DNA from: an uncultured Halobacteriovorax sp.
GTDB taxonomy: Bacteria > Bdellovibrionota > Bacteriovoracia > Bacteriovoracales > Bacteriovoracaceae
Length of the DNA stretch: 64,000 bases
Assembly: GCA_913061265.1 (NCBI GenBank)
Contig: CAJXVS010000009.1
Coordinates: 124,001 to 188,000, forward strand
Direction: 5' to 3'
Of the stretch, positions 1 to 64,000 are shown one piece after another (position 1 is the first letter of the stretch; every line of letters begins with the position of its first letter). Under the pieces are notes generated by a model. The model was given only the letters and a program-made list of their open reading frames with translations, was not told the DNA's origin and did not search any database. The position numbers were made by a program, and so were the translations under genes.

Positions 1-1
1 G

Positions 2-3000
2 ACCGGGGGAACAAAGCTTTATGGTTATAACAATACGACCGGTGAAACATTAAACCTAACCTTTACAGGCCAAGGCGCACTTGAAGTTAATAATGGTGAG
101 TGGGACTTTGCCGCCATTACTTGGGATGGAACTACCGTTAACGGAACAGGCCAAGTCTTAGAAGGAAACACTCTTTGCGGGACATCTAACACCATGGGTC
201 TTTTTGGCGGCGAAGTGGCCATCAACCTAACCTTAAGTAATGCCGGATGTAATGATGAGTTCTTTGGAGAACCCGAAACTAAAGAGGCCAATGGGGTACC
301 AAAGATTTTCAGACCCTTAAAGTGTGTAGATAAAAAACAAGTTCAATACGATGACGCCACTTGTACCCCATCTGTTGCAGAATCTTTTCAAGTGCAGTTA
401 CCAGATGGCCCTTTTGGAGGCCCAGGATTGACGACTCGTTGTATAGACGCTGATTCACCTACTGGTGTAACAGAGATGGTCGATGCAAACGGAGAACTTA
501 GAATTCCAATTATAAGCTGGTTTGATAATTCCTTTCCCATTAGAGTTAGGCTTTTCGACGGAGCTGGTTGTAGTGGAACTTCTCAGGATTTAGAGATCAT
601 CAATGCCTATGCCGGTCAGTCTCAACCCTATGCCGCGAAACTTCAAAGTGGAACCCTTCAAGGTGACGGCAATCCAAACGATGTTAGAATCGACAATGAC
701 CCTTGCCTTCACGGCGAAGGAAACGCACCTGCTCCTTATTTATCTGGGGGAGATTATCTAATCTGTAATGAAGATCAGTTCGCTGGACCTTCAGGAATAG
801 AAAGTAATCTAAGCGCTGACTATCATCTTAGAAATGACCTTGATTTCACTATTGCTAGTCCCTTTTCAGAAAGTCTAGTCTCTGGAACCTTTACGGGTCA
901 ACTTCGAGGAAATGGCCATACGATTTCAAACGTAACAATAGTCGGTGGCTACGGACAACCTTTAGGAATTTTCTCTAGTATCGTCGGCGACTCTGCCTCC
1001 ACTGAAGTAGAGAATCTTAACTTATTAAATATAAGTATTGATGCTACAGATACTGGTGGTGTTGGTGCTTTAGCTGGAAATATCTACCCAGATACATTAA
1101 TCACAAGAGTTCAGGCTGAAAATATTGATATCGATCTGACAAGAACAGCTGGTTCTTATCAAGGAGTCGGCGGCCTAATTGGAATTGGTAATACAGCGAC
1201 TTCTCCAACTGCTATTCAGGTTTTTGCCATTAAATTAACAAACGTAAGTATTACAGTCGATGATCAATACTCAAATATTGGCGGAATCATAGGCCAGATG
1301 GATGATTCAAATTACCTTAGGATTGCAAATATTAATGATATTAGGATTCAATCAAAGTCTTTTACAGATACTGGCGTAAGAGTTGGTGGAGCTGTTGGTT
1401 ATGCTTTTGATAATGACTCTGAACTTTATGGTGTCGTGGTTGAGAATTTAAGTATAGGAGACTCCACTACTGATTTCTCAGATAATTTTGATAAAGTCGG
1501 AGGTTTAGTTGGAGAAGCAAGAACGGTCCGTGTTGTTGATTCAAAAGTAAGTGGAGAAATCTATTCAGCTGGTAGTCAAGTGGGCGGTGTCGTTGGACTT
1601 GCTGTAACAGATGGAGCAGGCTCACTTTTTGATGGAAATGTATCAGTTGTAGATATTTATCAATACTCAGGAACCAATATTGGTGGATTTGCTGGAGAAA
1701 TAAATAATATTACGGCCACGACTTTTGATTTTAATAATAATAGAAGTTTTGGACTAATTGACTGCGCCTCTGATTGCGGCGGTTTTGTAGGAAAAATAAT
1801 GGTCAATAATGCTAGCGCCTTTGTAAATATTAATAACTCCTATTCAAAATCAGACGTTACAAGCCCTAACAGTACGACCTTTGCTCATATCGGTGGTTTT
1901 GCGGGCTTTGCGAACTCCCCTTCAGGGTCACTTTCTATTATTGAGTCTTTTGCTGAAGCTGACGTTTCAGTTCCAAGTGGAGGAAAGGTTGGCGGCTTTA
2001 TTGGGCGCTCTGATTACGCCTCTATTACTGACTCATTTTATAGAGGTACTCTAACTCCTGGAGGCCAAGCTGATAATGGCGGCCTTATCGGTAACTCTAT
2101 TGGAACAAATATCGTCCGCTCTTTTTCTTCAGGTGTTCTTCCTGCCGGCAAAGAATGTATAGGATCTGCAGTTACTGGATCTTTAGCTGACGTTTATTAT
2201 GAATCTACTTCAGCTTCTGATGGCGATTGCCCGGGAGGAACCGGTGGTGATCTAACAAGTCTTCAAATAGTCGATATTACCAATTTACCAGGTTATACGA
2301 GTGGAACAATTGCTTGGGATGATATTGATAGCACAACCCCTATCGAACTTAGCTATGGAGTAAAATTAGAAGGAATCGGCGAAACCTTTACAGGAAACTT
2401 CTTCGACCCAATTATCTTATCAACAGCGAATCAGTGGAACGCCATTGGCGATACTCCAGAATACATGAAAAAGACCTTTAAACTAGGTGCTGATATTAGT
2501 TTTGGAGGTAGTAATTGCGGAGCTGGCTTTGAACCAATTGGAAGCAGCACAAATCCATTCATTGGAAGCTTTAGAGGAAATGATCATATAATTAGTGACA
2601 TTAACTGCTCAGAAGCTAGTGGATCTGAGAGTCTAGGCCTCTTTAGAAATATTTCATTCAATGCTACTCATGGAGCCGGACAGGTCGAAGACTTTGATAT
2701 CTTTGATCAAACTTCAGGAAACTCACTTTATATAGATAATGTTTCGTTCACTACTAATGCAAATAACGTAGGAACCTTAGTAGGCACAGTTACTGATTCA
2801 GGAACGGCCAGTAGTCCTCACGACCACCGTATGGCCTTCAAAGCCTATAAAGTGCATGTGACAAATGGTTATATTGAACAGGCCGGCGCTTTTAAAGCTG
2901 GCGGCCTCATCGGGCAAATGAACTTAACAAATGAAAACTCTCATGTTGTCCGTTCAGACTTTGAAGGAACAGTTACCCGTTCTGGTAACGCAACTGGAGT

Positions 3001-3736
3001 TGGTGGCCTCTTTGGTGCCATCGGTGGTGGTCCTCTTTCAGCGGGACACACAAGAAAGTTAGACTTTGCGGTACTACAGTTTCAAGGTCAAGTTAACGGA
3101 ACCAGTGGTACAGCAGGTGGAGTTATTGGAGAACTAAATCACGAGCATATGGAAATGGCCTATGCCGGAGCCACATTAGATTCCGTTATCAGTTCAACAT
3201 CAAGAGCCGGTGGCTTTGTTGGCTCTCACCTTAATGGCATCATTAGAACTTCTTTTGCAAAAGGAGATGTAACTTGTACTGCCTCTTTTTGTAGTGCTGG
3301 TGGATTTGCGGGTGTAATTGACGCAAACGCAACGACACCAAAAAGTTACGAAAACTACGCTCAATCAGCATCCGTTTCCTCATCTGGCGGATCAGATAAG
3401 GCTGGTTGCTATGCCGGATCATTTGCTACCACACCTACAGTTTATAATAGCTATGCTAACTGTGACTCTGTTACAGGGACTACCAATAGTTATTTTGGTT
3501 CAGGAACTATTACTCGTGTTGATAGTGGTACTCAGGCCAGAAGTCTTTATGCAGCGGGTGCAGATGAAGGATTACCAGACGCTGAAGTCATCGGGTACGA
3601 AGACCTATATAACCCATCAGTCGTGGCCACTTACGAACTAGTCCTCTACGACCCATGGATTCATCTTCCAGGCGACGTCCCAAGACTCTTCTGGGAAACA
3701 AACCCTGAAGTCCTCGACGAACAAGAAGAATTCTAA
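2..3736 (+). CDS. Large GLUG-repeat surface/secreted protein, 5' end missing
   Basis: The frame is open from base 2, so the ATG at 194 is internal and the N-terminus lies outside the window. At least 1,244 residues remain. The protein is rich in Gly, Ser, Thr, Asn and Asp. It carries many short repeats of the form GGLIG, GGVVG, GGFAG and GGFIG, spaced some 20-60 residues apart, which match the GLUG motif found in extracellular and adhesin-like proteins. Scattered Cys residues (for example around residues 10-60 of the 194 frame) suggest disulfides, which fits export. No membrane anchor is seen at the C-terminus, which is acidic (ends EVLDEQEEF). I infer a cell-surface or secreted beta-rich protein with a possible adhesion role. 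The substrate and the anchoring mode are unknown. Confidence 0.8.
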   Translation, partial: TGGTKLYGYNNTTGETLNLTFTGQGALEVNNGEWDFAAITWDGTTVNGTGQVLEGNTLCGTSNTMGLFGGEVAINLTLSNAGCNDEFFGEPETKEANGVPKIFRPLKCVDKKQVQYDDATCTPSVAESFQVQLPDGPFGGPGLTTRCIDADSPTGVTEMVDANGELRIPIISWFDNSFPIRVRLFDGAGCSGTSQDLEIINAYAGQSQPYAAKLQSGTLQGDGNPNDVRIDNDPCLHGEGNAPAPYLSGGDYLICNEDQFAGPSGIESNLSADYHLRNDLDFTIASPFSESLVSGTFTGQLRGNGHTISNVTIVGGYGQPLGIFSSIVGDSASTEVENLNLLNISIDATDTGGVGALAGNIYPDTLITRVQAENIDIDLTRTAGSYQGVGGLIGIGNTATSPTAIQVFAIKLTNVSITVDDQYSNIGGIIGQMDDSNYLRIANINDIRIQSKSFTDTGVRVGGAVGYAFDNDSELYGVVVENLSIGDSTTDFSDNFDKVGGLVGEARTVRVVDSKVSGEIYSAGSQVGGVVGLAVTDGAGSLFDGNVSVVDIYQYSGTNIGGFAGEINNITATTFDFNNNRSFGLIDCASDCGGFVGKIMVNNASAFVNINNSYSKSDVTSPNSTTFAHIGGFAGFANSPSGSLSIIESFAEADVSVPSGGKVGGFIGRSDYASITDSFYRGTLTPGGQADNGGLIGNSIGTNIVRSFSSGVLPAGKECIGSAVTGSLADVYYESTSASDGDCPGGTGGDLTSLQIVDITNLPGYTSGTIAWDDIDSTTPIELSYGVKLEGIGETFTGNFFDPIILSTANQWNAIGDTPEYMKKTFKLGADISFGGSNCGAGFEPIGSSTNPFIGSFRGNDHIISDINCSEASGSESLGLFRNISFNATHGAGQVEDFDIFDQTSGNSLYIDNVSFTTNANNVGTLVGTVTDSGTASSPHDHRMAFKAYKVHVTNGYIEQAGAFKAGGLIGQMNLTNENSHVVRSDFEGTVTRSGNATGVGGLFGAIGGGPLSAGHTRKLDFAVLQFQGQVNGTSGTAGGVIGELNHEHMEMAYAGATLDSVISSTSRAGGFVGSHLNGIIRTSFAKGDVTCTASFCSAGGFAGVIDANATTPKSYENYAQSASVSSSGGSDKAGCYAGSFATTPTVYNSYANCDSVTGTTNSYFGSGTITRVDSGTQARSLYAAGADEGLPDAEVIGYEDLYNPSVVATYELVLYDPWIHLPGDVPRLFWETNPEVLDEQEEF

Positions 3737-3738
3737 AA

Positions 3739-3759
3739 GGTACCTGGTCACTTGCTTAA
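3739..3759 (+). repeat. GGTACCTGG repeat, copy 1
   Basis: This copy reads GGTACCTGGTCACTTGCTTAA and starts 2 bases after the stop of the GLUG gene. The same word occurs inverted at 3959-3975 and directly at 33529-33549 and 33832-33847. All four copies are intergenic. Copies 1 and 2 face each other and bracket about 200 bases that contain a terminator-like hairpin. Confidence 0.75.
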
Positions 3760-3853
3760 AAGAAAAATCAGGACATAGATTCTCATAAATTAAATACAAT
3801 ATTTAGAATGACGACAATAGTGCTAGAAAATCACTTTGAATGAATGTGTTTTT

Positions 3854-3912
3854 CTGGTGTGGCAAAGCTTAGTTCCTGCACGGGCTACGTTAAATGCCAC
3901 ACCAGTTTTTTA
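3854..3912 (+). terminator. Long-loop hairpin with T-run after the GLUG gene
   Basis: An 11-bp perfect stem, CTGGTGTGGCA (3854-3864) with TGCCACACCAG (3895-3905), is followed by seven T. The 30-base loop is unusually long for an intrinsic terminator. An equally built 11-bp hairpin with T-run lies at 33715-33774, again between GGTACCTGG repeats and after a secreted-protein gene. Confidence 0.65.
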
Positions 3913-3958
3913 ATTATAATTCTTGGATATAACTTAAATCAACAATTATTTCATTTTA

Positions 3959-3975
3959 GCAAGTAACCAGGTACC
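3959..3975 (-). repeat. GGTACCTGG repeat, copy 2 (inverted)
   Basis: This is the reverse complement of the repeat word, with one mismatch to copy 1 (TT instead of TC). It ends 7 bases from the stop of the FabI-like gene. With copy 1 it forms imperfect terminal inverted repeats around 3739-3975. Confidence 0.7.
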
Positions 3976-3982
3976 TAATCAC

Positions 3983-4774
3983 CTAATCAGCAACTTTATT
4001 AACAACGTCTTGATCGAAGTAGTTTACGGCCATACCAGCATCAACAACTATTCCAGATGCATTGATCCCACTACTAGCAGGACTTAAAAGAAAGAGAGCA
4101 GTATTCGCTGTTTCTTGAGTTTTAAGAGCTAATTTTCGAAGGGTTAATTTTTCAGCAAAGATATAATTATTAATATAACCAGGAATGCCAGCAGAAGCGC
4201 TTGTCTTTAAAGGCCCTGAACAAACAGCATTAACTCTAATATTGCTAAACTCGCTTAGAGATTTTGCAAGAAAGTCCACGCTTGCATCAAGAGTGGCCTT
4301 GATAGGACCCATATAACCATAACTAGTCGCTCTGGTGTTTGAGATTGAGATAGTCACAATACTCGCATCAGTTTCAAAGCACTCTTTTAGTGCGTTCGTT
4401 AAAGTGATTAAACTAAGGCAACTTATATTAGTCGCCTGAAGAAAGTCGGCCACCTTTGTTTCGTGAAAAGGTTTTATTCCTTCAGAGTAATTGGCAAAGG
4501 CGATTGAGTGCACAAAGCCAGATAGTTTGACTTCTTTTTTAATAAATTCTGAGGCCATATTAGCGATTGAATCTTCATCCTCAACATTACAAACAAAGAC
4601 TTCTGAATCAGGGAAAAGTTTTTGGCATTTCTCTTTCACTTCATCGTTTAGAACAGAGAAGATAAGCTTAGCGCCATTTTCTAAAAGTCCTTTGGCCGTA
4701 AAATAGGCCACTGATTTTTTATTAGCAACACCTGTTATAAAATATGTCTTTCCGCTTACTTTTAAAAAATCCAT
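3983..4774 (-). CDS. FabI-like enoyl-ACP reductase of the ole operon
   Basis: A short-chain dehydrogenase fold of 263 residues. The N-terminal dinucleotide motif GVANKKSVAY is close to the FabI signature (GxxxxxSxA). The Tyr152-x6-Lys159 spacing is that of FabI rather than the Y-x3-K of FabG. The family reduces the enoyl double bond at the end of each fatty acid elongation cycle, in the cytoplasm. The segment where E. coli FabI has its second active-site Tyr reads TISISN here and shows no Tyr, so activity or substrate may differ. This is the last gene of the operon and abuts the FabZ-like gene with no gap. It would supply the enoyl reductase step, so the chain could be partly saturated. The housekeeping enoyl reductase is not in this window. 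Confidence 0.8.
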   Translation of the reverse strand: MDFLKVSGKTYFITGVANKKSVAYFTAKGLLENGAKLIFSVLNDEVKEKCQKLFPDSEVFVCNVEDEDSIANMASEFIKKEVKLSGFVHSIAFANYSEGIKPFHETKVADFLQATNISCLSLITLTNALKECFETDASIVTISISNTRATSYGYMGPIKATLDASVDFLAKSLSEFSNIRVNAVCSGPLKTSASAGIPGYINNYIFAEKLTLRKLALKTQETANTALFLLSPASSGINASGIVVDAGMAVNYFDQDVVNKVAD

Positions 4775-5170
4775 TTAGACCTCAGCCACTTGAAACTTTA
4801 TTTGAACCACTTTTTTACCTTCTACTTCTATATGACCCTTGCAGTAAACAGCGTTACTAATACGCTCTTCGACTTCAACTTTAATATCTAAGACGTCACC
4901 GGGTCTTACCATGCCTTTAAATTTTGTATCACGAATCCTTGTCACAACACCTAGTCCTTCTCCACCAGAGAGAAGAGCTGCCCCTGCTTGAAAGCAGGCT
5001 TCGCACATAAGAACCCCTGGCATAATAGGGTTTCCCGGAAAGTGACCCTTAAAGAAGTCTTCTTCCCCGGTAAGGGTCTTTTGAGCGTGAATATGAGTCT
5101 CCCCTTTTTCAACAACTGTATCGATGAAAAGAAAAGGTTCTCGCTGAGGAATAAGGTCTTTAATATCCAT
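4775..5170 (-). CDS. FabZ-like hotdog 3-hydroxyacyl-ACP dehydratase
   Basis: 131 residues, a single hotdog domain, slightly shorter than typical FabZ. The active-site signature GHFPGNPIMPGVLMCEA gives catalytic His43 and, 14 residues later, Glu57, the same spacing as in FabZ. FabZ-type enzymes dehydrate 3-hydroxyacyl-ACP to trans-2-enoyl-ACP. The gene overlaps the FabG-like gene upstream by one base and abuts the FabI-like gene, so reduction, dehydration and enoyl reduction are encoded in chemical order. I infer a dedicated dehydratase for the chain made by this operon's ketosynthase. Confidence 0.85.
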   Translation of the reverse strand: MDIKDLIPQREPFLFIDTVVEKGETHIHAQKTLTGEEDFFKGHFPGNPIMPGVLMCEACFQAGAALLSGGEGLGVVTRIRDTKFKGMVRPGDVLDIKVEVEERISNAVYCKGHIEVEGKKVVQIKFQVAEV

Positions 5171-5910
5171 TATAATCCGCCGGCCACTTCAAGGGTTGTT
5201 CCTGTAATATAACTAGCTTCTCTTGAAGCTAAGAACATAACAGCGTGAGCCACTTCCGTGGTTGTTCCAAATCTTCTTAAAGGAACTGATTTCTTATATT
5301 CTTTGATTTGATCTTCAGGCAGATCTTCAATTAATTCAGTGTCGATAAATCCAGGACAAATAGAATTGACGGTAATTTTCTTCTTACCAAGCTCTTTAGA
5401 AAGAGTCTTAGTTAAGGCCACTTGACCCGCTTTTGAAGCAGCGTAATTAGCTTGCCCCGCAAGACCTAAAGATCCGCCAATAGAGCTCATATTAATAATA
5501 CGACCATATTTATTTCCCATAAAGTGACGGATGATCCCGCGGCTCATAAAGAAAGTCCCGCCAAGGTTTACATCAAGAACGCGGTTCCAATCATCATCAC
5601 TCATAAGAGCGGTCATTGAATCCTTTCTTATGCCTGAATTATTAACTAAGACTTCAATGGAAGGATACTTATCTTCAATATGCTTATAGAACTCTTCAAC
5701 TGCTTTGGTGTCAGTAACATCAAACTTATAAGTTTCAATATTCTTACCCAGCTCTCCAAGGTCCGCTTTAAATTCTTCAGCCGCTTTATCATTTCCTGCA
5801 TAAGTAGCAATAACAGTAGCGCCCGCTTTTAGAAATTCAGTAGCAATTCCCCTACCTATTCCTCTAGTTCCACCAGTGATAATCACTCTTTGATCAGTAA
5901 AATCCATCAT
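5170..5910 (-). CDS. FabG-like 3-oxoacyl-ACP reductase
   Basis: 246 residues, a classical short-chain dehydrogenase. It has the NADP-binding GGTRGIGRG motif at about residues 13-21, NNSG (NNAG variant) near residue 90, a catalytic Ser in NMSSIGG, and the Y-A-A-S-K pair. FabG reduces 3-oxoacyl-ACP to 3-hydroxyacyl-ACP using NADPH. Two ATGs are adjacent (5910 and 5907) with AGGA about 7-10 bases upstream. It lies 8 bases after the FAD oxidoreductase gene. It is distinct from the housekeeping fabG at 53152, so this is a second, dedicated ketoreductase. Confidence 0.88.
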   Translation of the reverse strand: MMDFTDQRVIITGGTRGIGRGIATEFLKAGATVIATYAGNDKAAEEFKADLGELGKNIETYKFDVTDTKAVEEFYKHIEDKYPSIEVLVNNSGIRKDSMTALMSDDDWNRVLDVNLGGTFFMSRGIIRHFMGNKYGRIINMSSIGGSLGLAGQANYAASKAGQVALTKTLSKELGKKKITVNSICPGFIDTELIEDLPEDQIKEYKKSVPLRRFGTTTEVAHAVMFLASREASYITGTTLEVAGGL

Positions 5911-5918
5911 AATAATTC

Positions 5919-7343
5919 CTATACTCTATCTAAGTAGTTCTCTACTTCGTAAGACTGAATAACACCATAGTTTGCGGCCCCAAGCCAGCCAGACATAATG
6001 ATCCCAACACTTCCTGAATGAAATAATCCATCGACTTCTTTATGAAGACCCATAGAAATATCAAGCCCCTCAAATTTAGTCCCAAATGAAGACCCTTTTT
6101 CATGATGAGTGTATTTCTTAATTGTCTTAGGTGTCGATGCCTGAAGAAAGTCGATCTTCTCACGCACACCAGGAACCAGTTTTTCTATGGCCGTTAATGT
6201 GTCTTCAATCATTCTATTTTTCTCAATTTCATATTCTTCGTCAGTTAGATTATTCCAATCTTCATAACGAGCATTAGTTGAAGCAACAATGGTATAACGG
6301 TCATCATCTCTAGTTTTAGGATAATAAACAGAGAAGGTTCTAGAGGTTGTTTTGATATCTAAGAGTTCATCAGTTTTGAACTCGGGAGCTTCAGAATAAA
6401 AGATAAGATCTCCAATCTGAGGAATGCTCTCACCTTTTTTAATGCCCATATAAACTTGGCATGAACTAGTGTTCAATCTAACTTCTTTTGCTTTTTCAAT
6501 AAACTCAGGTTTAAAATTCTCTTCTCCTGCCATCTTAAAGATAGTGCTCATTAGGTTTCCATTTGAAAGCACAGATTTTGACCTAATAAGCTTCCCATTT
6601 ACTTCAACACCAATAGCGCGTTTTCCGTTAGGGCCCTCTTCAAAGACGATTCTATCAACCTTAGATTGAAGCTTAATATCAACTTCATTCTTGAGAAGTT
6701 CATCCTTCATCATAGAAATAATAAGATCCGTTCCCCCTTCGAAAGTAAAAACGCCCTTACTCATAAAGTTAGAAAAAACGATTCCATAAGTAATACCTGG
6801 GTCTTCTAGAGTTGATCCATTGGCATATACAATTGGCTCTAATAAAAAACGGTGAACATCATTTCTATCAGGGAAGTAATGATTAAGAAGCTCACCATTG
6901 GTCATCTTAGGAGCGTCATAGTAGTTCATATTCATCAGTTCATTAAAAAAGGTCTCTACTTGCTCTGTAGGACATTTAAAATGATCCGTTAACTTGCTCT
7001 TAAAATCATCGACTGTGAAATCTGATTGAAGCGAGTACATAGGGTTCACAAAACGAACGCCTTTAAGTTGTACAATTCTACTTGCGATGTCTTTATTCCA
7101 ATACTTCTTACAAGTCTTAATCATCCCAACAGGAAAACCGTGAAGAGAGATATCAAAGATATGATCTCCTTGAGCTCTTTTAAACCAGGTAGCAAAACCG
7201 CCTAGTTTATTATGGGCCTCAAGAAGAAGAACCTTTCTTCCGTTCTTTGCTAACTTATTAGCTGCCGTTAATCCTGCCAGTCCCCCACCAATGATAATGG
7301 TTTCGTACTCGGAAGTGATTTCATCTTTTTTCTTAAATAACAT
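5919..7343 (-). CDS. CrtI-like FAD-dependent oxidoreductase (copy 1)
   Basis: 474 residues. A Rossmann FAD-binding motif follows a short Lys-rich N-terminus: IIIGGGLAGLTAANKL, then a strand ending LLLEAHNKLGG with the ribose-binding Glu. The C-terminus has the second FAD contact typical of phytoene desaturase, carotenoid isomerase and retinol-saturase-like enzymes (LFHSGSVGIIMSGWLGAANYG). Such enzymes desaturate, saturate or isomerise C=C bonds in long hydrophobic chains at the membrane. The gene overlaps oleD by one base. No phytoene synthase or other carotenoid gene is nearby, so a fatty-acyl or olefin substrate is more likely than a carotenoid. That substrate is an inference. A second paralogue lies at 11806-13194 in the same operon. 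Confidence 0.82.
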   Translation of the reverse strand: MLFKKKDEITSEYETIIIGGGLAGLTAANKLAKNGRKVLLLEAHNKLGGFATWFKRAQGDHIFDISLHGFPVGMIKTCKKYWNKDIASRIVQLKGVRFVNPMYSLQSDFTVDDFKSKLTDHFKCPTEQVETFFNELMNMNYYDAPKMTNGELLNHYFPDRNDVHRFLLEPIVYANGSTLEDPGITYGIVFSNFMSKGVFTFEGGTDLIISMMKDELLKNEVDIKLQSKVDRIVFEEGPNGKRAIGVEVNGKLIRSKSVLSNGNLMSTIFKMAGEENFKPEFIEKAKEVRLNTSSCQVYMGIKKGESIPQIGDLIFYSEAPEFKTDELLDIKTTSRTFSVYYPKTRDDDRYTIVASTNARYEDWNNLTDEEYEIEKNRMIEDTLTAIEKLVPGVREKIDFLQASTPKTIKKYTHHEKGSSFGTKFEGLDISMGLHKEVDGLFHSGSVGIIMSGWLGAANYGVIQSYEVENYLDRV

Positions 7344-8320
7344 TATAGCCTCACTGTCTCATCTAGGGCCTGTTTCAATGAAACCCTAGGAACAAATTCT
7401 AAATCTTTTTCTGCGTTCTTATGACTAAAGTAATGGGAGCATGAAAGTTGAAGCGCCATGAATCTCGTCATTGGTGGTTCTGCTTTGATTCTAAAAAGTC
7501 CGTAACCCTTTTCCATCAGCCAACCAATCTTATAGGCGGCGTTTTCTGAAATTTTACTCTTTAAAGGAGCGACCTTATGGCGGACTAAGATATCGTCTAT
7601 AAAGTCCCATAAATTAACCGGGTCCTCTTGCCCTAGGAAATAAGCTTTCCCAGAGACCTGAGCTCCTATCTCTAATCTTTCAAAGGCGCTAATATGAGCG
7701 TCGACAGCATTCTTAACATAAATGACGTCAACCATATTCTTGCCGTTCCCTACTCTTTTTAATTTACCAGATCTCGCTCTATCAACAATCCTTGGAAAGA
7801 TATGATGATCACCAGGGCCAAAGATAAGATGTGGTCTCAAGGCAACTGTGGCCAAGGTTTCATCGTTGGCCATTAGAACTTTTTGCTCTGCTAAGGCCTT
7901 TGTCTTGGCGTAGTGAGAAATATATTTTTCTGGATAAGCTTGCTCTTCACCAACACCTAAAAGGCTTTCAGTTCCAAAAACAACCGAGGGAGAACTGGTA
8001 TAAATAAGTCTTTTGATTCCCTGTTTCTTACAGCCATCAATAATATTTTGAGTTCCTATAACATTCGTACGGTAGTAATCCTCATACTTTCCCCAGATCC
8101 CAACTTTTGAAGCGACATGAAAGACTGCGTCCATTCCCTCTAAGGCCATTTCAACAGTAGCAGCATCAGAGATATCGCCTTGGATGGTATCAATTCCCTG
8201 ATCTTTTAAATCTGGATAACTACTTCTTGAGAAGTTAGTAATCGTATGACCTTTTTCTTGCAGGCTTTTACATAAGTGACGGCCAAGAAAGCCTCCAGCT
8301 CCAGTTACTAATATCTTCAT
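7343..8320 (-). CDS. oleD: OleD: NAD(P)H-dependent 2-alkyl-3-oxoalkanoate reductase
   Basis: 325 residues, an extended short-chain dehydrogenase/3-beta-HSD type. It begins with MKILVTGAGGFLGRHL (GxxGxxG cofactor motif). The catalytic Ser/Thr lies in YTSSPSVVF and the Y-x3-K in ISHYAKTKALAE. In OleABCD systems OleD reduces the 2-alkyl-3-keto acid made by OleA to the 2-alkyl-3-hydroxy acid. The start overlaps the oleC stop by 4 bases (ATGA), which indicates translational coupling. The order oleA-B-C-D on one transcript makes the assignment strong, although the family alone would be ambiguous. Confidence 0.88.
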   Translation of the reverse strand: MKILVTGAGGFLGRHLCKSLQEKGHTITNFSRSSYPDLKDQGIDTIQGDISDAATVEMALEGMDAVFHVASKVGIWGKYEDYYRTNVIGTQNIIDGCKKQGIKRLIYTSSPSVVFGTESLLGVGEEQAYPEKYISHYAKTKALAEQKVLMANDETLATVALRPHLIFGPGDHHIFPRIVDRARSGKLKRVGNGKNMVDVIYVKNAVDAHISAFERLEIGAQVSGKAYFLGQEDPVNLWDFIDDILVRHKVAPLKSKISENAAYKIGWLMEKGYGLFRIKAEPPMTRFMALQLSCSHYFSHKNAEKDLEFVPRVSLKQALDETVRL

Positions 8321-9930
8321 CGATTTCCTCTTTGAAATTCATCTCGGATCTTTAGGCGGTCAATCTTAATATTATGCCTAACGTCCACTGGGAAGGTTTT
8401 CTTATAAAAGACATCTTTGATGTCTTTGGTATGAGCGTGATGAGAAGCTAGTTCAACCAACTCTTCTTTTAATTTATCTTTAGCAATTGTTTTTCCAATT
8501 TTATTTCTTTCAATCACAATACGAGGAATCTTATTGATCTCAACCAAGGCCGATCTTCTCACCCCAGGGTGATTATTAAAGATGGCTTCACAAGGAATGG
8601 TATAGAGAGGACCACTTATTGTTTCAACTTTATGAGACTTACGTCCACAAAACCAAAGCCTTCCCGTTTCATCAAGATAGCCCATATCACCAATTCGATG
8701 CCAGATCTTATCAAGGTCATAGATCTTAGCCGCTAAGGTTTCATTCTCAGCATTAAAATAATTTCGTGTTACTACATCACCGTTGACGATAATCTCCCCG
8801 ATCTCACCAGTCTTTAATTCGACAGCTTGATTTAAAGTAGAGATAGGTCCATCAACATATTTGATAATCTTAACTTTAGTCCCAGGCACAGGATGCCCAA
8901 CACAAGTTCCCATGCCAGCTTCCGTTAAATGAGCTGTCTCTTTTAAAACTTCTCTCCCTGAAATATTTGCAACAGGAAGAGATTCAGTGGCACCATAAGG
9001 CGTATAGGTTGTTCCATTAGGAAGAACATCTTTAAACATACGATGGATCTCGTTTCTAACAGGAGCCCCAAACATAACCAGGTATTTGACTGAAGGAAGT
9101 GTAATTTTATTTTTCTTGCAGTACTTTCCAAGTCCTTCCCAGATAGCAGGACTACCAGCAACAAAGCTGGCGTTTGTATCAAGAATATTCTGAACAAGGC
9201 TTTTAGGATCTGCCTTTGAAGGCTTTGATGGGTCCATATCAGGAATAACTGAAGTCATTCCCATAGATAATGTAAAAAGACTAAAAAGAGGAAACCCAGG
9301 AAGGTCGGTTTCGTTTTCATCTAAGTTAAAGAGTTGTTTTAAAACATTAGTTTGTTCATAAAGGATCTTATGACTATAGATAACCCCTTTAGGTCTGCCG
9401 GTCCCACCAGAAGTAAATAAAATGGCTGCCATCTCATCGTCTTCAAGTTGCTCTGCTTTAAAGGTATCAGGATAGTTTAAAAGGTCAGAGAGTTTTCTCA
9501 TCTTCCCCCAAGTTAAACCTTTTGTTGTAATCTTATGTTTTACTGATTTGAAGGCGTCAGAAAAGAGGAGGCTAAGAAAATGAACTTCCGCTTCCGCCAC
9601 TAGGCCTTCGGGCTTAACTTCTTTAATCGCCGATAATAAGTTCTTTCTCCCCATACCTGGGTCAATAAGAAGAGGAATAGCGCCAATCTTATAAAGAGCA
9701 AAGACTAGAGCGTGAAATTCTAATGAAGGTCTTACAAAGAGAAGGACCTTTTGTCCGCGCTTGAACCCAGAATCGATCAATCCGTTAGCATATTTATTGA
9801 TCTTAGTTTCAAGTTCTTTAAAGCTTAAGTCTTTGTATAAGTAACTCTCCCCTGTTTTTACAGGAAAGCGAACGGCCGTTTTATCAGGAAAAAGCCCAGA
9901 GATCTTCGTTAGGTTATCGGCTATATTCAT
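8317..9930 (-). CDS. oleC: OleC: AMP-dependent beta-lactone synthetase
   Basis: 537 residues of the acyl-adenylating (ANL) superfamily. The phosphate-binding loop reads LFTSGGTGRPKGVIYSH at about residue 170. The adenine/aromatic motif is YTPYGATES, and the hinge region reads RIGDMGYLDETGRLWFCGR. OleC uses ATP to turn the 2-alkyl-3-hydroxy acid into a cis-beta-lactone. No carrier domain is fused and the gene overlaps oleB and oleD by 4 bases each, which argues against an NRPS-type loading ligase. The length is near that of characterised OleC (about 550). Confidence 0.9.
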   Translation of the reverse strand: MNIADNLTKISGLFPDKTAVRFPVKTGESYLYKDLSFKELETKINKYANGLIDSGFKRGQKVLLFVRPSLEFHALVFALYKIGAIPLLIDPGMGRKNLLSAIKEVKPEGLVAEAEVHFLSLLFSDAFKSVKHKITTKGLTWGKMRKLSDLLNYPDTFKAEQLEDDEMAAILFTSGGTGRPKGVIYSHKILYEQTNVLKQLFNLDENETDLPGFPLFSLFTLSMGMTSVIPDMDPSKPSKADPKSLVQNILDTNASFVAGSPAIWEGLGKYCKKNKITLPSVKYLVMFGAPVRNEIHRMFKDVLPNGTTYTPYGATESLPVANISGREVLKETAHLTEAGMGTCVGHPVPGTKVKIIKYVDGPISTLNQAVELKTGEIGEIIVNGDVVTRNYFNAENETLAAKIYDLDKIWHRIGDMGYLDETGRLWFCGRKSHKVETISGPLYTIPCEAIFNNHPGVRRSALVEINKIPRIVIERNKIGKTIAKDKLKEELVELASHHAHTKDIKDVFYKKTFPVDVRHNIKIDRLKIRDEFQRGNR

Positions 9931-10784
9931 ATAAAGGCCCTCATCTCTTTAATAACGGCAGCACTTTCATCTTCAATGACATAGTGACCAGCATCTTCAA
10001 AGATCTTAAAGGTAGCTTCAGGATAAATATTTCTCCAGCGATCTAAGAAGTAGTCGTTAAAGCAAAAATCCTTTCTTCCCCATAGAACCAGCTTCGGGCA
10101 AGTAAGGCTGGAAAGTTTATTTTCAATAGTCTCTAAGGTCTTGTAGCTTCTATGACTTTTCTTCATAGGAATATCTGTTACAAACTTAGCCGTTGCGATT
10201 CTATTTTTATAATTATTATAAGGAAGTAAGTATCCCTTCTTAACGTTCTTACTCAGCGGCTTTTCAACGGCCATATGAGTGGCAGGACCTGCAAAAGCGT
10301 TAAAGCCACGGATTACAGCTTCACCTAAGATAGGAGTTCTGCAAATATTAATTTGTGGTGGAATATAGTCACAAGTATAAGCGGCCGTGTTTAAGATAAC
10401 GACTTTCTTAATGAGATCCGGGTGACGAGTGGCCAAACCAAATCCAATGGCCCCGCCCCAATCATGAACCACTAAAGTGATTCCTTTAAGATCAAGCTTT
10501 GCCACTAACTTCTCAATATTAGAGATATGATTTTCTAACATATACTCATAATCTTGCGGCTTATCAGAAAAACCACAACCGATATGATCGGGAGCTATAA
10601 CTCTATTAGAGCTTGAGAATTCTTTAATAAGATCTCTATAGTAAAAAGACCAAGTCGGGTTTCCGTGAACCATTAAGATAGGCTCCCCCTCCCCTTCATC
10701 AACATAATGAAGTTCATTCCCTTCGACGGTCATATAATTATTCTTAAAAGGATATAATTCCTGAAGCCATGCTGGTCTCACCAC
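9927..10784 (-). CDS. oleB: OleB: beta-lactone decarboxylase (haloalkane dehalogenase-like alpha/beta-hydrolase)
   Basis: 285 residues. It has HGNPTW at 40-45, the nucleophile elbow VVHDWGGAIG with Asp108 in place of Ser, and a late catalytic His in DAGHYVIED. The Asp nucleophile and HGNPTW are hallmarks of the haloalkane dehalogenase branch to which OleB belongs. OleB opens the beta-lactone and releases CO2 to give the cis olefin. The gene overlaps oleA by 7 bases. A simple dehalogenase is possible by sequence alone, but the surrounding oleA-C-D genes make OleB far more likely. Confidence 0.9.
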   Translation of the reverse strand: MVRPAWLQELYPFKNNYMTVEGNELHYVDEGEGEPILMVHGNPTWSFYYRDLIKEFSSSNRVIAPDHIGCGFSDKPQDYEYMLENHISNIEKLVAKLDLKGITLVVHDWGGAIGFGLATRHPDLIKKVVILNTAAYTCDYIPPQINICRTPILGEAVIRGFNAFAGPATHMAVEKPLSKNVKKGYLLPYNNYKNRIATAKFVTDIPMKKSHRSYKTLETIENKLSSLTCPKLVLWGRKDFCFNDYFLDRWRNIYPEATFKIFEDAGHYVIEDESAAVIKEMRAFI

Positions 10785-11806
10785 TCTACTCCTAGCATAA
10801 TGGAATTCAGACCTGAGCCAATTCCTAGTAAGGCCACTTTTGACCCCTTCTCAATCTTCATCTCATGATTCAATAAATCAAGAGTGACGGGAAGAGCAGC
10901 TGAACCTGTATTTCCCAAGAAGGGATATGTTTTAAATGTTTTTGTCTTTGTTAGCCCTAGAGCTTCCATGGTTAGAGTTTCGTGAGCCTTCCCAACCTGA
11001 TGTCCTATGGCGAAATCAATGTCTTCATTACTCCATGAAATTTCAGCTTTTGTTCTCTTCCAAGTCTCCTTGGCCAGAACAACGCCTTTTTTCATAAGCT
11101 CTTCTGAATCAGTTTCCATCATTAGGGCCTGAGTATCACCGCCTCCCTGACAAAGAACATTAGCCGTTGTATCGGCCATACTAATCCCCCCAACAAGCTT
11201 AGCTCCCTCTGCATGATCTTTATGCGAGAGCGTATAAGCAACTGCCGCGGAACCAATAGTAAGGTTAGCTATATATTTCTTAATATTCTTTCGATTAATA
11301 CTGTCATCATTTAAAAGATTTTCAATTGTTTGAAAAAGAAGAGGTCCACCATTTTCACCACTAACAATGAGAGCATGCTTAATGGCACCGCTTTCAATTA
11401 GATTAGCCGCCACAACCATAGAGCTCATGACGCCAAGACAAGCATTTGAAAGATCAAAGAGCATCGCTTCAGGTTTTAGACCTAGATCGCAATGAACAAC
11501 CGCGGCTGTTGAAGGCTCTAGAAAGTCACGGCAAACACTAGCGTGCATAACAAGATCAATATCAGATTTTTTAATCTTCCCTTTTTCAAAGAGATTATTA
11601 GCGGCCTTTGTAGAGAGGGCCGAAGGCCTTGTTCCTGGTTCCCAATAGCGGCGTTCTGTAATTCCCGTCATCAGTTCAAGACGCCCCTCAGGAAGACCTA
11701 GTTTATTATAAAGAGGAGCCAGCCTCGATTCAATCTCATCAGAAGTCATTACTAATTCAGGTAAGTAGTGAGCAAAGTCAGATATAACAACATTATTAAA
11801 ACGCAT
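10778..11806 (-). CDS. oleA: OleA: head-to-head acyl-condensing thiolase
   Basis: 342 residues of the FabH/thiolase superfamily. The catalytic Cys123 sits in LSNACLGVM, His269 in IGHQVGK and Asn299 in FLGNTGSA. Glu97 in SVCRDFLEPSTA corresponds to the OleA-specific catalytic base, which plain FabH enzymes lack. OleA condenses two activated fatty acyl chains into a 2-alkyl-3-keto acid, the first committed step of long-chain olefin synthesis. The ATG overlaps the upstream stop as TAATG. The presence of the Glu and the oleB, C and D genes downstream makes this call one of the firmest in the window. Confidence 0.93.
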   Translation of the reverse strand: MRFNNVVISDFAHYLPELVMTSDEIESRLAPLYNKLGLPEGRLELMTGITERRYWEPGTRPSALSTKAANNLFEKGKIKKSDIDLVMHASVCRDFLEPSTAAVVHCDLGLKPEAMLFDLSNACLGVMSSMVVAANLIESGAIKHALIVSGENGGPLLFQTIENLLNDDSINRKNIKKYIANLTIGSAAVAYTLSHKDHAEGAKLVGGISMADTTANVLCQGGGDTQALMMETDSEELMKKGVVLAKETWKRTKAEISWSNEDIDFAIGHQVGKAHETLTMEALGLTKTKTFKTYPFLGNTGSAALPVTLDLLNHEMKIEKGSKVALLGIGSGLNSIMLGVEW

Positions 11807-13194
11807 TAATTACTTCCTTCCATTAAGCAGTGAAGATTGGCCATGGAAATCCCTGAGAGCATGGCCCCCACGATTCCTAAAAAACCTTGATCTGTTCCAA
11901 TAATATAAAGCCCTTTGATAGGTGTTCTACCGTCCCGGCTTTTATCAGTTGAGCCATACACAGTTCCACCGTGATGACTCGTAAATTTCTTGATTGTTGT
12001 AGGCGTAAAGATATCAACAAAATTAGGTTCCTCGTCCATTTGAGGATAAAGCTTTCTCACAATATCTTTTGAAGCGGTTAAAACTTTTTCTTTTTCTAAG
12101 TCATACTCTTCAGGGGATAAATCATTCCAAAGGTCAAAGTTCGCCATAAAGGTTAAGCGGATCATCCCATCTTCATAATCATCTATTTCAAAGTTATTGG
12201 GTAAACAAACCACAGCGCTTTTTTCATCAAAGAGAGTGCTTGGTCTTCTATAATGATATTTTTGATTTTCGTTATAAAAGACGATGGTATCTTCGACCCC
12301 AAAGTCTTTTGGCTTCTTATTGTAGCAAAGGATCGTTTCCGTAAAGCTAAGTTTTCCAACCTTTGGATCAAGCTCAATCTTCTCATTGAGATTCGATACG
12401 GTTTCTGGATATCCAATCGAAGAGAGAACCTTTGAAGCCGTGATCACTTCACCATTTTCAAGCTTTACGCCTTTGATAACAGAGTTTTCTGAGATGATCT
12501 CATTAACCCCGGATCGAAAGCGAACTTCTCCTCCAAGGGCCTTATACTTTTTCATAAGAAGAGAGATCACTCTTCTTACGCCACCTTCTGGGCGAGAAAA
12601 TCCTTCTAAAAAGATACTCTTAAACATGATCACAAATTGAGAAAAATCCATATCATCTTCCCAAGCTGATCCATAGATCAAAAGTGGACAAAAGATCATC
12701 TCGCGAAGATTTTCATCCCCTATCATCCGGGCCACACGCTCTTTAGCAGATTCATAAGGATTGTCTAAGCTGACTTCATTAAAATTTCTAATATCTTCAA
12801 GGAGGGCCATAAAGCCATCTTTCTCCTCTGGAAATTTTTCAAGGACATCGTCAGTAAAAACATTAAGATCATTTGAAAAGCTAAGCTCTGTATCTGGAAA
12901 GATAATCTTAGAGCCTTGCTGTTCATTTAAAGCGAGTTCCCCATAAGGAATACGCAGCTGCTTTAAAAGCTTTGTTAGAGGTTTCCCTCTCTCACCTTTT
13001 TTAGCAAAGTTAGTCATAGCGTGCAGACCAACATCAAGCTTACGGCCCTTACGGGCATAAAAAGAATTCAATCCTCCAGCAATAGTATGCTTTTCGAGGA
13101 TTAAGACCTTCTTATCAAACATAGCTAGGCGGATTCCGGCCGCTAGACCAGACATTCCCGCCCCTATGATGATTGTGTCATAAACATTGTTCAT
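11806..13194 (-). CDS. CrtI-like FAD-dependent oxidoreductase (copy 2)
   Basis: 462 residues from the ATG at 13194. A TTG at 13230 would add 12 residues, but the ATG sits directly before the FAD motif. The N-terminus YDTIIIGAGMSGLAAGIRL binds FAD, and LILEKHTIAGG carries the ribose-binding Glu. The C-terminus (GLYIIGTDQGFLGIVGAMLS) is typical of phytoene desaturase-like proteins. It is a divergent paralogue of the protein at 5919-7343. It lies between the ACP and OleA, which suggests it may act on the carrier-bound chain before condensation. Function (desaturation, saturation or isomerisation) cannot be told from sequence alone. Confidence 0.82.
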   Translation of the reverse strand: MNNVYDTIIIGAGMSGLAAGIRLAMFDKKVLILEKHTIAGGLNSFYARKGRKLDVGLHAMTNFAKKGERGKPLTKLLKQLRIPYGELALNEQQGSKIIFPDTELSFSNDLNVFTDDVLEKFPEEKDGFMALLEDIRNFNEVSLDNPYESAKERVARMIGDENLREMIFCPLLIYGSAWEDDMDFSQFVIMFKSIFLEGFSRPEGGVRRVISLLMKKYKALGGEVRFRSGVNEIISENSVIKGVKLENGEVITASKVLSSIGYPETVSNLNEKIELDPKVGKLSFTETILCYNKKPKDFGVEDTIVFYNENQKYHYRRPSTLFDEKSAVVCLPNNFEIDDYEDGMIRLTFMANFDLWNDLSPEEYDLEKEKVLTASKDIVRKLYPQMDEEPNFVDIFTPTTIKKFTSHHGGTVYGSTDKSRDGRTPIKGLYIIGTDQGFLGIVGAMLSGISMANLHCLMEGSN

Positions 13195-13233
13195 ACTATG
13201 TTCCAAGCCTTGAGATTTTTGCTCGCGCAAAAA

Positions 13234-13482
13234 TTACTGAACAAACTTAGGTGTTAAATACTCAACACAACTGTCCATGCTAGCTAGCTTTGGATAGTCA
13301 GCTTCAGGAACGATAATCTTATGACGTTTCTTAAGCTCCATGACGATATCAAGGAAGTCCATTGAATCAAGGTCAAGTTGATCTCTAAGAGCAACGCTAT
13401 CATCAATTGTAGTCACATCATCATCCATAGCAATGTCAGCGATAATGTCTAATACTTTTTGTCTTACTTCTGTTGTTTCCAT
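13234..13482 (-). CDS. Dedicated acyl carrier protein
   Basis: 82 residues from the ATG at 13482, which has AAAGGAG 6 bases upstream. A longer frame overlapping the ketosynthase gene (to 13533) is unlikely. The phosphopantetheine site is DLDSMDF, with acidic helix-2 context as in ACPs. ACPs carry the growing acyl chain as a thioester on a phosphopantetheine arm. The gene sits 20 bases after the ketosynthase gene. It is clearly different from the housekeeping ACP at 53958-54182 (motif LNLDSLDI), so the operon has its own carrier. No phosphopantetheinyl transferase gene is nearby. Confidence 0.9.
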   Translation of the reverse strand: METTEVRQKVLDIIADIAMDDDVTTIDDSVALRDQLDLDSMDFLDIVMELKKRHKIIVPEADYPKLASMDSCVEYLTPKFVQ

Positions 13483-13502
13483 AATTAGCTCCTTTATAGA
13501 AT

Positions 13503-14738
13503 TTATTTTGTGTATTTCTGAATAATTAAACATGAATTAATCCCAAGCATTCCAAATGAACTGTTGAGGATTGTATTTACTTCTTTTTCAATTGGGTCTC
13601 CATTAACAAGACCTTTTAGATTACATTTTGGATCGACTTCTTCGATGATCTTACAAGAGTGAACCTTGTTATCTTCAAAGCTAGGTAAGTTCCCAGCAAG
13701 TTCAAGGGCACCAGCCGCGCCCATAGCGTGACCGATAAATCCTTTCGTGCAATTGATATGAGTATTCTCACTTGAACCGAAGGCCATGCTTACGGCCTCA
13801 CACTCATTGATGTCTCCCGCCGTTGTTCCCGTCGCGTGAAGATTAACAATATCAATATCATTTGGAGTTAGTTCCGCCTTTTTCATAGCGGCCTGCATAC
13901 ACTGTAGTTGTCTTTCAGGATTAGGAAGAACAAAGTCAGAGGCATCAGAGTTAACATGATAACCCTTAATCTCTCCATAGATCTTAGCCCCACGTTCAAG
14001 AGCTGTTTCAAGTCTTTCTAAGACATAAACCGCTCCCCCTTCAGCAATAACAATTCCGTTTCTATTTTTATCAAGTGGCTTGATTGCTTTAGTCACATCC
14101 TCGTCTTCCCCTAAAGCCCCTTGAGACTTAAAGGCGGCGTAGATCCCAAAGGTCTCTGTACTCTCAGAAACTCCGCCAGCGAGGGCCATATCAACTTCAC
14201 CAAGTTGAAGCATTTGAAGTCCATGAATAAGACCAATATTTCCAGCAGCGCAAGCAGCTCCAATACAATAACTAGGTCCTGTGATCCCAAGGTTAAGGCT
14301 AACTTCTCCAGCAGGAGCGTTGGCCACTGTTCTTGGGTTATGATGATGAGACCAGTAAGAAGTATCTAAGTTATTTTGATAGAGCTCGTGGATCTCATTT
14401 TCTGTTTCAACATTTCCATGCTCTGTGATTCCTAGATAGATCCCGGTTCTGTCTTTATCAATATCTTCAATCTTTAAACCTGAATCTTCTAAAGCCTCGT
14501 TGGCGCAATAGATCGCAATCGATCCTACTCTAGTTCCTCTTCTACGAGTCTTCTTTTTCTGATGCTTAAACTCATCAAAGTTACAAAGCCCAGCGGGCTG
14601 CATGCCCATATGGCGGATCTCAGTTCTTTGAATCCCAGAGACCTGATTCAAAAGAGCGTTTCTAAATTCCGCTAAGTTGTTTCCATTAGGAGCTGTAAGA
14701 CCAACACCAGTAATGACGATTCGTTGCTTATTTAACAT
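13503..14738 (-). CDS. FabF-like beta-ketoacyl-ACP synthase
   Basis: 411 residues. The active site is complete: Cys163 in IGAACAAGN, His301 in NLHATGTTAGD, Lys332 and His337 in TKGFIGHAMGAAG. The family performs decarboxylative Claisen condensation of malonyl-ACP with acyl-ACP. The start has CAGGAG 6 bases upstream and overlaps the regulator gene by 11 bases. Together with the ACP, FabG-, FabZ- and FabI-like genes it makes a full type II elongation set inside the ole operon. No chain-length-factor partner (a second KS with Cys replaced) is present, unlike type II polyketide clusters. Confidence 0.9.
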   Translation of the reverse strand: MLNKQRIVITGVGLTAPNGNNLAEFRNALLNQVSGIQRTEIRHMGMQPAGLCNFDEFKHQKKKTRRRGTRVGSIAIYCANEALEDSGLKIEDIDKDRTGIYLGITEHGNVETENEIHELYQNNLDTSYWSHHHNPRTVANAPAGEVSLNLGITGPSYCIGAACAAGNIGLIHGLQMLQLGEVDMALAGGVSESTETFGIYAAFKSQGALGEDEDVTKAIKPLDKNRNGIVIAEGGAVYVLERLETALERGAKIYGEIKGYHVNSDASDFVLPNPERQLQCMQAAMKKAELTPNDIDIVNLHATGTTAGDINECEAVSMAFGSSENTHINCTKGFIGHAMGAAGALELAGNLPSFEDNKVHSCKIIEEVDPKCNLKGLVNGDPIEKEVNTILNSSFGMLGINSCLIIQKYTK

Positions 14739-15366
14739 GCTGATCTCCTGATAATTTGCCCATATAGTTTTTCATGCGGCTGCCTACTATTCCCTTGAGC
14801 TTATTCGCCACATCTAGGCCTTTCTCAGCATTGGTTGTGACTAGTTCAAGAACGTTTGGAAGCTTATCTGTTACTTTTGGAAGGTGTTGGCTAAGTCCCA
14901 TTTCATCAAGAGAGTAAACAAACTTGATGATGACCTCTCCAAGCTCACAGGTTGAAACAATAGATTTAAACCTTTTAACTCGGACACTATTTTCAGTGGC
15001 GCCTTTTTCTCTTGAGACCTTTAAGATCCTCTCGGCCATTAATTTATATTCGCGGATAAAGTCGCTTTCTCTTTTCTTAAAGACGTTAGAGACAATGCTA
15101 AGGCAATCTTCAGAGGCTTCATAAACTCGGCAGCCACGATCTCTGTCTTCACTTGATTCAATGGCCTTATAAAAACTAAGAGTCTTTAGTGAGTTACTAA
15201 CAGCCGATTGAGAAAGCCCAAGGCCCGCTTGAATGTCTTCACTTGAAAGTGAATTTTCTGATAAGGCCAAGAAGCCATAAACAGATCCTTCAATTCTTTT
15301 GAAGCCGATCTTCTTTAAAAAATCTTCAAAGTATTTAAGCTCGTGGAGTAAATCTTCAGGTCGCAT
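14728..15366 (-). CDS. GbsR/MarR-type winged-helix regulator, first gene of the ole operon
   Basis: 212 residues. The N-terminal half has a winged helix-turn-helix: SSEDIQAGLGLSQSAVSNSL (residues about 41-60) reads as the recognition region. A charged wing (SSEDRDRGCRVYEAS) follows. The rest is helical, as in GbsR-type regulators with a long C-terminal extension. It is the first gene of the operon and its stop overlaps the ketosynthase start, so it is probably autoregulated with the pathway. A perfect AT-rich palindrome lies 17 bases before its ATG. The effector is unknown; an acyl or lipid ligand is a guess. Confidence 0.75.
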   Translation of the reverse strand: MRPEDLLHELKYFEDFLKKIGFKRIEGSVYGFLALSENSLSSEDIQAGLGLSQSAVSNSLKTLSFYKAIESSEDRDRGCRVYEASEDCLSIVSNVFKKRESDFIREYKLMAERILKVSREKGATENSVRVKRFKSIVSTCELGEVIIKFVYSLDEMGLSQHLPKVTDKLPNVLELVTTNAEKGLDVANKLKGIVGSRMKNYMGKLSGDQHVK

Positions 15367-15382
15367 CTTATATCCCTATTCC

Positions 15383-15399
15383 AAATATTTTAAATATTT
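15383..15399. promoter_or_regulatory. Candidate operator: AAATATTT-T-AAATATTT palindrome
   Basis: The 17 bases are two self-complementary AAATATTT words around one T, a perfect inverted repeat 17 bases upstream of the regulator ATG. Its position and symmetry fit binding by a dimeric winged-helix protein such as the one encoded directly downstream. I could not place clear -35/-10 boxes around it. Confidence 0.5.
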
Positions 15400-15452
15400 C
15401 ATTTTTGAGATATGAGAGTAATCAATAGTTTAATCGATGTAAAGGCGCTACC

Positions 15453-15472
15453 TGCAGGGCTTTTGCCCTGCA
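15453..15472. terminator. Hairpin between metallophosphoesterase gene and ole operon
   Basis: TGCAGGGC-TTTT-GCCCTGCA forms an 8-bp G+C-rich stem with a 4-base loop. It lies 28 bases past the stop of the minus-strand metallophosphoesterase gene. No T-run follows on either strand, so it would be a weak or factor-dependent terminator, or an mRNA 3'-end protector. Confidence 0.4.
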
Positions 15473-15499
15473 TGCGTTGCGTTTATTTTGAGAGTGAGA

Positions 15500-16681
15500 T
15501 TATCTTTTTCTTGGAAGAAGTTCCATCTTATCGAAAACAGTTCCATCTGGGAGATCAACTGTATAGATCATTCTGCTTGGCGTCACTTCGAGAGTCATTA
15601 CATGATGTTTTGAAGTGGCGTATCCGGGGCTTCTTAAGAACCAACGGTCCTTCTTAGGATTCCTCTGCTTAACCCCAAGGCCTCCCTCGCCCACATAAAC
15701 AATTCCCTTAACTGGGTCTTGCTTATTCTGATAAATCGGCACAGTCCTCTTTAAAACATGCCCATCAGACTCGAAGGCCATATCAATCTGGTATTTCTCA
15801 AAGAGAGGAACCCAGTGCTTAATCCCTCTTCCAGGCTTTTTAACAGCAGGCCATAAAGGACGGTGATAGTTGGCGACAATCCACTTAGAGTCTTTTCTTG
15901 CCTTCTTTAAGGTCTTCTTAAGCCAGCGCTTTTGTCTTCCTGCAGCTGAAACATTTGAGTTCAAAGTAATAATGGAGAAGTCTCCAATCTTAATACGATA
16001 GTAGTTCTTCTTAAAAAGCCCACCTGGTCTGGCAAAGACATCGTTAAAAAGAGGAGAAGCAAGTTCATGATTTCCCCTTGTAGGAATCACAGGAAGCATT
16101 CTTCCTTTGCTCGTCACTGTTAAAAGATGATCCTCAAGCCAGTACTTCCATTGCTTCCAAGAAAGTCCGTTAGCAATATAGTCACCCCCATGGCATAGGG
16201 CCAAGATACTATCATCTGATTCAAGCATCTTAGAAAGACTTCTATTGATCTCTCTTCTCTTAGGTCTATCAGAGCGGCTATCCCCTCCAAAAAGAATCTT
16301 AAAATTAACTCCTCCATCAGGAGCGGTCTTAAAATGATACTCTTTAGACTTCATTCCATTAGTCACGGCCATAAAATAATACATGGTATTTGGTTTTAAC
16401 TTCTTAAGCTTAGACTTATGACGAGTGTCTAGGGTGTAGAGGATTGGTTTTGTTTTAGCATTATTCTTATAACGATACTTTGAAAGAACACCTTTTCTTG
16501 GGACCGTGTCATAGTAGAGATAAGACTTTGTTTTATACTTATCAGTAGTCCACATAACATAGGCTTCATGAGCCGGGTCTTCATGCCAAACAACTCTTAA
16601 GTGCTGAATGCCTGGTCCCGCTCCAGCGAAAACCTTAAGCGATAATACAAAAATACTGAGAGAGAAAAATAATTTTTTCAT
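15500..16681 (-). CDS. Exported purple-acid-phosphatase-like metallophosphoesterase
   Basis: 393 residues from the ATG at 16681, which has AAGGATAGGA directly upstream and begins a signal peptide (MKKLFFSLSIFVLSLKVFAG). An open frame extends 62 codons further but lacks sense as protein and overlaps the previous gene. A fibronectin-like N-terminal region (VMWTTDK, MYYFMAVTNG) precedes the metallophosphoesterase domain. The metal-binding blocks are FGGDSRSD, HGGDYI, TRGNHE and NYHRP, with a late ESDGHVLKR in place of the usual GHxH. The family hydrolyses phosphomonoesters or diesters in the periplasm or outside the cell. The substrate is unknown. It is coupled to the membrane protein gene upstream. 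Confidence 0.8.
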   Translation of the reverse strand: MKKLFFSLSIFVLSLKVFAGAGPGIQHLRVVWHEDPAHEAYVMWTTDKYKTKSYLYYDTVPRKGVLSKYRYKNNAKTKPILYTLDTRHKSKLKKLKPNTMYYFMAVTNGMKSKEYHFKTAPDGGVNFKILFGGDSRSDRPKRREINRSLSKMLESDDSILALCHGGDYIANGLSWKQWKYWLEDHLLTVTSKGRMLPVIPTRGNHELASPLFNDVFARPGGLFKKNYYRIKIGDFSIITLNSNVSAAGRQKRWLKKTLKKARKDSKWIVANYHRPLWPAVKKPGRGIKHWVPLFEKYQIDMAFESDGHVLKRTVPIYQNKQDPVKGIVYVGEGGLGVKQRNPKKDRWFLRSPGYATSKHHVMTLEVTPSRMIYTVDLPDGTVFDKMELLPRKR

Positions 16682-16683
16682 TC

Positions 16684-17493
16684 CTATCCTTTGACTGAGC
16701 TCCAAACCTTCCATGGCTGAGCAGCTTTTCTTTTTTCTAATATGGTCCAAACAACTAATGCAGGGAGGGCCCAATGAGCGCTTCTTAAAAGCATGGGAAA
16801 GACCCCGTCCCACTGAAAATAAACTAGGCGGCAAACCGCAGTGACTAATCCCCAAGTTGCCATCCAAGTGTAAATCCAGGCCCTAGGTTTGATCAATCCG
16901 CTTATGGCAAAGACAATATCTGCCGCTCCAATAAGAGCGAGAATTTGAATAGCGCTCCCCTCGGTTAATTCATAACCCAAAAAGATTGAAGATGATTCAA
17001 TAAGAAAATCAATAAACTTTGGATGCTCAATAAGGGCTTCAATACCATGACCTACAAAAGTCATGGCAATAGCAAAGCGGATAATAAACCTTTTTTCGAT
17101 GCTCCATACTTGCTCACCTTTATAAAAAAGATAAAGCACTAGAGGAAGACCGATCCTCGCTCCATTAGAAAGAAGAGCATACTCATAGGCAAAACTGCTA
17201 TGAAGAATGATCTGGCAGATTGGTAGGGCAAGAGCATAAAGAGTAGGAATAAGTAGTAAGAAGGCTCTCTTGGTCACCATAAAAAGAGCAAAGGATCCTA
17301 GAAGAACAAAACTTGAAACCATATCAAAGGCGGTTGCAAAGCTATCGCTTAAATTAAGGTTTAAAAAGAAGACGGAGTTTATAACGGTGCTATTAAAGTA
17401 GGCTTCATAGCTCCATGCTGAAATCTGCAAGAAAAGAGCGAGCAATAAGAAGTTGCCCCACTTTTTATCATTAGTACCTTCTGTACTTAGCAT
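16684..17493 (-). CDS. Multi-pass membrane protein of unknown function
   Basis: 269 residues with about seven hydrophobic segments, for example FLLLALFLQISAW near 15-27, FVLLGSFALFMV near 61-72 and LALIGAADIVFAISGLI in the second half. The ATG has a strong AGGAGG upstream. The stop lies 3 bases before the metallophosphoesterase start, so the two are co-transcribed. I do not recognise the family; the layout is loosely like small DoxX-type membrane proteins, with low certainty. Confidence 0.6.
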   Translation of the reverse strand: MLSTEGTNDKKWGNFLLLALFLQISAWSYEAYFNSTVINSVFFLNLNLSDSFATAFDMVSSFVLLGSFALFMVTKRAFLLLIPTLYALALPICQIILHSSFAYEYALLSNGARIGLPLVLYLFYKGEQVWSIEKRFIIRFAIAMTFVGHGIEALIEHPKFIDFLIESSSIFLGYELTEGSAIQILALIGAADIVFAISGLIKPRAWIYTWMATWGLVTAVCRLVYFQWDGVFPMLLRSAHWALPALVVWTILEKRKAAQPWKVWSSVKG

Positions 17494-17558
17494 CCTGTCC
17501 TCCTGACAATGATAGATAAATTTTATCGCGATTTTCTAATTAGTGCCTATGCTTCGCG

Positions 17559-17963
17559 TCAATGAAATAATTTCCCGAGTAAACCACTCTTAGAACTATG
17601 ATCTAAGTTCTCAATCCTATTTCCCTTCTCGGTTAGGTCTTGAAAAAGCTCCGATCCGGTAGTCGCCTCTTCTAGTATGGCATTATAGTCCTTAACAGAA
17701 ATAAGGCTGACCAGTGAGTTGTCATTCTTTTCACAGACCTTAAAAGCAAACTGATTGAGAAAGTTTAAATCATCAAAAGGGCCTAGTGGAAGATTCGAAG
17801 TCTCAGGAGCTTGATTGATAAACTCTTCATACACATCAACCATTGTATCAAGCTCCACTAATCCATTCTCATCAAAGGCATGATAAAGATAATAAGCAGA
17901 AGGCTTAAGATCAGCCCCCTCTTTATAATCATAAATCATAACGATGGCATCATTATTGGTCAT
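17559..17963 (-). CDS. Small conserved-looking acidic protein, unknown
   Basis: 134 residues, acidic, no signal peptide or membrane segment. The start overlaps the stop of the 589-residue gene upstream by 4 bases, so the two are translationally coupled and probably work together. I recognise no motif. Confidence 0.55.
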   Translation of the reverse strand: MTNNDAIVMIYDYKEGADLKPSAYYLYHAFDENGLVELDTMVDVYEEFINQAPETSNLPLGPFDDLNFLNQFAFKVCEKNDNSLVSLISVKDYNAILEEATTGSELFQDLTEKGNRIENLDHSSKSGLLGKLFH

Positions 17964-19729
17964 GAGTACACTCCAAAATCCATAGAAATAACTCCACCAG
18001 GAAGCATGTCGATGACCTGCTCATTAGGCGATGATTGAATGCTAACATTATGCTCATCAAGAACCTTCATGAGAGCAAAGTTTTTCTTCATCTTAATATG
18101 AATCTTTTGTTTATAGCTTGTTGGATTATAAAAACTAGCTCTTCTAATCTCTTCGTAATTAAGTTCACTTGGAGAACTTGTTCTGGTTCTCCAGAAGTAA
18201 TCAACTCCATCAGTGGTTTTAACTGAAATATGTTTTAAATTAAAAGTATCTAAGAGTTTTTTCCAAAAGGTTAATTTCACAGAGGGGTTTAAGTCTTCAA
18301 GCTTATCCCCTTCTAAGATAATAAGGCGTCCTTCACCAAGAACAATATTATGAATGATCGTATGAAAGTTTACCTTCTCAACTTTTAAAGAGTTCTCTAA
18401 GAAAAAGCTCTCTAGTCGTTTTAAATAATCTATTCCGAGACCAGAGCGGTTAAGGATAACCTTTCCGCCACTCATAAAGATCTTTAAGAGAGTGTTGAAG
18501 GCCTTTCGGTTCATCCTCTCCCCATGATAAAAATGAATCTTTTCTTCATGATCTGTTGATTCATCAAAGGGAATACAGGTCTCATTGCTTAGTGAAAAGC
18601 ACCATCTATAATCGCGAGAAAAATAATGGAGAAGACCTAGGTTATCCCAAGAGGCATGGTTATGAGCTCTTCCACTTTCATAGTCATAGACTTCGAAAAA
18701 ACGCATTGGTACTAAAGTAATATGAGAATCATCATCGTAATAATCATGTCGCAATTTTGATTCTAAAAATGAGTTAGCAATCAGATCACTTAACTGCTTT
18801 CCAAGAACACCCTTTTTACTTCGGTGAGGAACTAAAATTGATGAAGGAACCACATTTCTAATCATGGACTCCATCACTTGCCTTGAATAGGCCAAGGTAT
18901 CATCATTTCCGGAGAGCCTCTTAAAGAAGGCTTCGCTATTGGCGCCTAAGAAACCAAATTTTAAAGAGCCTTCCCAGTTTCCACTAAGAGATTCTTTAGC
19001 TTCTTGGTAATAAAGGTCTTTAATCGTATTATGAAATTCTATTTTTTGAGCTTCTTCGTCCCGAACGCAAACAACCTCATCATCTTGCCTCTCGCTTTTC
19101 TTAGCTTCTAAATAACGGCTAAAGCCTTGTTCAAAAACACTAGATCTATCATAGAAGAAATCAGAAAAATTTCCATCATCGATTCCATTTTCGATACAAC
19201 CAAAGCTTGCTCCCCAAATATCAGAGTCCACGCCGGCTTCAGTAAAGTACTCTCCTAAGGCCCCGACAAATTTACAAAAAGCTTGGTAAACACGGGTATC
19301 AAAAAAGCTATAGATTTTATTAAGATTTCCTTCACCATCAAGATTTCCATAAACCATATTGCTAGGGCTCAAACTTAAAGTTCGAGCTAGAAATGAAGGG
19401 AGACCACCATTTGGAAGAAAGGGTGCTGGAGTGATGGGAATAATAAAGGTTATTTCTTTGCCAGCAGATCTGGCGGCTTCAATTAATTTCTTTAAGTCTG
19501 TTTCAGGGCGCTCTTTTGCAAAGTTATAACTCTCACCAGTTTCAGTGTGAAAGGCCCAATTAATAGGAACAACAATTCTATTAGACTCTGTGTATTCTTG
19601 AAACTTGGCCTGCCATAAGGAAGCCGAAGTTTTCCAATAAAGAAACCAGTTCTCACCAGGAAACACTGCATCAAAGTCCCTAGGCACGGGGGTGGTTAGG
19701 GACACGGGTACCTCATCGATCATCATCAT
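17960..19729 (-). CDS. Glycosyl-hydrolase-like protein (GH42-type barrel suspected), unknown
   Basis: 589 residues with no signal peptide. The first half has features seen in TIM-barrel glycosidases: VVPINWAFH, then a helix and KEITFIIPITPAPFLP, then DIWGASFGCIENG, where a Glu sits after a strand as in acid/base positions of clan A glycosidases. A later segment (MSGGKVILNRSGL) resembles the Rossmann-like trimerisation/amidotransferase-like domain of GH42 enzymes. These are weak resemblances. Three ATGs in tandem (19729, 19726, 19723) follow AAGG. The partner gene overlaps its stop. Substrate unknown. Confidence 0.5.
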   Translation of the reverse strand: MMMIDEVPVSLTTPVPRDFDAVFPGENWFLYWKTSASLWQAKFQEYTESNRIVVPINWAFHTETGESYNFAKERPETDLKKLIEAARSAGKEITFIIPITPAPFLPNGGLPSFLARTLSLSPSNMVYGNLDGEGNLNKIYSFFDTRVYQAFCKFVGALGEYFTEAGVDSDIWGASFGCIENGIDDGNFSDFFYDRSSVFEQGFSRYLEAKKSERQDDEVVCVRDEEAQKIEFHNTIKDLYYQEAKESLSGNWEGSLKFGFLGANSEAFFKRLSGNDDTLAYSRQVMESMIRNVVPSSILVPHRSKKGVLGKQLSDLIANSFLESKLRHDYYDDDSHITLVPMRFFEVYDYESGRAHNHASWDNLGLLHYFSRDYRWCFSLSNETCIPFDESTDHEEKIHFYHGERMNRKAFNTLLKIFMSGGKVILNRSGLGIDYLKRLESFFLENSLKVEKVNFHTIIHNIVLGEGRLIILEGDKLEDLNPSVKLTFWKKLLDTFNLKHISVKTTDGVDYFWRTRTSSPSELNYEEIRRASFYNPTSYKQKIHIKMKKNFALMKVLDEHNVSIQSSPNEQVIDMLPGGVISMDFGVYS

Positions 19730-19904
19730 CCTTGATTACTTACTCCTAAGAAGAGCTAAGTTACGGAAATTTTACCAATTTTAGCTATGACATGCCAAGC
19801 CCAAAGAGGAAATCTTCATTTTGTCAGACCTTGTCAGAAAGCAGCCATATTTGTATAAATTTTCACTACTTGCCTTTCAAATCCTAACGGAGGTTCACCC
19901 CTAT

Positions 19905-21047
19905 ATGTGGTTTTTCACTGATGAAGAAAAAGAACTAGCTAAAGTCTGTCGTGATTTTGCAAAAAACGAGCTCGCTCCCTTTGCTGAAAAACACGATGAA
20001 GAAGATAGCTTTAACATCAACGCCTTTAAAAAAATGGGAGAGCTTGGACTCTTGGGAATAACTGCCGATCCAAAATACGGTGGCTCTGGCCTTGGAGCAA
20101 CGGCCGCCACTATTGTAATGGAAGAGTTTGGAGCCGCTTGTGCTGGTTCAACTTTAAGTTACTTGGCCCACGCCATGCTTTGTGTAAATAATATTGAGGC
20201 CAATGCTTCAGAGGAACAAAAAGCAAAATACCTTCCAAAACTAATCTCAGGCGAGCATATCGGTTGTATGGGAATGAGCGAACCTGAATATGGATCAGAC
20301 GCCATTGGTATGCAGACCCGCGCTAAATTAAATGGGGATCACTATCTTATAAATGGAACTAAGATGTGGATCACTAATGCTCAGTTCTCTGATGTGGCTT
20401 ATGTCTACACAAGAACTGGCGATGAGAAAAAAGACCTCACAACTTTTATCGTTGAATCCGGGACAGAAGGTTACACGACTGGAAACCCAATTCATAAGAT
20501 GGGGATGAGATCTTCCCCTACAGGCGAGTTAATCTTTGAAAACGCTAAGGTTCCTCTTGCCAATAGAGTCGGTGAAGAAGGTGACAGCACTTATCACATG
20601 ATGAAGAATTTAGAGATCGAAAGAATCACGATCTCTGGAATCTCTTTAGGAATAGCTCAAGCTTGTGTTGATCAATGTGTAAAATACGCCAATGAAAGAA
20701 AACAATTTGGAAAAACAATTGGTAATCATCAACTTATTCAAAAGATGATCGCAGAGATGGCCACTGAAACGGCCATGATGAGGCACTTTCTTTATTCTGT
20801 TGCTAAAGATTATGACAATGGAAATAAAGGGGCTACTGTTGCAGCTCAAGTAAAACTAGCTCTTCCAAAAATGGCCACTAAGATCGCCCTTGACGCTATT
20901 CAACTCCATGGTGGTTATGGATATAGCCGTGAGTTCCCTCTTGAGAGAATGATGAGAGATAATAAATTAAACGAAATTGGCGCTGGAACAAATGAAGTCA
21001 TGATTATGATCATCGCCAAGAACCTATTAAAAGAAGCGGCCAAGTAA
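19905..21047 (+). CDS. Isovaleryl-CoA dehydrogenase-like acyl-CoA dehydrogenase
   Basis: 380 residues from the ATG at 19905, which has CGGAGG 11 bases upstream. A TTG at 19821 would add an unlikely hydrophobic tail. FAD/substrate motifs are MGMSEPEYGSDA and MWITNAQ. The usual catalytic Glu of medium-chain enzymes (YEGT) is replaced by EIGAGTNEV, and a Glu is found instead in NLEIERITISG. This swap of catalytic base is the hallmark of isovaleryl-CoA dehydrogenase, which acts in leucine and branched-chain breakdown. The stop overlaps the start of a second acyl-CoA dehydrogenase (TAATG). Electrons would go to ETF, which is not in the window. Confidence 0.82.
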   Translation: MWFFTDEEKELAKVCRDFAKNELAPFAEKHDEEDSFNINAFKKMGELGLLGITADPKYGGSGLGATAATIVMEEFGAACAGSTLSYLAHAMLCVNNIEANASEEQKAKYLPKLISGEHIGCMGMSEPEYGSDAIGMQTRAKLNGDHYLINGTKMWITNAQFSDVAYVYTRTGDEKKDLTTFIVESGTEGYTTGNPIHKMGMRSSPTGELIFENAKVPLANRVGEEGDSTYHMMKNLEIERITISGISLGIAQACVDQCVKYANERKQFGKTIGNHQLIQKMIAEMATETAMMRHFLYSVAKDYDNGNKGATVAAQVKLALPKMATKIALDAIQLHGGYGYSREFPLERMMRDNKLNEIGAGTNEVMIMIIAKNLLKEAAK

Positions 21048-22177
21048 TGAATGAATTTCAAGTAGAGATTAAGAATCAATTAGAAAAATTCCGTCTTAAT
21101 AAGATTGAGCCTTTTATGGAAGAGGACGATCACAATGAGAATTTTCGAATGGAAATCTTTACTGAACTAGGTCAGCTTGGTTTTACCGGAATGGGTACAC
21201 CAGAAGCTTATGGTGGCGCTGGAATGGGGCTTGAAGACGTCTGCCTTGCTCTAAGTGAAATTGCTAAAAGCTCTATTGCTTACGCAGTCACAATCTCAGT
21301 TTCAAGCATGGTTCAAACAATCATCAATGAATGGGGAAATGAAGATCAAAAGAAAAAATACCTTCCGGCCCTTACAAGCGGACAAGAAATTGGCGCTTAC
21401 TGCTTAAGTGAATCAAGCTCTGGATCAGATGCTGCCAGCTTAAAAGCCACGGCCAAGAAAACAGAGGGCGGCTATCTTCTCAATGGCGCAAAGATGTGGA
21501 TTACTTCAGCCGGTCTGGCTAAGACATATATTGTTATGGCCAGAACTGGGGAAGAAGGATCTAAAGGGATCAGCGCATTTATCGTAAGAGATGGAATGGA
21601 AGGTTTCACCTATGGTAAAAAAGAAAGAAAGATGGGGTGGCGTGCTTCTCCAACGAGAGAGATTCAATTTCAAAATTGTTTTGTTCCTGATGAAAACTTA
21701 ATAGCTAAAGAAGGTGAAGGCTTTAAGGTTGCTATGAGTGGTCTTGATAAAGGACGAATCACTATTGGTTCCTTAGGAGTAGGTCTCGCTGAGAGGGCTC
21801 TTGATGAGGCCGTTAAATATTCTCTTCAAAGACAACAGTTCAAGAAAGCTATCTTTGATTTTCAAGGTCTTCAATTCATGATGGCCGATATGGCGACTGA
21901 ATTAGAAGCCTCGAGGCTTCTTGTTTTCGAAGCGGCTAAACAATTTGATCAAGGACGACTTCAACAAAAGCTCGCCAGCATGGCCAAGTTAAAAGCCACA
22001 GATACGGCGATGAAAGTAACAACTGACGCTGTTCAAATCTTAGGTGGTGTTGGCTATACTAGTGAATATCCCGTTGAAAGATTTATGAGAGATGCAAAGG
22101 TTCTACAAATTGTAGAAGGGACCAACCAAATTCAAAGAGTGGTCATTGCTCGTTGTTTGAAAAAACAATACCAATAG
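21047..22177 (+). CDS. Acyl-CoA dehydrogenase (short/medium-chain type)
   Basis: 376 residues. It has the flavin motif YCLSESSSGSDA, MWITSAG, and the canonical catalytic Glu in QIVEGTNQIQR. It oxidises acyl-CoA to trans-2-enoyl-CoA with FAD. It is coupled by a 1-base overlap to the isovaleryl-CoA dehydrogenase-like gene, so the pair probably serves branched-chain or short-chain acyl-CoA oxidation. The chain length preferred cannot be read from sequence. Confidence 0.87.
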   Translation: MNEFQVEIKNQLEKFRLNKIEPFMEEDDHNENFRMEIFTELGQLGFTGMGTPEAYGGAGMGLEDVCLALSEIAKSSIAYAVTISVSSMVQTIINEWGNEDQKKKYLPALTSGQEIGAYCLSESSSGSDAASLKATAKKTEGGYLLNGAKMWITSAGLAKTYIVMARTGEEGSKGISAFIVRDGMEGFTYGKKERKMGWRASPTREIQFQNCFVPDENLIAKEGEGFKVAMSGLDKGRITIGSLGVGLAERALDEAVKYSLQRQQFKKAIFDFQGLQFMMADMATELEASRLLVFEAAKQFDQGRLQQKLASMAKLKATDTAMKVTTDAVQILGGVGYTSEYPVERFMRDAKVLQIVEGTNQIQRVVIARCLKKQYQ

Positions 22178-22185
22178 AGGAATAT

Positions 22186-23439
22186 ATGAAATTATCGTTT
22201 TCACCTGCCTGGGATAGCTCTAAGCTCCCTTTAACTGAGTGGTTTACGTCATTCAAAGAAACTATCTCAAACCCTAGTATTGGTTTTTTCAATGTTACGG
22301 AAAGATCAGAACTCTTAAGTTCATGTAAAGAAATTCATTCTAAATTCAAGAATAAGAAAAGCTTTGTTCAAGTTGGCATTGGGGGAAGTTCATTAGGTCC
22401 TGAGATGTTAATCACAGCGCTTAAGAAGAATGATTGCGAGTTTCAGTTTATTAACAATATTGATCCCGATAAGATCCATGATCAAATATCCGGCCTTAAT
22501 ATTGAAGAAACTCTTTTTTACTTTGTTTCAAAATCGGGAGGAACGGCCGAGACAATGGCAGGGTTCTCTATTGTTTCAAATCTATTATTAGAAAAAGGAA
22601 TAAGTGAATCTGAATTCAAGAATCACTATGTCTTCGCAACAGACCCGGTTAAGAGCGAGCTCTTAGACCTTGGAGCTGAGCTTGGAGTAGATTGTCTTGA
22701 GATTCCCTCTAACGTTGGGGGTCGCTTCAGCGTCCTAACTCCAGTTGGCTTTCTACCTGCTCTTTTTGCGGGACTTGATTGTGACGCCCTTTTAAAAGGC
22801 GCTAATAACTTAAAGAAAGAACTATTAAATGAAGAGCTTGATAAAAATATTCTCTTAGAGACAGCTAGCTTCTTAATGAATCAAAAATCACTCGGAAGAA
22901 ATCAAACCGTCATGATGCCTTACTCTTCAAAGTTAAGAGACATGGGATTTTGGTTTGTTCAACTTTGGGCCGAGTCTCTTGGAAAGAAATTATCTCTAAA
23001 TGGCGATACAGTCTTTGAAGGGCTTACTCCTATTCCAGGCTATGGAGCCACTGATCAACACTCTCAGGTTCAGCTCTTTATGGAAGGACCTCATGATAAA
23101 GTCATGATTATGTTGCAGGTCAATAAATTTGAGAATGACTATTCTTTAAAGAATAATTTCAACGCTTCGCGACTTAAGATGCTCTCAAACCATTCCCTTT
23201 CTGGTCTTATGGAGGCTGAGTTTGCTGGTTCTCTCATGGCCCTTAAAGAGCAGGAGAGGCCTTATATTCACCTCGAAATACCTAGAAATAATGAAGAATC
23301 CATGGGAGAGATGATCCTCTTCTTAGAGTCATTAACCGCCATAATGGGCTCTGCATTAAATATTGACCCCTTTGATCAACCAGGTGTTGAGCTAGGAAAA
23401 ATCTACGCCTTCGCCCGCTTAGAAGAGCGAAATCAATAG
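22186..23439 (+). CDS. pgi: Glucose-6-phosphate isomerase
   Basis: 417 residues from the ATG at 22186, preceded by AGAGGAAT; a TTG at 22153 would overlap the previous gene. Sugar-phosphate isomerase motifs are VGIGGSSLGPEM, VSKSGGTAETM and the PGYGATDQHSQVQ block. It interconverts glucose 6-phosphate and fructose 6-phosphate. At about 420 residues it belongs to the shorter bacterial Pgi group (compared with 550 in E. coli). Confidence 0.9.
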   Translation: MKLSFSPAWDSSKLPLTEWFTSFKETISNPSIGFFNVTERSELLSSCKEIHSKFKNKKSFVQVGIGGSSLGPEMLITALKKNDCEFQFINNIDPDKIHDQISGLNIEETLFYFVSKSGGTAETMAGFSIVSNLLLEKGISESEFKNHYVFATDPVKSELLDLGAELGVDCLEIPSNVGGRFSVLTPVGFLPALFAGLDCDALLKGANNLKKELLNEELDKNILLETASFLMNQKSLGRNQTVMMPYSSKLRDMGFWFVQLWAESLGKKLSLNGDTVFEGLTPIPGYGATDQHSQVQLFMEGPHDKVMIMLQVNKFENDYSLKNNFNASRLKMLSNHSLSGLMEAEFAGSLMALKEQERPYIHLEIPRNNEESMGEMILFLESLTAIMGSALNIDPFDQPGVELGKIYAFARLEERNQ

Positions 23440-23533
23440 GTTCAGGAAGTATCATCTAAGCTATTGAAAGAATTAAGCATCAGGCGTAGAATTTGGGTTA
23501 TCTTTTATAAGAAGTTTCGGAGTTTAGAAAATA

Positions 23534-24448
23534 ATGAGTGACGATTCTACAGTTGTAATTACCGACATCAAAGCAGCCCTAGCCTCAGCAGATAAGGAGG
23601 CTCAAGAAAAACCCGCAGCCTTACTAGTTGTTGGTGGCGATTTAAATGGAACAATCTTTGATCTAAAGACTGTGGTCACTACCGTTGGTAGGTTTCCTGA
23701 TAATTCTATTCCTTTAGAATTCAATGGAATTTCTCGCTATCATTTCAAAGTATGCCAATCTGAAGATGACGATGAAGTATACGCAGTTGAAGATGCGGGT
23801 TCAAAGAATGGTACTTTCTTAAATAATCAAAAGATTGAAGGCTCTGTCGTCTTAAATAAAGGTGACATGATTAAGGTTGGGTCAATGGCCCTTAAGTTCT
23901 TACCTAAAGGTGATCCTGAAAGATTAACTTACGATAAGTTAAACCTTGAAGCTAATACTGACGCTCATACAGGTTGTTTTAATAAAGGTTATTTTAATAA
24001 AGCTATTGATCTAGAAGTTAAGAAATCTAAAGTGACCGGTGATCCTCTTTCACTCATCCTTTTTGATCTCGATCACTTTAAGCACTTAAATGATAACTAC
24101 GGTCACGATGCTGGCGATTATGTTTTAAAAACTATGGCTGACGTTATTCGTGATCATGGTTCAAGAGATGATGACATCTTCGCAAGATACGGCGGAGAAG
24201 AGTTCGTTATTCTTCTTCCTAAAACAAATCTAAAGCAGGCTTTTGAAATCGCTGAAAGGCTTAGAAAGCTTATTGAACAAACTGACTTTATCTATGATGA
24301 GCAAAAGCTTCCGGTAACAGCTTCTATTGGTGTTGCCGATTATAGAAAAGGTGTTAATACTGGAACAGATCTATTTAAGAGATCTGATAAAGCAGTTTAT
24401 ATGGCCAAGGAAGGCGGACGAAACCAAGTACAGTTCTATCGCGAATAG
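23534..24448 (+). CDS. FHA-GGDEF diguanylate cyclase
   Basis: 304 residues. An FHA phosphothreonine-binding domain comes first (VGRFPDNSI, GISRYHFKV, AGSKNGTFLNN), then a GGDEF domain with an intact active site RYGGEEF. The product-inhibition I-site RDDD stands in its normal place before it. The protein should make cyclic di-GMP from two GTP when its FHA domain docks on a phosphorylated partner. The Ser/Thr kinase at 27993-30026 is a candidate source of such phosphothreonines. FHA-GGDEF proteins of this build are known in Bdellovibrio. Confidence 0.9.
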   Translation: MSDDSTVVITDIKAALASADKEAQEKPAALLVVGGDLNGTIFDLKTVVTTVGRFPDNSIPLEFNGISRYHFKVCQSEDDDEVYAVEDAGSKNGTFLNNQKIEGSVVLNKGDMIKVGSMALKFLPKGDPERLTYDKLNLEANTDAHTGCFNKGYFNKAIDLEVKKSKVTGDPLSLILFDLDHFKHLNDNYGHDAGDYVLKTMADVIRDHGSRDDDIFARYGGEEFVILLPKTNLKQAFEIAERLRKLIEQTDFIYDEQKLPVTASIGVADYRKGVNTGTDLFKRSDKAVYMAKEGGRNQVQFYRE

Positions 24449-24459
24449 ACTTGTTCTCC

Positions 24460-26115
24460 ATGGACCTGCAAACCAATCCAACTAGAAAGATTCATTTATT
24501 ACCTGAACATATCGTTGATCAAATCAAAGCTGGCGAAGTCGTCGAAAGACCCAGTGCTCTTTTAAAAGAGTTGATTGAAAACTCAGTTGATGCAAACTCA
24601 AGCCGAATAGACCTTCAAATTAGAGACAACGGTTTAGAGTTAATTTCAGTTGAGGATAATGGACTTGGAATGGATAAGGAAGATCTTCCCTACGCCTTCT
24701 GTAGACATGCCACTTCAAAGATCTCCAAGTTTGATGACCTCTACAGTCTTCATAGCTATGGTTTTAGAGGTGAAGCTCTTGCAAGTATTTCAAGTATTTC
24801 TAGAGTCACATGCACCTCTTCCCCTAAAAAAGACCCTGCCCGTGGAGGGAAGATTGTTTATCACGGAGGGGCTCAAGAAGAATGGAGTTCTCTTCCTAGC
24901 ACATCAAACGGAACATCCTTTTTTGTAAAAGATCTTTTTTATAATACTCCAGCGAGGCTCAAGTTTTTAAAATCAAAAACCGCTGAGAAGAATGCTCTCC
25001 AAAGAGTTATAAATGCTTTTATCTTAACTCAGCCGAATATTTCCTTTTCTATTAAATGGGATGATAAAGAAAAGCAACTCCATCCTCCTTGTAGTGAGAT
25101 TGATATAAAGAAAAGAGTCGCTGGTGTTTTTTTTAAAAAGAAGGCCAATAGTGAATCCCTTGATCAAGTTGTAGAAGTAAATAAAGACTACGAAGGGACT
25201 ACTCTTAGAGGTTTTTATTCAACAACGACAACAAAGGGTGCCGCAGGAAAAGCTCATTACTTTTTTGTCAACGGAAGGCTCTTTGTCGATAAAGTTCTTC
25301 ACCAAGCTTTTATGAGGACAGCTCAAAGAGTCTGGCCTCAGGGAGAATTTGGTCACTACTGCTTCTTTATTGATCTTCCCCCTGATCAAGTTGATGTTAA
25401 TGTTCACCCTGGAAAGATTCATGTCAAATTTCTTAAGCCTTCAGTCATCTTTGGGCTTATTTCAAATTGTATTGATAAAACAGATAATGACTTAGAGAAC
25501 CTTGATAACTCTGAGGATAATCAATTCTCCTCAGAGGCTATTTGGAATAACTACAAAGATATCGTCGGAGGAGAAGCCCCGTCTTCTCAAGAGACAGAAG
25601 TCAGCTTTGGAAAAAGGTTTTTCGAACTTAATGAAAAGCATCTTATCCTTAGAGACCAAGAGAACGAGATCTATCTTGTTGATTTGAACGTCTTTGTACG
25701 CTCATTCCTAGAAAATAAACTCACTAAGAATTCAGTCGTCTCAAGCACTCCTCTTCTCATAGGTGAAGCCTTTAGTTTTCCTAAAGGAAGTATAGACAAC
25801 AAGCTCTCTGTTTTATCTGATCTAGGTTTTGAGTTAGATAGAGTCGATGAAAAAACCTTAATACTAAGGACTATTCATCCAGATTTTATGCTCTTTAATT
25901 TAAATGAATTAGTCCTGCCCTTTTTGAGCTTTATTGATCAAAACTCAGAATTCAATCTCAAGACAGCCTTAGATAGTATTGAACATAAACTTTATAAAAT
26001 GATCCGCCCAAGCCGTTTTGAGTCACTTTGGAATAAGGTGGAACATAAAAATCCTAAATCCTTAGTAAAAATGGATTTAGAGACCTTACAAAGCTTGTTT
26101 GAGAGTAAGGTTTGA
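24460..26115 (+). CDS. mutL: DNA mismatch repair protein MutL
   Basis: 551 residues from the ATG at 24460 (a TTG at 24451 is possible; no clear Shine-Dalgarno for either). The GHKL ATPase motifs are all present: KELIENSVDANSS, DNGLGM, RHATSKI and GFRGEALASI. VDVNVHPGK marks the second domain. The C-terminal dimerisation domain is poorly conserved: where endonuclease-type MutL has the DQHAxxExxxE motif, this has VDLNVFVRSF, so it is not a nicking MutL. It lies between ggdef and miaA, and the mutL-miaA pairing is common in bacteria. Confidence 0.92.
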   Translation: MDLQTNPTRKIHLLPEHIVDQIKAGEVVERPSALLKELIENSVDANSSRIDLQIRDNGLELISVEDNGLGMDKEDLPYAFCRHATSKISKFDDLYSLHSYGFRGEALASISSISRVTCTSSPKKDPARGGKIVYHGGAQEEWSSLPSTSNGTSFFVKDLFYNTPARLKFLKSKTAEKNALQRVINAFILTQPNISFSIKWDDKEKQLHPPCSEIDIKKRVAGVFFKKKANSESLDQVVEVNKDYEGTTLRGFYSTTTTKGAAGKAHYFFVNGRLFVDKVLHQAFMRTAQRVWPQGEFGHYCFFIDLPPDQVDVNVHPGKIHVKFLKPSVIFGLISNCIDKTDNDLENLDNSEDNQFSSEAIWNNYKDIVGGEAPSSQETEVSFGKRFFELNEKHLILRDQENEIYLVDLNVFVRSFLENKLTKNSVVSSTPLLIGEAFSFPKGSIDNKLSVLSDLGFELDRVDEKTLILRTIHPDFMLFNLNELVLPFLSFIDQNSEFNLKTALDSIEHKLYKMIRPSRFESLWNKVEHKNPKSLVKMDLETLQSLFESKV

Positions 26116-27074
26116 AAAAGCTTATTATCATCTCTGGTGCAACCGCCACGGGAAAGACATCTTTTTCCTTAAAGATTGCAAACCTCATAAAAAAAGAAAA
26201 ACTCAGTCAGGTTAAGATTATCAACTTTGATTCTCTACTTTTTTATAAAGAGTTGAATATCGGAACGGCAAAACCTACTTTAAAAGAACAAGATGGTCAT
26301 GAACATCTTCTTATAGATATCACAACGGCAAAGAATCCAATGAATGCTCATCAGTATATTCAATTGGCTGAAAAAGAGATCAATAAATGTCATAGCGCTA
26401 ATATCATCCCTATTCTCGTGGGAGGAAGCGCTTTTTACCTAAGGGCCTTGATAAAAGGAATGTACGAATCAACTAGTATCTCTCAAGAATTAAGAGAGCG
26501 CTTAGATCAAGAGTATAAAGAAAATGGCATTAAGCCTTTCATCGAATTTCTTAATAAGAATGATCCCGCTTCCATAGAAACTCTTCACGAGAATGATCAT
26601 TATAGAATCATCAGAGCAGTAGAGCATTTTGAACAGACGGGAAAACCTTTAAGTGAAGAGAAGAAAAGAATGGATGATCTTGATCCTTACGATCTTTCTA
26701 AAGGAAAGAATGAATGGGATCTTCATCATATCTACTTAGAGCTTCCAAGAGAAGAGCACTGGTCCTATATCACTCATAGAACCAATCAGATGATCTCCAA
26801 AGGCTTAGTGCAGGAAGTAGAAGGCTTATTAAAGAACGGTTTTACTGGGGAAGAAAAGCCCCTTCAATCGATTGGCTATTTAGAAACCCTCTCTTTTCTT
26901 AAGGGTGAATTTGAAGATGAGGCTGCCTTTAGTGAAAGAATATCTATATCAACAAGGCAGTTAGCAAAATCTCAGAGAACTTTCTTTAAAAAGATCACAC
27001 CTAAGAGTTCTTATCATCCCCTTAAAGATGAAGAGAAACTCCTTAGAGAATGCAAAGATTTTATCCTAGCTTAA
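26112..27074 (+). CDS. miaA: tRNA dimethylallyltransferase MiaA
   Basis: 320 residues with a TTG start overlapping the mutL stop by 4 bases (TTGA). The P-loop is SGATATGKTSFS, followed by the NFDSLLFYKELNIGTAKP block and VGGSAFYLRAL. MiaA adds a dimethylallyl group to A37 of tRNAs that read codons beginning with U. Typical length is about 310. Confidence 0.93.
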   Translation: MKKLIIISGATATGKTSFSLKIANLIKKEKLSQVKIINFDSLLFYKELNIGTAKPTLKEQDGHEHLLIDITTAKNPMNAHQYIQLAEKEINKCHSANIIPILVGGSAFYLRALIKGMYESTSISQELRERLDQEYKENGIKPFIEFLNKNDPASIETLHENDHYRIIRAVEHFEQTGKPLSEEKKRMDDLDPYDLSKGKNEWDLHHIYLELPREEHWSYITHRTNQMISKGLVQEVEGLLKNGFTGEEKPLQSIGYLETLSFLKGEFEDEAAFSERISISTRQLAKSQRTFFKKITPKSSYHPLKDEEKLLRECKDFILA

Positions 27075-27114
27075 GCGCCAATAAGATTGGTCAGCTAGTG
27101 AAAAAGGATTATAT

Positions 27115-27984
27115 ATGTCGCATGAAAGAAAAAGATTAAAGATCATTATTATCTCTGACGGAACGGGAGAGACAGCTACGGGAATCTCTCGCGCTACCAT
27201 GACTCAGTTTACAGGAAGAGATGTCTATTTTACTCGTTATAAAAACGTCAGGTCAAAAGAACAGCTCGATGCTATCTTCAACGAGGCAGCCGTTCATCAT
27301 GACCTTATTGTCTATACTTTAGTCCAAGCTGAGCTTCGAGAACATATAACTCACCTCTCTAGAACTAAGCATGTTCGAACTCTAGATTTAATTGGCCCCG
27401 CCCTTACTGCTTTTTCAAATTACTTTAACCAAGAGCCAAGTGCAGAACCAGGACTCCTTCATCAGGTAAATGATGACTATTATAATCGTGTGGCGGCCAT
27501 GGAGTTCACATTGAATCATGATGATGGGAGGAACTTACAATCACTCCACCTCGCTGACGTGGTCTTAGTAGGAATCTCACGTACATCAAAGACTCCTCTC
27601 TCAGTTTACTTATCTCAGCATGGAATCAAGGTTGTAAATGTTCCGATCATCATGGGCCAAGAGCTTCCTGAGGAAATCTTCAAGATAGATCAAAGAAAGA
27701 TCTTTGCCCTTACTATAGACTCTGATGCACTATCAGAAATACGAAAAAAGAGGTTAGACCGTTTAGGAGCTAAGAAGCACACTGGAGACTATGCAGACAT
27801 GTCAAAAGTCCATGAAGAGATTGAGTGGGCCAATGAAAAGTTTAAAGAGAATAAAAGGTGGCCTATCTTTAACGTGACTGACAAGGCCTTAGAAGAGACC
27901 GCTGCAGATATTATAAAGCTTAGAAGTATGAGGAAGAACAATATATTTAAGCAGCAAAATCGTGAAGTAGAAGATGAGGATTAA
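27115..27984 (+). CDS. Pyruvate phosphate dikinase / PEP synthase regulatory protein (DUF299)
   Basis: 289 residues. The N-terminus ISDGTGETATGISRA and the P-loop VGISRTSKTPLS followed by NVPIIMGQELPEEIF are the family signature. The family is a bifunctional ADP-dependent kinase and phosphorylase that switches PEP synthase or PPDK off and on by threonine phosphorylation. The target enzyme is not in the window, so PpsR and PpdK-RP types cannot be told apart. Confidence 0.9.
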   Translation: MSHERKRLKIIIISDGTGETATGISRATMTQFTGRDVYFTRYKNVRSKEQLDAIFNEAAVHHDLIVYTLVQAELREHITHLSRTKHVRTLDLIGPALTAFSNYFNQEPSAEPGLLHQVNDDYYNRVAAMEFTLNHDDGRNLQSLHLADVVLVGISRTSKTPLSVYLSQHGIKVVNVPIIMGQELPEEIFKIDQRKIFALTIDSDALSEIRKKRLDRLGAKKHTGDYADMSKVHEEIEWANEKFKENKRWPIFNVTDKALEETAADIIKLRSMRKNNIFKQQNREVEDED

Positions 27985-27992
27985 ACTTAGGT

Positions 27993-30026
27993 TTAGAGTT
28001 TAGTACAAAGATCAATGACTTCTTCTTGCTTTGAAAAATCAACCGTAACCTTTCTTTGTAAGTTCTCACCTTTTCTTTGATAAGTGATCTCATAAGATGT
28101 TTCTGCTGACGGCTCTCTGCCAGAAGGAGCAGGAAAAGAAATTCTACCAGAGATAGGAAGGCTTTCTTTTCGACTTTCTCCATACATTTCAAACTGCATT
28201 TTACCTATAATACAGGTCCTCGAAGTTACGAGAAAAGCATAGGTTTCATCACTCATTTCAGGGATAGAAATTGACTTCGCTCCCCCTGCTTCAGCTGTCA
28301 CATTAACAACATGATGCTTTTTACCGTATGATTGAATCCTTAGGGTCACTTCTTTCCCAGCAGGAACAACTATTTCTTTAAGATAATTGATCTTGGTTTT
28401 AACTCCATCAACAAAGAGCGTATGTTTTTTCTTATCAAAGTTATCAATAATGACGATGGCGTCTTTATTCTCTTCCCAGATCTCTTCCTCTTTTGGAACT
28501 ATAACTTTGGGTTCAGTCTTTCCAACACCAGCAGGGTCTCTTTTGGTGGCTTCTTGTAAGTAATCTTTTCCAATAAAAGCTAAAACAGCTACAAGAGCTA
28601 TGGCATAGATAAATGTTTTGCTTGATTTCTTCTTTTTACTCTTTAAACGAACCTTCCTTGTATGAGTTGAGGTTCCTTTCTTTGTTTTCTTTTGTTTTCC
28701 AGATGGCTCACCTGGTTTAGAGGAGCCAATATCACTTCTTTTGATTCTTCCAATTGTAGTGGCTTCAATTTTAAGGTCATCACCAGAGATGCCAGGACCA
28801 TCACTACTAAACTTAGAATCGAGATCTACAGCATCAGCAGTCTTATCGGGATTGGATTTCTTTCTTTTTGAGATTCGGCTACGGCTTCTTGATTGAGTTG
28901 AATCTTCTTCAAAACCAAAATCAAGTTCAGCTTCTCTACCTTTAGGCTTAGAAGCACCAGTTTCAATACTCATTCCACCGACATCGCCAGCTGCAGCTCG
29001 GTTTGTTCCGCCTTCGTTCTCTCTTTTAAGTTCTCTAAGATAATCAGTAAGATCAATCTTTCCAAACTCAAAGAGTTTTTCTCTATCTCTCTTAATCTCT
29101 TCTTTAAAGAGCTCTTTAGCAAAATATTGTAAATCAGTTGCGTTAAATTCAGGATAATTGGCATAAAGAAACTTAATCAAAGCTCTATTGAGCTGATCCA
29201 TGTTCTCATGTCTTTTTGTTCTATCACGGCTTAAGGCCCTTAAAACAATTTCATCTAGTTCTTTTGGAACATTAGGATTGATACTCGATGGTGGTGGAAC
29301 CTTGCACTCTTGAATCTTTTTAAGAACGGCCAAGTCATTATTGGCCTTAAAAAGCTTTCTTGAACAAAGCATTTCCCACATAGTAATACCAACAGCAAAT
29401 AAGTCATATCTAGGATCTAACTCCATTCCCTCTAAGTACTCTGGCGCCAAATAAGAAAGCTTCCCTTTAATCGTTCCCGCTTGGGTAGATTCAGAGTTAC
29501 TCTCAGCCTTTGCAATACCAAAATCGATAACCTTAACAGCACCTTCATAAGTTAACATAACATTATGAGGTGAAATATCTCGGTGAACAATATTAGCTTC
29601 TTTTCCCGTCAACTTATCAGTATAAGTATGAGCGTAATGAAGCCCTTGGCAAATCTGAGTAATAATATAAACAGTGATCTCTACAGGAAAGACGAACTTT
29701 CTTTGTTTTAGCTTATCTAAGTATTCTTTTAGATTTCGGCCATCACAATATTCCATGGCAACAAAGAGTTGATCGTTATGCATTCCATAATCATAAGTTT
29801 GAATAATGTTTGGGTGAAGAAGTCCAAAAGTTAATCTCACTTCATCCATAAACATAGTCTTAAAAGACTCGTCTTTTGAGAATTGAGGTTGAACCATTTT
29901 AATGGCAACGACTTTAGAGGCCTGTTCACCTAAGAACTTAGCTCTACAAATCTTGGCCATACCACCATCAACAAGGTGATCCAAGATTAAGTATTTTCCA
30001 AATCGTTCGCGTTTTTCTTCAGTCAT
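27993..30026 (-). CDS. Membrane-anchored Ser/Thr protein kinase
   Basis: 677 residues. The kinase domain fills residues about 10-290: VDGGMAKICRA (nucleotide loop), VAIKMVQ (ATP-binding Lys), IVHRDISPHNVML (catalytic loop) and VIDFGIAKAES (DFG). A Lys- and Ser-rich linker follows, then one membrane segment (TFIYAIALVAVLAFIG), then an outer domain of about 190 residues that resembles PEGA-type beta domains (HTLFVDGVKTK). The linker has RSRSR and KKKSSK tracts. It faces the phosphatase-regulator gene tail to tail with only 8 bases between. It is a plausible partner of FHA proteins nearby. The signal sensed outside is unknown. Confidence 0.9.
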   Translation of the reverse strand: MTEEKRERFGKYLILDHLVDGGMAKICRAKFLGEQASKVVAIKMVQPQFSKDESFKTMFMDEVRLTFGLLHPNIIQTYDYGMHNDQLFVAMEYCDGRNLKEYLDKLKQRKFVFPVEITVYIITQICQGLHYAHTYTDKLTGKEANIVHRDISPHNVMLTYEGAVKVIDFGIAKAESNSESTQAGTIKGKLSYLAPEYLEGMELDPRYDLFAVGITMWEMLCSRKLFKANNDLAVLKKIQECKVPPPSSINPNVPKELDEIVLRALSRDRTKRHENMDQLNRALIKFLYANYPEFNATDLQYFAKELFKEEIKRDREKLFEFGKIDLTDYLRELKRENEGGTNRAAAGDVGGMSIETGASKPKGREAELDFGFEEDSTQSRSRSRISKRKKSNPDKTADAVDLDSKFSSDGPGISGDDLKIEATTIGRIKRSDIGSSKPGEPSGKQKKTKKGTSTHTRKVRLKSKKKKSSKTFIYAIALVAVLAFIGKDYLQEATKRDPAGVGKTEPKVIVPKEEEIWEENKDAIVIIDNFDKKKHTLFVDGVKTKINYLKEIVVPAGKEVTLRIQSYGKKHHVVNVTAEAGGAKSISIPEMSDETYAFLVTSRTCIIGKMQFEMYGESRKESLPISGRISFPAPSGREPSAETSYEITYQRKGENLQRKVTVDFSKQEEVIDLCTKL

Positions 30027-30126
30027 GAGACGTAAGACTCCTTAGATTCTTATCGGAGTACTTCTTAGAATCTTAAAGGCTTTTTAGTGAGTTTTTTGGG
30101 ATCTAAGTACCTAAATATTCATGTAT

Positions 30127-31032
30127 TCAGAGGTTTATCTTAGAAATCCACTCATAAAGATCCTTAAACATTTCCTCTCTCCCTACTTCATTAAAAAGAT
30201 CATGTTTTGCATGGGGATAGAGGTTTAGTTGAGAATTTTCTTTGGGCATACTTTTAAAAAATAGCTTACTCGCCTCTACATCACATAAAGGATCACGCTC
30301 CCCTAAAAGTAGCATTGTAGGTAAGTCTAAGAAGTAAGAAGAAGTTCTAAGGGCATGTGAGTTCTTAAGAATCTCTTTATAAAGGCCCGCACTAATTTGA
30401 TGAATCACGAGTGGATCGGCGTTAAATTCTCCCGCTTTTCTGATGTCTGCCCCAATTTGATAACCATCAATATCATAAGGAAGCTTTAACTTTGAGAGGG
30501 ATTCATGCCAATGATCAAAGACGAAATCAGCCCATCTAGGCAGATCAATCTTAAGCCGTAGTAACGGGTTAGATAAGATAAGTCCTTTTGGAGAAATCTG
30601 AGGGAAATGGTGCCGTTGAATTAAACTCAAACAAATAAGAGCTCCCATTCCGTGGCCTAAAAGAACAACCTTTTTATCCAATCCTTTTTCTTTAAATTTT
30701 AATAATAACTGAGCTAAATCAAGAGTATATTCTTCGAAGTCTCTAACAAATCCTCTCGTTCCACTTGAGAGACCATGCCCCTTTAAGTCTAACCAACTGA
30801 CTTGAATCTTATCACCCATCTTTTCTTTTAAATAAAAAGGAAGTTCTCTATGGCGAGCATGATATTCACCAAAGTCGTGAACAATAACAAGATGGATCGG
30901 CTCTTCAGCTTCACTTTTCTCAAGAGATTCTAAGCGGCGATAATAGATAGTCTCCTCCCCTTTTTGGGAAGGAAAGTGACCGATCAGAGTTCTGCCGTGC
31001 GCACTTTCATCAATGACTTTTTCATCATCCAT
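30127..31032 (-). CDS. Monoacylglycerol-lipase-like alpha/beta-hydrolase lacking the Ser nucleophile
   Basis: 301 residues, Hydrolase_4/lysophospholipase-like. The fold markers are HDFGEYHARH, LKGHGLSSGTRGF, GERDPLCD (acid) and PHAKHDLFNE (His). At the nucleophile elbow the expected G-H-S-M-G reads LLGHGMGALI, with GGA (Gly) in place of Ser. The first motif is also HD rather than HG. It is therefore probably not a lipase and may be a pseudoenzyme or binding protein. It is followed after 5 bases (upstream) by the GYF-PilZ gene, so the two are likely co-transcribed. Confidence 0.75.
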   Translation of the reverse strand: MDDEKVIDESAHGRTLIGHFPSQKGEETIYYRRLESLEKSEAEEPIHLVIVHDFGEYHARHRELPFYLKEKMGDKIQVSWLDLKGHGLSSGTRGFVRDFEEYTLDLAQLLLKFKEKGLDKKVVLLGHGMGALICLSLIQRHHFPQISPKGLILSNPLLRLKIDLPRWADFVFDHWHESLSKLKLPYDIDGYQIGADIRKAGEFNADPLVIHQISAGLYKEILKNSHALRTSSYFLDLPTMLLLGERDPLCDVEASKLFFKSMPKENSQLNLYPHAKHDLFNEVGREEMFKDLYEWISKINL

Positions 31033-31037
31033 TTATT

Positions 31038-31835
31038 TTAATTACCTTGAAGATAAGTACTGATGGCGTTCTTGGCTTCGTCACCGATAGAGTGAAATCT
31101 AAGAGAGAACCCACTATTTCCGTCTAAGATTCTAACGATCTTTCCAGTTGCAACAAAACTAAAATCACTATTTTCAGGATGCACATTCATTGTCACTTCA
31201 TCGTTGATCTGGCCTGGAAAATTAGAAACTAAAACCTGCAATCCCCCAATAGAAATATCTCTACAAACTCCTTCAAAGAGTTGGCTTTCATCATGAAAAT
31301 ACATATTCGCTACAAAGGGTTTTCTTGTATGAGCGCGGCGTTCATCTTCCTCTATCTTCGAGAGCTGACCACCTGAGATGGTTGAAAATAATTCGAAGTC
31401 TGCAACGATAGTCCAGTTATCCATTCCTGTCGTAAAAATATAAGTCTTATCGTTAATTCGATTTTCTTCAAAGAGTCTTTTAAGTTGATCGATACTAAAG
31501 GGTCCATACTCCGCCCCAAGCTCGTTCTTGCTTCTATCAATACCAGTTTTTATATAAAAGATTCTTTCGTTGATCCCAATAGATTGAAGATCAATACTAG
31601 CTTTTTCAATGGCCGGTTTTCGATTGACTTCAACGGGGGCTTCTACTTCTGCTTCCCCTTCTAATAAATGAGAGAGTTCAGAAACTTCATTCAACTTGAT
31701 CCAGTTCTCGAAACCTTTGGTCCAAATAAAACCATCTTCTTTCAAAACACCTGTCTCTAATAAACTTCTCAGTTCATTTTCTTCCACAGGTCCTTTGCGA
31801 TCACTGCCTTCTACGTACCACCAGTTCTTGGACAT
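31038..31835 (-). CDS. GYF_2-GYF_2-PilZ domain protein
   Basis: 265 residues. Two GYF_2-type modules come first (WWYVEGSDRKGPV at residues 4-16; ITGMDNW-type TTGMDNWTIV near 140), each with the GPV/GPF and a conserved W. A PilZ domain follows: RRAHTRKPFVANMYF holds the RxxxR c-di-GMP motif and DISIGGLQVLV the (D/N)xSxxG motif. Both c-di-GMP binding motifs are complete, so it should bind cyclic di-GMP. GYF modules bind proline-rich partners. It may link c-di-GMP to an effector protein; the partner is unknown. Confidence 0.85.
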   Translation of the reverse strand: MSKNWWYVEGSDRKGPVEENELRSLLETGVLKEDGFIWTKGFENWIKLNEVSELSHLLEGEAEVEAPVEVNRKPAIEKASIDLQSIGINERIFYIKTGIDRSKNELGAEYGPFSIDQLKRLFEENRINDKTYIFTTGMDNWTIVADFELFSTISGGQLSKIEEDERRAHTRKPFVANMYFHDESQLFEGVCRDISIGGLQVLVSNFPGQINDEVTMNVHPENSDFSFVATGKIVRILDGNSGFSLRFHSIGDEAKNAISTYLQGN

Positions 31836-32029
31836 AACTCTCCCCTTTTGAAGATCAATTCCTTCTATTTTACCTGTCTATAAAAAGCCATAAACCGAGG
31901 TAATTATTGCCTTTTCCCTGAGATTTGGTTCTTTATAGTGAAACTTAAGTTTTCACATCAAATTCCGATAAAGAGATGAATAGTTTTAAGGCTTAATTGA
32001 TTAAAACAGTATGTTTCCGGGACGGACCC

Positions 32030-33511
32030 ATGAAAAATTTGAAATTTACCCTCTTTATCCTACTCTTTGCCTTCTTAAGCGGCTGCCCTGAAGGGGCGTT
32101 CAAGCCAAATGAAAAGAAAGAAAGTACGGTAGCGAACCCAATCCAGTTCAGCTCAAGCACAAGTTGCTCTAGCTTTACTCTAATCCGTCCAAAAGTTGAT
32201 TTTCTTTTCCTTTGGGATAACTCAACCTCTACGAATTTTATTAACTCATCAACAAAAGCGGCTCTTAATCAAACTATTGAGAGTATCTCTAGCCGATTTG
32301 ATTACCATATTATGCTCTCGCCCCTTGTAGGAAGCGGAAATACAAATTCAAAGCTAGTAACTTATGATCCTACTGGTCTGACTGGATCGGCGACATCAAT
32401 GAGGATTGACCGTTCACAAGCATCGAACGCTCTATCACAGTTCCCATCAGCACAAGGATCCTTTGAAGCTGGAGTAGAACGCTCTGTAGATCTAATCTCT
32501 TCAAATATTTCTAACGGTATTTTCAGACAAGGCGCCTACACTATGATCGTTGTCATGAGTAACCAGGACGATAACTCTTGGGTTCAGGGAGCTTTTCCCA
32601 CCGCCTATGACAGAGATAACTATATCAACACAAAGATCGCTGAACTTATGTGCCTCCGAGGTAATTACTCAGGAGCCTGTTCAGGAACAACTCTAAATTC
32701 ACTTCAAATGAGATACTTCTCTATCGTGGCTCACTCAGAAGATTGCGGCGGAAGCCAGTCTCAATATGATGCTAACTTTGTTTATAAAAGGATGAGTGAA
32801 CTAGCCTATTCAATCCCTTATACAAATGGAAACCCTTCCCCAGTCTCAAGTAGCTATCCCTACGATAGTTACAATATTTGCGACGTAAGCAACTTTGCCA
32901 CTATCTTTGATGGCATCAATAGTTCAATTCAAGATCAAGTGATCAACCACCAGTACAACTACTGGCCAGTGGCTTCTTCAGGAGCTTCGCCTATTGATCC
33001 AAATGAAATATCAGTCATCAAGAATGGAACTAGTTTAAACAGACTCACTGAACCAGTAGGGCCAGGAGCCAACGGGTTTTCTTTTACAAATAATGTTCAA
33101 ACACAAAACACTAGATTTGCTCCAACTGCTGGCGAACCTTATACAGGTTACCTTGTTAGGCTTTATGGATCAGCTCAAGTGACTTACCCAGAATGCTTAA
33201 ACGTAAGCACTCAATCACCAAAGGAATACTTTGGTTACGCCAATATGGTCGCAAAACCATACGAGCCTTCAATCACACTAACAATCGACGGACAAACAAT
33301 TCCTAATAGCTCAACTAACGGTTGGACTCTTATGAAAAATGGCAGTGACCCAGCTTACTTCGCAACCTTCAACATCAAGGTTCAAGGACCTACTAATGAT
33401 GCTCAGGCCTTTCCTGCTCAGAATCAATCAGGTTACTTCTTGAAGCTTCATGGAACAGCTGTCTATTCGAATAGTTCGGTTGTTGATGTTCAGTATGATC
33501 CTCAAAACTAA
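32030..33511 (+). CDS. VWA-like secreted lipoprotein
   Basis: 493 residues from the ATG at 32030, giving a lipoprotein signal (MKNLKFTLFILLFAFLSGC). The lipobox is LSGC. The upstream TTG at 31997 would add 11 residues before the charged n-region and is less likely. The mature protein has VDFLFLWDNSTSTNF, where DNSTS fits the MIDAS DxSxS metal site of von Willebrand factor A domains. The rest is rich in Ser, Asn and Tyr with paired Cys. I infer a surface lipoprotein that binds other proteins or surfaces. Its stop lies in a 15-bp tandem duplication. Confidence 0.72.
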   Translation: MKNLKFTLFILLFAFLSGCPEGAFKPNEKKESTVANPIQFSSSTSCSSFTLIRPKVDFLFLWDNSTSTNFINSSTKAALNQTIESISSRFDYHIMLSPLVGSGNTNSKLVTYDPTGLTGSATSMRIDRSQASNALSQFPSAQGSFEAGVERSVDLISSNISNGIFRQGAYTMIVVMSNQDDNSWVQGAFPTAYDRDNYINTKIAELMCLRGNYSGACSGTTLNSLQMRYFSIVAHSEDCGGSQSQYDANFVYKRMSELAYSIPYTNGNPSPVSSSYPYDSYNICDVSNFATIFDGINSSIQDQVINHQYNYWPVASSGASPIDPNEISVIKNGTSLNRLTEPVGPGANGFSFTNNVQTQNTRFAPTAGEPYTGYLVRLYGSAQVTYPECLNVSTQSPKEYFGYANMVAKPYEPSITLTIDGQTIPNSSTNGWTLMKNGSDPAYFATFNIKVQGPTNDAQAFPAQNQSGYFLKLHGTAVYSNSSVVDVQYDPQN

Positions 33512-33534
33512 AAGGTACCAAACTAAAAGGTACC
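33505..33534 (+). repeat. Tandem 15-bp duplication spanning a stop codon
   Basis: AAACTAAAAGGTACC occurs twice head to tail. The first unit contains the TAA stop of the lipoprotein gene, and the second leads into a full GGTACCTGG repeat. It looks like a recent slippage or recombination event at the repeat. Confidence 0.8.
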
Positions 33535-33549
33535 TGGTTACTTGCTTAA
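33529..33549 (+). repeat. GGTACCTGG repeat, copy 3
   Basis: GGTACCTGGTTACTTGCTTAA, differing from copy 1 by one base. It lies 17 bases past the lipoprotein stop, in the same place relative to its gene as copy 1. Confidence 0.75.
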
Positions 33550-33714
33550 GTGAAATTAATAGATCTTGGCTACTCTCTAGTAGCCATTTTTATTTAAGCA
33601 AGATTATTATGACAAAAGTGCAATAACAAATAGAACTTCTCCTTAATAACTTATCTCTTCCAAAGTCATTAGTTAGTCTCTCTGAAAAATATACTTTTGA
33701 ATATAAAGGTATTT

Positions 33715-33774
33715 CCAAGGTGGCTGTATGTGAGATTTACCTGCCCAACATACTAAAAGCCACCTTGGTTTTTT
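33715..33774 (+). terminator. Long-loop hairpin with T-run after the lipoprotein gene
   Basis: An 11-bp stem, CCAAGGTGGCT (33715-33725) with AGCCACCTTGG (33758-33768), is followed by TTTTTT. The loop contains an inner 6-bp stem, GTATGT (33726-33731) with ACATAC (33748-33753). It sits between GGTACCTGG copies 3 and 4 and mirrors the hairpin at 3854-3912, including a similar TT-x-CCTGC loop word. The 521-base gap 33512-34032 otherwise holds only these repeats and a GAGATACTCC element. Confidence 0.65.
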
Positions 33775-33831
33775 ATTGTAGCTTAATAAATTCTTTTTTC
33801 TATACTTTTTTCTTTTTTGAAATTTTCTTGA

Positions 33832-33847
33832 GGTACCTGGTTACTTG
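33832..33847 (+). repeat. GGTACCTGG repeat, copy 4
   Basis: GGTACCTGGTTACTTG, the same orientation as copy 3. It closes the segment 33529-33847 as a direct repeat, unlike the inverted pair at 3739/3959. Confidence 0.7.
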
Positions 33848-33905
33848 TAAAAGAGAAAAAGCATAGCTTTGATTGGTCTATTCGGTTTGTGGGATTTAAT
33901 TTAGG

Positions 33906-33979
33906 GAGATACTCCGCGCGTTTATGTCCACGATGGACGGTATGTCTGCGGGAGGCAGGAGCCGGAGCAGACGTTCTTT
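33906..33979. repeat. GAGATACTCCGCG element A (two-hairpin repeat)
   Basis: It begins GAGATACTCCGCGCG. Hairpin 1 is GTCCA-CGA-TGGAC (33926-33938). After GGTAT comes hairpin 2, GTCTGC...GCAGAC (33944-33972), then GTTCTTT. Element B at 37232-37303 has the same layout with different but still pairing stem bases. Downstream, CCGTCGCTT (near 33994) is shared with element C. Such compensated stems suggest selection for a structure, in RNA or single-stranded DNA. Confidence 0.7.
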
Positions 33980-34005
33980 GCGCTACCGCTTAACCGTCGC
34001 TTACG

Positions 34006-34046
34006 AATACGCTAGAGAAAAAGCGTAGCTTTTTATCTAGCGTATT
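34006..34046 (-). terminator. 41-base near-perfect palindrome overlapping the stop of the cNMP-binding gene
   Basis: AATACGCTAGA (34006-34016) pairs with TCTAGCGTATT (34036-34046), and inside it AAAAAGC (34018-34024) pairs with GCTTTTT (34028-34034), with one mismatch at 34017/34035. The last codons and stop of the minus-strand gene form one arm. On the minus strand no T-run follows, so it may act as a 3'-end barrier rather than a classical terminator. Confidence 0.6.
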
Positions 34047-35091
34047 TATTACTCTTATTCTTCCCAGTATTAACACGCTTGATGGCGTTCATCATCTTGA
34101 TGGCCGGGTAGGATTTTTTTAATTTTTCGTAATCAACTACTGAAGTTAGTTTCCCACCATCACCGATAATGATGTCTTCTGCATAGCCAGCATTAACGGC
34201 GTCATTTAAATCTTCGTCTGTAATAGGAAGATGTTTTTCTTTGAAGTCATCAAGAATGGCTGAGATATCTGCTGAGTGCTTGGGTGTCTCTACTTTAGCT
34301 AAGATAAACTGATCCAAGATTGCTTTTAAAAACTTCTCGCAATTATCGGATATAATAAGTTTCTTTTCATCCACGGTAATTCTTTGAGTATTGAAAAAGA
34401 CAAGGAGACTTCTAAAACGGTCAACACTTGCCACAATAACTAAGCGTGGAAGACCATCTTCGTCGTCACCGATTTCAATAAAATGTTCATTCTTTAGCAT
34501 CTGAATAAATTCTTCGTATTTTACTTCTTGAATATTAAAAATATCTAACATGTAAAACTTAAGCTTACTCATATGAATATCACTCTTCCCGCCTTCCATA
34601 TGACCATGGGTCTTGAAGATTAAATAGAAGAGAGAGAGCATCTTAACGACGTCAGTATTATTAAAGAATTTATATTCAGCGTTGGCACCATGTCCGGCAG
34701 AGTTACTTTCGAGGGCCTTTACTTTTTCATTTGTTTTTCTAAGTCTATCGGCAAGAGTATTAATAATCGTTTTAAACCATGGATTAAGACCTTCCATAGT
34801 TTTTTCAAAAGCATTAAAAGAAATCTCGATTGCTTCAGTTGGCATGATCGCAGCGGCTGAGCAACTTCTTTTGCTGCCACTCTTCTTATCGAAGTAGGCC
34901 ATCTCTCCAATCACTTCCCCAGTTCTTAGGATTGCGATTTCGATAAAGCCTTTTCCTTTTGGTTTATATAAACGAACCTGACCAGATTGAATAATATAAA
35001 GAGACCCTGCAGTATCACCGTCATTAAAGAGCACGTCTGAAGGCGCAAACCTTTTGATACCTGATTTCTTTTGAGCTGCCGCTTCAGCCAT
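34033..35091 (-). CDS. Crp-type cyclic-nucleotide-binding domain protein
   Basis: 352 residues. Residues about 15-130 form a cNMP-binding beta-roll: FNDGDTAGSLYIIQSGQVRLY, TGEVIGEMAYFD (phosphate-binding cassette region) and SAAAIMPTEAIEI. No Crp-type helix-turn-helix is obvious after it. The remaining 220 residues are helical and unassigned. It is therefore more likely a ligand-responsive adaptor than a plain transcription factor. The start abuts the thiolase stop, with GGAGAAG upstream, so it is coupled to thiolase. Confidence 0.8.
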   Translation of the reverse strand: MAEAAAQKKSGIKRFAPSDVLFNDGDTAGSLYIIQSGQVRLYKPKGKGFIEIAILRTGEVIGEMAYFDKKSGSKRSCSAAAIMPTEAIEISFNAFEKTMEGLNPWFKTIINTLADRLRKTNEKVKALESNSAGHGANAEYKFFNNTDVVKMLSLFYLIFKTHGHMEGGKSDIHMSKLKFYMLDIFNIQEVKYEEFIQMLKNEHFIEIGDDEDGLPRLVIVASVDRFRSLLVFFNTQRITVDEKKLIISDNCEKFLKAILDQFILAKVETPKHSADISAILDDFKEKHLPITDEDLNDAVNAGYAEDIIIGDGGKLTSVVDYEKLKKSYPAIKMMNAIKRVNTGKNKSNKYAR

Positions 35092-36252
35092 TTATAACTT
35101 CTCCAGTACGAGACTTAATGCTTCACCACCACCTATACAAATAGATGCCATACCATATTTTACACTATTTCTTTCCATTGCGTTCATTAAGGTAACAACT
35201 ATCCTAGTTCCTGAGCAACCAATAGGATGACCGAGGCTAACTCCGCCTCCAAAAATGTTGACCTTTTCTCTATCCAATTTTAACTCTTCGATTGCAGCCA
35301 TAGTCACAACAGCAAATGCTTCGTTGATTTCAAAGAGACCAATATCCTCAATTTTTAATCCGGCTTTATCCAAGGACTTCTTCATCGCTTCTACGGGAGC
35401 TGTTGTAAACCAAGTTGGATCTTGTGCGTGACCAGCGTAAGAGACAATTTTAAACTTAGCTTGGTCTTTATATTCTTCACCACCAAGTAAGACTGCTGCT
35501 GCGCCATCATTAATAGTTGAGGCATTCGCTGCGGTGATGGTTCCATTTTTATCAAAGGCAGGTCTAAGGGCAGGCATCTTCTCAAAGTTTGCCTTAAAAG
35601 GCCCTTCATCTGAATCGACAGTGGTATCCCCTTTTCTTCCCTTAATTGTAACCGGTGTTATTTCACTAGCGAAGATCCCTTCACTTGAAGCCTTCTGCGC
35701 TTTTTTAAATGAGGATATTGAAAACTCATCCTGCATCTCTCTAGTAAAATTAAATTTAGATGCGCACTCTTCCGCGCAATTTCCCATTGGCCTATCTGAA
35801 TAAACATCCCATAGTCCGTCCCACTGCATAGAGTCTTTCATCTCAGTTGCGCCAAACTTAGCTCCCGTTCTACTTCCAGGAAGTAGGTGCGGTGCTAATG
35901 ACATATTCTCCATTCCACCAGCTACAACAAGTTGATTGTCTCCAGCTAGGATACTTTGAGCTCCCATTAAAATAGTCTTCATTCCAGAGCCGCAAACCTT
36001 ATTAACTGTTGTGCAAGGAACTGAATGGGGAAGTTCAGCAAAAAGAGCTGCCTGTCTTGCAGGAGCTTGCCCAGTACCTGCCTGAACAACATGGCCCATA
36101 AAGACTTCATCAATCTTTGATCCATCAACCTTGGTTTGCTCAAGAAGACCTTGAATGGCGCGGGCGCCTAACCTTGTTGCAGGGACACTACTTAAACTTC
36201 CTAAAAAACTTCCGCTTGGGGTTCTAGTCCCCCCAAGAATATAGACACTCAT
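35092..36252 (-). CDS. Acetyl-CoA C-acetyltransferase (thiolase)
   Basis: 386 residues from the ATG at 36252, with AGGAG 5 bases upstream; a GTG at 36258 overlaps that Shine-Dalgarno and is rejected. Catalytic Cys lies in VNKVCGSGMKT, His in NEAFAVV-adjacent and GGGVSLGHPIGCSGTRI blocks, with the second Cys in the latter. Thiolase either cleaves 3-oxoacyl-CoA at the end of beta-oxidation or condenses two acetyl-CoA. Acyl-CoA dehydrogenase, enoyl-CoA hydratase and 3-hydroxyacyl-CoA dehydrogenase genes lie at 38429-41245, so a set for the whole cycle is nearby though not in one operon. Confidence 0.9.
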   Translation of the reverse strand: MSVYILGGTRTPSGSFLGSLSSVPATRLGARAIQGLLEQTKVDGSKIDEVFMGHVVQAGTGQAPARQAALFAELPHSVPCTTVNKVCGSGMKTILMGAQSILAGDNQLVVAGGMENMSLAPHLLPGSRTGAKFGATEMKDSMQWDGLWDVYSDRPMGNCAEECASKFNFTREMQDEFSISSFKKAQKASSEGIFASEITPVTIKGRKGDTTVDSDEGPFKANFEKMPALRPAFDKNGTITAANASTINDGAAAVLLGGEEYKDQAKFKIVSYAGHAQDPTWFTTAPVEAMKKSLDKAGLKIEDIGLFEINEAFAVVTMAAIEELKLDREKVNIFGGGVSLGHPIGCSGTRIVVTLMNAMERNSVKYGMASICIGGGEALSLVLEKL

Positions 36253-36311
36253 GGTCACTCCTAATCGATTAATTTGGATGATATTAGATCAGAAAAAAGA
36301 TGGGGTGTAAC

Positions 36312-36635
36312 CTAGCGACGGGCCAGATGAAAATCCCTATCAAAAGAAAACTTATCTAAGCTATTGACGACGATCTTGAAGCAGTCAGTATGGACCTCTT
36401 CATGAAACCTTGTAATAGGCTCAAGACCAAGAACCTTATAACGACGCCACTTGCGACCCCAGTATAAAGCGATCTCCATGCTTCTGATGTTCTCTACTTC
36501 TTCTACTGGAATACGACCCTTAATCTTAAGGAAGTTCTCATTCATTTGAACTACCTCGAAGGTGTCAGCGGCTCTTTTGCCTTCTAGCGTAATAAAAACT
36601 TTTGCTTTAACTGTTTCGATATTAACTAAGTGCAT
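36312..36635 (-). CDS. Small basic protein, unknown
   Basis: 107 residues from the ATG at 36635 with AAGGA upstream; a longer frame to 36773 would run into the divergent gene. Predicted mainly beta strands, with clusters of Arg and Lys (YWGRKWRRYKV). It may be PilZ-like in fold, but I see no RxxxR/DxSxxG pair. The divergent gene starts 70 bases away, so both promoters lie in 36636-36705. Confidence 0.55.
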   Translation of the reverse strand: MHLVNIETVKAKVFITLEGKRAADTFEVVQMNENFLKIKGRIPVEEVENIRSMEIALYWGRKWRRYKVLGLEPITRFHEEVHTDCFKIVVNSLDKFSFDRDFHLARR

Positions 36636-36705
36636 AATTCGTTTCCTTGTCCTCGTATAACTCCTAGTGTAAAGTCCCGACTCAAAGTTTTGAACGAGGT
36701 AATAA

Positions 36706-37164
36706 ATGCTTTCTAGGAAAGAACAGACAGTTAAAGCGAATTTTTTTCCAAAAAAATGGACCGCAGAGGTCAAGAATATCCTTGAAGGTCTTTATAAGCC
36801 TCAATGTGATGCAAGGGATCTGTATATTGATATCCACGCCATCACATACCCAACTGAACTAGTTTTGGCCGTCAGTCTATTAGATAAAGAGCTAGAAACA
36901 ATTATTCCCATTACTTATATGGCCAGCGCCGATCTTAATGAGAAAGAAAACCCTGAAGATATCCTAAACTTACTCGTCGATAGCATTGGCTTCTTCTTCG
37001 ACAACTTTTTTAATTTAGAAGAAGATCCAAATGAAACTATCTACTCAAGTGACTGGGAAGAATCAAAGGTTAAGGATAAGGCCTTTCATTATAAGATTAC
37101 TCGTGAAAATATTGGCCTCAGCTTGATGGCGGATGCACTTCTTGGTGATGAGTTCGAGGGTTAG
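36706..37164 (+). CDS. Small acidic protein, unknown
   Basis: 152 residues, acidic, no signal peptide or membrane span. I recognise no motif. It is divergent from the basic 107-residue gene. Downstream, the 259 bases to the histone-like gene hold repeat elements B and C. Confidence 0.55.
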   Translation: MLSRKEQTVKANFFPKKWTAEVKNILEGLYKPQCDARDLYIDIHAITYPTELVLAVSLLDKELETIIPITYMASADLNEKENPEDILNLLVDSIGFFFDNFFNLEEDPNETIYSSDWEESKVKDKAFHYKITRENIGLSLMADALLGDEFEG

Positions 37165-37231
37165 ACTTTTTGGCTAAAAAAAAGCCTGCTAATCTAGCTG
37201 GCCGTTCTTTAAAGTATTATTTATTTTTGTA

Positions 37232-37303
37232 GAGATACTCCGCGCGCTTATTCGCAGGATGCGATGTATGTCCGTGAAGGCAAAGCGAGAGCGGACGTTC
37301 TTT
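37232..37303. repeat. GAGATACTCCGCG element B (two-hairpin repeat)
   Basis: Same order as element A: GAGATACTCCGCGCG, hairpin 1 TCGCA-GGA-TGCGA (37252-37264), TGTAT, hairpin 2 GTCCGT...GCGGAC (37270-37296), GTTCTTT. Compared with A, all of stem 1 and positions 4 and 6 of stem 2 differ but stay paired. Confidence 0.7.
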
Positions 37304-37327
37304 TTAAATGGGTTTTGATTTTTTGCA

Positions 37328-37377
37328 GAGATACTCCGCGTGCTTTGGGCCGCCCTTCCGGTTGGCCGTCGCTTTAG
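37328..37377. repeat. GAGATACTCCGCG element C (partial)
   Basis: It begins GAGATACTCCGCGTG and ends with GGCCGTCGCTT, the latter shared with the sequence just after element A. The middle with the two hairpins is missing or replaced by a G+C-rich GGGCCGCCC stretch. It lies directly after element B. Confidence 0.55.
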
Positions 37378-37390
37378 GATGACTCAGCGT

Positions 37391-37415
37391 TAAAACAGTC
37401 CACTGGACTGTTTTA
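37391..37415 (-). terminator. Palindromic hairpin after the histone-like gene
   Basis: TAAAACAGTCC (37391-37401) and GGACTGTTTTA (37405-37415) pair perfectly around ACT. It lies 9 bases after the stop of the minus-strand histone-like gene. On the minus strand the stem ends in GTTTTA, giving a short T-tract suited to an intrinsic terminator. Confidence 0.6.
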
Positions 37416-37423
37416 CTCGCAGG

Positions 37424-38308
37424 TCATTCATCAAAACCAGGCTTAGCAACAACCGAAGTCTCAATTGCGATGTCTTGATCATCATCACCATCAAAGTCTT
37501 CGCTATCGTCAAAATCATCAGATTCAATATTAAGTTCACCTAAGATATTAAAGAATGATTTATCGTCTTTAAGGTCAGTTAAGATGCTTTCGATATGCTT
37601 AAGTGGATACTTACCAACTAAGTCTTCGATGAGATCCTGAAGTTTTCCTTCTTCAAGGATACTTTCCTTACGCTTCACTTCATTCCAGTTAGAAATATAG
37701 TGGTAACGGCAATATCCCATTGTCGACGCTGGGTTTTCACAGTTCTTTTGATAGCATTCGTCAGTCTCAGGAATAAAGAATTCCATTGAGCGAATAGCTT
37801 CAAAGATATCTGCTAGAGGGTTAGCCTCAGCAAGAACAGCTACTTCTTCAACAATCTTTGATTTTATTTTCTTCTCTTCAGCTTCTGTAGGTTTCTTAGA
37901 CTTAGCAGCTTTCTTAGCGGCAGCTTTCGTTACCTTCTTTTTGGCAGGTTCTGCTTTAGCCTTGGCTTCTTTTTTTGCAGGTGCTGCTTTCTTAGTAACT
38001 TTCTTGGCTACTTTCTTTGCAGCTTTCTTGGCAACTTTCTTAGCTACCTTTTTAGCAACTTTCTTAGCTGCTTTTTTAGCAACTTTTTTCTTCGCGGCTT
38101 TTTTAGCTACTTTTTTAGCTACTTTTTTCTTAGCAACTTTCTTAGCAACTTTCTTTGCAACTTTCTTTGCTACTTTTTTCTTAGCCACTTTCTTAGCTGT
38201 TTTTTTAGCAACTTTCTTTGCAGCTTTTTTGGCTACTTTTTTCTTAGCAACTTTCTTAGCGACTTTCTTTTTAGCTACTTTTTTCTTTGCTACTTTTTTC
38301 TTAGCCAT
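37424..38308 (-). CDS. Histone H1-like Lys-Ala repeat protein with a Cys/His C-terminal domain
   Basis: 294 residues from the ATG at 38308, with GGAG upstream. The first 110 residues are an almost uninterrupted KKVAKK/KKAAKK repeat. A linker follows, then an acidic C-terminal part. The N-terminus resembles bacterial H1/Hc1- and AlgP-type DNA-binding tails. The C-terminal part has CYQKNCENPASTMGYCRYH, a C-x4-C-x9-C-x3-H pattern that could bind zinc. The end is very acidic (DSEDFDGDDDQD). I infer a DNA-binding, chromatin-like protein. The repeats may vary in length between strains. Confidence 0.75.
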   Translation of the reverse strand: MAKKKVAKKKVAKKKVAKKVAKKKVAKKAAKKVAKKTAKKVAKKKVAKKVAKKVAKKVAKKKVAKKVAKKAAKKKVAKKAAKKVAKKVAKKVAKKAAKKVAKKVTKKAAPAKKEAKAKAEPAKKKVTKAAAKKAAKSKKPTEAEEKKIKSKIVEEVAVLAEANPLADIFEAIRSMEFFIPETDECYQKNCENPASTMGYCRYHYISNWNEVKRKESILEEGKLQDLIEDLVGKYPLKHIESILTDLKDDKSFFNILGELNIESDDFDDSEDFDGDDDQDIAIETSVVAKPGFDE

Positions 38309-38428
38309 ATTAACTTTCTCCAAAATTTTTTTAAGCACGATGTTCCTTGTGGATGCTGCGCACTAAACGCCAATTTCTAAGCATTAACAGAGGTTATTGG
38401 TACCCTGTGTGCCTTTTCTTGGCAATTA

Positions 38429-39571
38429 CTAGTTAACAGTTTTCAGCTCAAGGGATGCAATAACAATCCGTTGAACTTCTGATGTTCCTTCATAGATTTC
38501 AGTAATCTTAGCGTCTCTGAAGAACCTCTCAACTGGGTACTCTTTGGTATATCCGTTACCACCACAAATCTGAATAGCTTTAGTTGTTATCCACATGGCA
38601 GCTTCAGAGGCGAAAACCTTCGCTTGCGCTGAGCGTTTACTATAACTTTCTTTATTATCTTTTTTCTCACTGGCATCCATAATTAATAGACGTGACGCGT
38701 CTATTTTAGTGCTCATATCCGCAAGCATGAACTGGATGGCCTGAAGATTTGAAAGAGGCTTACCAAACTGAACCCTCTCAGTTGAATACTTAAGAGCGTA
38801 TTGAAAGGCGCCACATGAGATCCCAAGGGCCTGAGCTGCAATACCAATACGTCCACCATCAAGAGTGGCAAGGGCAATCCTAAAGCCTTTTTCATAAGGT
38901 CCTAAGAGATTTTCTTTTGGAACTTTTACTTTTTCTAGAATGATTTGAGTTGTTGAAGAGCCTTTGATCCCAAGCTTATCTTCTTCTTTCATAATATTGA
39001 AACCTTCAGAATTGGTTTCAACAATAAAAGCAGACATTCCTTTATGATCATCAGTCTTTGTGGTCTTTGCAAAAACAATCGCGATGCCGGCTTCTTTACC
39101 GTTAGTGATCCAGTTCTTCGTTCCAGAGATTTCATAATAATCTCCTTTATCTTCAGCAAAGGTAGTTAATGAACCAGCGTCAGATCCCGCATTAGGTTCA
39201 CTTAGACAAAAGCAACCAATCTGTTCACCACTGGCAAGCTTAGGTAAGTATTTTTTCTTTTGATCATCACTTCCGAATTCAAGAATAGGCCAAGTACATA
39301 GAGAAGTATGCGCTGAAATAAGAACACCAGTTGAAGCGCAGCTTCTGCTGATCTCTTCGATGATGATTGCGTATGAGACATAATCCATCCCAGCTCCGCC
39401 GTATTCTTCAGGAACATAGCTTCCCATAAAACCATTTTCAGAAAGTTTCTTAATCAACTCTTCTGGAATCTTACCGTTGTGATCAATTGAGGCGGCAATT
39501 GGCCCGACTTCTGCATCACTAAACTTGGCAACCATGTCTCTTACTTCTTTGTAATCATTCTCAATACTCAT
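38429..39571 (-). CDS. Acyl-CoA dehydrogenase (butyryl-CoA type)
   Basis: 380 residues from the ATG at 39571; the frame extends 9 codons upstream into the neighbour. Motifs: FCLSEPNAGSDAGS, NWITNG, and the catalytic Glu in IYEGTSEVQR. It oxidises short acyl-CoA with FAD. It overlaps nothing but follows the enoyl-CoA hydratase gene by 1 base, and the operon 41245-38429 encodes dehydrogenation, hydration and the second oxidation. Confidence 0.9.
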   Translation of the reverse strand: MSIENDYKEVRDMVAKFSDAEVGPIAASIDHNGKIPEELIKKLSENGFMGSYVPEEYGGAGMDYVSYAIIIEEISRSCASTGVLISAHTSLCTWPILEFGSDDQKKKYLPKLASGEQIGCFCLSEPNAGSDAGSLTTFAEDKGDYYEISGTKNWITNGKEAGIAIVFAKTTKTDDHKGMSAFIVETNSEGFNIMKEEDKLGIKGSSTTQIILEKVKVPKENLLGPYEKGFRIALATLDGGRIGIAAQALGISCGAFQYALKYSTERVQFGKPLSNLQAIQFMLADMSTKIDASRLLIMDASEKKDNKESYSKRSAQAKVFASEAAMWITTKAIQICGGNGYTKEYPVERFFRDAKITEIYEGTSEVQRIVIASLELKTVN

Positions 39572-39572
39572 C

Positions 39573-40379
39573 TTATTTTCCCGTAAATTGAGGAGCACGT
39601 TTTTCCATAAAGGCCGTGGTTCCTTCTTTCATATCAGCTGAAGAAAAGATCTCTGCGAACTGTTGAAGCTCACACTCTAGCCCCTGGGCCACAGTTAAAT
39701 CATTTCCTAAATTCATTACATTCTTCGAAGCGCCTACGGCCAGTGGAGAATTCCTAAGGATCTTGCTAAAGGTATCCTCTACTGCTTGAAGCATTTCTTC
39801 TTTCGTACTAAACATCTTGACCGCTAAGCCTAGGTTTAGAGCCTCATCGGCCTTGATATTTCTTCCTGTATAAATAATTTCTTTCGCTTTGTTTCTTCCA
39901 ATCAAGCGCGCCAAGCGCTGAGTTCCACCATAGCCAGGAATAAGGCCTAGCTTAACTTCTGGTTGACCAAACACTGCAGTTTCTGTGGCATAAATAAAGT
40001 CACAACTCATGGCCATTTCACATCCACCGCCAAGGGCAAATCCATTAACAGCAGCTATGACAGGAACCTTAATCTTTTCGAAAAGAAGAGAGACATCTTG
40101 ACCTAGTTTTCCAAAGCCCTGAGCTTCAGCAGTGGTCATTCCATTCATTTCAGAAATGTCAGCTCCAGCGATAAAGGCTTTATCCCCTGCTCCGGTTAGG
40201 ACAAGACCTCTAATAGAATAATTTTTATCTTCATTGATGATAGTTTCTAAAAGATCTTTCAATTCTTTTAAAACATTTGAGTTCAAAGCATTAAGCTTTG
40301 ATTCTCGATTGATTGTAATCTTACCAATTGAGTTTTCTTGTTCAAAAAGGATTGTCTCGTAATTCTTTAGACTAAACAT
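39573..40379 (-). CDS. Enoyl-CoA hydratase (crotonase)
   Basis: 268 residues. The oxyanion-hole and catalytic segments are AGADISEM, GGGCEMAMSCD and FGQPEVKLGLIPGYGG, with both catalytic Glu residues present. It hydrates trans-2-enoyl-CoA to 3-hydroxyacyl-CoA. It has AAGGA before the ATG and lies 8 bases after the 3-hydroxybutyryl-CoA dehydrogenase gene. Confidence 0.9.
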   Translation of the reverse strand: MFSLKNYETILFEQENSIGKITINRESKLNALNSNVLKELKDLLETIINEDKNYSIRGLVLTGAGDKAFIAGADISEMNGMTTAEAQGFGKLGQDVSLLFEKIKVPVIAAVNGFALGGGCEMAMSCDFIYATETAVFGQPEVKLGLIPGYGGTQRLARLIGRNKAKEIIYTGRNIKADEALNLGLAVKMFSTKEEMLQAVEDTFSKILRNSPLAVGASKNVMNLGNDLTVAQGLECELQQFAEIFSSADMKEGTTAFMEKRAPQFTGK

Positions 40380-40387
40380 AGTTTTCC

Positions 40388-41245
40388 TTATTTATTGTAT
40401 TCGTAAAAACCACGACCAGACTTACGCCCGAATCTTCCTGCTAATACATATTTTTTTAATAAAGGACAAGGACGATACTTTGTATCCCCTAACCCATCAT
40501 GAAGAACTTCCATGATCGCCAGACAGGTATCAAGACCAATAAAGTCTGCAAGCTCTAGAGGGCCCATTGGCTGATTACAACCAAGCTTCATGGCCTGATC
40601 AATATCTTCAATTCCAGCAACGCCTTCATATAACGTATAAACTGCTTCGTTGATCATAGGCATAAGGATTCTGTTCACAGCAAAACCAGCTACATCGTTA
40701 GCCTTAATAAAGACCTTTCCCATCTTAACGGAAACTTCTTCAACAGCATCAAATGTCTCAGTGCTAGTTTCAAGTCCTCTAATGCCTTCAACTAATTTCA
40801 TCACAGGAACAGGATTCATAAAATGCATTCCTGCAACCATCTCTGGTCTGCTTGTAACGGCAGCGATCTCTGTAATTGAAATAGAAGAAGTATTCGTCGC
40901 TAAGATAGCGCCTTTTTTAGCAATCTTATCTAGAGACTTAAAGATTTCAAATTTAATTTTCTTATTTTCTGTAGCAGCTTCGATAATGAGATCACAATCG
41001 CCTAGACCATCAACACCAAGAACAGGCTTCAAGCAAGCTAGGGTCTCATCAACCTTGGCTTGATCCCATTTTCCTTTTTCAAGCCCACGCTTCATTTGTT
41101 TTTCGATAAAGGCCATTCCAGCCTTTAATGCTTCTTCGTTGGCGTCACAAATACTAGTTGTAAAACCATTCATGGCCGCAACTTGAGCGATCCCGCGGCC
41201 CATCTGACCCGCACCAACTACTCCAATTGATGAAATTGTCGACAT
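40388..41245 (-). CDS. 3-hydroxybutyryl-CoA dehydrogenase
   Basis: 285 residues. The NAD-binding motif is [15 protein letters not shown], and the catalytic His lies in [15 protein letters not shown]. It oxidises 3-hydroxyacyl-CoA to 3-oxoacyl-CoA, or works in reverse in butyrate-type synthesis. First gene of the three-gene operon; AGAGGT lies before its ATG. Confidence 0.9.
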
Positions 41246-41391
41246 AGTTACCTCTTTATAGTGGAATTTAAAATGACCGCATACTAGCGTTTCTTAGTAA
41301 GATAAACAAGTTAGCTGACCTCTCTTATTGGCCTGTGCGCTGCGCATAATAAATTTTGTCTTTTATCGTTCTAGCATGTTGTCATCTCACC

Positions 41392-41420
41392 TTGATTGAA
41401 TTAGAAATAAGCCTTAATTT
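41392..41420 (+). promoter_or_regulatory. Possible sigma70-type promoter of rpsT
   Basis: TTGATT and TAATTT are separated by 17 bases, 45 bases before the GTG start of rpsT. The boxes only partly match the consensus. The rest of 41246-41464 shows nothing else I can name. Confidence 0.35.
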
Positions 41421-41464
41421 AGTTAGTTGACGCTCCATAGGAGCAAAGCGGAAAGGAAAATATT

Positions 41465-41725
41465 GTGGCCAATCATAAATCAGCTGCCAAAAGAGCAAGA
41501 CAAACAATCACTAGAACTGCAAGAAACAGAGTTGTGACTTCTGAAGCAAGAACTGTCGTTAAGAAAATACGTACAGCTATTGAAGAAAAAGACAAAGCAA
41601 CAGCTACTACTCTTCTTGGAAAGGTTCAGAGACACTTTGCAATCATGGCAAAAAACGGAATCATCAAGACAAATACTGCTGGACGTAAAACTTCTCGTTT
41701 AACGAACCAAGTAAATAGTCTTTAA
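41465..41725 (+). CDS. rpsT: 30S ribosomal protein S20
   Basis: 86 residues with a GTG start and AAAGGAAA upstream. The N-terminus MANHKSAAKRARQTIT and the lysine-rich helical body are typical. S20 binds 16S rRNA in the small subunit. An intrinsic terminator follows. Confidence 0.95.
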   Translation: MANHKSAAKRARQTITRTARNRVVTSEARTVVKKIRTAIEEKDKATATTLLGKVQRHFAIMAKNGIIKTNTAGRKTSRLTNQVNSL

Positions 41726-41753
41726 GAAAATTTAAAAAAATTATTTTGATATC

Positions 41754-41781
41754 AAGCCCGTTGAAAAACGGGCTTTTTTTT
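41754..41781 (+). terminator. Intrinsic terminator of rpsT
   Basis: AAGCCCGTT-GAAA-AACGGGCTT with a run of eight T (41774-41781). It reaches into the last base pair of the convergent holA gene, so it may serve only the plus strand. Confidence 0.9.
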
Positions 41782-42730
41782 ATAGTTCGCCTAGTAGAAG
41801 GGTTCTAATCTTCTCTTTTATATAGGGACTCTTTGTCTTTGCTAGTATCTCTAGCTCACTAAAACTTCTAATTAACTTCTGTAATTCCCCTCTCTCCCAT
41901 AAAACTCCGTGAGCGAGAATCTCTTTATCATACTTTGAAGGCCTAGGTTTCTTATCTACATAAGAAGTATCTATCAGTTTTAGAAGATGACCCTGAAGGA
42001 ATTTAAAGAAGAGCATCTGATCTTCTGGGTCCATTTGTAATTTTTCTAGTTCTTTATAGAATTGAGATAACTTCTTGCCTCCTAATAGAGAGGCCAGCTT
42101 AAACTGATCTAAACGCGTGGGAGGGATAATGATCTTAACTTGATCCAATTGATAAGGACCTGTACCAAAACTAAGCCTAATACTCTTTAGGGCGTTAACC
42201 ATATCTGAAGATTTTTGAGGAACAGCTTCGAGAAGATAGTTCTGAATATTCATGGGAAGACGCATAGACATCTCATCCGCAAAATAAGTGAGAAGCTTTC
42301 CAAATTCCCAAAACATAGGCTCTTCCACTTGTAAGAAAGTACCCTTAGCTTTTTTCTGCCACTCATTAAAGAACTTCTTATCACCGTTCATGAAGACAAT
42401 AAGATGCCTTCCAGATTCATTGAGATCATTCTCTAGAACAAAACGCTTACTAGCTGCAGTGAGATGACCTGCCTGAAGGACACAAATGGGTTGATCCGAG
42501 CCAAAAAGAGAAAGGGTTAAGATATTTTCTTCAATCCAATCAGGAGTAAATTCCATAGCACTTGTGATAAGGGCCGATTGCCCAAACCAATTCTTAAAGT
42601 CGATCTTATTGCGAAGGATTCTCTCTACAAAGGGGTCGGAGCAATAAAGAACAGTTAGACCCATATTGTCTTTATCAATAACTTCAGGATGATGTTTAAG
42701 AAAGTCCCATGGTCGCCACTTAGAAGACAT
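41780..42730 (-). CDS. holA: DNA polymerase III delta subunit-like protein
   Basis: 316 residues from the ATG at 42730, which overlaps the lptE end. The sequence is divergent, but its length, the GSDQPICVLQ-type N-terminal core and the helical C-terminal half (ending LEILAKTKSPYIKEKIRTLLL) fit HolA, which opens the sliding clamp in the clamp loader. No Walker A is present, which is correct for delta. The lptE-holA order is the classic one in proteobacteria and supports the call. Confidence 0.7.
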   Translation of the reverse strand: MSSKWRPWDFLKHHPEVIDKDNMGLTVLYCSDPFVERILRNKIDFKNWFGQSALITSAMEFTPDWIEENILTLSLFGSDQPICVLQAGHLTAASKRFVLENDLNESGRHLIVFMNGDKKFFNEWQKKAKGTFLQVEEPMFWEFGKLLTYFADEMSMRLPMNIQNYLLEAVPQKSSDMVNALKSIRLSFGTGPYQLDQVKIIIPPTRLDQFKLASLLGGKKLSQFYKELEKLQMDPEDQMLFFKFLQGHLLKLIDTSYVDKKPRPSKYDKEILAHGVLWERGELQKLIRSFSELEILAKTKSPYIKEKIRTLLLGEL

Positions 42731-43424
42731 CAAGCACCGTTTCCTTGAACTCAATCGCCGCGGCTTTGGCCGTATCGCTTAAGCTTTTTTCAAAGTTGCC
42801 TTTATTCTTTGTAAAGTTAACCGTTCCTGGAGAATCAGGAGAGATCGTATCTCCAGCCTCCCGTCCAAAGGAGCCCTCGAGCTCCATGACATGATTGAAA
42901 ACAATCTTCATAGGATTAGTTTGTAGATATTTTACTAGTTCAGAACGGGCCATCTGAGTTTCTTGAGAGGTTGGGTTCTTAATAAGAATTAACCTAAGAT
43001 AGGTTCTATACGAAGTTGAAGTTGGGATAAAGAACCTGGCCCTTCCCCCTGTAGAACTGATCAATTTCCTTGAAGCCTGAGAGGTCGTCTCTGTCCTAGT
43101 ACTAAAGGTCTCCTCTCTGTACTTAGGTGTCGTTACAATACCAATCAAGATAGCATCAACCCCATCTGTGTCCTCACCTTGATAAACCCTAAGGCTTGGA
43201 TAACTAGAAAGTACATTTGAGATCTCTCTCGTAAACGGAACAGAGGCCTTAGCAATGTTTGAGTGATTTACAAACATAGGGATAGTCAGTTTACGAATAT
43301 TATAAGAATCAAAGGGGTTAGAAGAGTTTTTGACGCGATAACCCGAACATGAAACAAGAAGGCAAAGAAGCAATAAGCCTACGACCTTAATATTTAGAAA
43401 TAATGCTTGAAAAGATAGTCTCAC
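42720..43424 (-). CDS. lptE: LptE-like LPS-assembly outer-membrane lipoprotein
   Basis: 234 residues with a GTG start and a lipoprotein signal: VVGLLLLCLLVSCSGYRV, lipobox LVSC. After the Cys comes SGYRV and IRKLTIPMFVNHS, the typical LptE opening. LptE plugs LptD in LPS export to the outer membrane. It overlaps holA by 11 bases. Its start overlaps the divergent DciA-like start by 22 bases, so the two promoters must lie inside each other's 5' coding DNA. Confidence 0.75.
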   Translation of the reverse strand: MRLSFQALFLNIKVVGLLLLCLLVSCSGYRVKNSSNPFDSYNIRKLTIPMFVNHSNIAKASVPFTREISNVLSSYPSLRVYQGEDTDGVDAILIGIVTTPKYREETFSTRTETTSQASRKLISSTGGRARFFIPTSTSYRTYLRLILIKNPTSQETQMARSELVKYLQTNPMKIVFNHVMELEGSFGREAGDTISPDSPGTVNFTKNKGNFEKSLSDTAKAAAIEFKETVLDVF

Positions 43425-44047
43425 AAGGGAACTATAGCGTTCTAGTCCCTCGGTTGGCTATTGTTCGGGAATTAAAATTGGCAAAAAAAAATGGTTTCAA
43501 GCAGTTAGGAAAACTTCTGAAAGATGGTCTTTCTTCCTCTGATCTTAATAAAAACCATAAATTCAGCTTTCATTCAAATAAGGTAAAAAAACCTGGTCAA
43601 GGCGAGGCCTTCGACTTTATTAAACTGATCCAAAAATGGTCAGAGGTTATAGGCCCGGGTCTTGCTAAGCATACTATTCCCCTTAAGAATACTCGTCGTT
43701 CACTTACAATCCTAACAGACCATCCCGCCTATTCGGAGCAGCTGAAATTTATGGAAGTTCAGCTACTAGCAAAGATAAAAGAAAAATTTCCAAGTCTAGA
43801 AGGCTCACTTAGAACTCTTTATTTTAAGACTGACTCCACTTACTTTCAAAAACAAAAACGAATGGCCGAAGAACGCGCTGGAGTCGATCAAGTTCAAGAA
43901 GAAAAGATTAAGAAGGCCTTTCACCCTTACTCTCCGGAGTTCAGAAAGCTTCGGGCCCAGGCCGAAATAGAGTTTAAAGATATTGAGTCTGAAGAAGTAA
44001 GAGAGAGGCTAACTTCAATCTATATCCAGTCTCGACAAACAGAATAA
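43403..44047 (+). CDS. DciA-like (DUF721) helicase-loading protein
   Basis: 214 residues. The middle holds a DUF721/DciA domain: IQKWSEVIGPGLAKHTIPL, then SLTILTDHPAYSEQLKFMEVQLLAKI and a strand ending TLYFK. DciA-type proteins recruit the replicative helicase DnaB in bacteria that lack DnaC/DnaI. The C-terminal third is charged and probably disordered. It sits beside holA, so replication genes cluster here. Its start is set by its overlap with lptE and is uncertain. Confidence 0.7.
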   Translation: MLEKIVSQGNYSVLVPRLAIVRELKLAKKNGFKQLGKLLKDGLSSSDLNKNHKFSFHSNKVKKPGQGEAFDFIKLIQKWSEVIGPGLAKHTIPLKNTRRSLTILTDHPAYSEQLKFMEVQLLAKIKEKFPSLEGSLRTLYFKTDSTYFQKQKRMAEERAGVDQVQEEKIKKAFHPYSPEFRKLRAQAEIEFKDIESEEVRERLTSIYIQSRQTE

Positions 44048-44593
44048 GTAGGCAGAGTTCGTTTTCTTCTTTTGAATGAGCTTAAAAGAATTCAGAAATG
44101 GTTCAACATACTTCTCATCTTTAATACAAAAAAAGATTAAGCCTTCTTTGTTAATCACTTCCTTCATCTTTTTAAAGAAAACTTCAATGCCATCAATTTC
44201 AAAAGTACGGCATACTTGCCTATTCCTTTTATCTGAAACTTTCCCTGCCCCAGGTTTAAAATAAGGAGGATTGGAAAAGATAATATCTGCCTTTCCTTGA
44301 AATTGACTAAAGGATTGATTTATAACTTTAGCATTATTTATCTCGGCTTGGATTAAGTTCTCTTCAATATGTTTTATAAATTCTTTTTGAACTTCAAGAA
44401 ATGTCATTGATGTAATACTTGGATTTTTGAGTAGAGCTTCAATTCCTATGACACCACAACCAGCTCCAAAATCAATCGCTGTATTCAAATCATTCCTTAG
44501 AGCTAAAACCTTAGAGGCAAAATCAACAAGCTCCAGAGACTCTTCAGCAAAATGATAGAATTCAGGTTGTGAGTAATTTGAGATGTTCTTCAA
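44015..44593 (-). CDS. TrmN6-like SAM-dependent methyltransferase
   Basis: 192 residues, class I SAM fold: AIDFGAGCGVIGI (SAM loop) and the N6-adenine-type motif IFSNPPYFK. These match tRNA1(Val) A37 N6-methyltransferase (TrmN6/YfiC). It overlaps the YrdC gene by 32 bases and the convergent DciA-like gene by 33. It is shorter than E. coli TrmN6 (245). Confidence 0.75.
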   Translation of the reverse strand: MKNISNYSQPEFYHFAEESLELVDFASKVLALRNDLNTAIDFGAGCGVIGIEALLKNPSITSMTFLEVQKEFIKHIEENLIQAEINNAKVINQSFSQFQGKADIIFSNPPYFKPGAGKVSDKRNRQVCRTFEIDGIEVFFKKMKEVINKEGLIFFCIKDEKYVEPFLNSFKLIQKKKTNSAYLFCLSRLDID

Positions 44594-45146
44594 TTTCCCC
44601 TACTCTAGTTCCTGATCTTAGAATCTTAAAGTCTTCCGTCTCACTAATAATTACGATGGTTGAAGAGTGACCGCTTAATGTTTCTGTAGATTCGAAAAGC
44701 TGTGCATTAGGAGCAATCTTTTCTTTTAAGGATTTTACTTTTTCTAAAGATGAGAGCGCTGCTTCACCTTTTAAGTTAAAACTAGTTGTATAGACTGGTC
44801 CTCCTGATACAGAGAACATAGACGAGATTTCGTTAGTATCTAAAACCCTAACGCAGATAAAATCTGATCCAGAATAAGCTTCTTTTGGAATCTCTTTTTT
44901 CAGCCAACTGACTGGAAGTCCAAGGGTTGCTTCTAGCTGAAAAAGGTGAATTAACCAATCACGATCAAGAAGCTCCAGCATAAAATAGTCTGAGAGCATA
45001 TCAAGGTTTAAAAAAAGGACTGAAAGCGGCTTAACTTCTTGATGCCCTTTTATCTTATTAACTAAGAGGGCCATGCCTTTAGTATGAATAGAACCACCTA
45101 TTCCCCAGACAGTATCGGTAGGATAAATAAAAACTCTCTCACTCAT
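44562..45146 (-). CDS. YrdC/Sua5-family protein (TsaC-like)
   Basis: 194 residues from the ATG at 45146, which overlaps the upstream stop as ATGA. It has the YrdC motif IYPTDTVWGIGG, KPLSVLF and the late RSGTRVGEIEEHL. The family makes threonylcarbamoyl-AMP for the t6A37 tRNA modification. The next gene is also a tRNA-modification enzyme candidate. Confidence 0.8.
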   Translation of the reverse strand: MSERVFIYPTDTVWGIGGSIHTKGMALLVNKIKGHQEVKPLSVLFLNLDMLSDYFMLELLDRDWLIHLFQLEATLGLPVSWLKKEIPKEAYSGSDFICVRVLDTNEISSMFSVSGGPVYTTSFNLKGEAALSSLEKVKSLKEKIAPNAQLFESTETLSGHSSTIVIISETEDFKILRSGTRVGEIEEHLKLLTT

Positions 45147-46195
45147 AAGACATACCACCAAAAAAGATCCGTGTCTTTTTCACCAAGTAAAAAGAGATTA
45201 TATAAAGCAAATTGCGAAGGGAGTCCACTTCTCAGTACTTCTTGATAAACATCTCTCTTTACTTTAAAAAGTGGTCTCATATAGCTTTTATCGAATTTCC
45301 CTAGTGTTTTCTGTATAGCTTCTTTTTCGAGAATCTCACTTAAGACTAAGCTGTCATGTATACTCGTCGTTTTCTTCACGAACTTCTCTAACCTCTTGTC
45401 CAACAACTCTCTTCTATCATCACCTGGATAAAAATACTTAAGAATCCAAAACTCTTCTCTAGGCATTCTTTTGATGGCACTCTTTTTTAGAACACCATCC
45501 AAGAAGTTATTCACTTCAGATTTTGTGGTCCTATTTTCTAAAACATTAAACCATAACCCAATTCCTGATTGACCGTATTCCCGGCTCGTCACAAATTCTC
45601 GGAGTTCATTCAAAGACCAGTTCGCGTTAAAATAAGAAGTGAACCTAGACTTTTCTTTAGTAGGAAGAAAGAAGATCAACCTAGTGGCGATCATTCTTAC
45701 AAGCATTGGATCAAACTTCTTAACCTTCATCAAATTTAAAGTATCAAATAGAGCTTCGATATATTGTAGGTAAAGCTTATTAGTAAACTTTCTTGGTTCA
45801 ATATAAGAAGCGAATTGAAGATCAGAAGTATTGACCAATCTCTTGCCTAACTTTCGAACCCATTCTTTATTATCGGTTCTGAGAGCTACAGAGAGTTCAA
45901 GTAAGAGCCTTAAGGGGTTTTGAATGGGTACATCCTCAGCAAACTTCAAATGGGAATAGAGGTCTTTGTATTTTAAGGTTTTCGGTGGGTTTTCAATGGC
46001 AATTGATGATACTTCAATGAAGCGCTCCACCAATGAGACTTGCTTATTGAACTTTCTCTTTAATTCAAAGATTGAAAGCACTGTCTTTTGCTGCTCAATA
46101 TTCGCCCCAGAGGATACTAAGTATTTACTTAAAGTCTTTGAGTCCCTTAAGTCAGATTTGCTTAGATTTAATAAGATGAGAAAACTCTTATCCAT
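45143..46195 (-). CDS. Unknown protein, probably the C-terminal part of the GYF-TM gene upstream
   Basis: 350 residues from the only ATG, but the frame stays open for 73 more codons up to a stop at 46415-46417. None of those codons is ATG, GTG, TTG or CTG, and they read as protein-like sequence (for example NLIKCERVKDFFVKFYILL). The ATG at 46195 has no Shine-Dalgarno. A -1 shift on the nine A residues at 46408-46416 (read on the minus strand) would join this frame to the GYF-TM protein. The body is helical and charged with no motif I know. If fused, it would lie beyond the membrane segment, that is, in the periplasm. Confidence 0.6.
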   Translation of the reverse strand: MDKSFLILLNLSKSDLRDSKTLSKYLVSSGANIEQQKTVLSIFELKRKFNKQVSLVERFIEVSSIAIENPPKTLKYKDLYSHLKFAEDVPIQNPLRLLLELSVALRTDNKEWVRKLGKRLVNTSDLQFASYIEPRKFTNKLYLQYIEALFDTLNLMKVKKFDPMLVRMIATRLIFFLPTKEKSRFTSYFNANWSLNELREFVTSREYGQSGIGLWFNVLENRTTKSEVNNFLDGVLKKSAIKRMPREEFWILKYFYPGDDRRELLDKRLEKFVKKTTSIHDSLVLSEILEKEAIQKTLGKFDKSYMRPLFKVKRDVYQEVLRSGLPSQFALYNLFLLGEKDTDLFWWYVL

Positions 46196-46383
46196 TTCTA
46201 AGAAGCATCTATTAATAAACTCTTCAAAGCTACTCGTTCTTTCTTCCGATTTTGATAAAAGAATATAGAATTTAACAAAGAAGTCTTTAACTCTTTCACA
46301 CTTTATTAAATTAGGAACTTGAGAGGCTTTGATATCAAAACCTTTAATATTTAAAGTAGGAGAAAAAACTAAATCGTCTCCAG

Positions 46384-47367
46384 CTATATCTTTAAAATTA
46401 AAAAGGCTTTTTTTTTAACAAGACTACTTTGAGCATGCACTTTAGGGATAAATATTTCCATAACCTGATTTCCTATAAAAGGAAGTGGCTTATTTAAGAC
46501 TTTTTTATAATAAAAGATGACGGAGGCCACAAGAAAAGTGACGCAAAAGATAGCGGTAAGAGCAAAAAGTAACTTATCGTTTCGTTGCTTCTTTCTGACT
46601 TTAGGAGCCTTCTTCCCAGCGCTAGATCGAGGGACCTTAGCTTTTGGAGCAGCTATATTTTTCTTAACAGCTATAACTTCTGGAGCTGGAGTTGGTGCCG
46701 GTGCTTTCACAGGTTCTACTACTGCCTCTAATGGCGTAATTCCAGGGTCCGTTTCTTCTTCGAATTCACTTATTGAAGGATTCGTCTCTTCGTCAAATTC
46801 ATCTAGAACAATATTATCATCTGTCGCTTCTGAATCAGATCCCATATCCATATCAGGATATTCTAAGTCATCATCCCCAGGGAGAAGACCTTCTAGTTCA
46901 TCTTCAGGATTAACTTCTACAGGGATAGGTTTTGAGGCAGCAGGGGCCACAGAAGGAGCTGGGCTTGTATCAAGAGCATCGAGTGACATATCCCCTGAAG
47001 GAGATCCCATGTCTGGATACTCAAGATCTCCATCGTCAGGAAGGATAACTTCGTCAACGCCAGCTTCCTTAGCTTTAATTGGTTTTGTAATCTTATTATG
47101 AGTACCCGTTTGCTCTGCTGAATTATTCGCCGTTAAAACGTTGGGCGCTTCAGAGATAGGGTTAAAGGTTTGAGGAATATTTCCTAAAAGGTATTTTTCA
47201 ACGAGGTCTTGTTCTTTAATTAAAAACCAATAGCCATTTCCACAAGTCACTTCATCTTCCCCTTTCAGGGAACCCTTGTTTAAGAACTCGATAATCTTTT
47301 CTTTAGATACTGGACCTAGTATCTGAAAATTCGAAGTTCGAATGAGCCAGTTTTTTTCTTTTATCAT
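46384..47367 (-). CDS. GYF_2-domain, acidic-linker, single-TM protein
   Basis: 327 residues. A GYF_2 module is at residues about 4-60 (EKNWLIRTSNFQILGPV, GNGYWFLI). A 170-residue acidic linker with repeated DDxLEYPDM words follows (GDLEYPDMGS, DDLEYPDMDM). A basic patch and one membrane segment come next (LLFALTAIFCVTFLVASVIFYY). It ends soon after, in VHAQSSLVKKKAFLILKI. The last seven residues follow the A9 run and are probably out of frame. It resembles other GYF proteins such as 31038-31835, so the family is expanded here. Confidence 0.7.
   Translation of the reverse strand: MIKEKNWLIRTSNFQILGPVSKEKIIEFLNKGSLKGEDEVTCGNGYWFLIKEQDLVEKYLLGNIPQTFNPISEAPNVLTANNSAEQTGTHNKITKPIKAKEAGVDEVILPDDGDLEYPDMGSPSGDMSLDALDTSPAPSVAPAASKPIPVEVNPEDELEGLLPGDDDLEYPDMDMGSDSEATDDNIVLDEFDEETNPSISEFEEETDPGITPLEAVVEPVKAPAPTPAPEVIAVKKNIAAPKAKVPRSSAGKKAPKVRKKQRNDKLLFALTAIFCVTFLVASVIFYYKKVLNKPLPFIGNQVMEIFIPKVHAQSSLVKKKAFLILKI
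46408..46416 (-). promoter_or_regulatory. A9 slip site: candidate -1 frameshift
   Basis: On the minus strand the run reads GTT-AAA-AAA-AAA-GCC in the GYF frame. Slipping back one base gives AGC and continues in the downstream frame for 423 codons. One extra A would give the same single frame. The site may be used for programmed frameshift, transcript slippage or phase variation, or it may be an assembly indel. Confidence 0.5.
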
Positions 47368-47513
47368 ATCTATAAAAGGGCGCTTCCTATAAAAGCGAGT
47401 TTTTATGTTTAAATCTAAGCATTTAGCCTGTTCTAAGTTTACATGGTCCTTGAATATTTTGCTATAGGTTCAAGTATTTCTTCTAAAAGAATATCAGATA
47501 AAAAAACTCGAGT

Positions 47514-48629
47514 TTAGGCCTTCGAATATGTTCTGGGAACTCGCTCAGTTAGGGAGCAAAAAAGAGTATAAGGCGTATTTCTTGATTCATCAGAAAGGTC
47601 CATGACAGAGCTTTGCTCATTATTCCAAACTTGAAACATATCTCCCCTTTTATAGGGGCAACTGCCTTCGTAAAAGACTTGCGCCATATCCATATTTACT
47701 CGTCCAAGGACTCTTCCTCCTGCCATATGAGAGCTCTGGTATGTGGTCTGAAAACCATCTCCATAACCTAAAGCTATCACGGCAACTTCTCCAGCTTCCG
47801 GACTCGGAGTCGCTCCATAACCAACAGGCTGGCCACGATCGACTTTGAATACTTTGAGTACTTCAGTCTTAAGCGTGGAGATATTTTCTCCCTGCCAAAG
47901 AGATTGATTCCTAATAGGTGGAATCAAAGAACTTGGTCCATAAAGCATAAGCCCTGGCCTAACATGAGATTCATCAAATCCAACCCCTTGTTCTATTGCC
48001 CCTGAATTTGAGATTGATGTTTGATCTACCGAAACCCCGCTCCCCTTAAAAGAAGATTTGAGGCTTTCCCAATTCTTTATTTGTCTTTTGTTATGAGAAT
48101 TCGTCTTCATAGAGTTTGCGGCACAAGCAAAATGGGTCATCAGATGATCAATAGATCTTCTTCCACTTTTCTTTAAAAGATTTACTACTTCTTCAACTTG
48201 ATCCATCTCAACACCAAGCCTATTCATGCCAGTATTAAAATGAAGTCTTAAAGGAAAGTTTTTAAATCCAGGGTCTTTTAAGAATATTTCTAAGTCGATT
48301 AAATCAGAAATAACAGGAATGATTCGGTGGCTTTGGTACAATTCACGAAGCTCATCATTGCTAAATTGAAGCTCAGAAAAAACACTCGCCTCAAATTTAA
48401 GCCCTGGTAACTCAGTCCGAAGCTTTATAGCTTCTCCTAATGAGGCTAGGCCAAACTCTTTGATGCCGATAACTTCATTGGCAAAACGAGTTGTGCTAAC
48501 AAGGCCATGCCCATAGGCATTGGCCTTAACCATAAAGATAATTTCATTGCCTCTTATAATTTTCGATAACTTTTGAAAATTTCTTTCTAGGACTGAAAGG
48601 TTAACATTGAGTTCCGTTTTAAATCTCAT
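47514..48629 (-). CDS. alr: Alanine racemase
   Basis: 371 residues. The PLP lysine lies in MVKANAYGHGL near residue 35. It continues with the family-typical FNTGMNRLG and a C-terminal domain with VNMDMAQV and the catalytic Tyr in VGYGATPSP. It interconverts L- and D-alanine for peptidoglycan. It follows the receiver-like gene by 3 bases. The 146-base gap 47368-47513 to the GYF gene holds no gene. Confidence 0.92.
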   Translation of the reverse strand: MRFKTELNVNLSVLERNFQKLSKIIRGNEIIFMVKANAYGHGLVSTTRFANEVIGIKEFGLASLGEAIKLRTELPGLKFEASVFSELQFSNDELRELYQSHRIIPVISDLIDLEIFLKDPGFKNFPLRLHFNTGMNRLGVEMDQVEEVVNLLKKSGRRSIDHLMTHFACAANSMKTNSHNKRQIKNWESLKSSFKGSGVSVDQTSISNSGAIEQGVGFDESHVRPGLMLYGPSSLIPPIRNQSLWQGENISTLKTEVLKVFKVDRGQPVGYGATPSPEAGEVAVIALGYGDGFQTTYQSSHMAGGRVLGRVNMDMAQVFYEGSCPYKRGDMFQVWNNEQSSVMDLSDESRNTPYTLFCSLTERVPRTYSKA

Positions 48630-48632
48630 CTA

Positions 48633-50138
48633 CTAAGCGTCTAACCTCGGAGCTGGTCTCCAAATTTTTGGCTTCTCTTCAAGACTAAGTGGCTTTGCAA
48701 AATCAAAGTCCTCATCTACCTCTAAGCTGTCTAAGAAGTTCATATAAGCGTCTTTTGACAATGGAATCATCTTAACTTCAGGCTTCATATTTCTGGAAAG
48801 AATGATATCGGCATCTTCAAAGTAGCGCCAGTAAGGGTATCTTAAAGCAAAGGCCTTGACATCATTCATGACTTTCATCGCTTCTTCAGTTCGAACAAGA
48901 AGCCCTACATGCTCAACGCCAATAGGACAGATCTTTGCATCCATCTTTTTTTGATTAATCATTCGACTAAAGAACTCTTGAAAGAATTGATTCCAATAAA
49001 AGCGAACTAATTTTTTTTCTTTAACAAGCCCAACTAAATTGGAAAAATCAATATCTAAAAGAGTGTATTCATCTTCCCATTTATTCTTTTCAGAAACGTC
49101 AGGATCAGAATTTATTTTTCCAAACCTAACTTGATCTAGCTTTGAAAATAATTGCCACGGGTTCCAAATGGTTTCGTCTTTTTCTAAAAAAGAATCCTGT
49201 TTCCAAAGGAAGTGACATAGATATCCACTTAAGTATCTCTCTAATAACTCCCAATCAAAATTGGTAAGAAATTCGGGATCATCTACTTTGACGAAAATAA
49301 TAAGCTTTGGATTATCATCTCTATCTCTAATATTAAGAGACATGATATCTCCTCCCATTAGATCAAGAACCACTTGAGAGGCCATGTTTTGAGCAAAGAA
49401 CTCAATTCCATTATTAGAAGCCTGCCCTAACCAAAGGCTAGGAACATGACAGAACTTAGAATGGAAGAGCTTAGGTGAGACTAGCTTTTGAGCATTATGA
49501 CTTAATTCAAGAATAGAGAACTGCTTAATTTCTTTAACTGAAGATAAAACAATTTCTGCTGCTGAATAAAAATCCTCAGCCTTCTTTTGAATTTCTAGTC
49601 TTCCAACAATTGATTTTAAGAGTTGATCATAGAATTCATTCTCGCGACCTTTTTCATGAGAAGCGACTATTCTCCCAACTTGATTTGAGAGTTTCTTATT
49701 TTCAATATTGAGATTTAGTTTTTCTTCTTCGGCCGTACTCATTTTATTAAAACGTCTAAGAAGTGACTTTAACTGTCCCTTTAAACTTTGTTCTTTACTA
49801 ACAGTTCCAAAATTAAAGATCTCATAAGTTGAATACAAGAGAGGTTCTGTTTCTTTTCTATGATAAAAAGCTAAAGGCAGTTGTTCATTTTTTATATAAG
49901 GATGATTCTTTAAAAGAAGCTCTCCATCAGTCATCATCTTTACATCAATAATACATAGTGAAGGAATCTTCTCTAGAGTTTCAAACCAAAATGTTTTTAA
50001 GTCTTGATAGATATAAGGAAGAACTCCGGTCTTTCTCAAGATATCAGAGATCTCTTTTGCTTCAGAAATATCTTCCATGAGAAGAGCGATTGATAAAGGC
50101 GCTTTTTCGGTTTTTGTTCTATGATCAATGCTTCGCAT
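48633..50138 (-). CDS. Receiver-like signalling protein, unknown
   Basis: 501 residues from the ATG at 50138, which has AGGAG 6 bases upstream; a start 10 codons earlier is weaker. The first 130 residues have the strand-helix pattern of a response-regulator receiver (IALLMEDISEAKEISDIL, CIIDVKMM with an Asp), but the acidic pair is incomplete. A coiled coil follows (residues about 140-180), then about 320 residues I cannot assign. The aroK and alr genes flank it within 7 bases, so it is co-transcribed with cell-wall and aromatic-pathway genes. Confidence 0.55.
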   Translation of the reverse strand: MRSIDHRTKTEKAPLSIALLMEDISEAKEISDILRKTGVLPYIYQDLKTFWFETLEKIPSLCIIDVKMMTDGELLLKNHPYIKNEQLPLAFYHRKETEPLLYSTYEIFNFGTVSKEQSLKGQLKSLLRRFNKMSTAEEEKLNLNIENKKLSNQVGRIVASHEKGRENEFYDQLLKSIVGRLEIQKKAEDFYSAAEIVLSSVKEIKQFSILELSHNAQKLVSPKLFHSKFCHVPSLWLGQASNNGIEFFAQNMASQVVLDLMGGDIMSLNIRDRDDNPKLIIFVKVDDPEFLTNFDWELLERYLSGYLCHFLWKQDSFLEKDETIWNPWQLFSKLDQVRFGKINSDPDVSEKNKWEDEYTLLDIDFSNLVGLVKEKKLVRFYWNQFFQEFFSRMINQKKMDAKICPIGVEHVGLLVRTEEAMKVMNDVKAFALRYPYWRYFEDADIILSRNMKPEVKMIPLSKDAYMNFLDSLEVDEDFDFAKPLSLEEKPKIWRPAPRLDA

Positions 50139-50174
50139 AATAACTCCTAGTAAGCCTTCCTGGCTCAACCAAAA

Positions 50175-50693
50175 TTATGCCTTAACTTGGCACTCATCGT
50201 CTAATTCTTCGAAGTTTGAAACTCTTTGCTGAGCCTCAATTTCCAAGGCAATATTCGCGCTGCAATATATGGCCTCACGTTCTTCGAAGAGTTGCTTAAG
50301 AGCTTCCTTCCCTTTTTTAACCAAAGGCCTCTCCGTTGAGCCTGAAATTCTCTCCCAGCAGGTTTCAAAGTCAGTCTTAACCCAGACCAGCTTTGCCCCT
50401 TTGTCTTTAGAGATCAGCTCTAGGATCTCAGGAGAGAGACTTCCTCCCCCCAAAGAAATAAGACAATCACCCTGTTCTTTAAGTTTTTCAGTTAAAAGAT
50501 GACTTTCAACTAATCTGAACTCTTCAAAGCCAATCCGTTCAATCGCCTGACCTAAATCTTCGCCATCCAAAGAAATTTTTTCTTGGACCAAATTATCTAA
50601 ATCAAAACCGAGGACTTTAGGAGAATTCTCCATAAGTCGTTTAAAAATCGTGGTTTTTCCAGAGCCCATGAAGCCGCATAGCAATATTTTCAT
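50175..50693 (-). CDS. aroK: Shikimate kinase
   Basis: 172 residues. The P-loop is LCGFMGSGKTTIFKRL, followed by GFDLDNLV (substrate Asp), EFRLVESHLL, LGGGSL and a lid Arg in STERPLV. It phosphorylates shikimate in aromatic amino acid synthesis. First gene of the minus-strand run aroK - receiver-like - alr. Confidence 0.9.
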   Translation of the reverse strand: MKILLCGFMGSGKTTIFKRLMENSPKVLGFDLDNLVQEKISLDGEDLGQAIERIGFEEFRLVESHLLTEKLKEQGDCLISLGGGSLSPEILELISKDKGAKLVWVKTDFETCWERISGSTERPLVKKGKEALKQLFEEREAIYCSANIALEIEAQQRVSNFEELDDECQVKA

Positions 50694-50831
50694 GCCTCTA
50701 TTTTAGTTATCAATGCCGGATAGCGACCATACGCGAAGCGCAAAATGCTCCGATCCCCGATCCAAAGCTTTACTTCCTATGTGCAATAACGTAATGATAC
50801 GTGATTCATATTACTGAAAGTGGAGTAAAAA

Positions 50832-51044
50832 ATGGCAGTTCCTAAGAAAAAAACCAGTGTTTCTCGTAAAGGTCTAAGACGTGCGGGGCAACACCATAAA
50901 TTATATGACAACGTAAACACGATTACTGATCCAACCTCTGGTGAATTAACTAAGAGACATTGCATCACTCCTTCTGGTTACTACAAAGGTAAAAAAATCT
51001 TTGAAACAAAGGCTGATCGTGAAGAGGACGAAGGCGAAGAATAA
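50832..51044 (+). CDS. rpmF: 50S ribosomal protein L32
   Basis: 70 residues. MAVPKKKTSVSRKGLRRAG and CITPSGYYKGKKI are the L32 signatures. Only one Cys is present, so the zinc-finger form with two CxxC pairs is absent. The C-terminus is extended and acidic (DREEDEGEE). The gene precedes fabH, as in many bacteria, but plsX, which usually lies between them, is missing. Confidence 0.93.
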   Translation: MAVPKKKTSVSRKGLRRAGQHHKLYDNVNTITDPTSGELTKRHCITPSGYYKGKKIFETKADREEDEGEE

Positions 51045-51084
51045 CTTCTTGCCAATTTAGTTCGAAATCAAAAGAATACATCCT

Positions 51085-51128
51085 ACCCTTAATCCTGACG
51101 AATTTTCGTTAGAATTAAGGGTTTTTTT
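51085..51128 (+). terminator. Intrinsic terminator of rpmF
   Basis: ACCCTTAAT (51085-51093) pairs with ATTAAGGGT (51114-51122), with an inner TGACGAA/TTCGTTA stem, then a run of seven T. It separates rpmF from the fab operon. Confidence 0.9.
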
Positions 51129-51196
51129 GTGCACCTTATAACCACTTTCCAGAAGAAAGCTGTATAAAGTCCACTTAACAAAAACGGGCGTTATGT

Positions 51197-52192
51197 ATGT
51201 ATAAATCAAAGATTAAAGGCACCGGTATCTACTTACCTAAAAAAGTCATGACTAATGATGACTTATCTAAAACAGTAGAAACAAATGATGAATGGATTTT
51301 TACTAGAACAGGTATTCGCGAAAGAAGAATCTGCTCTACTGAAGGTGGAGAATTTCCCACTGACATGGCCCTTAATGCTGCAAAAGATTGTTTAGCTGAA
51401 GCAAAATTAGAGCCAAATGATATTGATATGATTCTTTTCGCCTCTGTAACACCGGACGCGAAACTTCCAAACAGCGCGTGTATTCTTCAAACAAAATTAG
51501 GCATTACTAATAAGTGCGCTGCTCTTGATATTGCTGCCGCTTGCTCTGGCTTTGTTTACGGAATCAACATGGCAGATTCTATGATCAAAACAGGAATGGT
51601 TAAGAACGTTCTTGTGGTTGGATCAGAGATGCTAAGCCGTGAGGTAAACTGGGAAGATAGAAGTATCTGTATTCTTTTTGGCGATGGTTGCGGCGCTGCC
51701 ATTATTGGAAGAAACGATGAAGATGATCAATCAGAAGTCCTGTCAGGCATCTTAGGTGCTGATGGAACTGGAGCTGAGTTCTTCGATCAACCAGTTGGTG
51801 GATCTGTTGAACCCATTGCTCAATCACATTTAGATAATAGAACCCACTTCATGCAAATGAAGGGGCGAGATATGTTTAAGGTCGCCACAAGAACTCTAGC
51901 TGATAACGCTAAAACTGTTATGAAGAGAGCTGGCGTGAGCATGGACGAGATCGATTGGTTAGTTCCTCATCAAGCTAATATTAGAATCATCGAAACTACT
52001 GGAAAGTTACTCGGTATCCCTGATGAAAAAGTTATCGTTAACATTGGTAAGTACGGAAACACATCAGCCGCTACAATTCCTATTGCTTTTTACGAAGCTA
52101 TAAAAGAAGGAAAGATTAAACGAGGGGATCTTGTTTTATTTGATGCCTTTGGTGCTGGTCTAACTTCGGGTGCTACCCTACTTAGGTACTAA
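51197..52192 (+). CDS. fabH: 3-oxoacyl-ACP synthase III
   Basis: 331 residues. Catalytic Cys in AAACSGFVYG, His in VPHQANIRI and Asn in YGNTSAAT. It condenses acetyl-CoA with malonyl-ACP to start fatty acid synthesis. Unlike OleA it has no glutamate base at the equivalent of Glu97 (it reads ASVTPDAKLPNSA). First gene of the housekeeping fab operon. Confidence 0.95.
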   Translation: MYKSKIKGTGIYLPKKVMTNDDLSKTVETNDEWIFTRTGIRERRICSTEGGEFPTDMALNAAKDCLAEAKLEPNDIDMILFASVTPDAKLPNSACILQTKLGITNKCAALDIAAACSGFVYGINMADSMIKTGMVKNVLVVGSEMLSREVNWEDRSICILFGDGCGAAIIGRNDEDDQSEVLSGILGADGTGAEFFDQPVGGSVEPIAQSHLDNRTHFMQMKGRDMFKVATRTLADNAKTVMKRAGVSMDEIDWLVPHQANIRIIETTGKLLGIPDEKVIVNIGKYGNTSAATIPIAFYEAIKEGKIKRGDLVLFDAFGAGLTSGATLLRY

Positions 52193-52201
52193 GGAAATCT
52201 T

Positions 52202-53155
52202 ATGACAAAATCAGTAACTCTTGTTTTCCCTGGACAGGGATCTCAATACATAGGAATGGGAACTCAACTAGAGGGACATTCATCTTATGAATACTTAGAG
52301 AGGGCTAATACAGCTTTAGGCTATAGCATCTCTAAGATTATGCTTGAAGGTCCGGACGCTGACCTAACTCTTACAAAAAATACTCAACCCGCTATCCTTG
52401 CCCATTCAATTGCTCTTTTTCAAAAAGCGAAAGAAATCCTAGATAAAAAAGGCATAAAGATTGATCGTGTCCTAGGTCATAGTGTTGGTGAATATTCTGC
52501 TCTTGTAGCAACAGACTCTCTAAAGTTTGAAGACGCCATTAAAGCCGTTCATCTCCGTGGAAAGTATATGCAAGAAGCCGTTCCTTCAGGGAAAGGTAAG
52601 ATGTTTGCCATCATGAAGGTTCCTGAAGAGATTATTATCAAGGCCTGCGCTGCTTGTTCATCTGAATCAGAGCAAGTCATGCCAGCAAACTTTAATGAAC
52701 CAAATCAGATTGTCATCTCCGGTCATGCAAGCGCTTGTGATCTCGCTGTTAAATGGATTGGCGATAATTACAAAGAAGCTCATAGGGCCATTGAACTAAA
52801 TGTTTCTGCCCCTTTTCATTCAAGCCTAATGGAGCCAGCGGCAAAAAGCCTAAAGGCTCACCTAGAGACGGTTGAGTTTAACCCAAATAAGATTCCCTAC
52901 GTGGCCAATATTGACGCCAAAGAATATGAAGTTGGTACTGAGGCTGACGTCATAAGAGAAAACCTATTCAAGCAAGTGGCTGGATCTGTTTTATGGACTC
53001 AGAGTATTCAAGCACTTCCTGATGACACCTTAGTTTTAGAAGTGGGCCCGGGAAGAGTCTTAATGGGACTCCTTAGAAAAATTAATAGAAATATAAAAGT
53101 GATCTCTCTTGATAAAGAAGGCGCTTTTGACGAACTAGAGGAAACACTCTCATGA
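52202..53155 (+). CDS. fabD: Malonyl-CoA:ACP transacylase
   Basis: 317 residues. FPGQGSQ near the N-terminus, the active-site Ser in LGHSVGEYSAL and His in VSAPFHSSLM. It loads malonyl onto ACP. It overlaps fabG by 4 bases. The ole operon has no such gene, so both pathways would share this one. Confidence 0.95.
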   Translation: MTKSVTLVFPGQGSQYIGMGTQLEGHSSYEYLERANTALGYSISKIMLEGPDADLTLTKNTQPAILAHSIALFQKAKEILDKKGIKIDRVLGHSVGEYSALVATDSLKFEDAIKAVHLRGKYMQEAVPSGKGKMFAIMKVPEEIIIKACAACSSESEQVMPANFNEPNQIVISGHASACDLAVKWIGDNYKEAHRAIELNVSAPFHSSLMEPAAKSLKAHLETVEFNPNKIPYVANIDAKEYEVGTEADVIRENLFKQVAGSVLWTQSIQALPDDTLVLEVGPGRVLMGLLRKINRNIKVISLDKEGAFDELEETLS

Positions 53156-53916
53156 ACGTAACTTATGCAGACTTAAAAGAAAAAAAGATCCTCATCACTG
53201 GAGCTACAAGAGGAATCGGTAAGGCCTTGGCCCTATCCCTTGCCACTCAAGGAGCCCATGTTGTTTTCAATTTTAGAGAAGGAAAAGAAGACGCTGCTAA
53301 TTCTCTTAAAGATGAACTTAAAAGCGCAGGGGCCACTAATGCTACCGCCCTTCTTTTTGACATCACTAACACCGCTCAAATGAAAGAGGCCCTTGATGCC
53401 TTTATCTCTGAGCATGGTGCTATTACAGGTCTTGTTAACAACGCCGGTATTTCAAAAGATCAGATCGTCTTAAGAATGAAAGAAGAAGATGTAGCTCAGA
53501 CTATAGACACCAACTTAAAGGGAGCCATCATGCTCTCTCAGGTTCTCTCTAGAAGCTTTCTGAAGGCCGAAGACGTAAGTGTGGTTAATATTTCTTCAGT
53601 TGTAGGTCTAATGGGGAATGCCAGCCAAATTGCATACTCTGCATCAAAGGCAGGATTGATTGGCCTGACTAAGTCATATGCTAAAGAACTGGCTAGCCGC
53701 AACATAAGATGCAACGCGATATGCCCAGGCTTTATTCAAACAGATATGACAGATTCCTTGAATGAAAAGGCCAAAGAAGCCTATTTAAGCCAAATACCAT
53801 TAAATCGTTTTGGTGATTGCCAAGAGGTTGCTAACTTAGTTAGTTTCCTCCTTTCAAAAGCTAGCTCGTATATTACAGGTGAAGTGATTAAAATTGACGG
53901 TGGCATTTATATATAA
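53152..53916 (+). CDS. fabG: 3-oxoacyl-ACP reductase (housekeeping)
   Basis: 254 residues. NADP motif TGATRGIGKALA, NNAGISKD, Ser in NISSVVG, and Y-S-A-S-K. It reduces 3-oxoacyl-ACP. It is well separated in sequence from the ole-operon FabG-like protein. Confidence 0.93.
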   Translation: MNVTYADLKEKKILITGATRGIGKALALSLATQGAHVVFNFREGKEDAANSLKDELKSAGATNATALLFDITNTAQMKEALDAFISEHGAITGLVNNAGISKDQIVLRMKEEDVAQTIDTNLKGAIMLSQVLSRSFLKAEDVSVVNISSVVGLMGNASQIAYSASKAGLIGLTKSYAKELASRNIRCNAICPGFIQTDMTDSLNEKAKEAYLSQIPLNRFGDCQEVANLVSFLLSKASSYITGEVIKIDGGIYI

Positions 53917-53957
53917 AACAAGATAAAAATTCATAGTTAAAAAACACGGAGAAAATG

Positions 53958-54182
53958 ATGGAAGACAAAGTTATTAAACTCGTTAGCGAAGCAACGAAAA
54001 TCGACATTGCTAAGATTAAAGCAGAAACGAGTTTCGTAGATGATTTAAATTTAGACTCACTAGATATCGTTGAGCTAATGATGAAGATGGAAGATGAATT
54101 TGGAGTAGAAATTCCTGAAGAAGATGCTGAAGGACTTAAAAATATCCAAGACGTTGTTACCTATTTAGAAAAAAAGAAATAA
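53958..54182 (+). CDS. acpP: Acyl carrier protein (housekeeping)
   Basis: 74 residues from the second of two adjacent ATGs, which has better spacing from GGAG. The phosphopantetheine Ser is in LNLDSLDIVELMM. It is acidic and of standard length. A terminator follows directly, which would give acpP more transcript than fabF. Confidence 0.95.
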   Translation: MEDKVIKLVSEATKIDIAKIKAETSFVDDLNLDSLDIVELMMKMEDEFGVEIPEEDAEGLKNIQDVVTYLEKKK

Positions 54183-54190
54183 GAATTGAG

Positions 54191-54212
54191 AGCCCCGAAC
54201 GGGGCTTTTTTT
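54191..54212 (+). terminator. Terminator between acpP and fabF
   Basis: AGCCCCG-AA-CGGGGCT, followed by seven T. It is 8 bases past acpP and 78 before fabF. It should uncouple part of the transcription, as often seen after acpP. No other gene is in the gap. Confidence 0.88.
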
Positions 54213-54289
54213 ATGGTCATGAAGACCTGTATTTCAGATCCCAGTTGAAACGAAGTATTCGGAGATGCTGCTGAAATAGGACAAATCCA

Positions 54290-55546
54290 ATGAAAAGAAA
54301 CCGAGTAGTCATTACTGGCATGGGCGCCATGTGTGGGCTAGGACATAATCTTAATGATGTTTGGTCGGGCGCAATTGCCGGCAAGCCTGGAATCAGTAAA
54401 ATCGAAAACATTGATAGTGAACCTCTAACCGTCAAGATTGCCGGCGAAGTTAAAAACTTTCAACTTGCTGACGCGCTCTTAAGTGAACGTGAACAACCTC
54501 GCTACGATAAGTTTATTCACTATGCTGTTCAAACATGTCATGAAGCCCTAAAAGACGCAGACCTCTTAGATGGCCTTAAAGGTTACGATCCTTATAAAGT
54601 TGGCTGTATCTTAGGAGTTGGTATGGGAGGGTTTCCTCTTATCCAAAACACTTGTAAGACTTGGCTTGAAAAAGGTCCAAGAAGAGTCTCTCCTTTTTTC
54701 ATTCCTTCAATAATCCCTAATATGGCCTCAGGTCTCTTAAGTATTCTTCATGGAATTAAAGGTGTTAATTATACAATTGCTTCAGCTTGCGCTTCTGCTA
54801 GTCACGCTATCAGCGCAGCTGCTTATGATATTGAATCAGGAAGACAAGACGTAGTTGTCACTGGTGGAGCCGAGGGAGTTATCGTTGATACTCCTCTTTG
54901 GGGCTTTACCAATATGAAGGCACTATCTAGAAGAAATGATGAACCTGAAAAAGCATCAAGACCCTTTGATACAGGCCGAGATGGTTTCGTTATGGGTGAA
55001 GGTGCTGGTCTTCTAGTCTTTGAAAACTATGAAAAAGCAAAAGCCCGCGGTGCTAAGATATACGCAGAAGTTGTAGGCCATGGTGCCACTTCTGATGCTC
55101 ATCATATTACGGCCCCTCATCCAGATGGAGATGGTGCCTGCGCAAGTATGAGAATGGCCTTAGAGTCGGCTGGGATTTCAGCTGAACAAATTGGTTATAT
55201 CAATGCTCACGGAACTTCGACTCCTCTTGGAGATATTGCTGAAACAAAAGCGATTAAGAAAACCTTTGGAAAGCATGCTTTTGATCTAAAAGTTAGTTCT
55301 ACTAAATCAATGACTGGTCACCTTCTTGGTGCTGCAGGCGGGATTGAAAGTATTATGACTGTCAAAGCACTTCATGAAGGAATCATTCCTCCGACAATTA
55401 ACTTAGAGAACCAAGACCCAGAATGTGATCTTAATTACGTTCCCAATAAAAGCGTAAAAGCTGATCTTGAATATGGTCTTAATAATTCTTTTGGTTTTGG
55501 CGGAACGAACTCGACCCTTATTGTAAAAAAATATACAGGAGCATAG
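54290..55546 (+). CDS. fabF: 3-oxoacyl-ACP synthase II (housekeeping)
   Basis: 418 residues. Active-site Cys in SACASASHA, His in [12 protein letters not shown] and Lys-His in [15 protein letters not shown]. It elongates acyl-ACP. The second FabF-type enzyme of the window, at 13503, has distinct motifs (NLHATGTTAGD). Confidence 0.94.
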
Positions 55547-55548
55547 AC

Positions 55549-56808
55549 ATGACATGGTTTCATCCTAATTCTAAAGATATGAAGACAATGGACTCAGAAA
55601 TAGCTGAGCTTGTTGAAAAGGAAAGAACAAGACAAGAACTTGGTCTGGAGCTTATTGCTTCTGAGAATTATGCCTCTCCTGCAGTTATGGAAGCTCAAGG
55701 AACCATCCTTACAAATAAGTACGCTGAAGGTCTTCCTAAAAAGAGGTACTACGGCGGTTGTGAATTTGTTGATACTGTCGAGCAACTTGCAATCGATAGA
55801 GTTTGCAAACTCTTTGGTGCTAAGTTCGCTAACGTTCAACCTCACTCAGGTTCACAGGCCAATATGGCCGTTTACTTTTCAGTTCTAAAGCCTGGAGATA
55901 AAGTTCTTGGAATGGATCTTTCTCAAGGTGGCCATTTAACTCATGGCTCTCCTGTTAATTTTTCAGGGAAGCTCTTTGATATCGTCAGCTATGGACTTGA
56001 TGAAAAATCAGAAACAATTGATTACGCTCACCTAGCAGAAGTTGCTAAGGCCGAGAAACCAAAGATGATTGTGGCAGGAGCCTCTGCTTATCCAAGAGCT
56101 CTAGACTTTGCTAAGTTCAGAGAGATTGCTGATAGTGTTGGAGCTTACCTTATGGTGGATATGGCCCATATCGCAGGCCTTGTGGCCGCGGGCGTTCATG
56201 ACTCTCCAGTTCCTCACGCTCACTTTGTGACTTCAACAACTCATAAGACCCTTAGGGGCCCAAGAGGTGGAATTATTCTTACCACTGACGAAGAGCTAGC
56301 TAAGAAAGTTAACTTCAACGTCTTTCCAGGAATTCAAGGTGGACCTCTTGAACATGTGATTGCTGCTAAAGCGATTGCCTTTAAGGAAGCTCTACAACCT
56401 GAGTACAAACAATACCAAGCTAAGGTCATTGAAAATGCCAAGGCCCTTTCAGAGAGCCTTCAAGCAAAAGGTGTTGGGATTGTTTCAGGTGGAACTGATA
56501 ACCATTTAATTTTACTTAAAACAGACAGCTTAGGTGTTACTGGTAAAGAAGCTGAGAAGATTCTTGAAGAAGCCGCTATTACCTCAAATAAGAATATGAT
56601 TCCTGGTGACACACGCTCACCATTTGTAACCTCTGGAATTCGTATTGGAACTCCTGCTATTACAACTCGTGGACTTGATGTTCAGCATATGGGAAAGATT
56701 GCAGAGTGGATTGTCGAAGCTATCAAAAACAAAGACAATGCGGATGTTTTGAAGACCATAAGAACTGAGGTAGAAGACCTTTGTAAGGAATTTCCGGTAT
56801 ATAAATGA
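55549..56808 (+). CDS. glyA: Serine hydroxymethyltransferase
   Basis: 419 residues. The PLP lysine lies in [13 protein letters not shown], preceded by the typical VDMAHIAGL. It converts serine and tetrahydrofolate to glycine and methylene-tetrahydrofolate. AGGAG is 7 bases before the ATG, within the fabF end. The stop overlaps nrdR by 4 bases; the glyA-nrdR-nusB order is conserved widely. Confidence 0.96.
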
Positions 56809-57272
56809 TTTGTCCACAATGCAGCGACAGTGAAACTAAAGTAATTGATTCAAGGCTTCAGCTTGAAGGTCAATCTGTGCGTCGTCGTAGAAAATGTGAA
56901 AAGTGTGAATTTCGTTTTACCACCCATGAAAAGATAGTTCATCAGATCCCACCTCTTGTTAAGGCCGATGGAAGACGTGAAACATTTAATAAAGAAAAAG
57001 TTTTAAAAGGATTAAAGAAGGCCTGTCAAAAAACAGATATCTCTAGTTCTCAAATTGATGATGTCGTTGAGTCTCTCGAAGGAATGCTTCGAGATTACCC
57101 GGCCAAAGAAGTCCCTTCAAAGCTAATCGGAGAATATGTAACCGAAAAACTGCGCCAACTTGATCCTGTTGCCTATGTAAGGTTTGCAAGCTTCTATTGG
57201 AACTTCAATGATATTGAAGGATTTGTAACCAGCTTAAAAAATAATGAAATAGAAGTTTCTACAAGGACATAA
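56805..57272 (+). CDS. nrdR: Ribonucleotide reductase repressor NrdR
   Basis: 155 residues. The zinc ribbon [15 protein letters not shown] with CEKC and RFTTHEKI is followed by an ATP-cone domain. NrdR represses ribonucleotide reductase genes when dATP is high. No nrd gene lies in the window. Confidence 0.95.
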
Positions 57273-57273
57273 A

Positions 57274-57741
57274 GTGAAAGACCTAGGTAAGAGAACGAAA
57301 GCTAGAGAGTTTGCTTTTAAGTTTATTTATCAATACCAATTACCTGAACTAAAGAATTCTCCTAGCGATAATAACGCCGATTTATTAGAGAAAAAACTAG
57401 TTGATTTTAGAAGTTCGTATTCAGAAGAAGATAAAGAACATCCTGATAATATCTTAAGCTCTGACTCTTTAGCCTTTGCGAAGAGTTTGATTTCAGAAAC
57501 TCTTTCTAACTGGACTCCTCTAGAAGAAAAAGTAATGGAAAAAACTAAGGGCTGGAAGATCGAGAATATGGATAAGATTGACTTGGCCATCTTAATGATC
57601 TGCGCCTGCGAACTTAAGCATATCGATTCAACTCCACCTTCTGTCGTTATTAACGAAGGCGTGAACATGGCCAAGAAGTTTGGAGCTGGGAATTCATTCT
57701 CATTTATCAACGGTATCCTAGACGCTTTATCTAAGGATTGA
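57274..57741 (+). CDS. nusB: Transcription antitermination factor NusB
   Basis: 155 residues with a GTG start. The helical NusB fold has the conserved C-terminal DKIDLAILMI and PPSVVINEGVNMAKKFG block. It acts in rRNA antitermination. It ends 4 bases into the next gene. Confidence 0.9.
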   Translation: MKDLGKRTKAREFAFKFIYQYQLPELKNSPSDNNADLLEKKLVDFRSSYSEEDKEHPDNILSSDSLAFAKSLISETLSNWTPLEEKVMEKTKGWKIENMDKIDLAILMICACELKHIDSTPPSVVINEGVNMAKKFGAGNSFSFINGILDALSKD

Positions 57742-58142
57742 TTGTGCACTCTGATATTGAGCAACTTCAATCAAAGCTTAATCAACATACAAGAGGTCTT
57801 GTCTGGATTACTACAGAGCCTCTTGAGAAATACCCAAGACCTTACTACGCCTTAGACTATTTTCTTAATGGTCTCTTACTCAATATGGTTAAGAACCAAG
57901 AAGAGCCTCTTTCTAAGAACCTCTTTTGTACCAAGCATTTTGGTAAGAGCTTCTTCCTAGGTCATCTCGATTCTCAGAGTGATTCACTAGACACTGATAT
58001 CGTCTCAATTATGTCTTGGGTGAAGACTCAGCTAACTGATGGAGATAAGGTAATGGTCCTCGATCAGAGCTCTAAAAAAGTCAAAAATGCCCTCTCTAAG
58101 AAGTATCCTAAGCTTAACTTTGAAGAATTTATTCTAAATTGA
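57738..58142 (+). CDS. Small protein coupled to nusB, unknown
   Basis: 134 residues with a TTG start overlapping nusB, or a GTG at 57744. It has no signal peptide or membrane span. I recognise no domain. It closes the glyA-nrdR-nusB run. Confidence 0.55.
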   Translation: MIVHSDIEQLQSKLNQHTRGLVWITTEPLEKYPRPYYALDYFLNGLLLNMVKNQEEPLSKNLFCTKHFGKSFFLGHLDSQSDSLDTDIVSIMSWVKTQLTDGDKVMVLDQSSKKVKNALSKKYPKLNFEEFILN

Positions 58143-58211
58143 TTATTGGATTGCATTATTGTGCGGAGCTTTGTAAAAGCTAATCTATCTATATTACGGG
58201 GTGCATGAATC

Positions 58212-58736
58212 GTGAAAACTTTAATTATTTTAAGTACTTATATCTTTCTTCAGTCATCAGCTTTCTCGGCTTGCGATGAGGCTTACAAGGCCTATAAGAG
58301 AGATACAATCGTTGCCCCTGTAAAAGCTCCTATGATTTCCTCTACTCATGTCTCTGAAGGCATGGCCAGTACAGCAGGCTCTTTGGTTCATGGAGCTATA
58401 AGCACAGATTCTGGTCTTATCACGGCAGGCTCAGCTAATGGCATCGCCTTTAGTTATGAAGGACAATTCTATCTTGAATTAATGAGCTCAAACCTTAGAC
58501 ATTTTAGAGGAAGAAACAAGGTTCTCAATATCTTGAAGCAGGCCAAGATTGGAGTCGGAGAAGATCTAGAGTCCCTCCGAGATGATCTTAATGATGTCTT
58601 TGAAGAAGAAATTGAGCTCATCGATTTAGTTGAAATTGTTAATGAAGCCAACGAAGAGAATATCTTCTGTCCTTTGAACAAAGAGCTTTTTACTTATAAG
58701 AATTTAATGAACCTGGTTATTTCTCTAGAGAAATAA
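58212..58736 (+). CDS. Small exported protein, unknown
   Basis: 174 residues with a GTG start and a signal peptide (MKTLIILSTYIFLQSSAFSA, likely cut before CDEAY). The mature part is helical and acidic with two Cys. Its end overlaps the convergent regulator gene by 20 bases. Function unknown. Confidence 0.6.
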   Translation: MKTLIILSTYIFLQSSAFSACDEAYKAYKRDTIVAPVKAPMISSTHVSEGMASTAGSLVHGAISTDSGLITAGSANGIAFSYEGQFYLELMSSNLRHFRGRNKVLNILKQAKIGVGEDLESLRDDLNDVFEEEIELIDLVEIVNEANEENIFCPLNKELFTYKNLMNLVISLEK

Positions 58737-60108
58737 TATTAGCAAAGGCGCTTAAGAAACCTTGATAGGGGCGCTTATAACTGCTCTTATTATAGAGTTC
58801 GTTATACTCCTGAACCATAATCATAATATTATTTAAAGAACCTGAGATTAGAAGATCCCTTGCGAAATTTGTTGAAATTATAAAGAGCCCCTCTAAAAGA
58901 GAGACCTTGCTGCTATCGAGACCTCTAGGAAAACCACTTCCATTAGGCTGTTCATGATGGTTTTGAATCATCTTCCTAGTATCTTCAGGAAAGTAATCAC
59001 TGGCGGACTCAAGCATCTTTGCGGCGTCCTGAGGATGCATCCTAATTCTTGTTTGATCATTCTCATCTAGGGCCTTGAACTCCTCGGAGTCTAAGTTTAT
59101 GATCTTTGCATGTTCGTTATTTTCTAATGAAATGTTTTGAAAGAGAGAGGCTAAGATAATATTCTTCCAGATTCCTTCAGACTGCCAACTCATCCTATCA
59201 GCTATCAAGCAGGCTATATAACAAGTTAAGTAAGAGTGATCTTTAATGAACCCGTCTTTAGAATTTAAAAGGCCTAAGAGATCCCCTAATTTATCATTCT
59301 TCTTTATGGTCTCTTCAGTCATCGAAACAACATTTTCAATGCTTTCGATTGTCCGTTCATTAACCCCTAAATTTCGAACATAGTCTTGAACTGAAGCTAT
59401 AGAGTCGAGAACGACCTCTATCACTTCTTCTTTAGGTCCATCTTCTTTTATCTTTTCAAATTTATTGTGAAGCGCCCCTAAAGAGCACTTTTCGAATTCT
59501 AGATAGTCGTCTCTTTTTATATAAATAAATTCAACACCTTTAGCGATGTACTTTTCAACAACTTCAAATCCCTCTTCTGCTCCAGCGCTTACAATCTTTA
59601 CGTACTTCATCTTTGCTAAACGAACATAAATATTAAAAGGCTTCTTAGAAATATTTACCCGCATAAAGCGCCGAGGCTCAATACGAGCATACTCTGAAGG
59701 AGCTTCGTCAAAGTTGGTTAAGTCTGAGAAGCAGTTTTCAATGTATTGGATTATATCGGCAGACTTAAAAGGTTTTTGAAAATAACTATTCTGAGGATTA
59801 TCTTCAAAGAAGTTCTCAAAGCCTTTAACATCCGCTGGTGAATAGGTTGAACAAAGAGCAAAGGGAATTTTTAGGTTCTTTTGTATGAGAAATTTATAAA
59901 GATCAAGGCCCGTATCAGTCCCCATATTGTAATCACTAAAGACTAAGTCGACCTTGCCTACTTTCTTGATGGCCTCGATGGCCACCGCCGCGCTTTCACA
60001 TTCAATGATTTCATGATCAAAGTTTGATTCAATGATCATACTGAAAACGTCGCGAATTCCTTCTTCGTCATCCGCGACTATGATTTTTTTCTTTGAACTA
60101 TCAACCAT
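58717..60108 (-). CDS. Receiver plus degenerate HD-GYP response regulator
   Basis: 463 residues. The receiver domain is complete: IIVADDEEGIRDVF, phospho-acceptor in VFSDYNMG, and YFQKPFK. A middle region of about 140 residues links it to a C-terminal HD-GYP-like domain. There HSYLTCYIACLIADRMSW and MHPQDAAKML and NHHEQPNGSGFP fit, but the metal-binding HDxGK is FQNISLE and the late VAD is STN. It is therefore probably not a cyclic di-GMP phosphodiesterase but a signal-responsive or binding protein. Confidence 0.8.
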   Translation of the reverse strand: MVDSSKKKIIVADDEEGIRDVFSMIIESNFDHEIIECESAAVAIEAIKKVGKVDLVFSDYNMGTDTGLDLYKFLIQKNLKIPFALCSTYSPADVKGFENFFEDNPQNSYFQKPFKSADIIQYIENCFSDLTNFDEAPSEYARIEPRRFMRVNISKKPFNIYVRLAKMKYVKIVSAGAEEGFEVVEKYIAKGVEFIYIKRDDYLEFEKCSLGALHNKFEKIKEDGPKEEVIEVVLDSIASVQDYVRNLGVNERTIESIENVVSMTEETIKKNDKLGDLLGLLNSKDGFIKDHSYLTCYIACLIADRMSWQSEGIWKNIILASLFQNISLENNEHAKIINLDSEEFKALDENDQTRIRMHPQDAAKMLESASDYFPEDTRKMIQNHHEQPNGSGFPRGLDSSKVSLLEGLFIISTNFARDLLISGSLNNIMIMVQEYNELYNKSSYKRPYQGFLSAFANIISLEK

Positions 60109-60179
60109 ATATCAATTATATCACTGATATAGGGCCATATAAATTTGAGTAAAGATGGGCAGATTTCACCCATCCCCGA

Positions 60180-60983
60180 CTATTTTAATCCAGCGATATA
60201 GATGACCCAAGACTCACAGTTCTCTTCGGTATCTGAAAGAGTAAACTCCCCATCCCCGTCACCATCTTCGTCTTCGCCTTCCCAGTAAGTATAAACCTTA
60301 GAAAAGCCTGCTTCTTCCATTAGCTCTTTAATCTCGATAGGAGTCCAGTGACGCCAATCATAAGTAAAAACCTTCTCATATTTCTTCCCATCTTCATGGG
60401 TCTTAAAGTGAATATAATAAAGGCATTCGCTTGTTAATGGGTTGAACTTATCACAGTCCCAAAAGTAGCTATGATTATCGTGTTCAGTTTCTTCTTCTTG
60501 TTCTTCGTAGCATTCAGTTCCACCAAAGATATCGACCATAAAGATACCATCATCATTAAGTCCTTCATAAGCTTTCTTGAAGTACTCAAGAAGCTGCGCT
60601 CTTTTCTTGAAAATAAAATAAGAGAAGTTAAAGGCCGCAATAATATCTGCTTTGAAATCAAAGTCTTCAAGAACATTGCCTTCAATATATTCCATTCTAG
60701 ATTTCTGCTCGTCATTTAATCTTTGGTAATGATTCTCTTGTCCGTACTTCATTGGTTCTGGATCAAGATCAATTCCCCAAGCGCGGTTCTCTGGATGTAA
60801 CTTTACCCAATCACAGGCCATAGCAGCCGTTCCACCAAAGTCTTCTCTTACTGTTCGAGGCTTTCTTTTTCTAAAATGTTCAAACTGCTCTTCCATAAAT
60901 TCAAGATCAGCTTCGTGATTTTGAACAGACTCTTCATAGAGGCGATGCTTTAGTTCAACAGAAATTGGTGTTGCTCCATTCAT
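60180..60983 (-). CDS. SAM-dependent methyltransferase, unknown substrate
   Basis: 267 residues, class I SAM fold: VREDFGGTAAMACDW (SAM loop region), WGIDLDPEPM (acidic residue) and IIAAFNFSYFIF. The middle has a very acidic stretch (CYEEQEEETEHDN). It starts 10 bases before the DUF6165-like gene's end. Substrate unknown. Confidence 0.7.
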   Translation of the reverse strand: MNGATPISVELKHRLYEESVQNHEADLEFMEEQFEHFRKRKPRTVREDFGGTAAMACDWVKLHPENRAWGIDLDPEPMKYGQENHYQRLNDEQKSRMEYIEGNVLEDFDFKADIIAAFNFSYFIFKKRAQLLEYFKKAYEGLNDDGIFMVDIFGGTECYEEQEEETEHDNHSYFWDCDKFNPLTSECLYYIHFKTHEDGKKYEKVFTYDWRHWTPIEIKELMEEAGFSKVYTYWEGEDEDGDGDGEFTLSDTEENCESWVIYIAGLK

Positions 60984-60992
60984 AAAAATTCC

Positions 60993-61376
60993 TTAATACT
61001 TTTCGTAAGATTTCACTTCTTTGATATCAGAACCGAACTTTAAATTAATACGGTTTTTAATATCAAATCTTTGATCATTTGTTATATAAACGCTGCGTGC
61101 CAAATCAATAAATTCTTTATCAAACTGACCTTTTCTTTCTAAATCTCGAATATCATCTTCGATTTTCCACAGTTTTCTATTGACCTGCAGCAATTGATCG
61201 AGGAAATCTCCAAGATCCAACCCCTGCTCTTCAACTCTTTTAGTTAACTGGGCTTCTTCATTTCTGATTTCTTTTAACTTATCAACATCAGTAATCATTT
61301 CATTCTTAATCTTAAGGATGCTTATCTTGTCCATGACTTCGCCAAGACTAGCTGGAATTTCTAAACGCATTTCCAC
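60993..61376 (-). CDS. DUF6165-like small protein
   Basis: 127 residues from the first of two ATGs (61376, or 61370). It is strongly helical: LGEVMDKISILKIKNEMI and the RKLWKIEDDIRDLER stretch resemble DUF6165 proteins of unknown function. It overlaps the greB end by 16 bases. Confidence 0.6.
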   Translation of the reverse strand: MEMRLEIPASLGEVMDKISILKIKNEMITDVDKLKEIRNEEAQLTKRVEEQGLDLGDFLDQLLQVNRKLWKIEDDIRDLERKGQFDKEFIDLARSVYITNDQRFDIKNRINLKFGSDIKEVKSYEKY

Positions 61377-61867
61377 TCCTCCATTTCAATCACTTTATAT
61401 TCAATATGACTAATGCTGTACTCGACTTCTCCTAAGGGAGTTCGAACTAAGACTTCATCATTTTTTTCCTTACCTATCAAAGCACTTCCTATAGGAGATC
61501 GCCAACTAATATAAAACTTTTTTGTATCAGTCTCATCAATCCCCACAACGGAAAAAGTCTTTGTTTCCCCTTCTTCATTTTCTAAAGTAACGGTGGCCCC
61601 GAACTGAACCTTTTGTGAATCAATCTCAAGGGGATCAACTGAGACTGCGTTATCAATCCGCTTGGCCAAAAACCTAAGACGCCTATCAATTTCTCTAAGC
61701 TTCTTCTTACTATATTGGTAATCTGCATTCTCAGATCGGTCCCCAAGGCTAGCCGCCCAAGTAACGACCTTGGTGGTCTCAGGTCTTAGGACCTTAATTA
61801 AATACTCCTGTTCATCAAACAGGCGCTTTAATCCCTTAGGAGTAATATAGTTCTTATCATTCTTCAT
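61361..61867 (-). CDS. greB: Transcript cleavage factor GreB
   Basis: 168 residues. N-terminal coiled coil with the tip sequence LGDRSENADYQYSKKKLR, acidic residues at the tip as in GreA/GreB, then the FKBP-like C-terminal domain (ISWRSPIGSALIGK). The NADYQYSKKKLREIDRRL form points to GreB rather than GreA. It rescues backtracked RNA polymerase. Confidence 0.88.
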   Translation of the reverse strand: MKNDKNYITPKGLKRLFDEQEYLIKVLRPETTKVVTWAASLGDRSENADYQYSKKKLREIDRRLRFLAKRIDNAVSVDPLEIDSQKVQFGATVTLENEEGETKTFSVVGIDETDTKKFYISWRSPIGSALIGKEKNDEVLVRTPLGEVEYSISHIEYKVIEMEEWKCV

Positions 61868-62323
61868 TTAAGTATGGACCTTTATGATTCCTCGGCAGGC
61901 ATCTTCAACGATATCGAGGACAACTTCAAAGCCTTTAGCACCGCCATAATAAGGATCAGGAACCTTGCTGGCTTCAAACTTAGTACAATACTTGGTCATC
62001 AATTCAATCTTCGAAGAATACTTCTTTTTTAAATCCAGGTTTTTAATATCCCGCAAGTTGGGTTCGTCCATGACGATGATCTTATCAAAGCCCTCGAAAT
62101 CTTTATGGGGATCAAACTTTCGAGATAGGCTCTCTAATGAATAGCCTCTCTTTCTAGCATGGCTTCTCATCCTTTCATCTGCTCTCTCACCGATATGATG
62201 GCCACTGGTCCCAGCAGAGTCTATCTCCCAGTCAATCTCAGAGTTAGAGCAGAGCGATCTTAAGACCCCTTCAGCTGTTGGGGAGCGACAAATATTACCT
62301 AAGCAAACAAATAGAATCTTCAT
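61868..62323 (-). CDS. Low-molecular-weight protein tyrosine phosphatase
   Basis: 151 residues. The active site FVCLGNICRSPTAEG gives the CX5R loop, and the general acid is in VPDPYYGG. It dephosphorylates tyrosine or arginine residues. It abuts greB with no gap. The divergent def gene starts 75 bases away. Confidence 0.92.
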   Translation of the reverse strand: MKILFVCLGNICRSPTAEGVLRSLCSNSEIDWEIDSAGTSGHHIGERADERMRSHARKRGYSLESLSRKFDPHKDFEGFDKIIVMDEPNLRDIKNLDLKKKYSSKIELMTKYCTKFEASKVPDPYYGGAKGFEVVLDIVEDACRGIIKVHT

Positions 62324-62360
62324 AATTTCCTCATTACTCCTGAGATTTTACAAATTGTTG

Positions 62361-62366
62361 TATAAT
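62361..62366 (+). promoter_or_regulatory. Possible -10 box of def
   Basis: TATAAT, a perfect -10 hexamer, 32 bases before the def ATG. The -35 region (TCCTGA, 17 bases upstream) is a poor match. A Shine-Dalgarno AGGAG lies at 62386-62390, 7 bases before the ATG. Confidence 0.45.
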
Positions 62367-62397
62367 AGGGCAAAGTTGGTTCTTTAGGAGATAGCTC

Positions 62398-62952
62398 ATG
62401 GCAGTAAAGAAAGTCGTTCGAATGGGACATCCAGTACTTAGAGAACTGGCAACCCCCCTTAGCAAGGAAGAGATCCTCTCTCCTGAAACAAAAAACCTCG
62501 TTCAAGATATGCTCGACACAATGGAAGTTGAAGAAGGCATCGGTATTGCCGCTCCTCAAATTGGCGTGAGTAAACAAATAGCTCTTGTAGGAGTTCCTGC
62601 TGATTCAGAAAGATACCCTGAAACAGAAGAGACCCCGCTTTATGTTGTCATCAATCCAACCATAAAAGTTATAGATGAGACTCCGCAAGGATTCTGGGAA
62701 GGCTGCTTATCAGTTCCAGGACTACGTGGATACGTTGAAAGACCTAAGAAAGTTCAAGTAGATTTCCTCAACTTATCAGGGGAAAAAGAAAGCTTAGTTC
62801 TTGAAGGTTTTTCCGCCACTGTTTTTCAACATGAACTCGATCACCTTTTTGGGAAGCTCTACGTAGATCATATAAAGGATAGTAAAGAGCTCATGTATAC
62901 TGAAGAGTTTATGGAGTTCCATGCCCCAGAAGAATACGAAGACGAAGAGTAA
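62398..62952 (+). CDS. def: Peptide deformylase
   Basis: 184 residues. Motif 1 GIGIAAPQIGV, motif 2 EGCLSVPG (Cys metal ligand) and motif 3 QHELDHLFG are all complete. It removes the formyl group from the N-terminal Met of new proteins. The C-terminus is acidic (EEYEDEE). Confidence 0.94.
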   Translation: MAVKKVVRMGHPVLRELATPLSKEEILSPETKNLVQDMLDTMEVEEGIGIAAPQIGVSKQIALVGVPADSERYPETEETPLYVVINPTIKVIDETPQGFWEGCLSVPGLRGYVERPKKVQVDFLNLSGEKESLVLEGFSATVFQHELDHLFGKLYVDHIKDSKELMYTEEFMEFHAPEEYEDEE

Positions 62953-63037
62953 TTCCGAAGGCTTACTTTCCTCTTTTTAAACAAACTCTCCTTAGTTTCT
63001 AGGCCTATATTCCGATAAGTTTTATGTCGGAAGTGTA

Positions 63038-63982
63038 ATGAGAAAACAGGCCAAAAAATCTATCTTTATCTACCTATTCTTAGGGGTGTCCTGCTTATTT
63101 ATAAGTCGCAATCACACTGAATCTTATTGGAGTATCCATGAAGGTAAAACTCAAAGGGCTCCCTCAAGCCAGGAACTTTTAAGTAATAGCGATCCCCTTC
63201 TTCTAAGAGACTTCTTTTCAAATAATAACAAGATGAGGATTGAACTTTGGACCGACAGGAATGATGAATCCATAAAGAAGCAAGGACGACTTGCTCTTGA
63301 GCAAGCGCTATCTAAGACTCTCCTTTCAAGAAAGATGAGTAATCTCTCTAAGGAAATCTTCGAGAAGAATATGATCGAAAGTTTTAGTAAGAACTTTCTG
63401 AGTTCACTCGCCTTACTAAAAGTAGTTGGCGGTACTTTTCAGATTGACCTCCACTTTGAGCCTAGTGAAGTTAATAACTTTATAGAAATCATGAACACAA
63501 ATCAATTAATCGATCAATCTTCAAGAGGCTCACTTTTAAACGCTATTGAACAAAGGCCTATAAGCTTTGGTAAAAAAATCTTAGCCCGCATCCCTCAAAA
63601 GCAAGAATCAAGATACCATTCTTTAGGGGGAAGCATCACTCTATGGTTTAAGATTCAAGAGCAAAACTTGAATATAAAAGAAAACCTTACTGAAGGCTTT
63701 GTAAAATACAGGCGTTATTTTTCTATGAAAAGAGAATGGACTCCTGAGTTACATCTAGATGGTGATGGAGCTAGCTTAAAGGGTAAATGGGAAAATAGCA
63801 GTTATCCACGGGTCTTAACTGTCGATATTACCAGCCCGCTTAATCTTGAGTCACTTATTCCAAAACCAGGGAAGCTTGAAGTCTTTTATGGAAAGATAAA
63901 GTTCCCTCAGAAATATGAAACAGGTCTGTTAAGAAACATAGATATTTTTTCTAAAGATATAAACGTAAATAAATTCCTCTTA
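63038..63982 (+). CDS. Membrane-anchored protein, 3' end missing
   Basis: The frame opens at the ATG at 63038 and is still open at the end of genomic sequence (315 residues seen). An N-terminal hydrophobic segment after RKQAKK (SIFIYLFLGVSCLFIS) looks like a membrane anchor or signal. The rest is soluble, mixed charge. I recognise no domain. The final codons in the window (LSLIHI) come from adapter, not the gene. Confidence 0.65.
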
Positions 63983-64000
63983 CTGTCTCTTATACACATC
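63983..64000. other. Tn5/Nextera mosaic-end adapter sequence
   Basis: CTGTCTCTTATACACATC is an exact match to 18 of the 19 bases of the reverse-complemented Tn5 mosaic end used in Nextera libraries. It lies at the very end of the sequence. It translates in the last gene's frame as LSLIHI, a known contamination signature in protein databases. Confidence 0.95.

Follow-up and report, generated by a model that had tools for sequence, protein, structure and literature searches.

To our knowledge, conserved chromosomal genes that depend on polymerase slippage are few and comprise dnaX, secretion-system genes and IS elements. In Citrobacter rodentium, additional A's are inserted at an A11 run in tssM at a frequency of 20-25%, and both resulting products are needed (PMC4256274). 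The templated frame of tssM3 in Yersinia pseudotuberculosis is the opposite one, whereby slippage leads to the short form in one of these species and to the long form in the other (PMC4256274). The dnaX gene of Thermus thermophilus and other bacteria carries an A9 or A10 run and yields two products of different length in several species (PMC1088944, PMC3711429). It is also at A9 that selection against slippage usually becomes apparent (PMC1088944). Furthermore, transcriptional slippage makes needed products from mxiE, mxiA, spa13 and spa33 of the Shigella type III secretion system (T3SS), as cited in PMC4256274 and PMC5009743.

Here, we describe a gene of the genus Halobacteriovorax that can be compared with each of these systems. 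Like tssM1 and tssM3, it combines an A run near a premature stop with an inner-membrane protein whose slipped or full-length form would gain a periplasmic C-terminal domain. However, the proteins are unrelated, and tssM sites are rare among homologues, whereas the site described here is kept over an order; slippage has been proven for tssM, while for the present gene we infer it. As in dnaX, two products of different length are expected from an A9/A10 run in several species, but the templated frame in Thermus leads to the long product and here, in most species, to the short one, and the proteins are again unrelated. With the Shigella T3SS genes it would share the occurrence of slippage in operons for envelope machines, although the proteins are unrelated and no order-wide conserved site is described in PMC4256274 or the first part of PMC5009743. 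In most genera, though not in the window genome, it directly follows mlaD in the operon of the phospholipid ABC transporter MlaEFD, but neither Pfam nor NCBIfam relates its C-terminal domain to any Mla component. Two features by which slippage genes of the tssM and dnaX type are recognized are found here, namely an A run of at least nine at the transition and conservation of this transition with protein selection downstream.

Neither Bdellovibrio nor Bacteriovorax is mentioned in PMC3711429, and Bdellovibrio is absent from the first part of PMC5009743. No description of this gene turned up when open-access literature was searched for the lineage together with slippage, a result that does not by itself prove novelty. 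If our reading is correct, the gene would represent an order-wide case of slippage, situated in an envelope operon and found in predatory bacteria as well as their relatives. The naturally occurring variants (broken, fused, split and two-site) allow the purpose of the slippage to be tested by comparison. Annotation pipelines probably call the gene truncated, or two fragments, in many genomes.

The window, i.e., the whole stretch of 64,000 nucleotides analysed here, carries the gene on its minus strand, and the GYF-TM (transmembrane) frame is broken at a run of nine adenines (T9 on the plus strand). After GTT AAA AAA AAA, the 0 frame encodes AFLILKI before its stop, seven codons past the run, while the -1 frame stays open from within the run for 423 codons. 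The first ATG, GTG or TTG of the -1 frame is its codon 74, no CTG precedes it in the printed sequence either, and reading of that sequence revealed no Shine-Dalgarno (SD) motif at this ATG. All of these positions had been given in an earlier note on this DNA (the run, the stop of the GYF frame, the 423-codon frame with its 73 startless codons, and the ATG lacking an SD motif), and re-reading of the sequence confirmed every one of them. The coordinates are collected in Table 1.

Table 1. Features of the putative slippage gene and its neighbours in the window.
Feature	Position	Strand	Description
0-frame ORF	46384..47367	-	327 aa: GYF module, acidic linker, TM, AxAQ motif, KKK, 7-codon tail; predicted short product
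GYF_2-like domain	47182..47352	-	about residues 6-62 (NWLIRT...ILGPVSKEKI...GNGYWF); weak Pfam GYF_2 match
Acidic disordered linker	46648..47142	-	repeated LPxxDDLEYPD-like motifs; low pLDDT
Transmembrane segment LLFALTAIFCVTFLVASVIFYY	46507..46572	-	Lys/Arg-rich N side; hydropathy 2.6
VHAQ, AxAQ-type motif	46429..46440	-	signal-peptidase-like; kept in relatives, median 7 residues before run
A9 run, predicted slippage site	46408..46416	-	AAA AAA AAA in frame 0
0-frame tail AFLILKI and stop TAG	46384..46407	-	sequence
-1 frame, predicted exported alpha-helical domain	45143..46414	-	423 codons without usable start; second half of predicted long product
First ATG in -1 frame	46193..46195	-	rejected start: no SD; loses folded, conserved residues and both near-invariant Cys
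tsaC/sua5 gene, downstream	44562..45161	-	overlaps 3' end; adjacency kept in most of the relatives examined
alr (alanine racemase-like), upstream	47514..48629	-	mlaE-mlaF-mlaD lie between in most relatives

The assembly that contains the window comprises 3.97 Mb in 12 contigs and holds 69 A/T runs of at least nine, both strands counted. Almost all of these fall between genes, and about six are in-frame runs inside ORFs. Two long frames, that of the window gene among them, are broken by such a run with no normal gene start behind it. The A9 frame break of the window gene is far beyond chance.

In a set with one genome per species, the order is represented by 129 genomes from 48 genera, and the C-terminal (C) part is present in 99 of these genomes and 40 of the genera. 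Named relatives, found by profile search, are Halobacteriovorax MAGs and one Halobacteriovoraceae MAG. Genus g14 (14 genomes, same family) has no C-part homologue in the genomes listed, where it is absent or too divergent. The frames of the 87 genomes that hold both parts were traced by a frame-path search in which switches were allowed only inside A runs of at least seven. The gene is broken in 72 of these, the window genome included, and forms a single ORF in the other 15, counts of related genomes that do not equal independent events. The frame shifts -1 once in 67 of the broken genes, +1 and then -1 in three, and +1 once in two, which makes the final shift -1 in 70 genes and +1 in two. All 75 switch sites are A9-A14 (A10 in 50, A9 in 12), and none falls in the permitted runs of seven or eight. 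These counts derive from the frame-path results rather than from the site table, as the automatic placement of the TM failed in about nine genomes.

The three genomes of the window genus share the A9 run and the -1 break, and a -1 break is found in 25 of 30 genera. Two further genes whose N-terminal (N) part is lost at a contig end (L004 and L056) have an A9 or A10 run at the same place. Run lengths drift while the -1 phase is kept, with A14 and A12 in two species of genus g8, and A12 and A10 in two species of g7. In a quick tree of the C domain with long branches, the break lies on all main branches, whereas the fused and split states are scattered, requiring several changes. The gene is real and conserved, and it is very probably programmed to give two products. 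The earlier proposal that a -1 shift joins a GYF module, an acidic linker and a TM to a large exported domain is strongly supported by the recurrence of the break at A9-A14 runs and by relatives that encode everything as one ORF. The comparison with such relatives, which the earlier note had suggested, revealed the complete domain order in L007, L014, L015, L030, L043, L078 and others. As a separate observation, the C parts of two sister species in genus g24, L191 (G120) and L192 (G121), are 79% identical, and the frame is shifted by +1 at an A11 run in the former versus -1 at an A10 run in the latter.

The codon pattern behind the run was analysed over the first 72 whole codons of the -1 frame. 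Most substitutions fall on third positions, as the counts by codon position show for the genera g1 (57/40/104) and g60 (162/109/250), and over the same segment the -1 frame has a lower dN and a higher dS than the other frames. By this pattern, the frame following the run is under protein selection. The run itself also stands out from its surroundings. Elsewhere in the N part, AAA makes up 67% of Lys codons and KKK is encoded entirely by AAA in 24 of 92 cases; therefore, the unbroken run of nine or more A's at the junction is selected. Furthermore, the 0-frame stop follows the run at a median of two codons, compared with eight at control places (P = 3e-9).

The Pfam GYF_2 profile (PF14237) matches the window protein with an E value of 0.16, under the gathering score, and 7 of 14 homologues at E ≤ 0.1 (best 6.7e-4), also below the cut-off. 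The region is modelled well, with a pLDDT of about 90 over residues 1-60. In L004 (G021), about bases 1-250, the linker has a very long, nearly pure Glu stretch of 35 or more residues. An A-x-A-Q-like motif (AHAQ, VHAQ, AYAQ or similar) precedes the run in about 60 of 68 parsed -1 junctions, at a median distance of seven residues, the search pattern being loose enough that a few of the 60 matches are not AQ. Located after the TM, this motif resembles a signal-peptidase site, and cleavage there is possible.

The AlphaFold model of the C domain has a pLDDT of 93.3 and a pTM of 0.91 and is confident over residues 1-73 as well, i.e., over the segment that lacks a start codon. It is predicted to form a short beta hairpin followed by helices, and Cys39 and Cys70 are near-invariant. 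No convincing match to this domain was found in Pfam, NCBIfam or the PDB sequences, and a Foldseek search with the model gave no hit with E below 0.05. The best VIA-align match has a Z of 7.2 over 73 residues, and only generic helical-repeat proteins, such as LbcA, were matched; we claim no fold family for this domain on the basis of such matches.

Combined, these observations make it likely that the gene yields two products through slippage on its adenine run, with RNA polymerase as the slipping enzyme. Most transcripts would have nine A's at the run, as templated, and encode a short protein (about 327 residues) made up of the cytoplasmic GYF domain, the acidic linker, the TM and a brief tail. 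If a slip of RNA polymerase inserts one extra A (net -1), the 423-residue periplasmic domain would be joined to this protein, resulting in a protein of about 740 residues. The unslipped product would thus lack the exported helical domain of roughly 420 residues that the slipped product carries, and the slippage rate would determine how much exported domain is made relative to the N part. Insertion of one A by RNA polymerase would explain the run length, the direction of the shift and the occasional +1 site.

If the ribosome instead made a programmed -1 shift on A_AAA_AAA, both products would arise without any editing of the transcript. Such a mechanism fits a shift that is almost always -1, and every run has, or can have, a correctly phased A_AAA_AAA, as in GTT AAA AAA AAA GCC of the window gene; runs of A9-A10 are also slippery for ribosomes. 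However, a heptamer of seven bases would be enough for the ribosome, yet every switch site is an A9 or longer, and the two genomes with only a +1 shift and the three with +1 at the upstream run do not fit. In addition, neither type of stimulator signal was detected: an SD-like sequence lies upstream of the run in 8 of 70 cases compared with 62 of 1047 control windows, which is no enrichment, and no extra structure was found downstream, where the MFE is not different (paired P 0.33). Some ribosomal shifts function without stimulators. Transcriptional slippage is preferred over ribosomal slippage because SD and hairpin enrichment is lacking, the runs are never shorter than nine and a second run sometimes has the opposite shift; a +1 shift before the TM followed by -1, as in the three genomes, would be natural for a polymerase but not for a -1 ribosomal site. 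We consider the ribosomal mechanism unlikely.

Homopolymer runs also mutate, and the earlier note had raised phase variation, in which replication slippage at the run would toggle the exported domain within a population. Genus g24, which holds a single-ORF (ON) state beside broken states, would be in line with such switching. It is a poor fit to the frames as a whole, since a random phase would produce -1, 0 and +1 about equally, in contrast to the 70, 15 and 2 genes observed. The retention of -1 while the run length differs between sister species, and the identical break throughout the window genus, point the same way, making phase variation very unlikely. A further explanation is that two separate proteins are made and the C part initiates at its own codon, as is the case in five relatives, at least four of which supply a signal peptide ending in AQ. 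In the window gene, such a start is rejected: the first 73 codons offer none, and initiation at ATG 46195, which lacks an SD motif, would drop the beta hairpin and both near-invariant Cys residues and leave no export signal. The position of the first start also varies among relatives, and two separate proteins are highly improbable here. The earlier note had regarded its own idea as refuted if homologues always encoded the two parts as separate genes, but only 5 of 92 genomes encode them separately, and there the C part is initiated independently. Finally, the break could reflect a mistake in sequencing or assembly, or a pseudogene in decay: homopolymers are classic error sites, and an A10 break elsewhere in the window genome is private (L140, described below). 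The same break is nevertheless present in about 70 independently assembled species, including the near-complete chromosome G004, and the frame downstream of it evolves as a protein. The simple assembly error that the earlier note named as a refutation was not found, the break being shared by many assemblies, and on this conservation and codon pattern both error and pseudogene are rejected as practically negligible.

Against polymerase slippage, our preferred reading, stands that the slip is dispensable in some lineages, as seen from the 15 single ORFs and five split genes. Of the single-ORF relatives, 14 keep a run of at least nine somewhere in the gene, in at least 11 cases after the TM, and most of those with a post-TM run have a second one before the TM. 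These in-frame runs would allow slippage to yield the short form instead. The C part is encoded separately in L005, L057, L062, L074 and L202. In the first four of these, the C part starts independently with a signal peptide that ends in AQ, and the N part stops short of a TM; in L202, which has no run path, an own start near the break is likely. Because the split relatives supply a start and a signal peptide, the C domain appears to be exported in its own right.

An A9-A13 run before the TM was found in roughly half the genomes, an approximate count based on automatic TM placement, and in most cases this run is in frame. Three genomes, G122, G081 and G141, require +1 at this pre-TM run and -1 at the second. 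Shifts at the first run are -1 in G129, G034, G110 and G010, and +1 in G148. The window species has no first run, only the second. Tentatively, and with more doubt than confidence, we suggest that two tandem slippery A runs bracketing the TM might sort the products order-wide and thereby set location and stoichiometry in an envelope operon. Slippage or its absence at the first run would decide between a soluble GYF protein and a membrane-inserted one, and at the second run between the anchored short form and the form with the exported domain. Some species would then need opposite shifts (+1 then -1) on one transcript.

The gene lies directly after mlaD in 82 of 91 loci, in the order mlaE-mlaF-mlaD-gene-tsaC (checked against Pfam in one genome). 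No MlaE or MlaD match was found in the window genome (G000), and no MlaD match in two g7 genomes (G008 and G139); in all three, the gene is kept beside alr. The mla system thus seems to have been lost from these genomes. Since the gene is kept without MlaD, an obligate role in the Mla system is unlikely. We propose an envelope function, perhaps together with the Mla lipid transporter, and the protein may perhaps act as a scaffold that connects a cytoplasmic GYF partner to the periplasmic helical domain. No family or structure match supporting a more specific function was obtained from Pfam, NCBIfam, PDB, Foldseek or VIA-align.

The window genome contains a second -1 break, at an A10 run in a small gene for an exported protein (G000:C1:628232-628241; L140, L203). 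Both congeners of L140 (L204 and L205) have one intact ORF there and no long run; therefore, this break is private to the window genome and may have arisen from an indel, slippage or an error.
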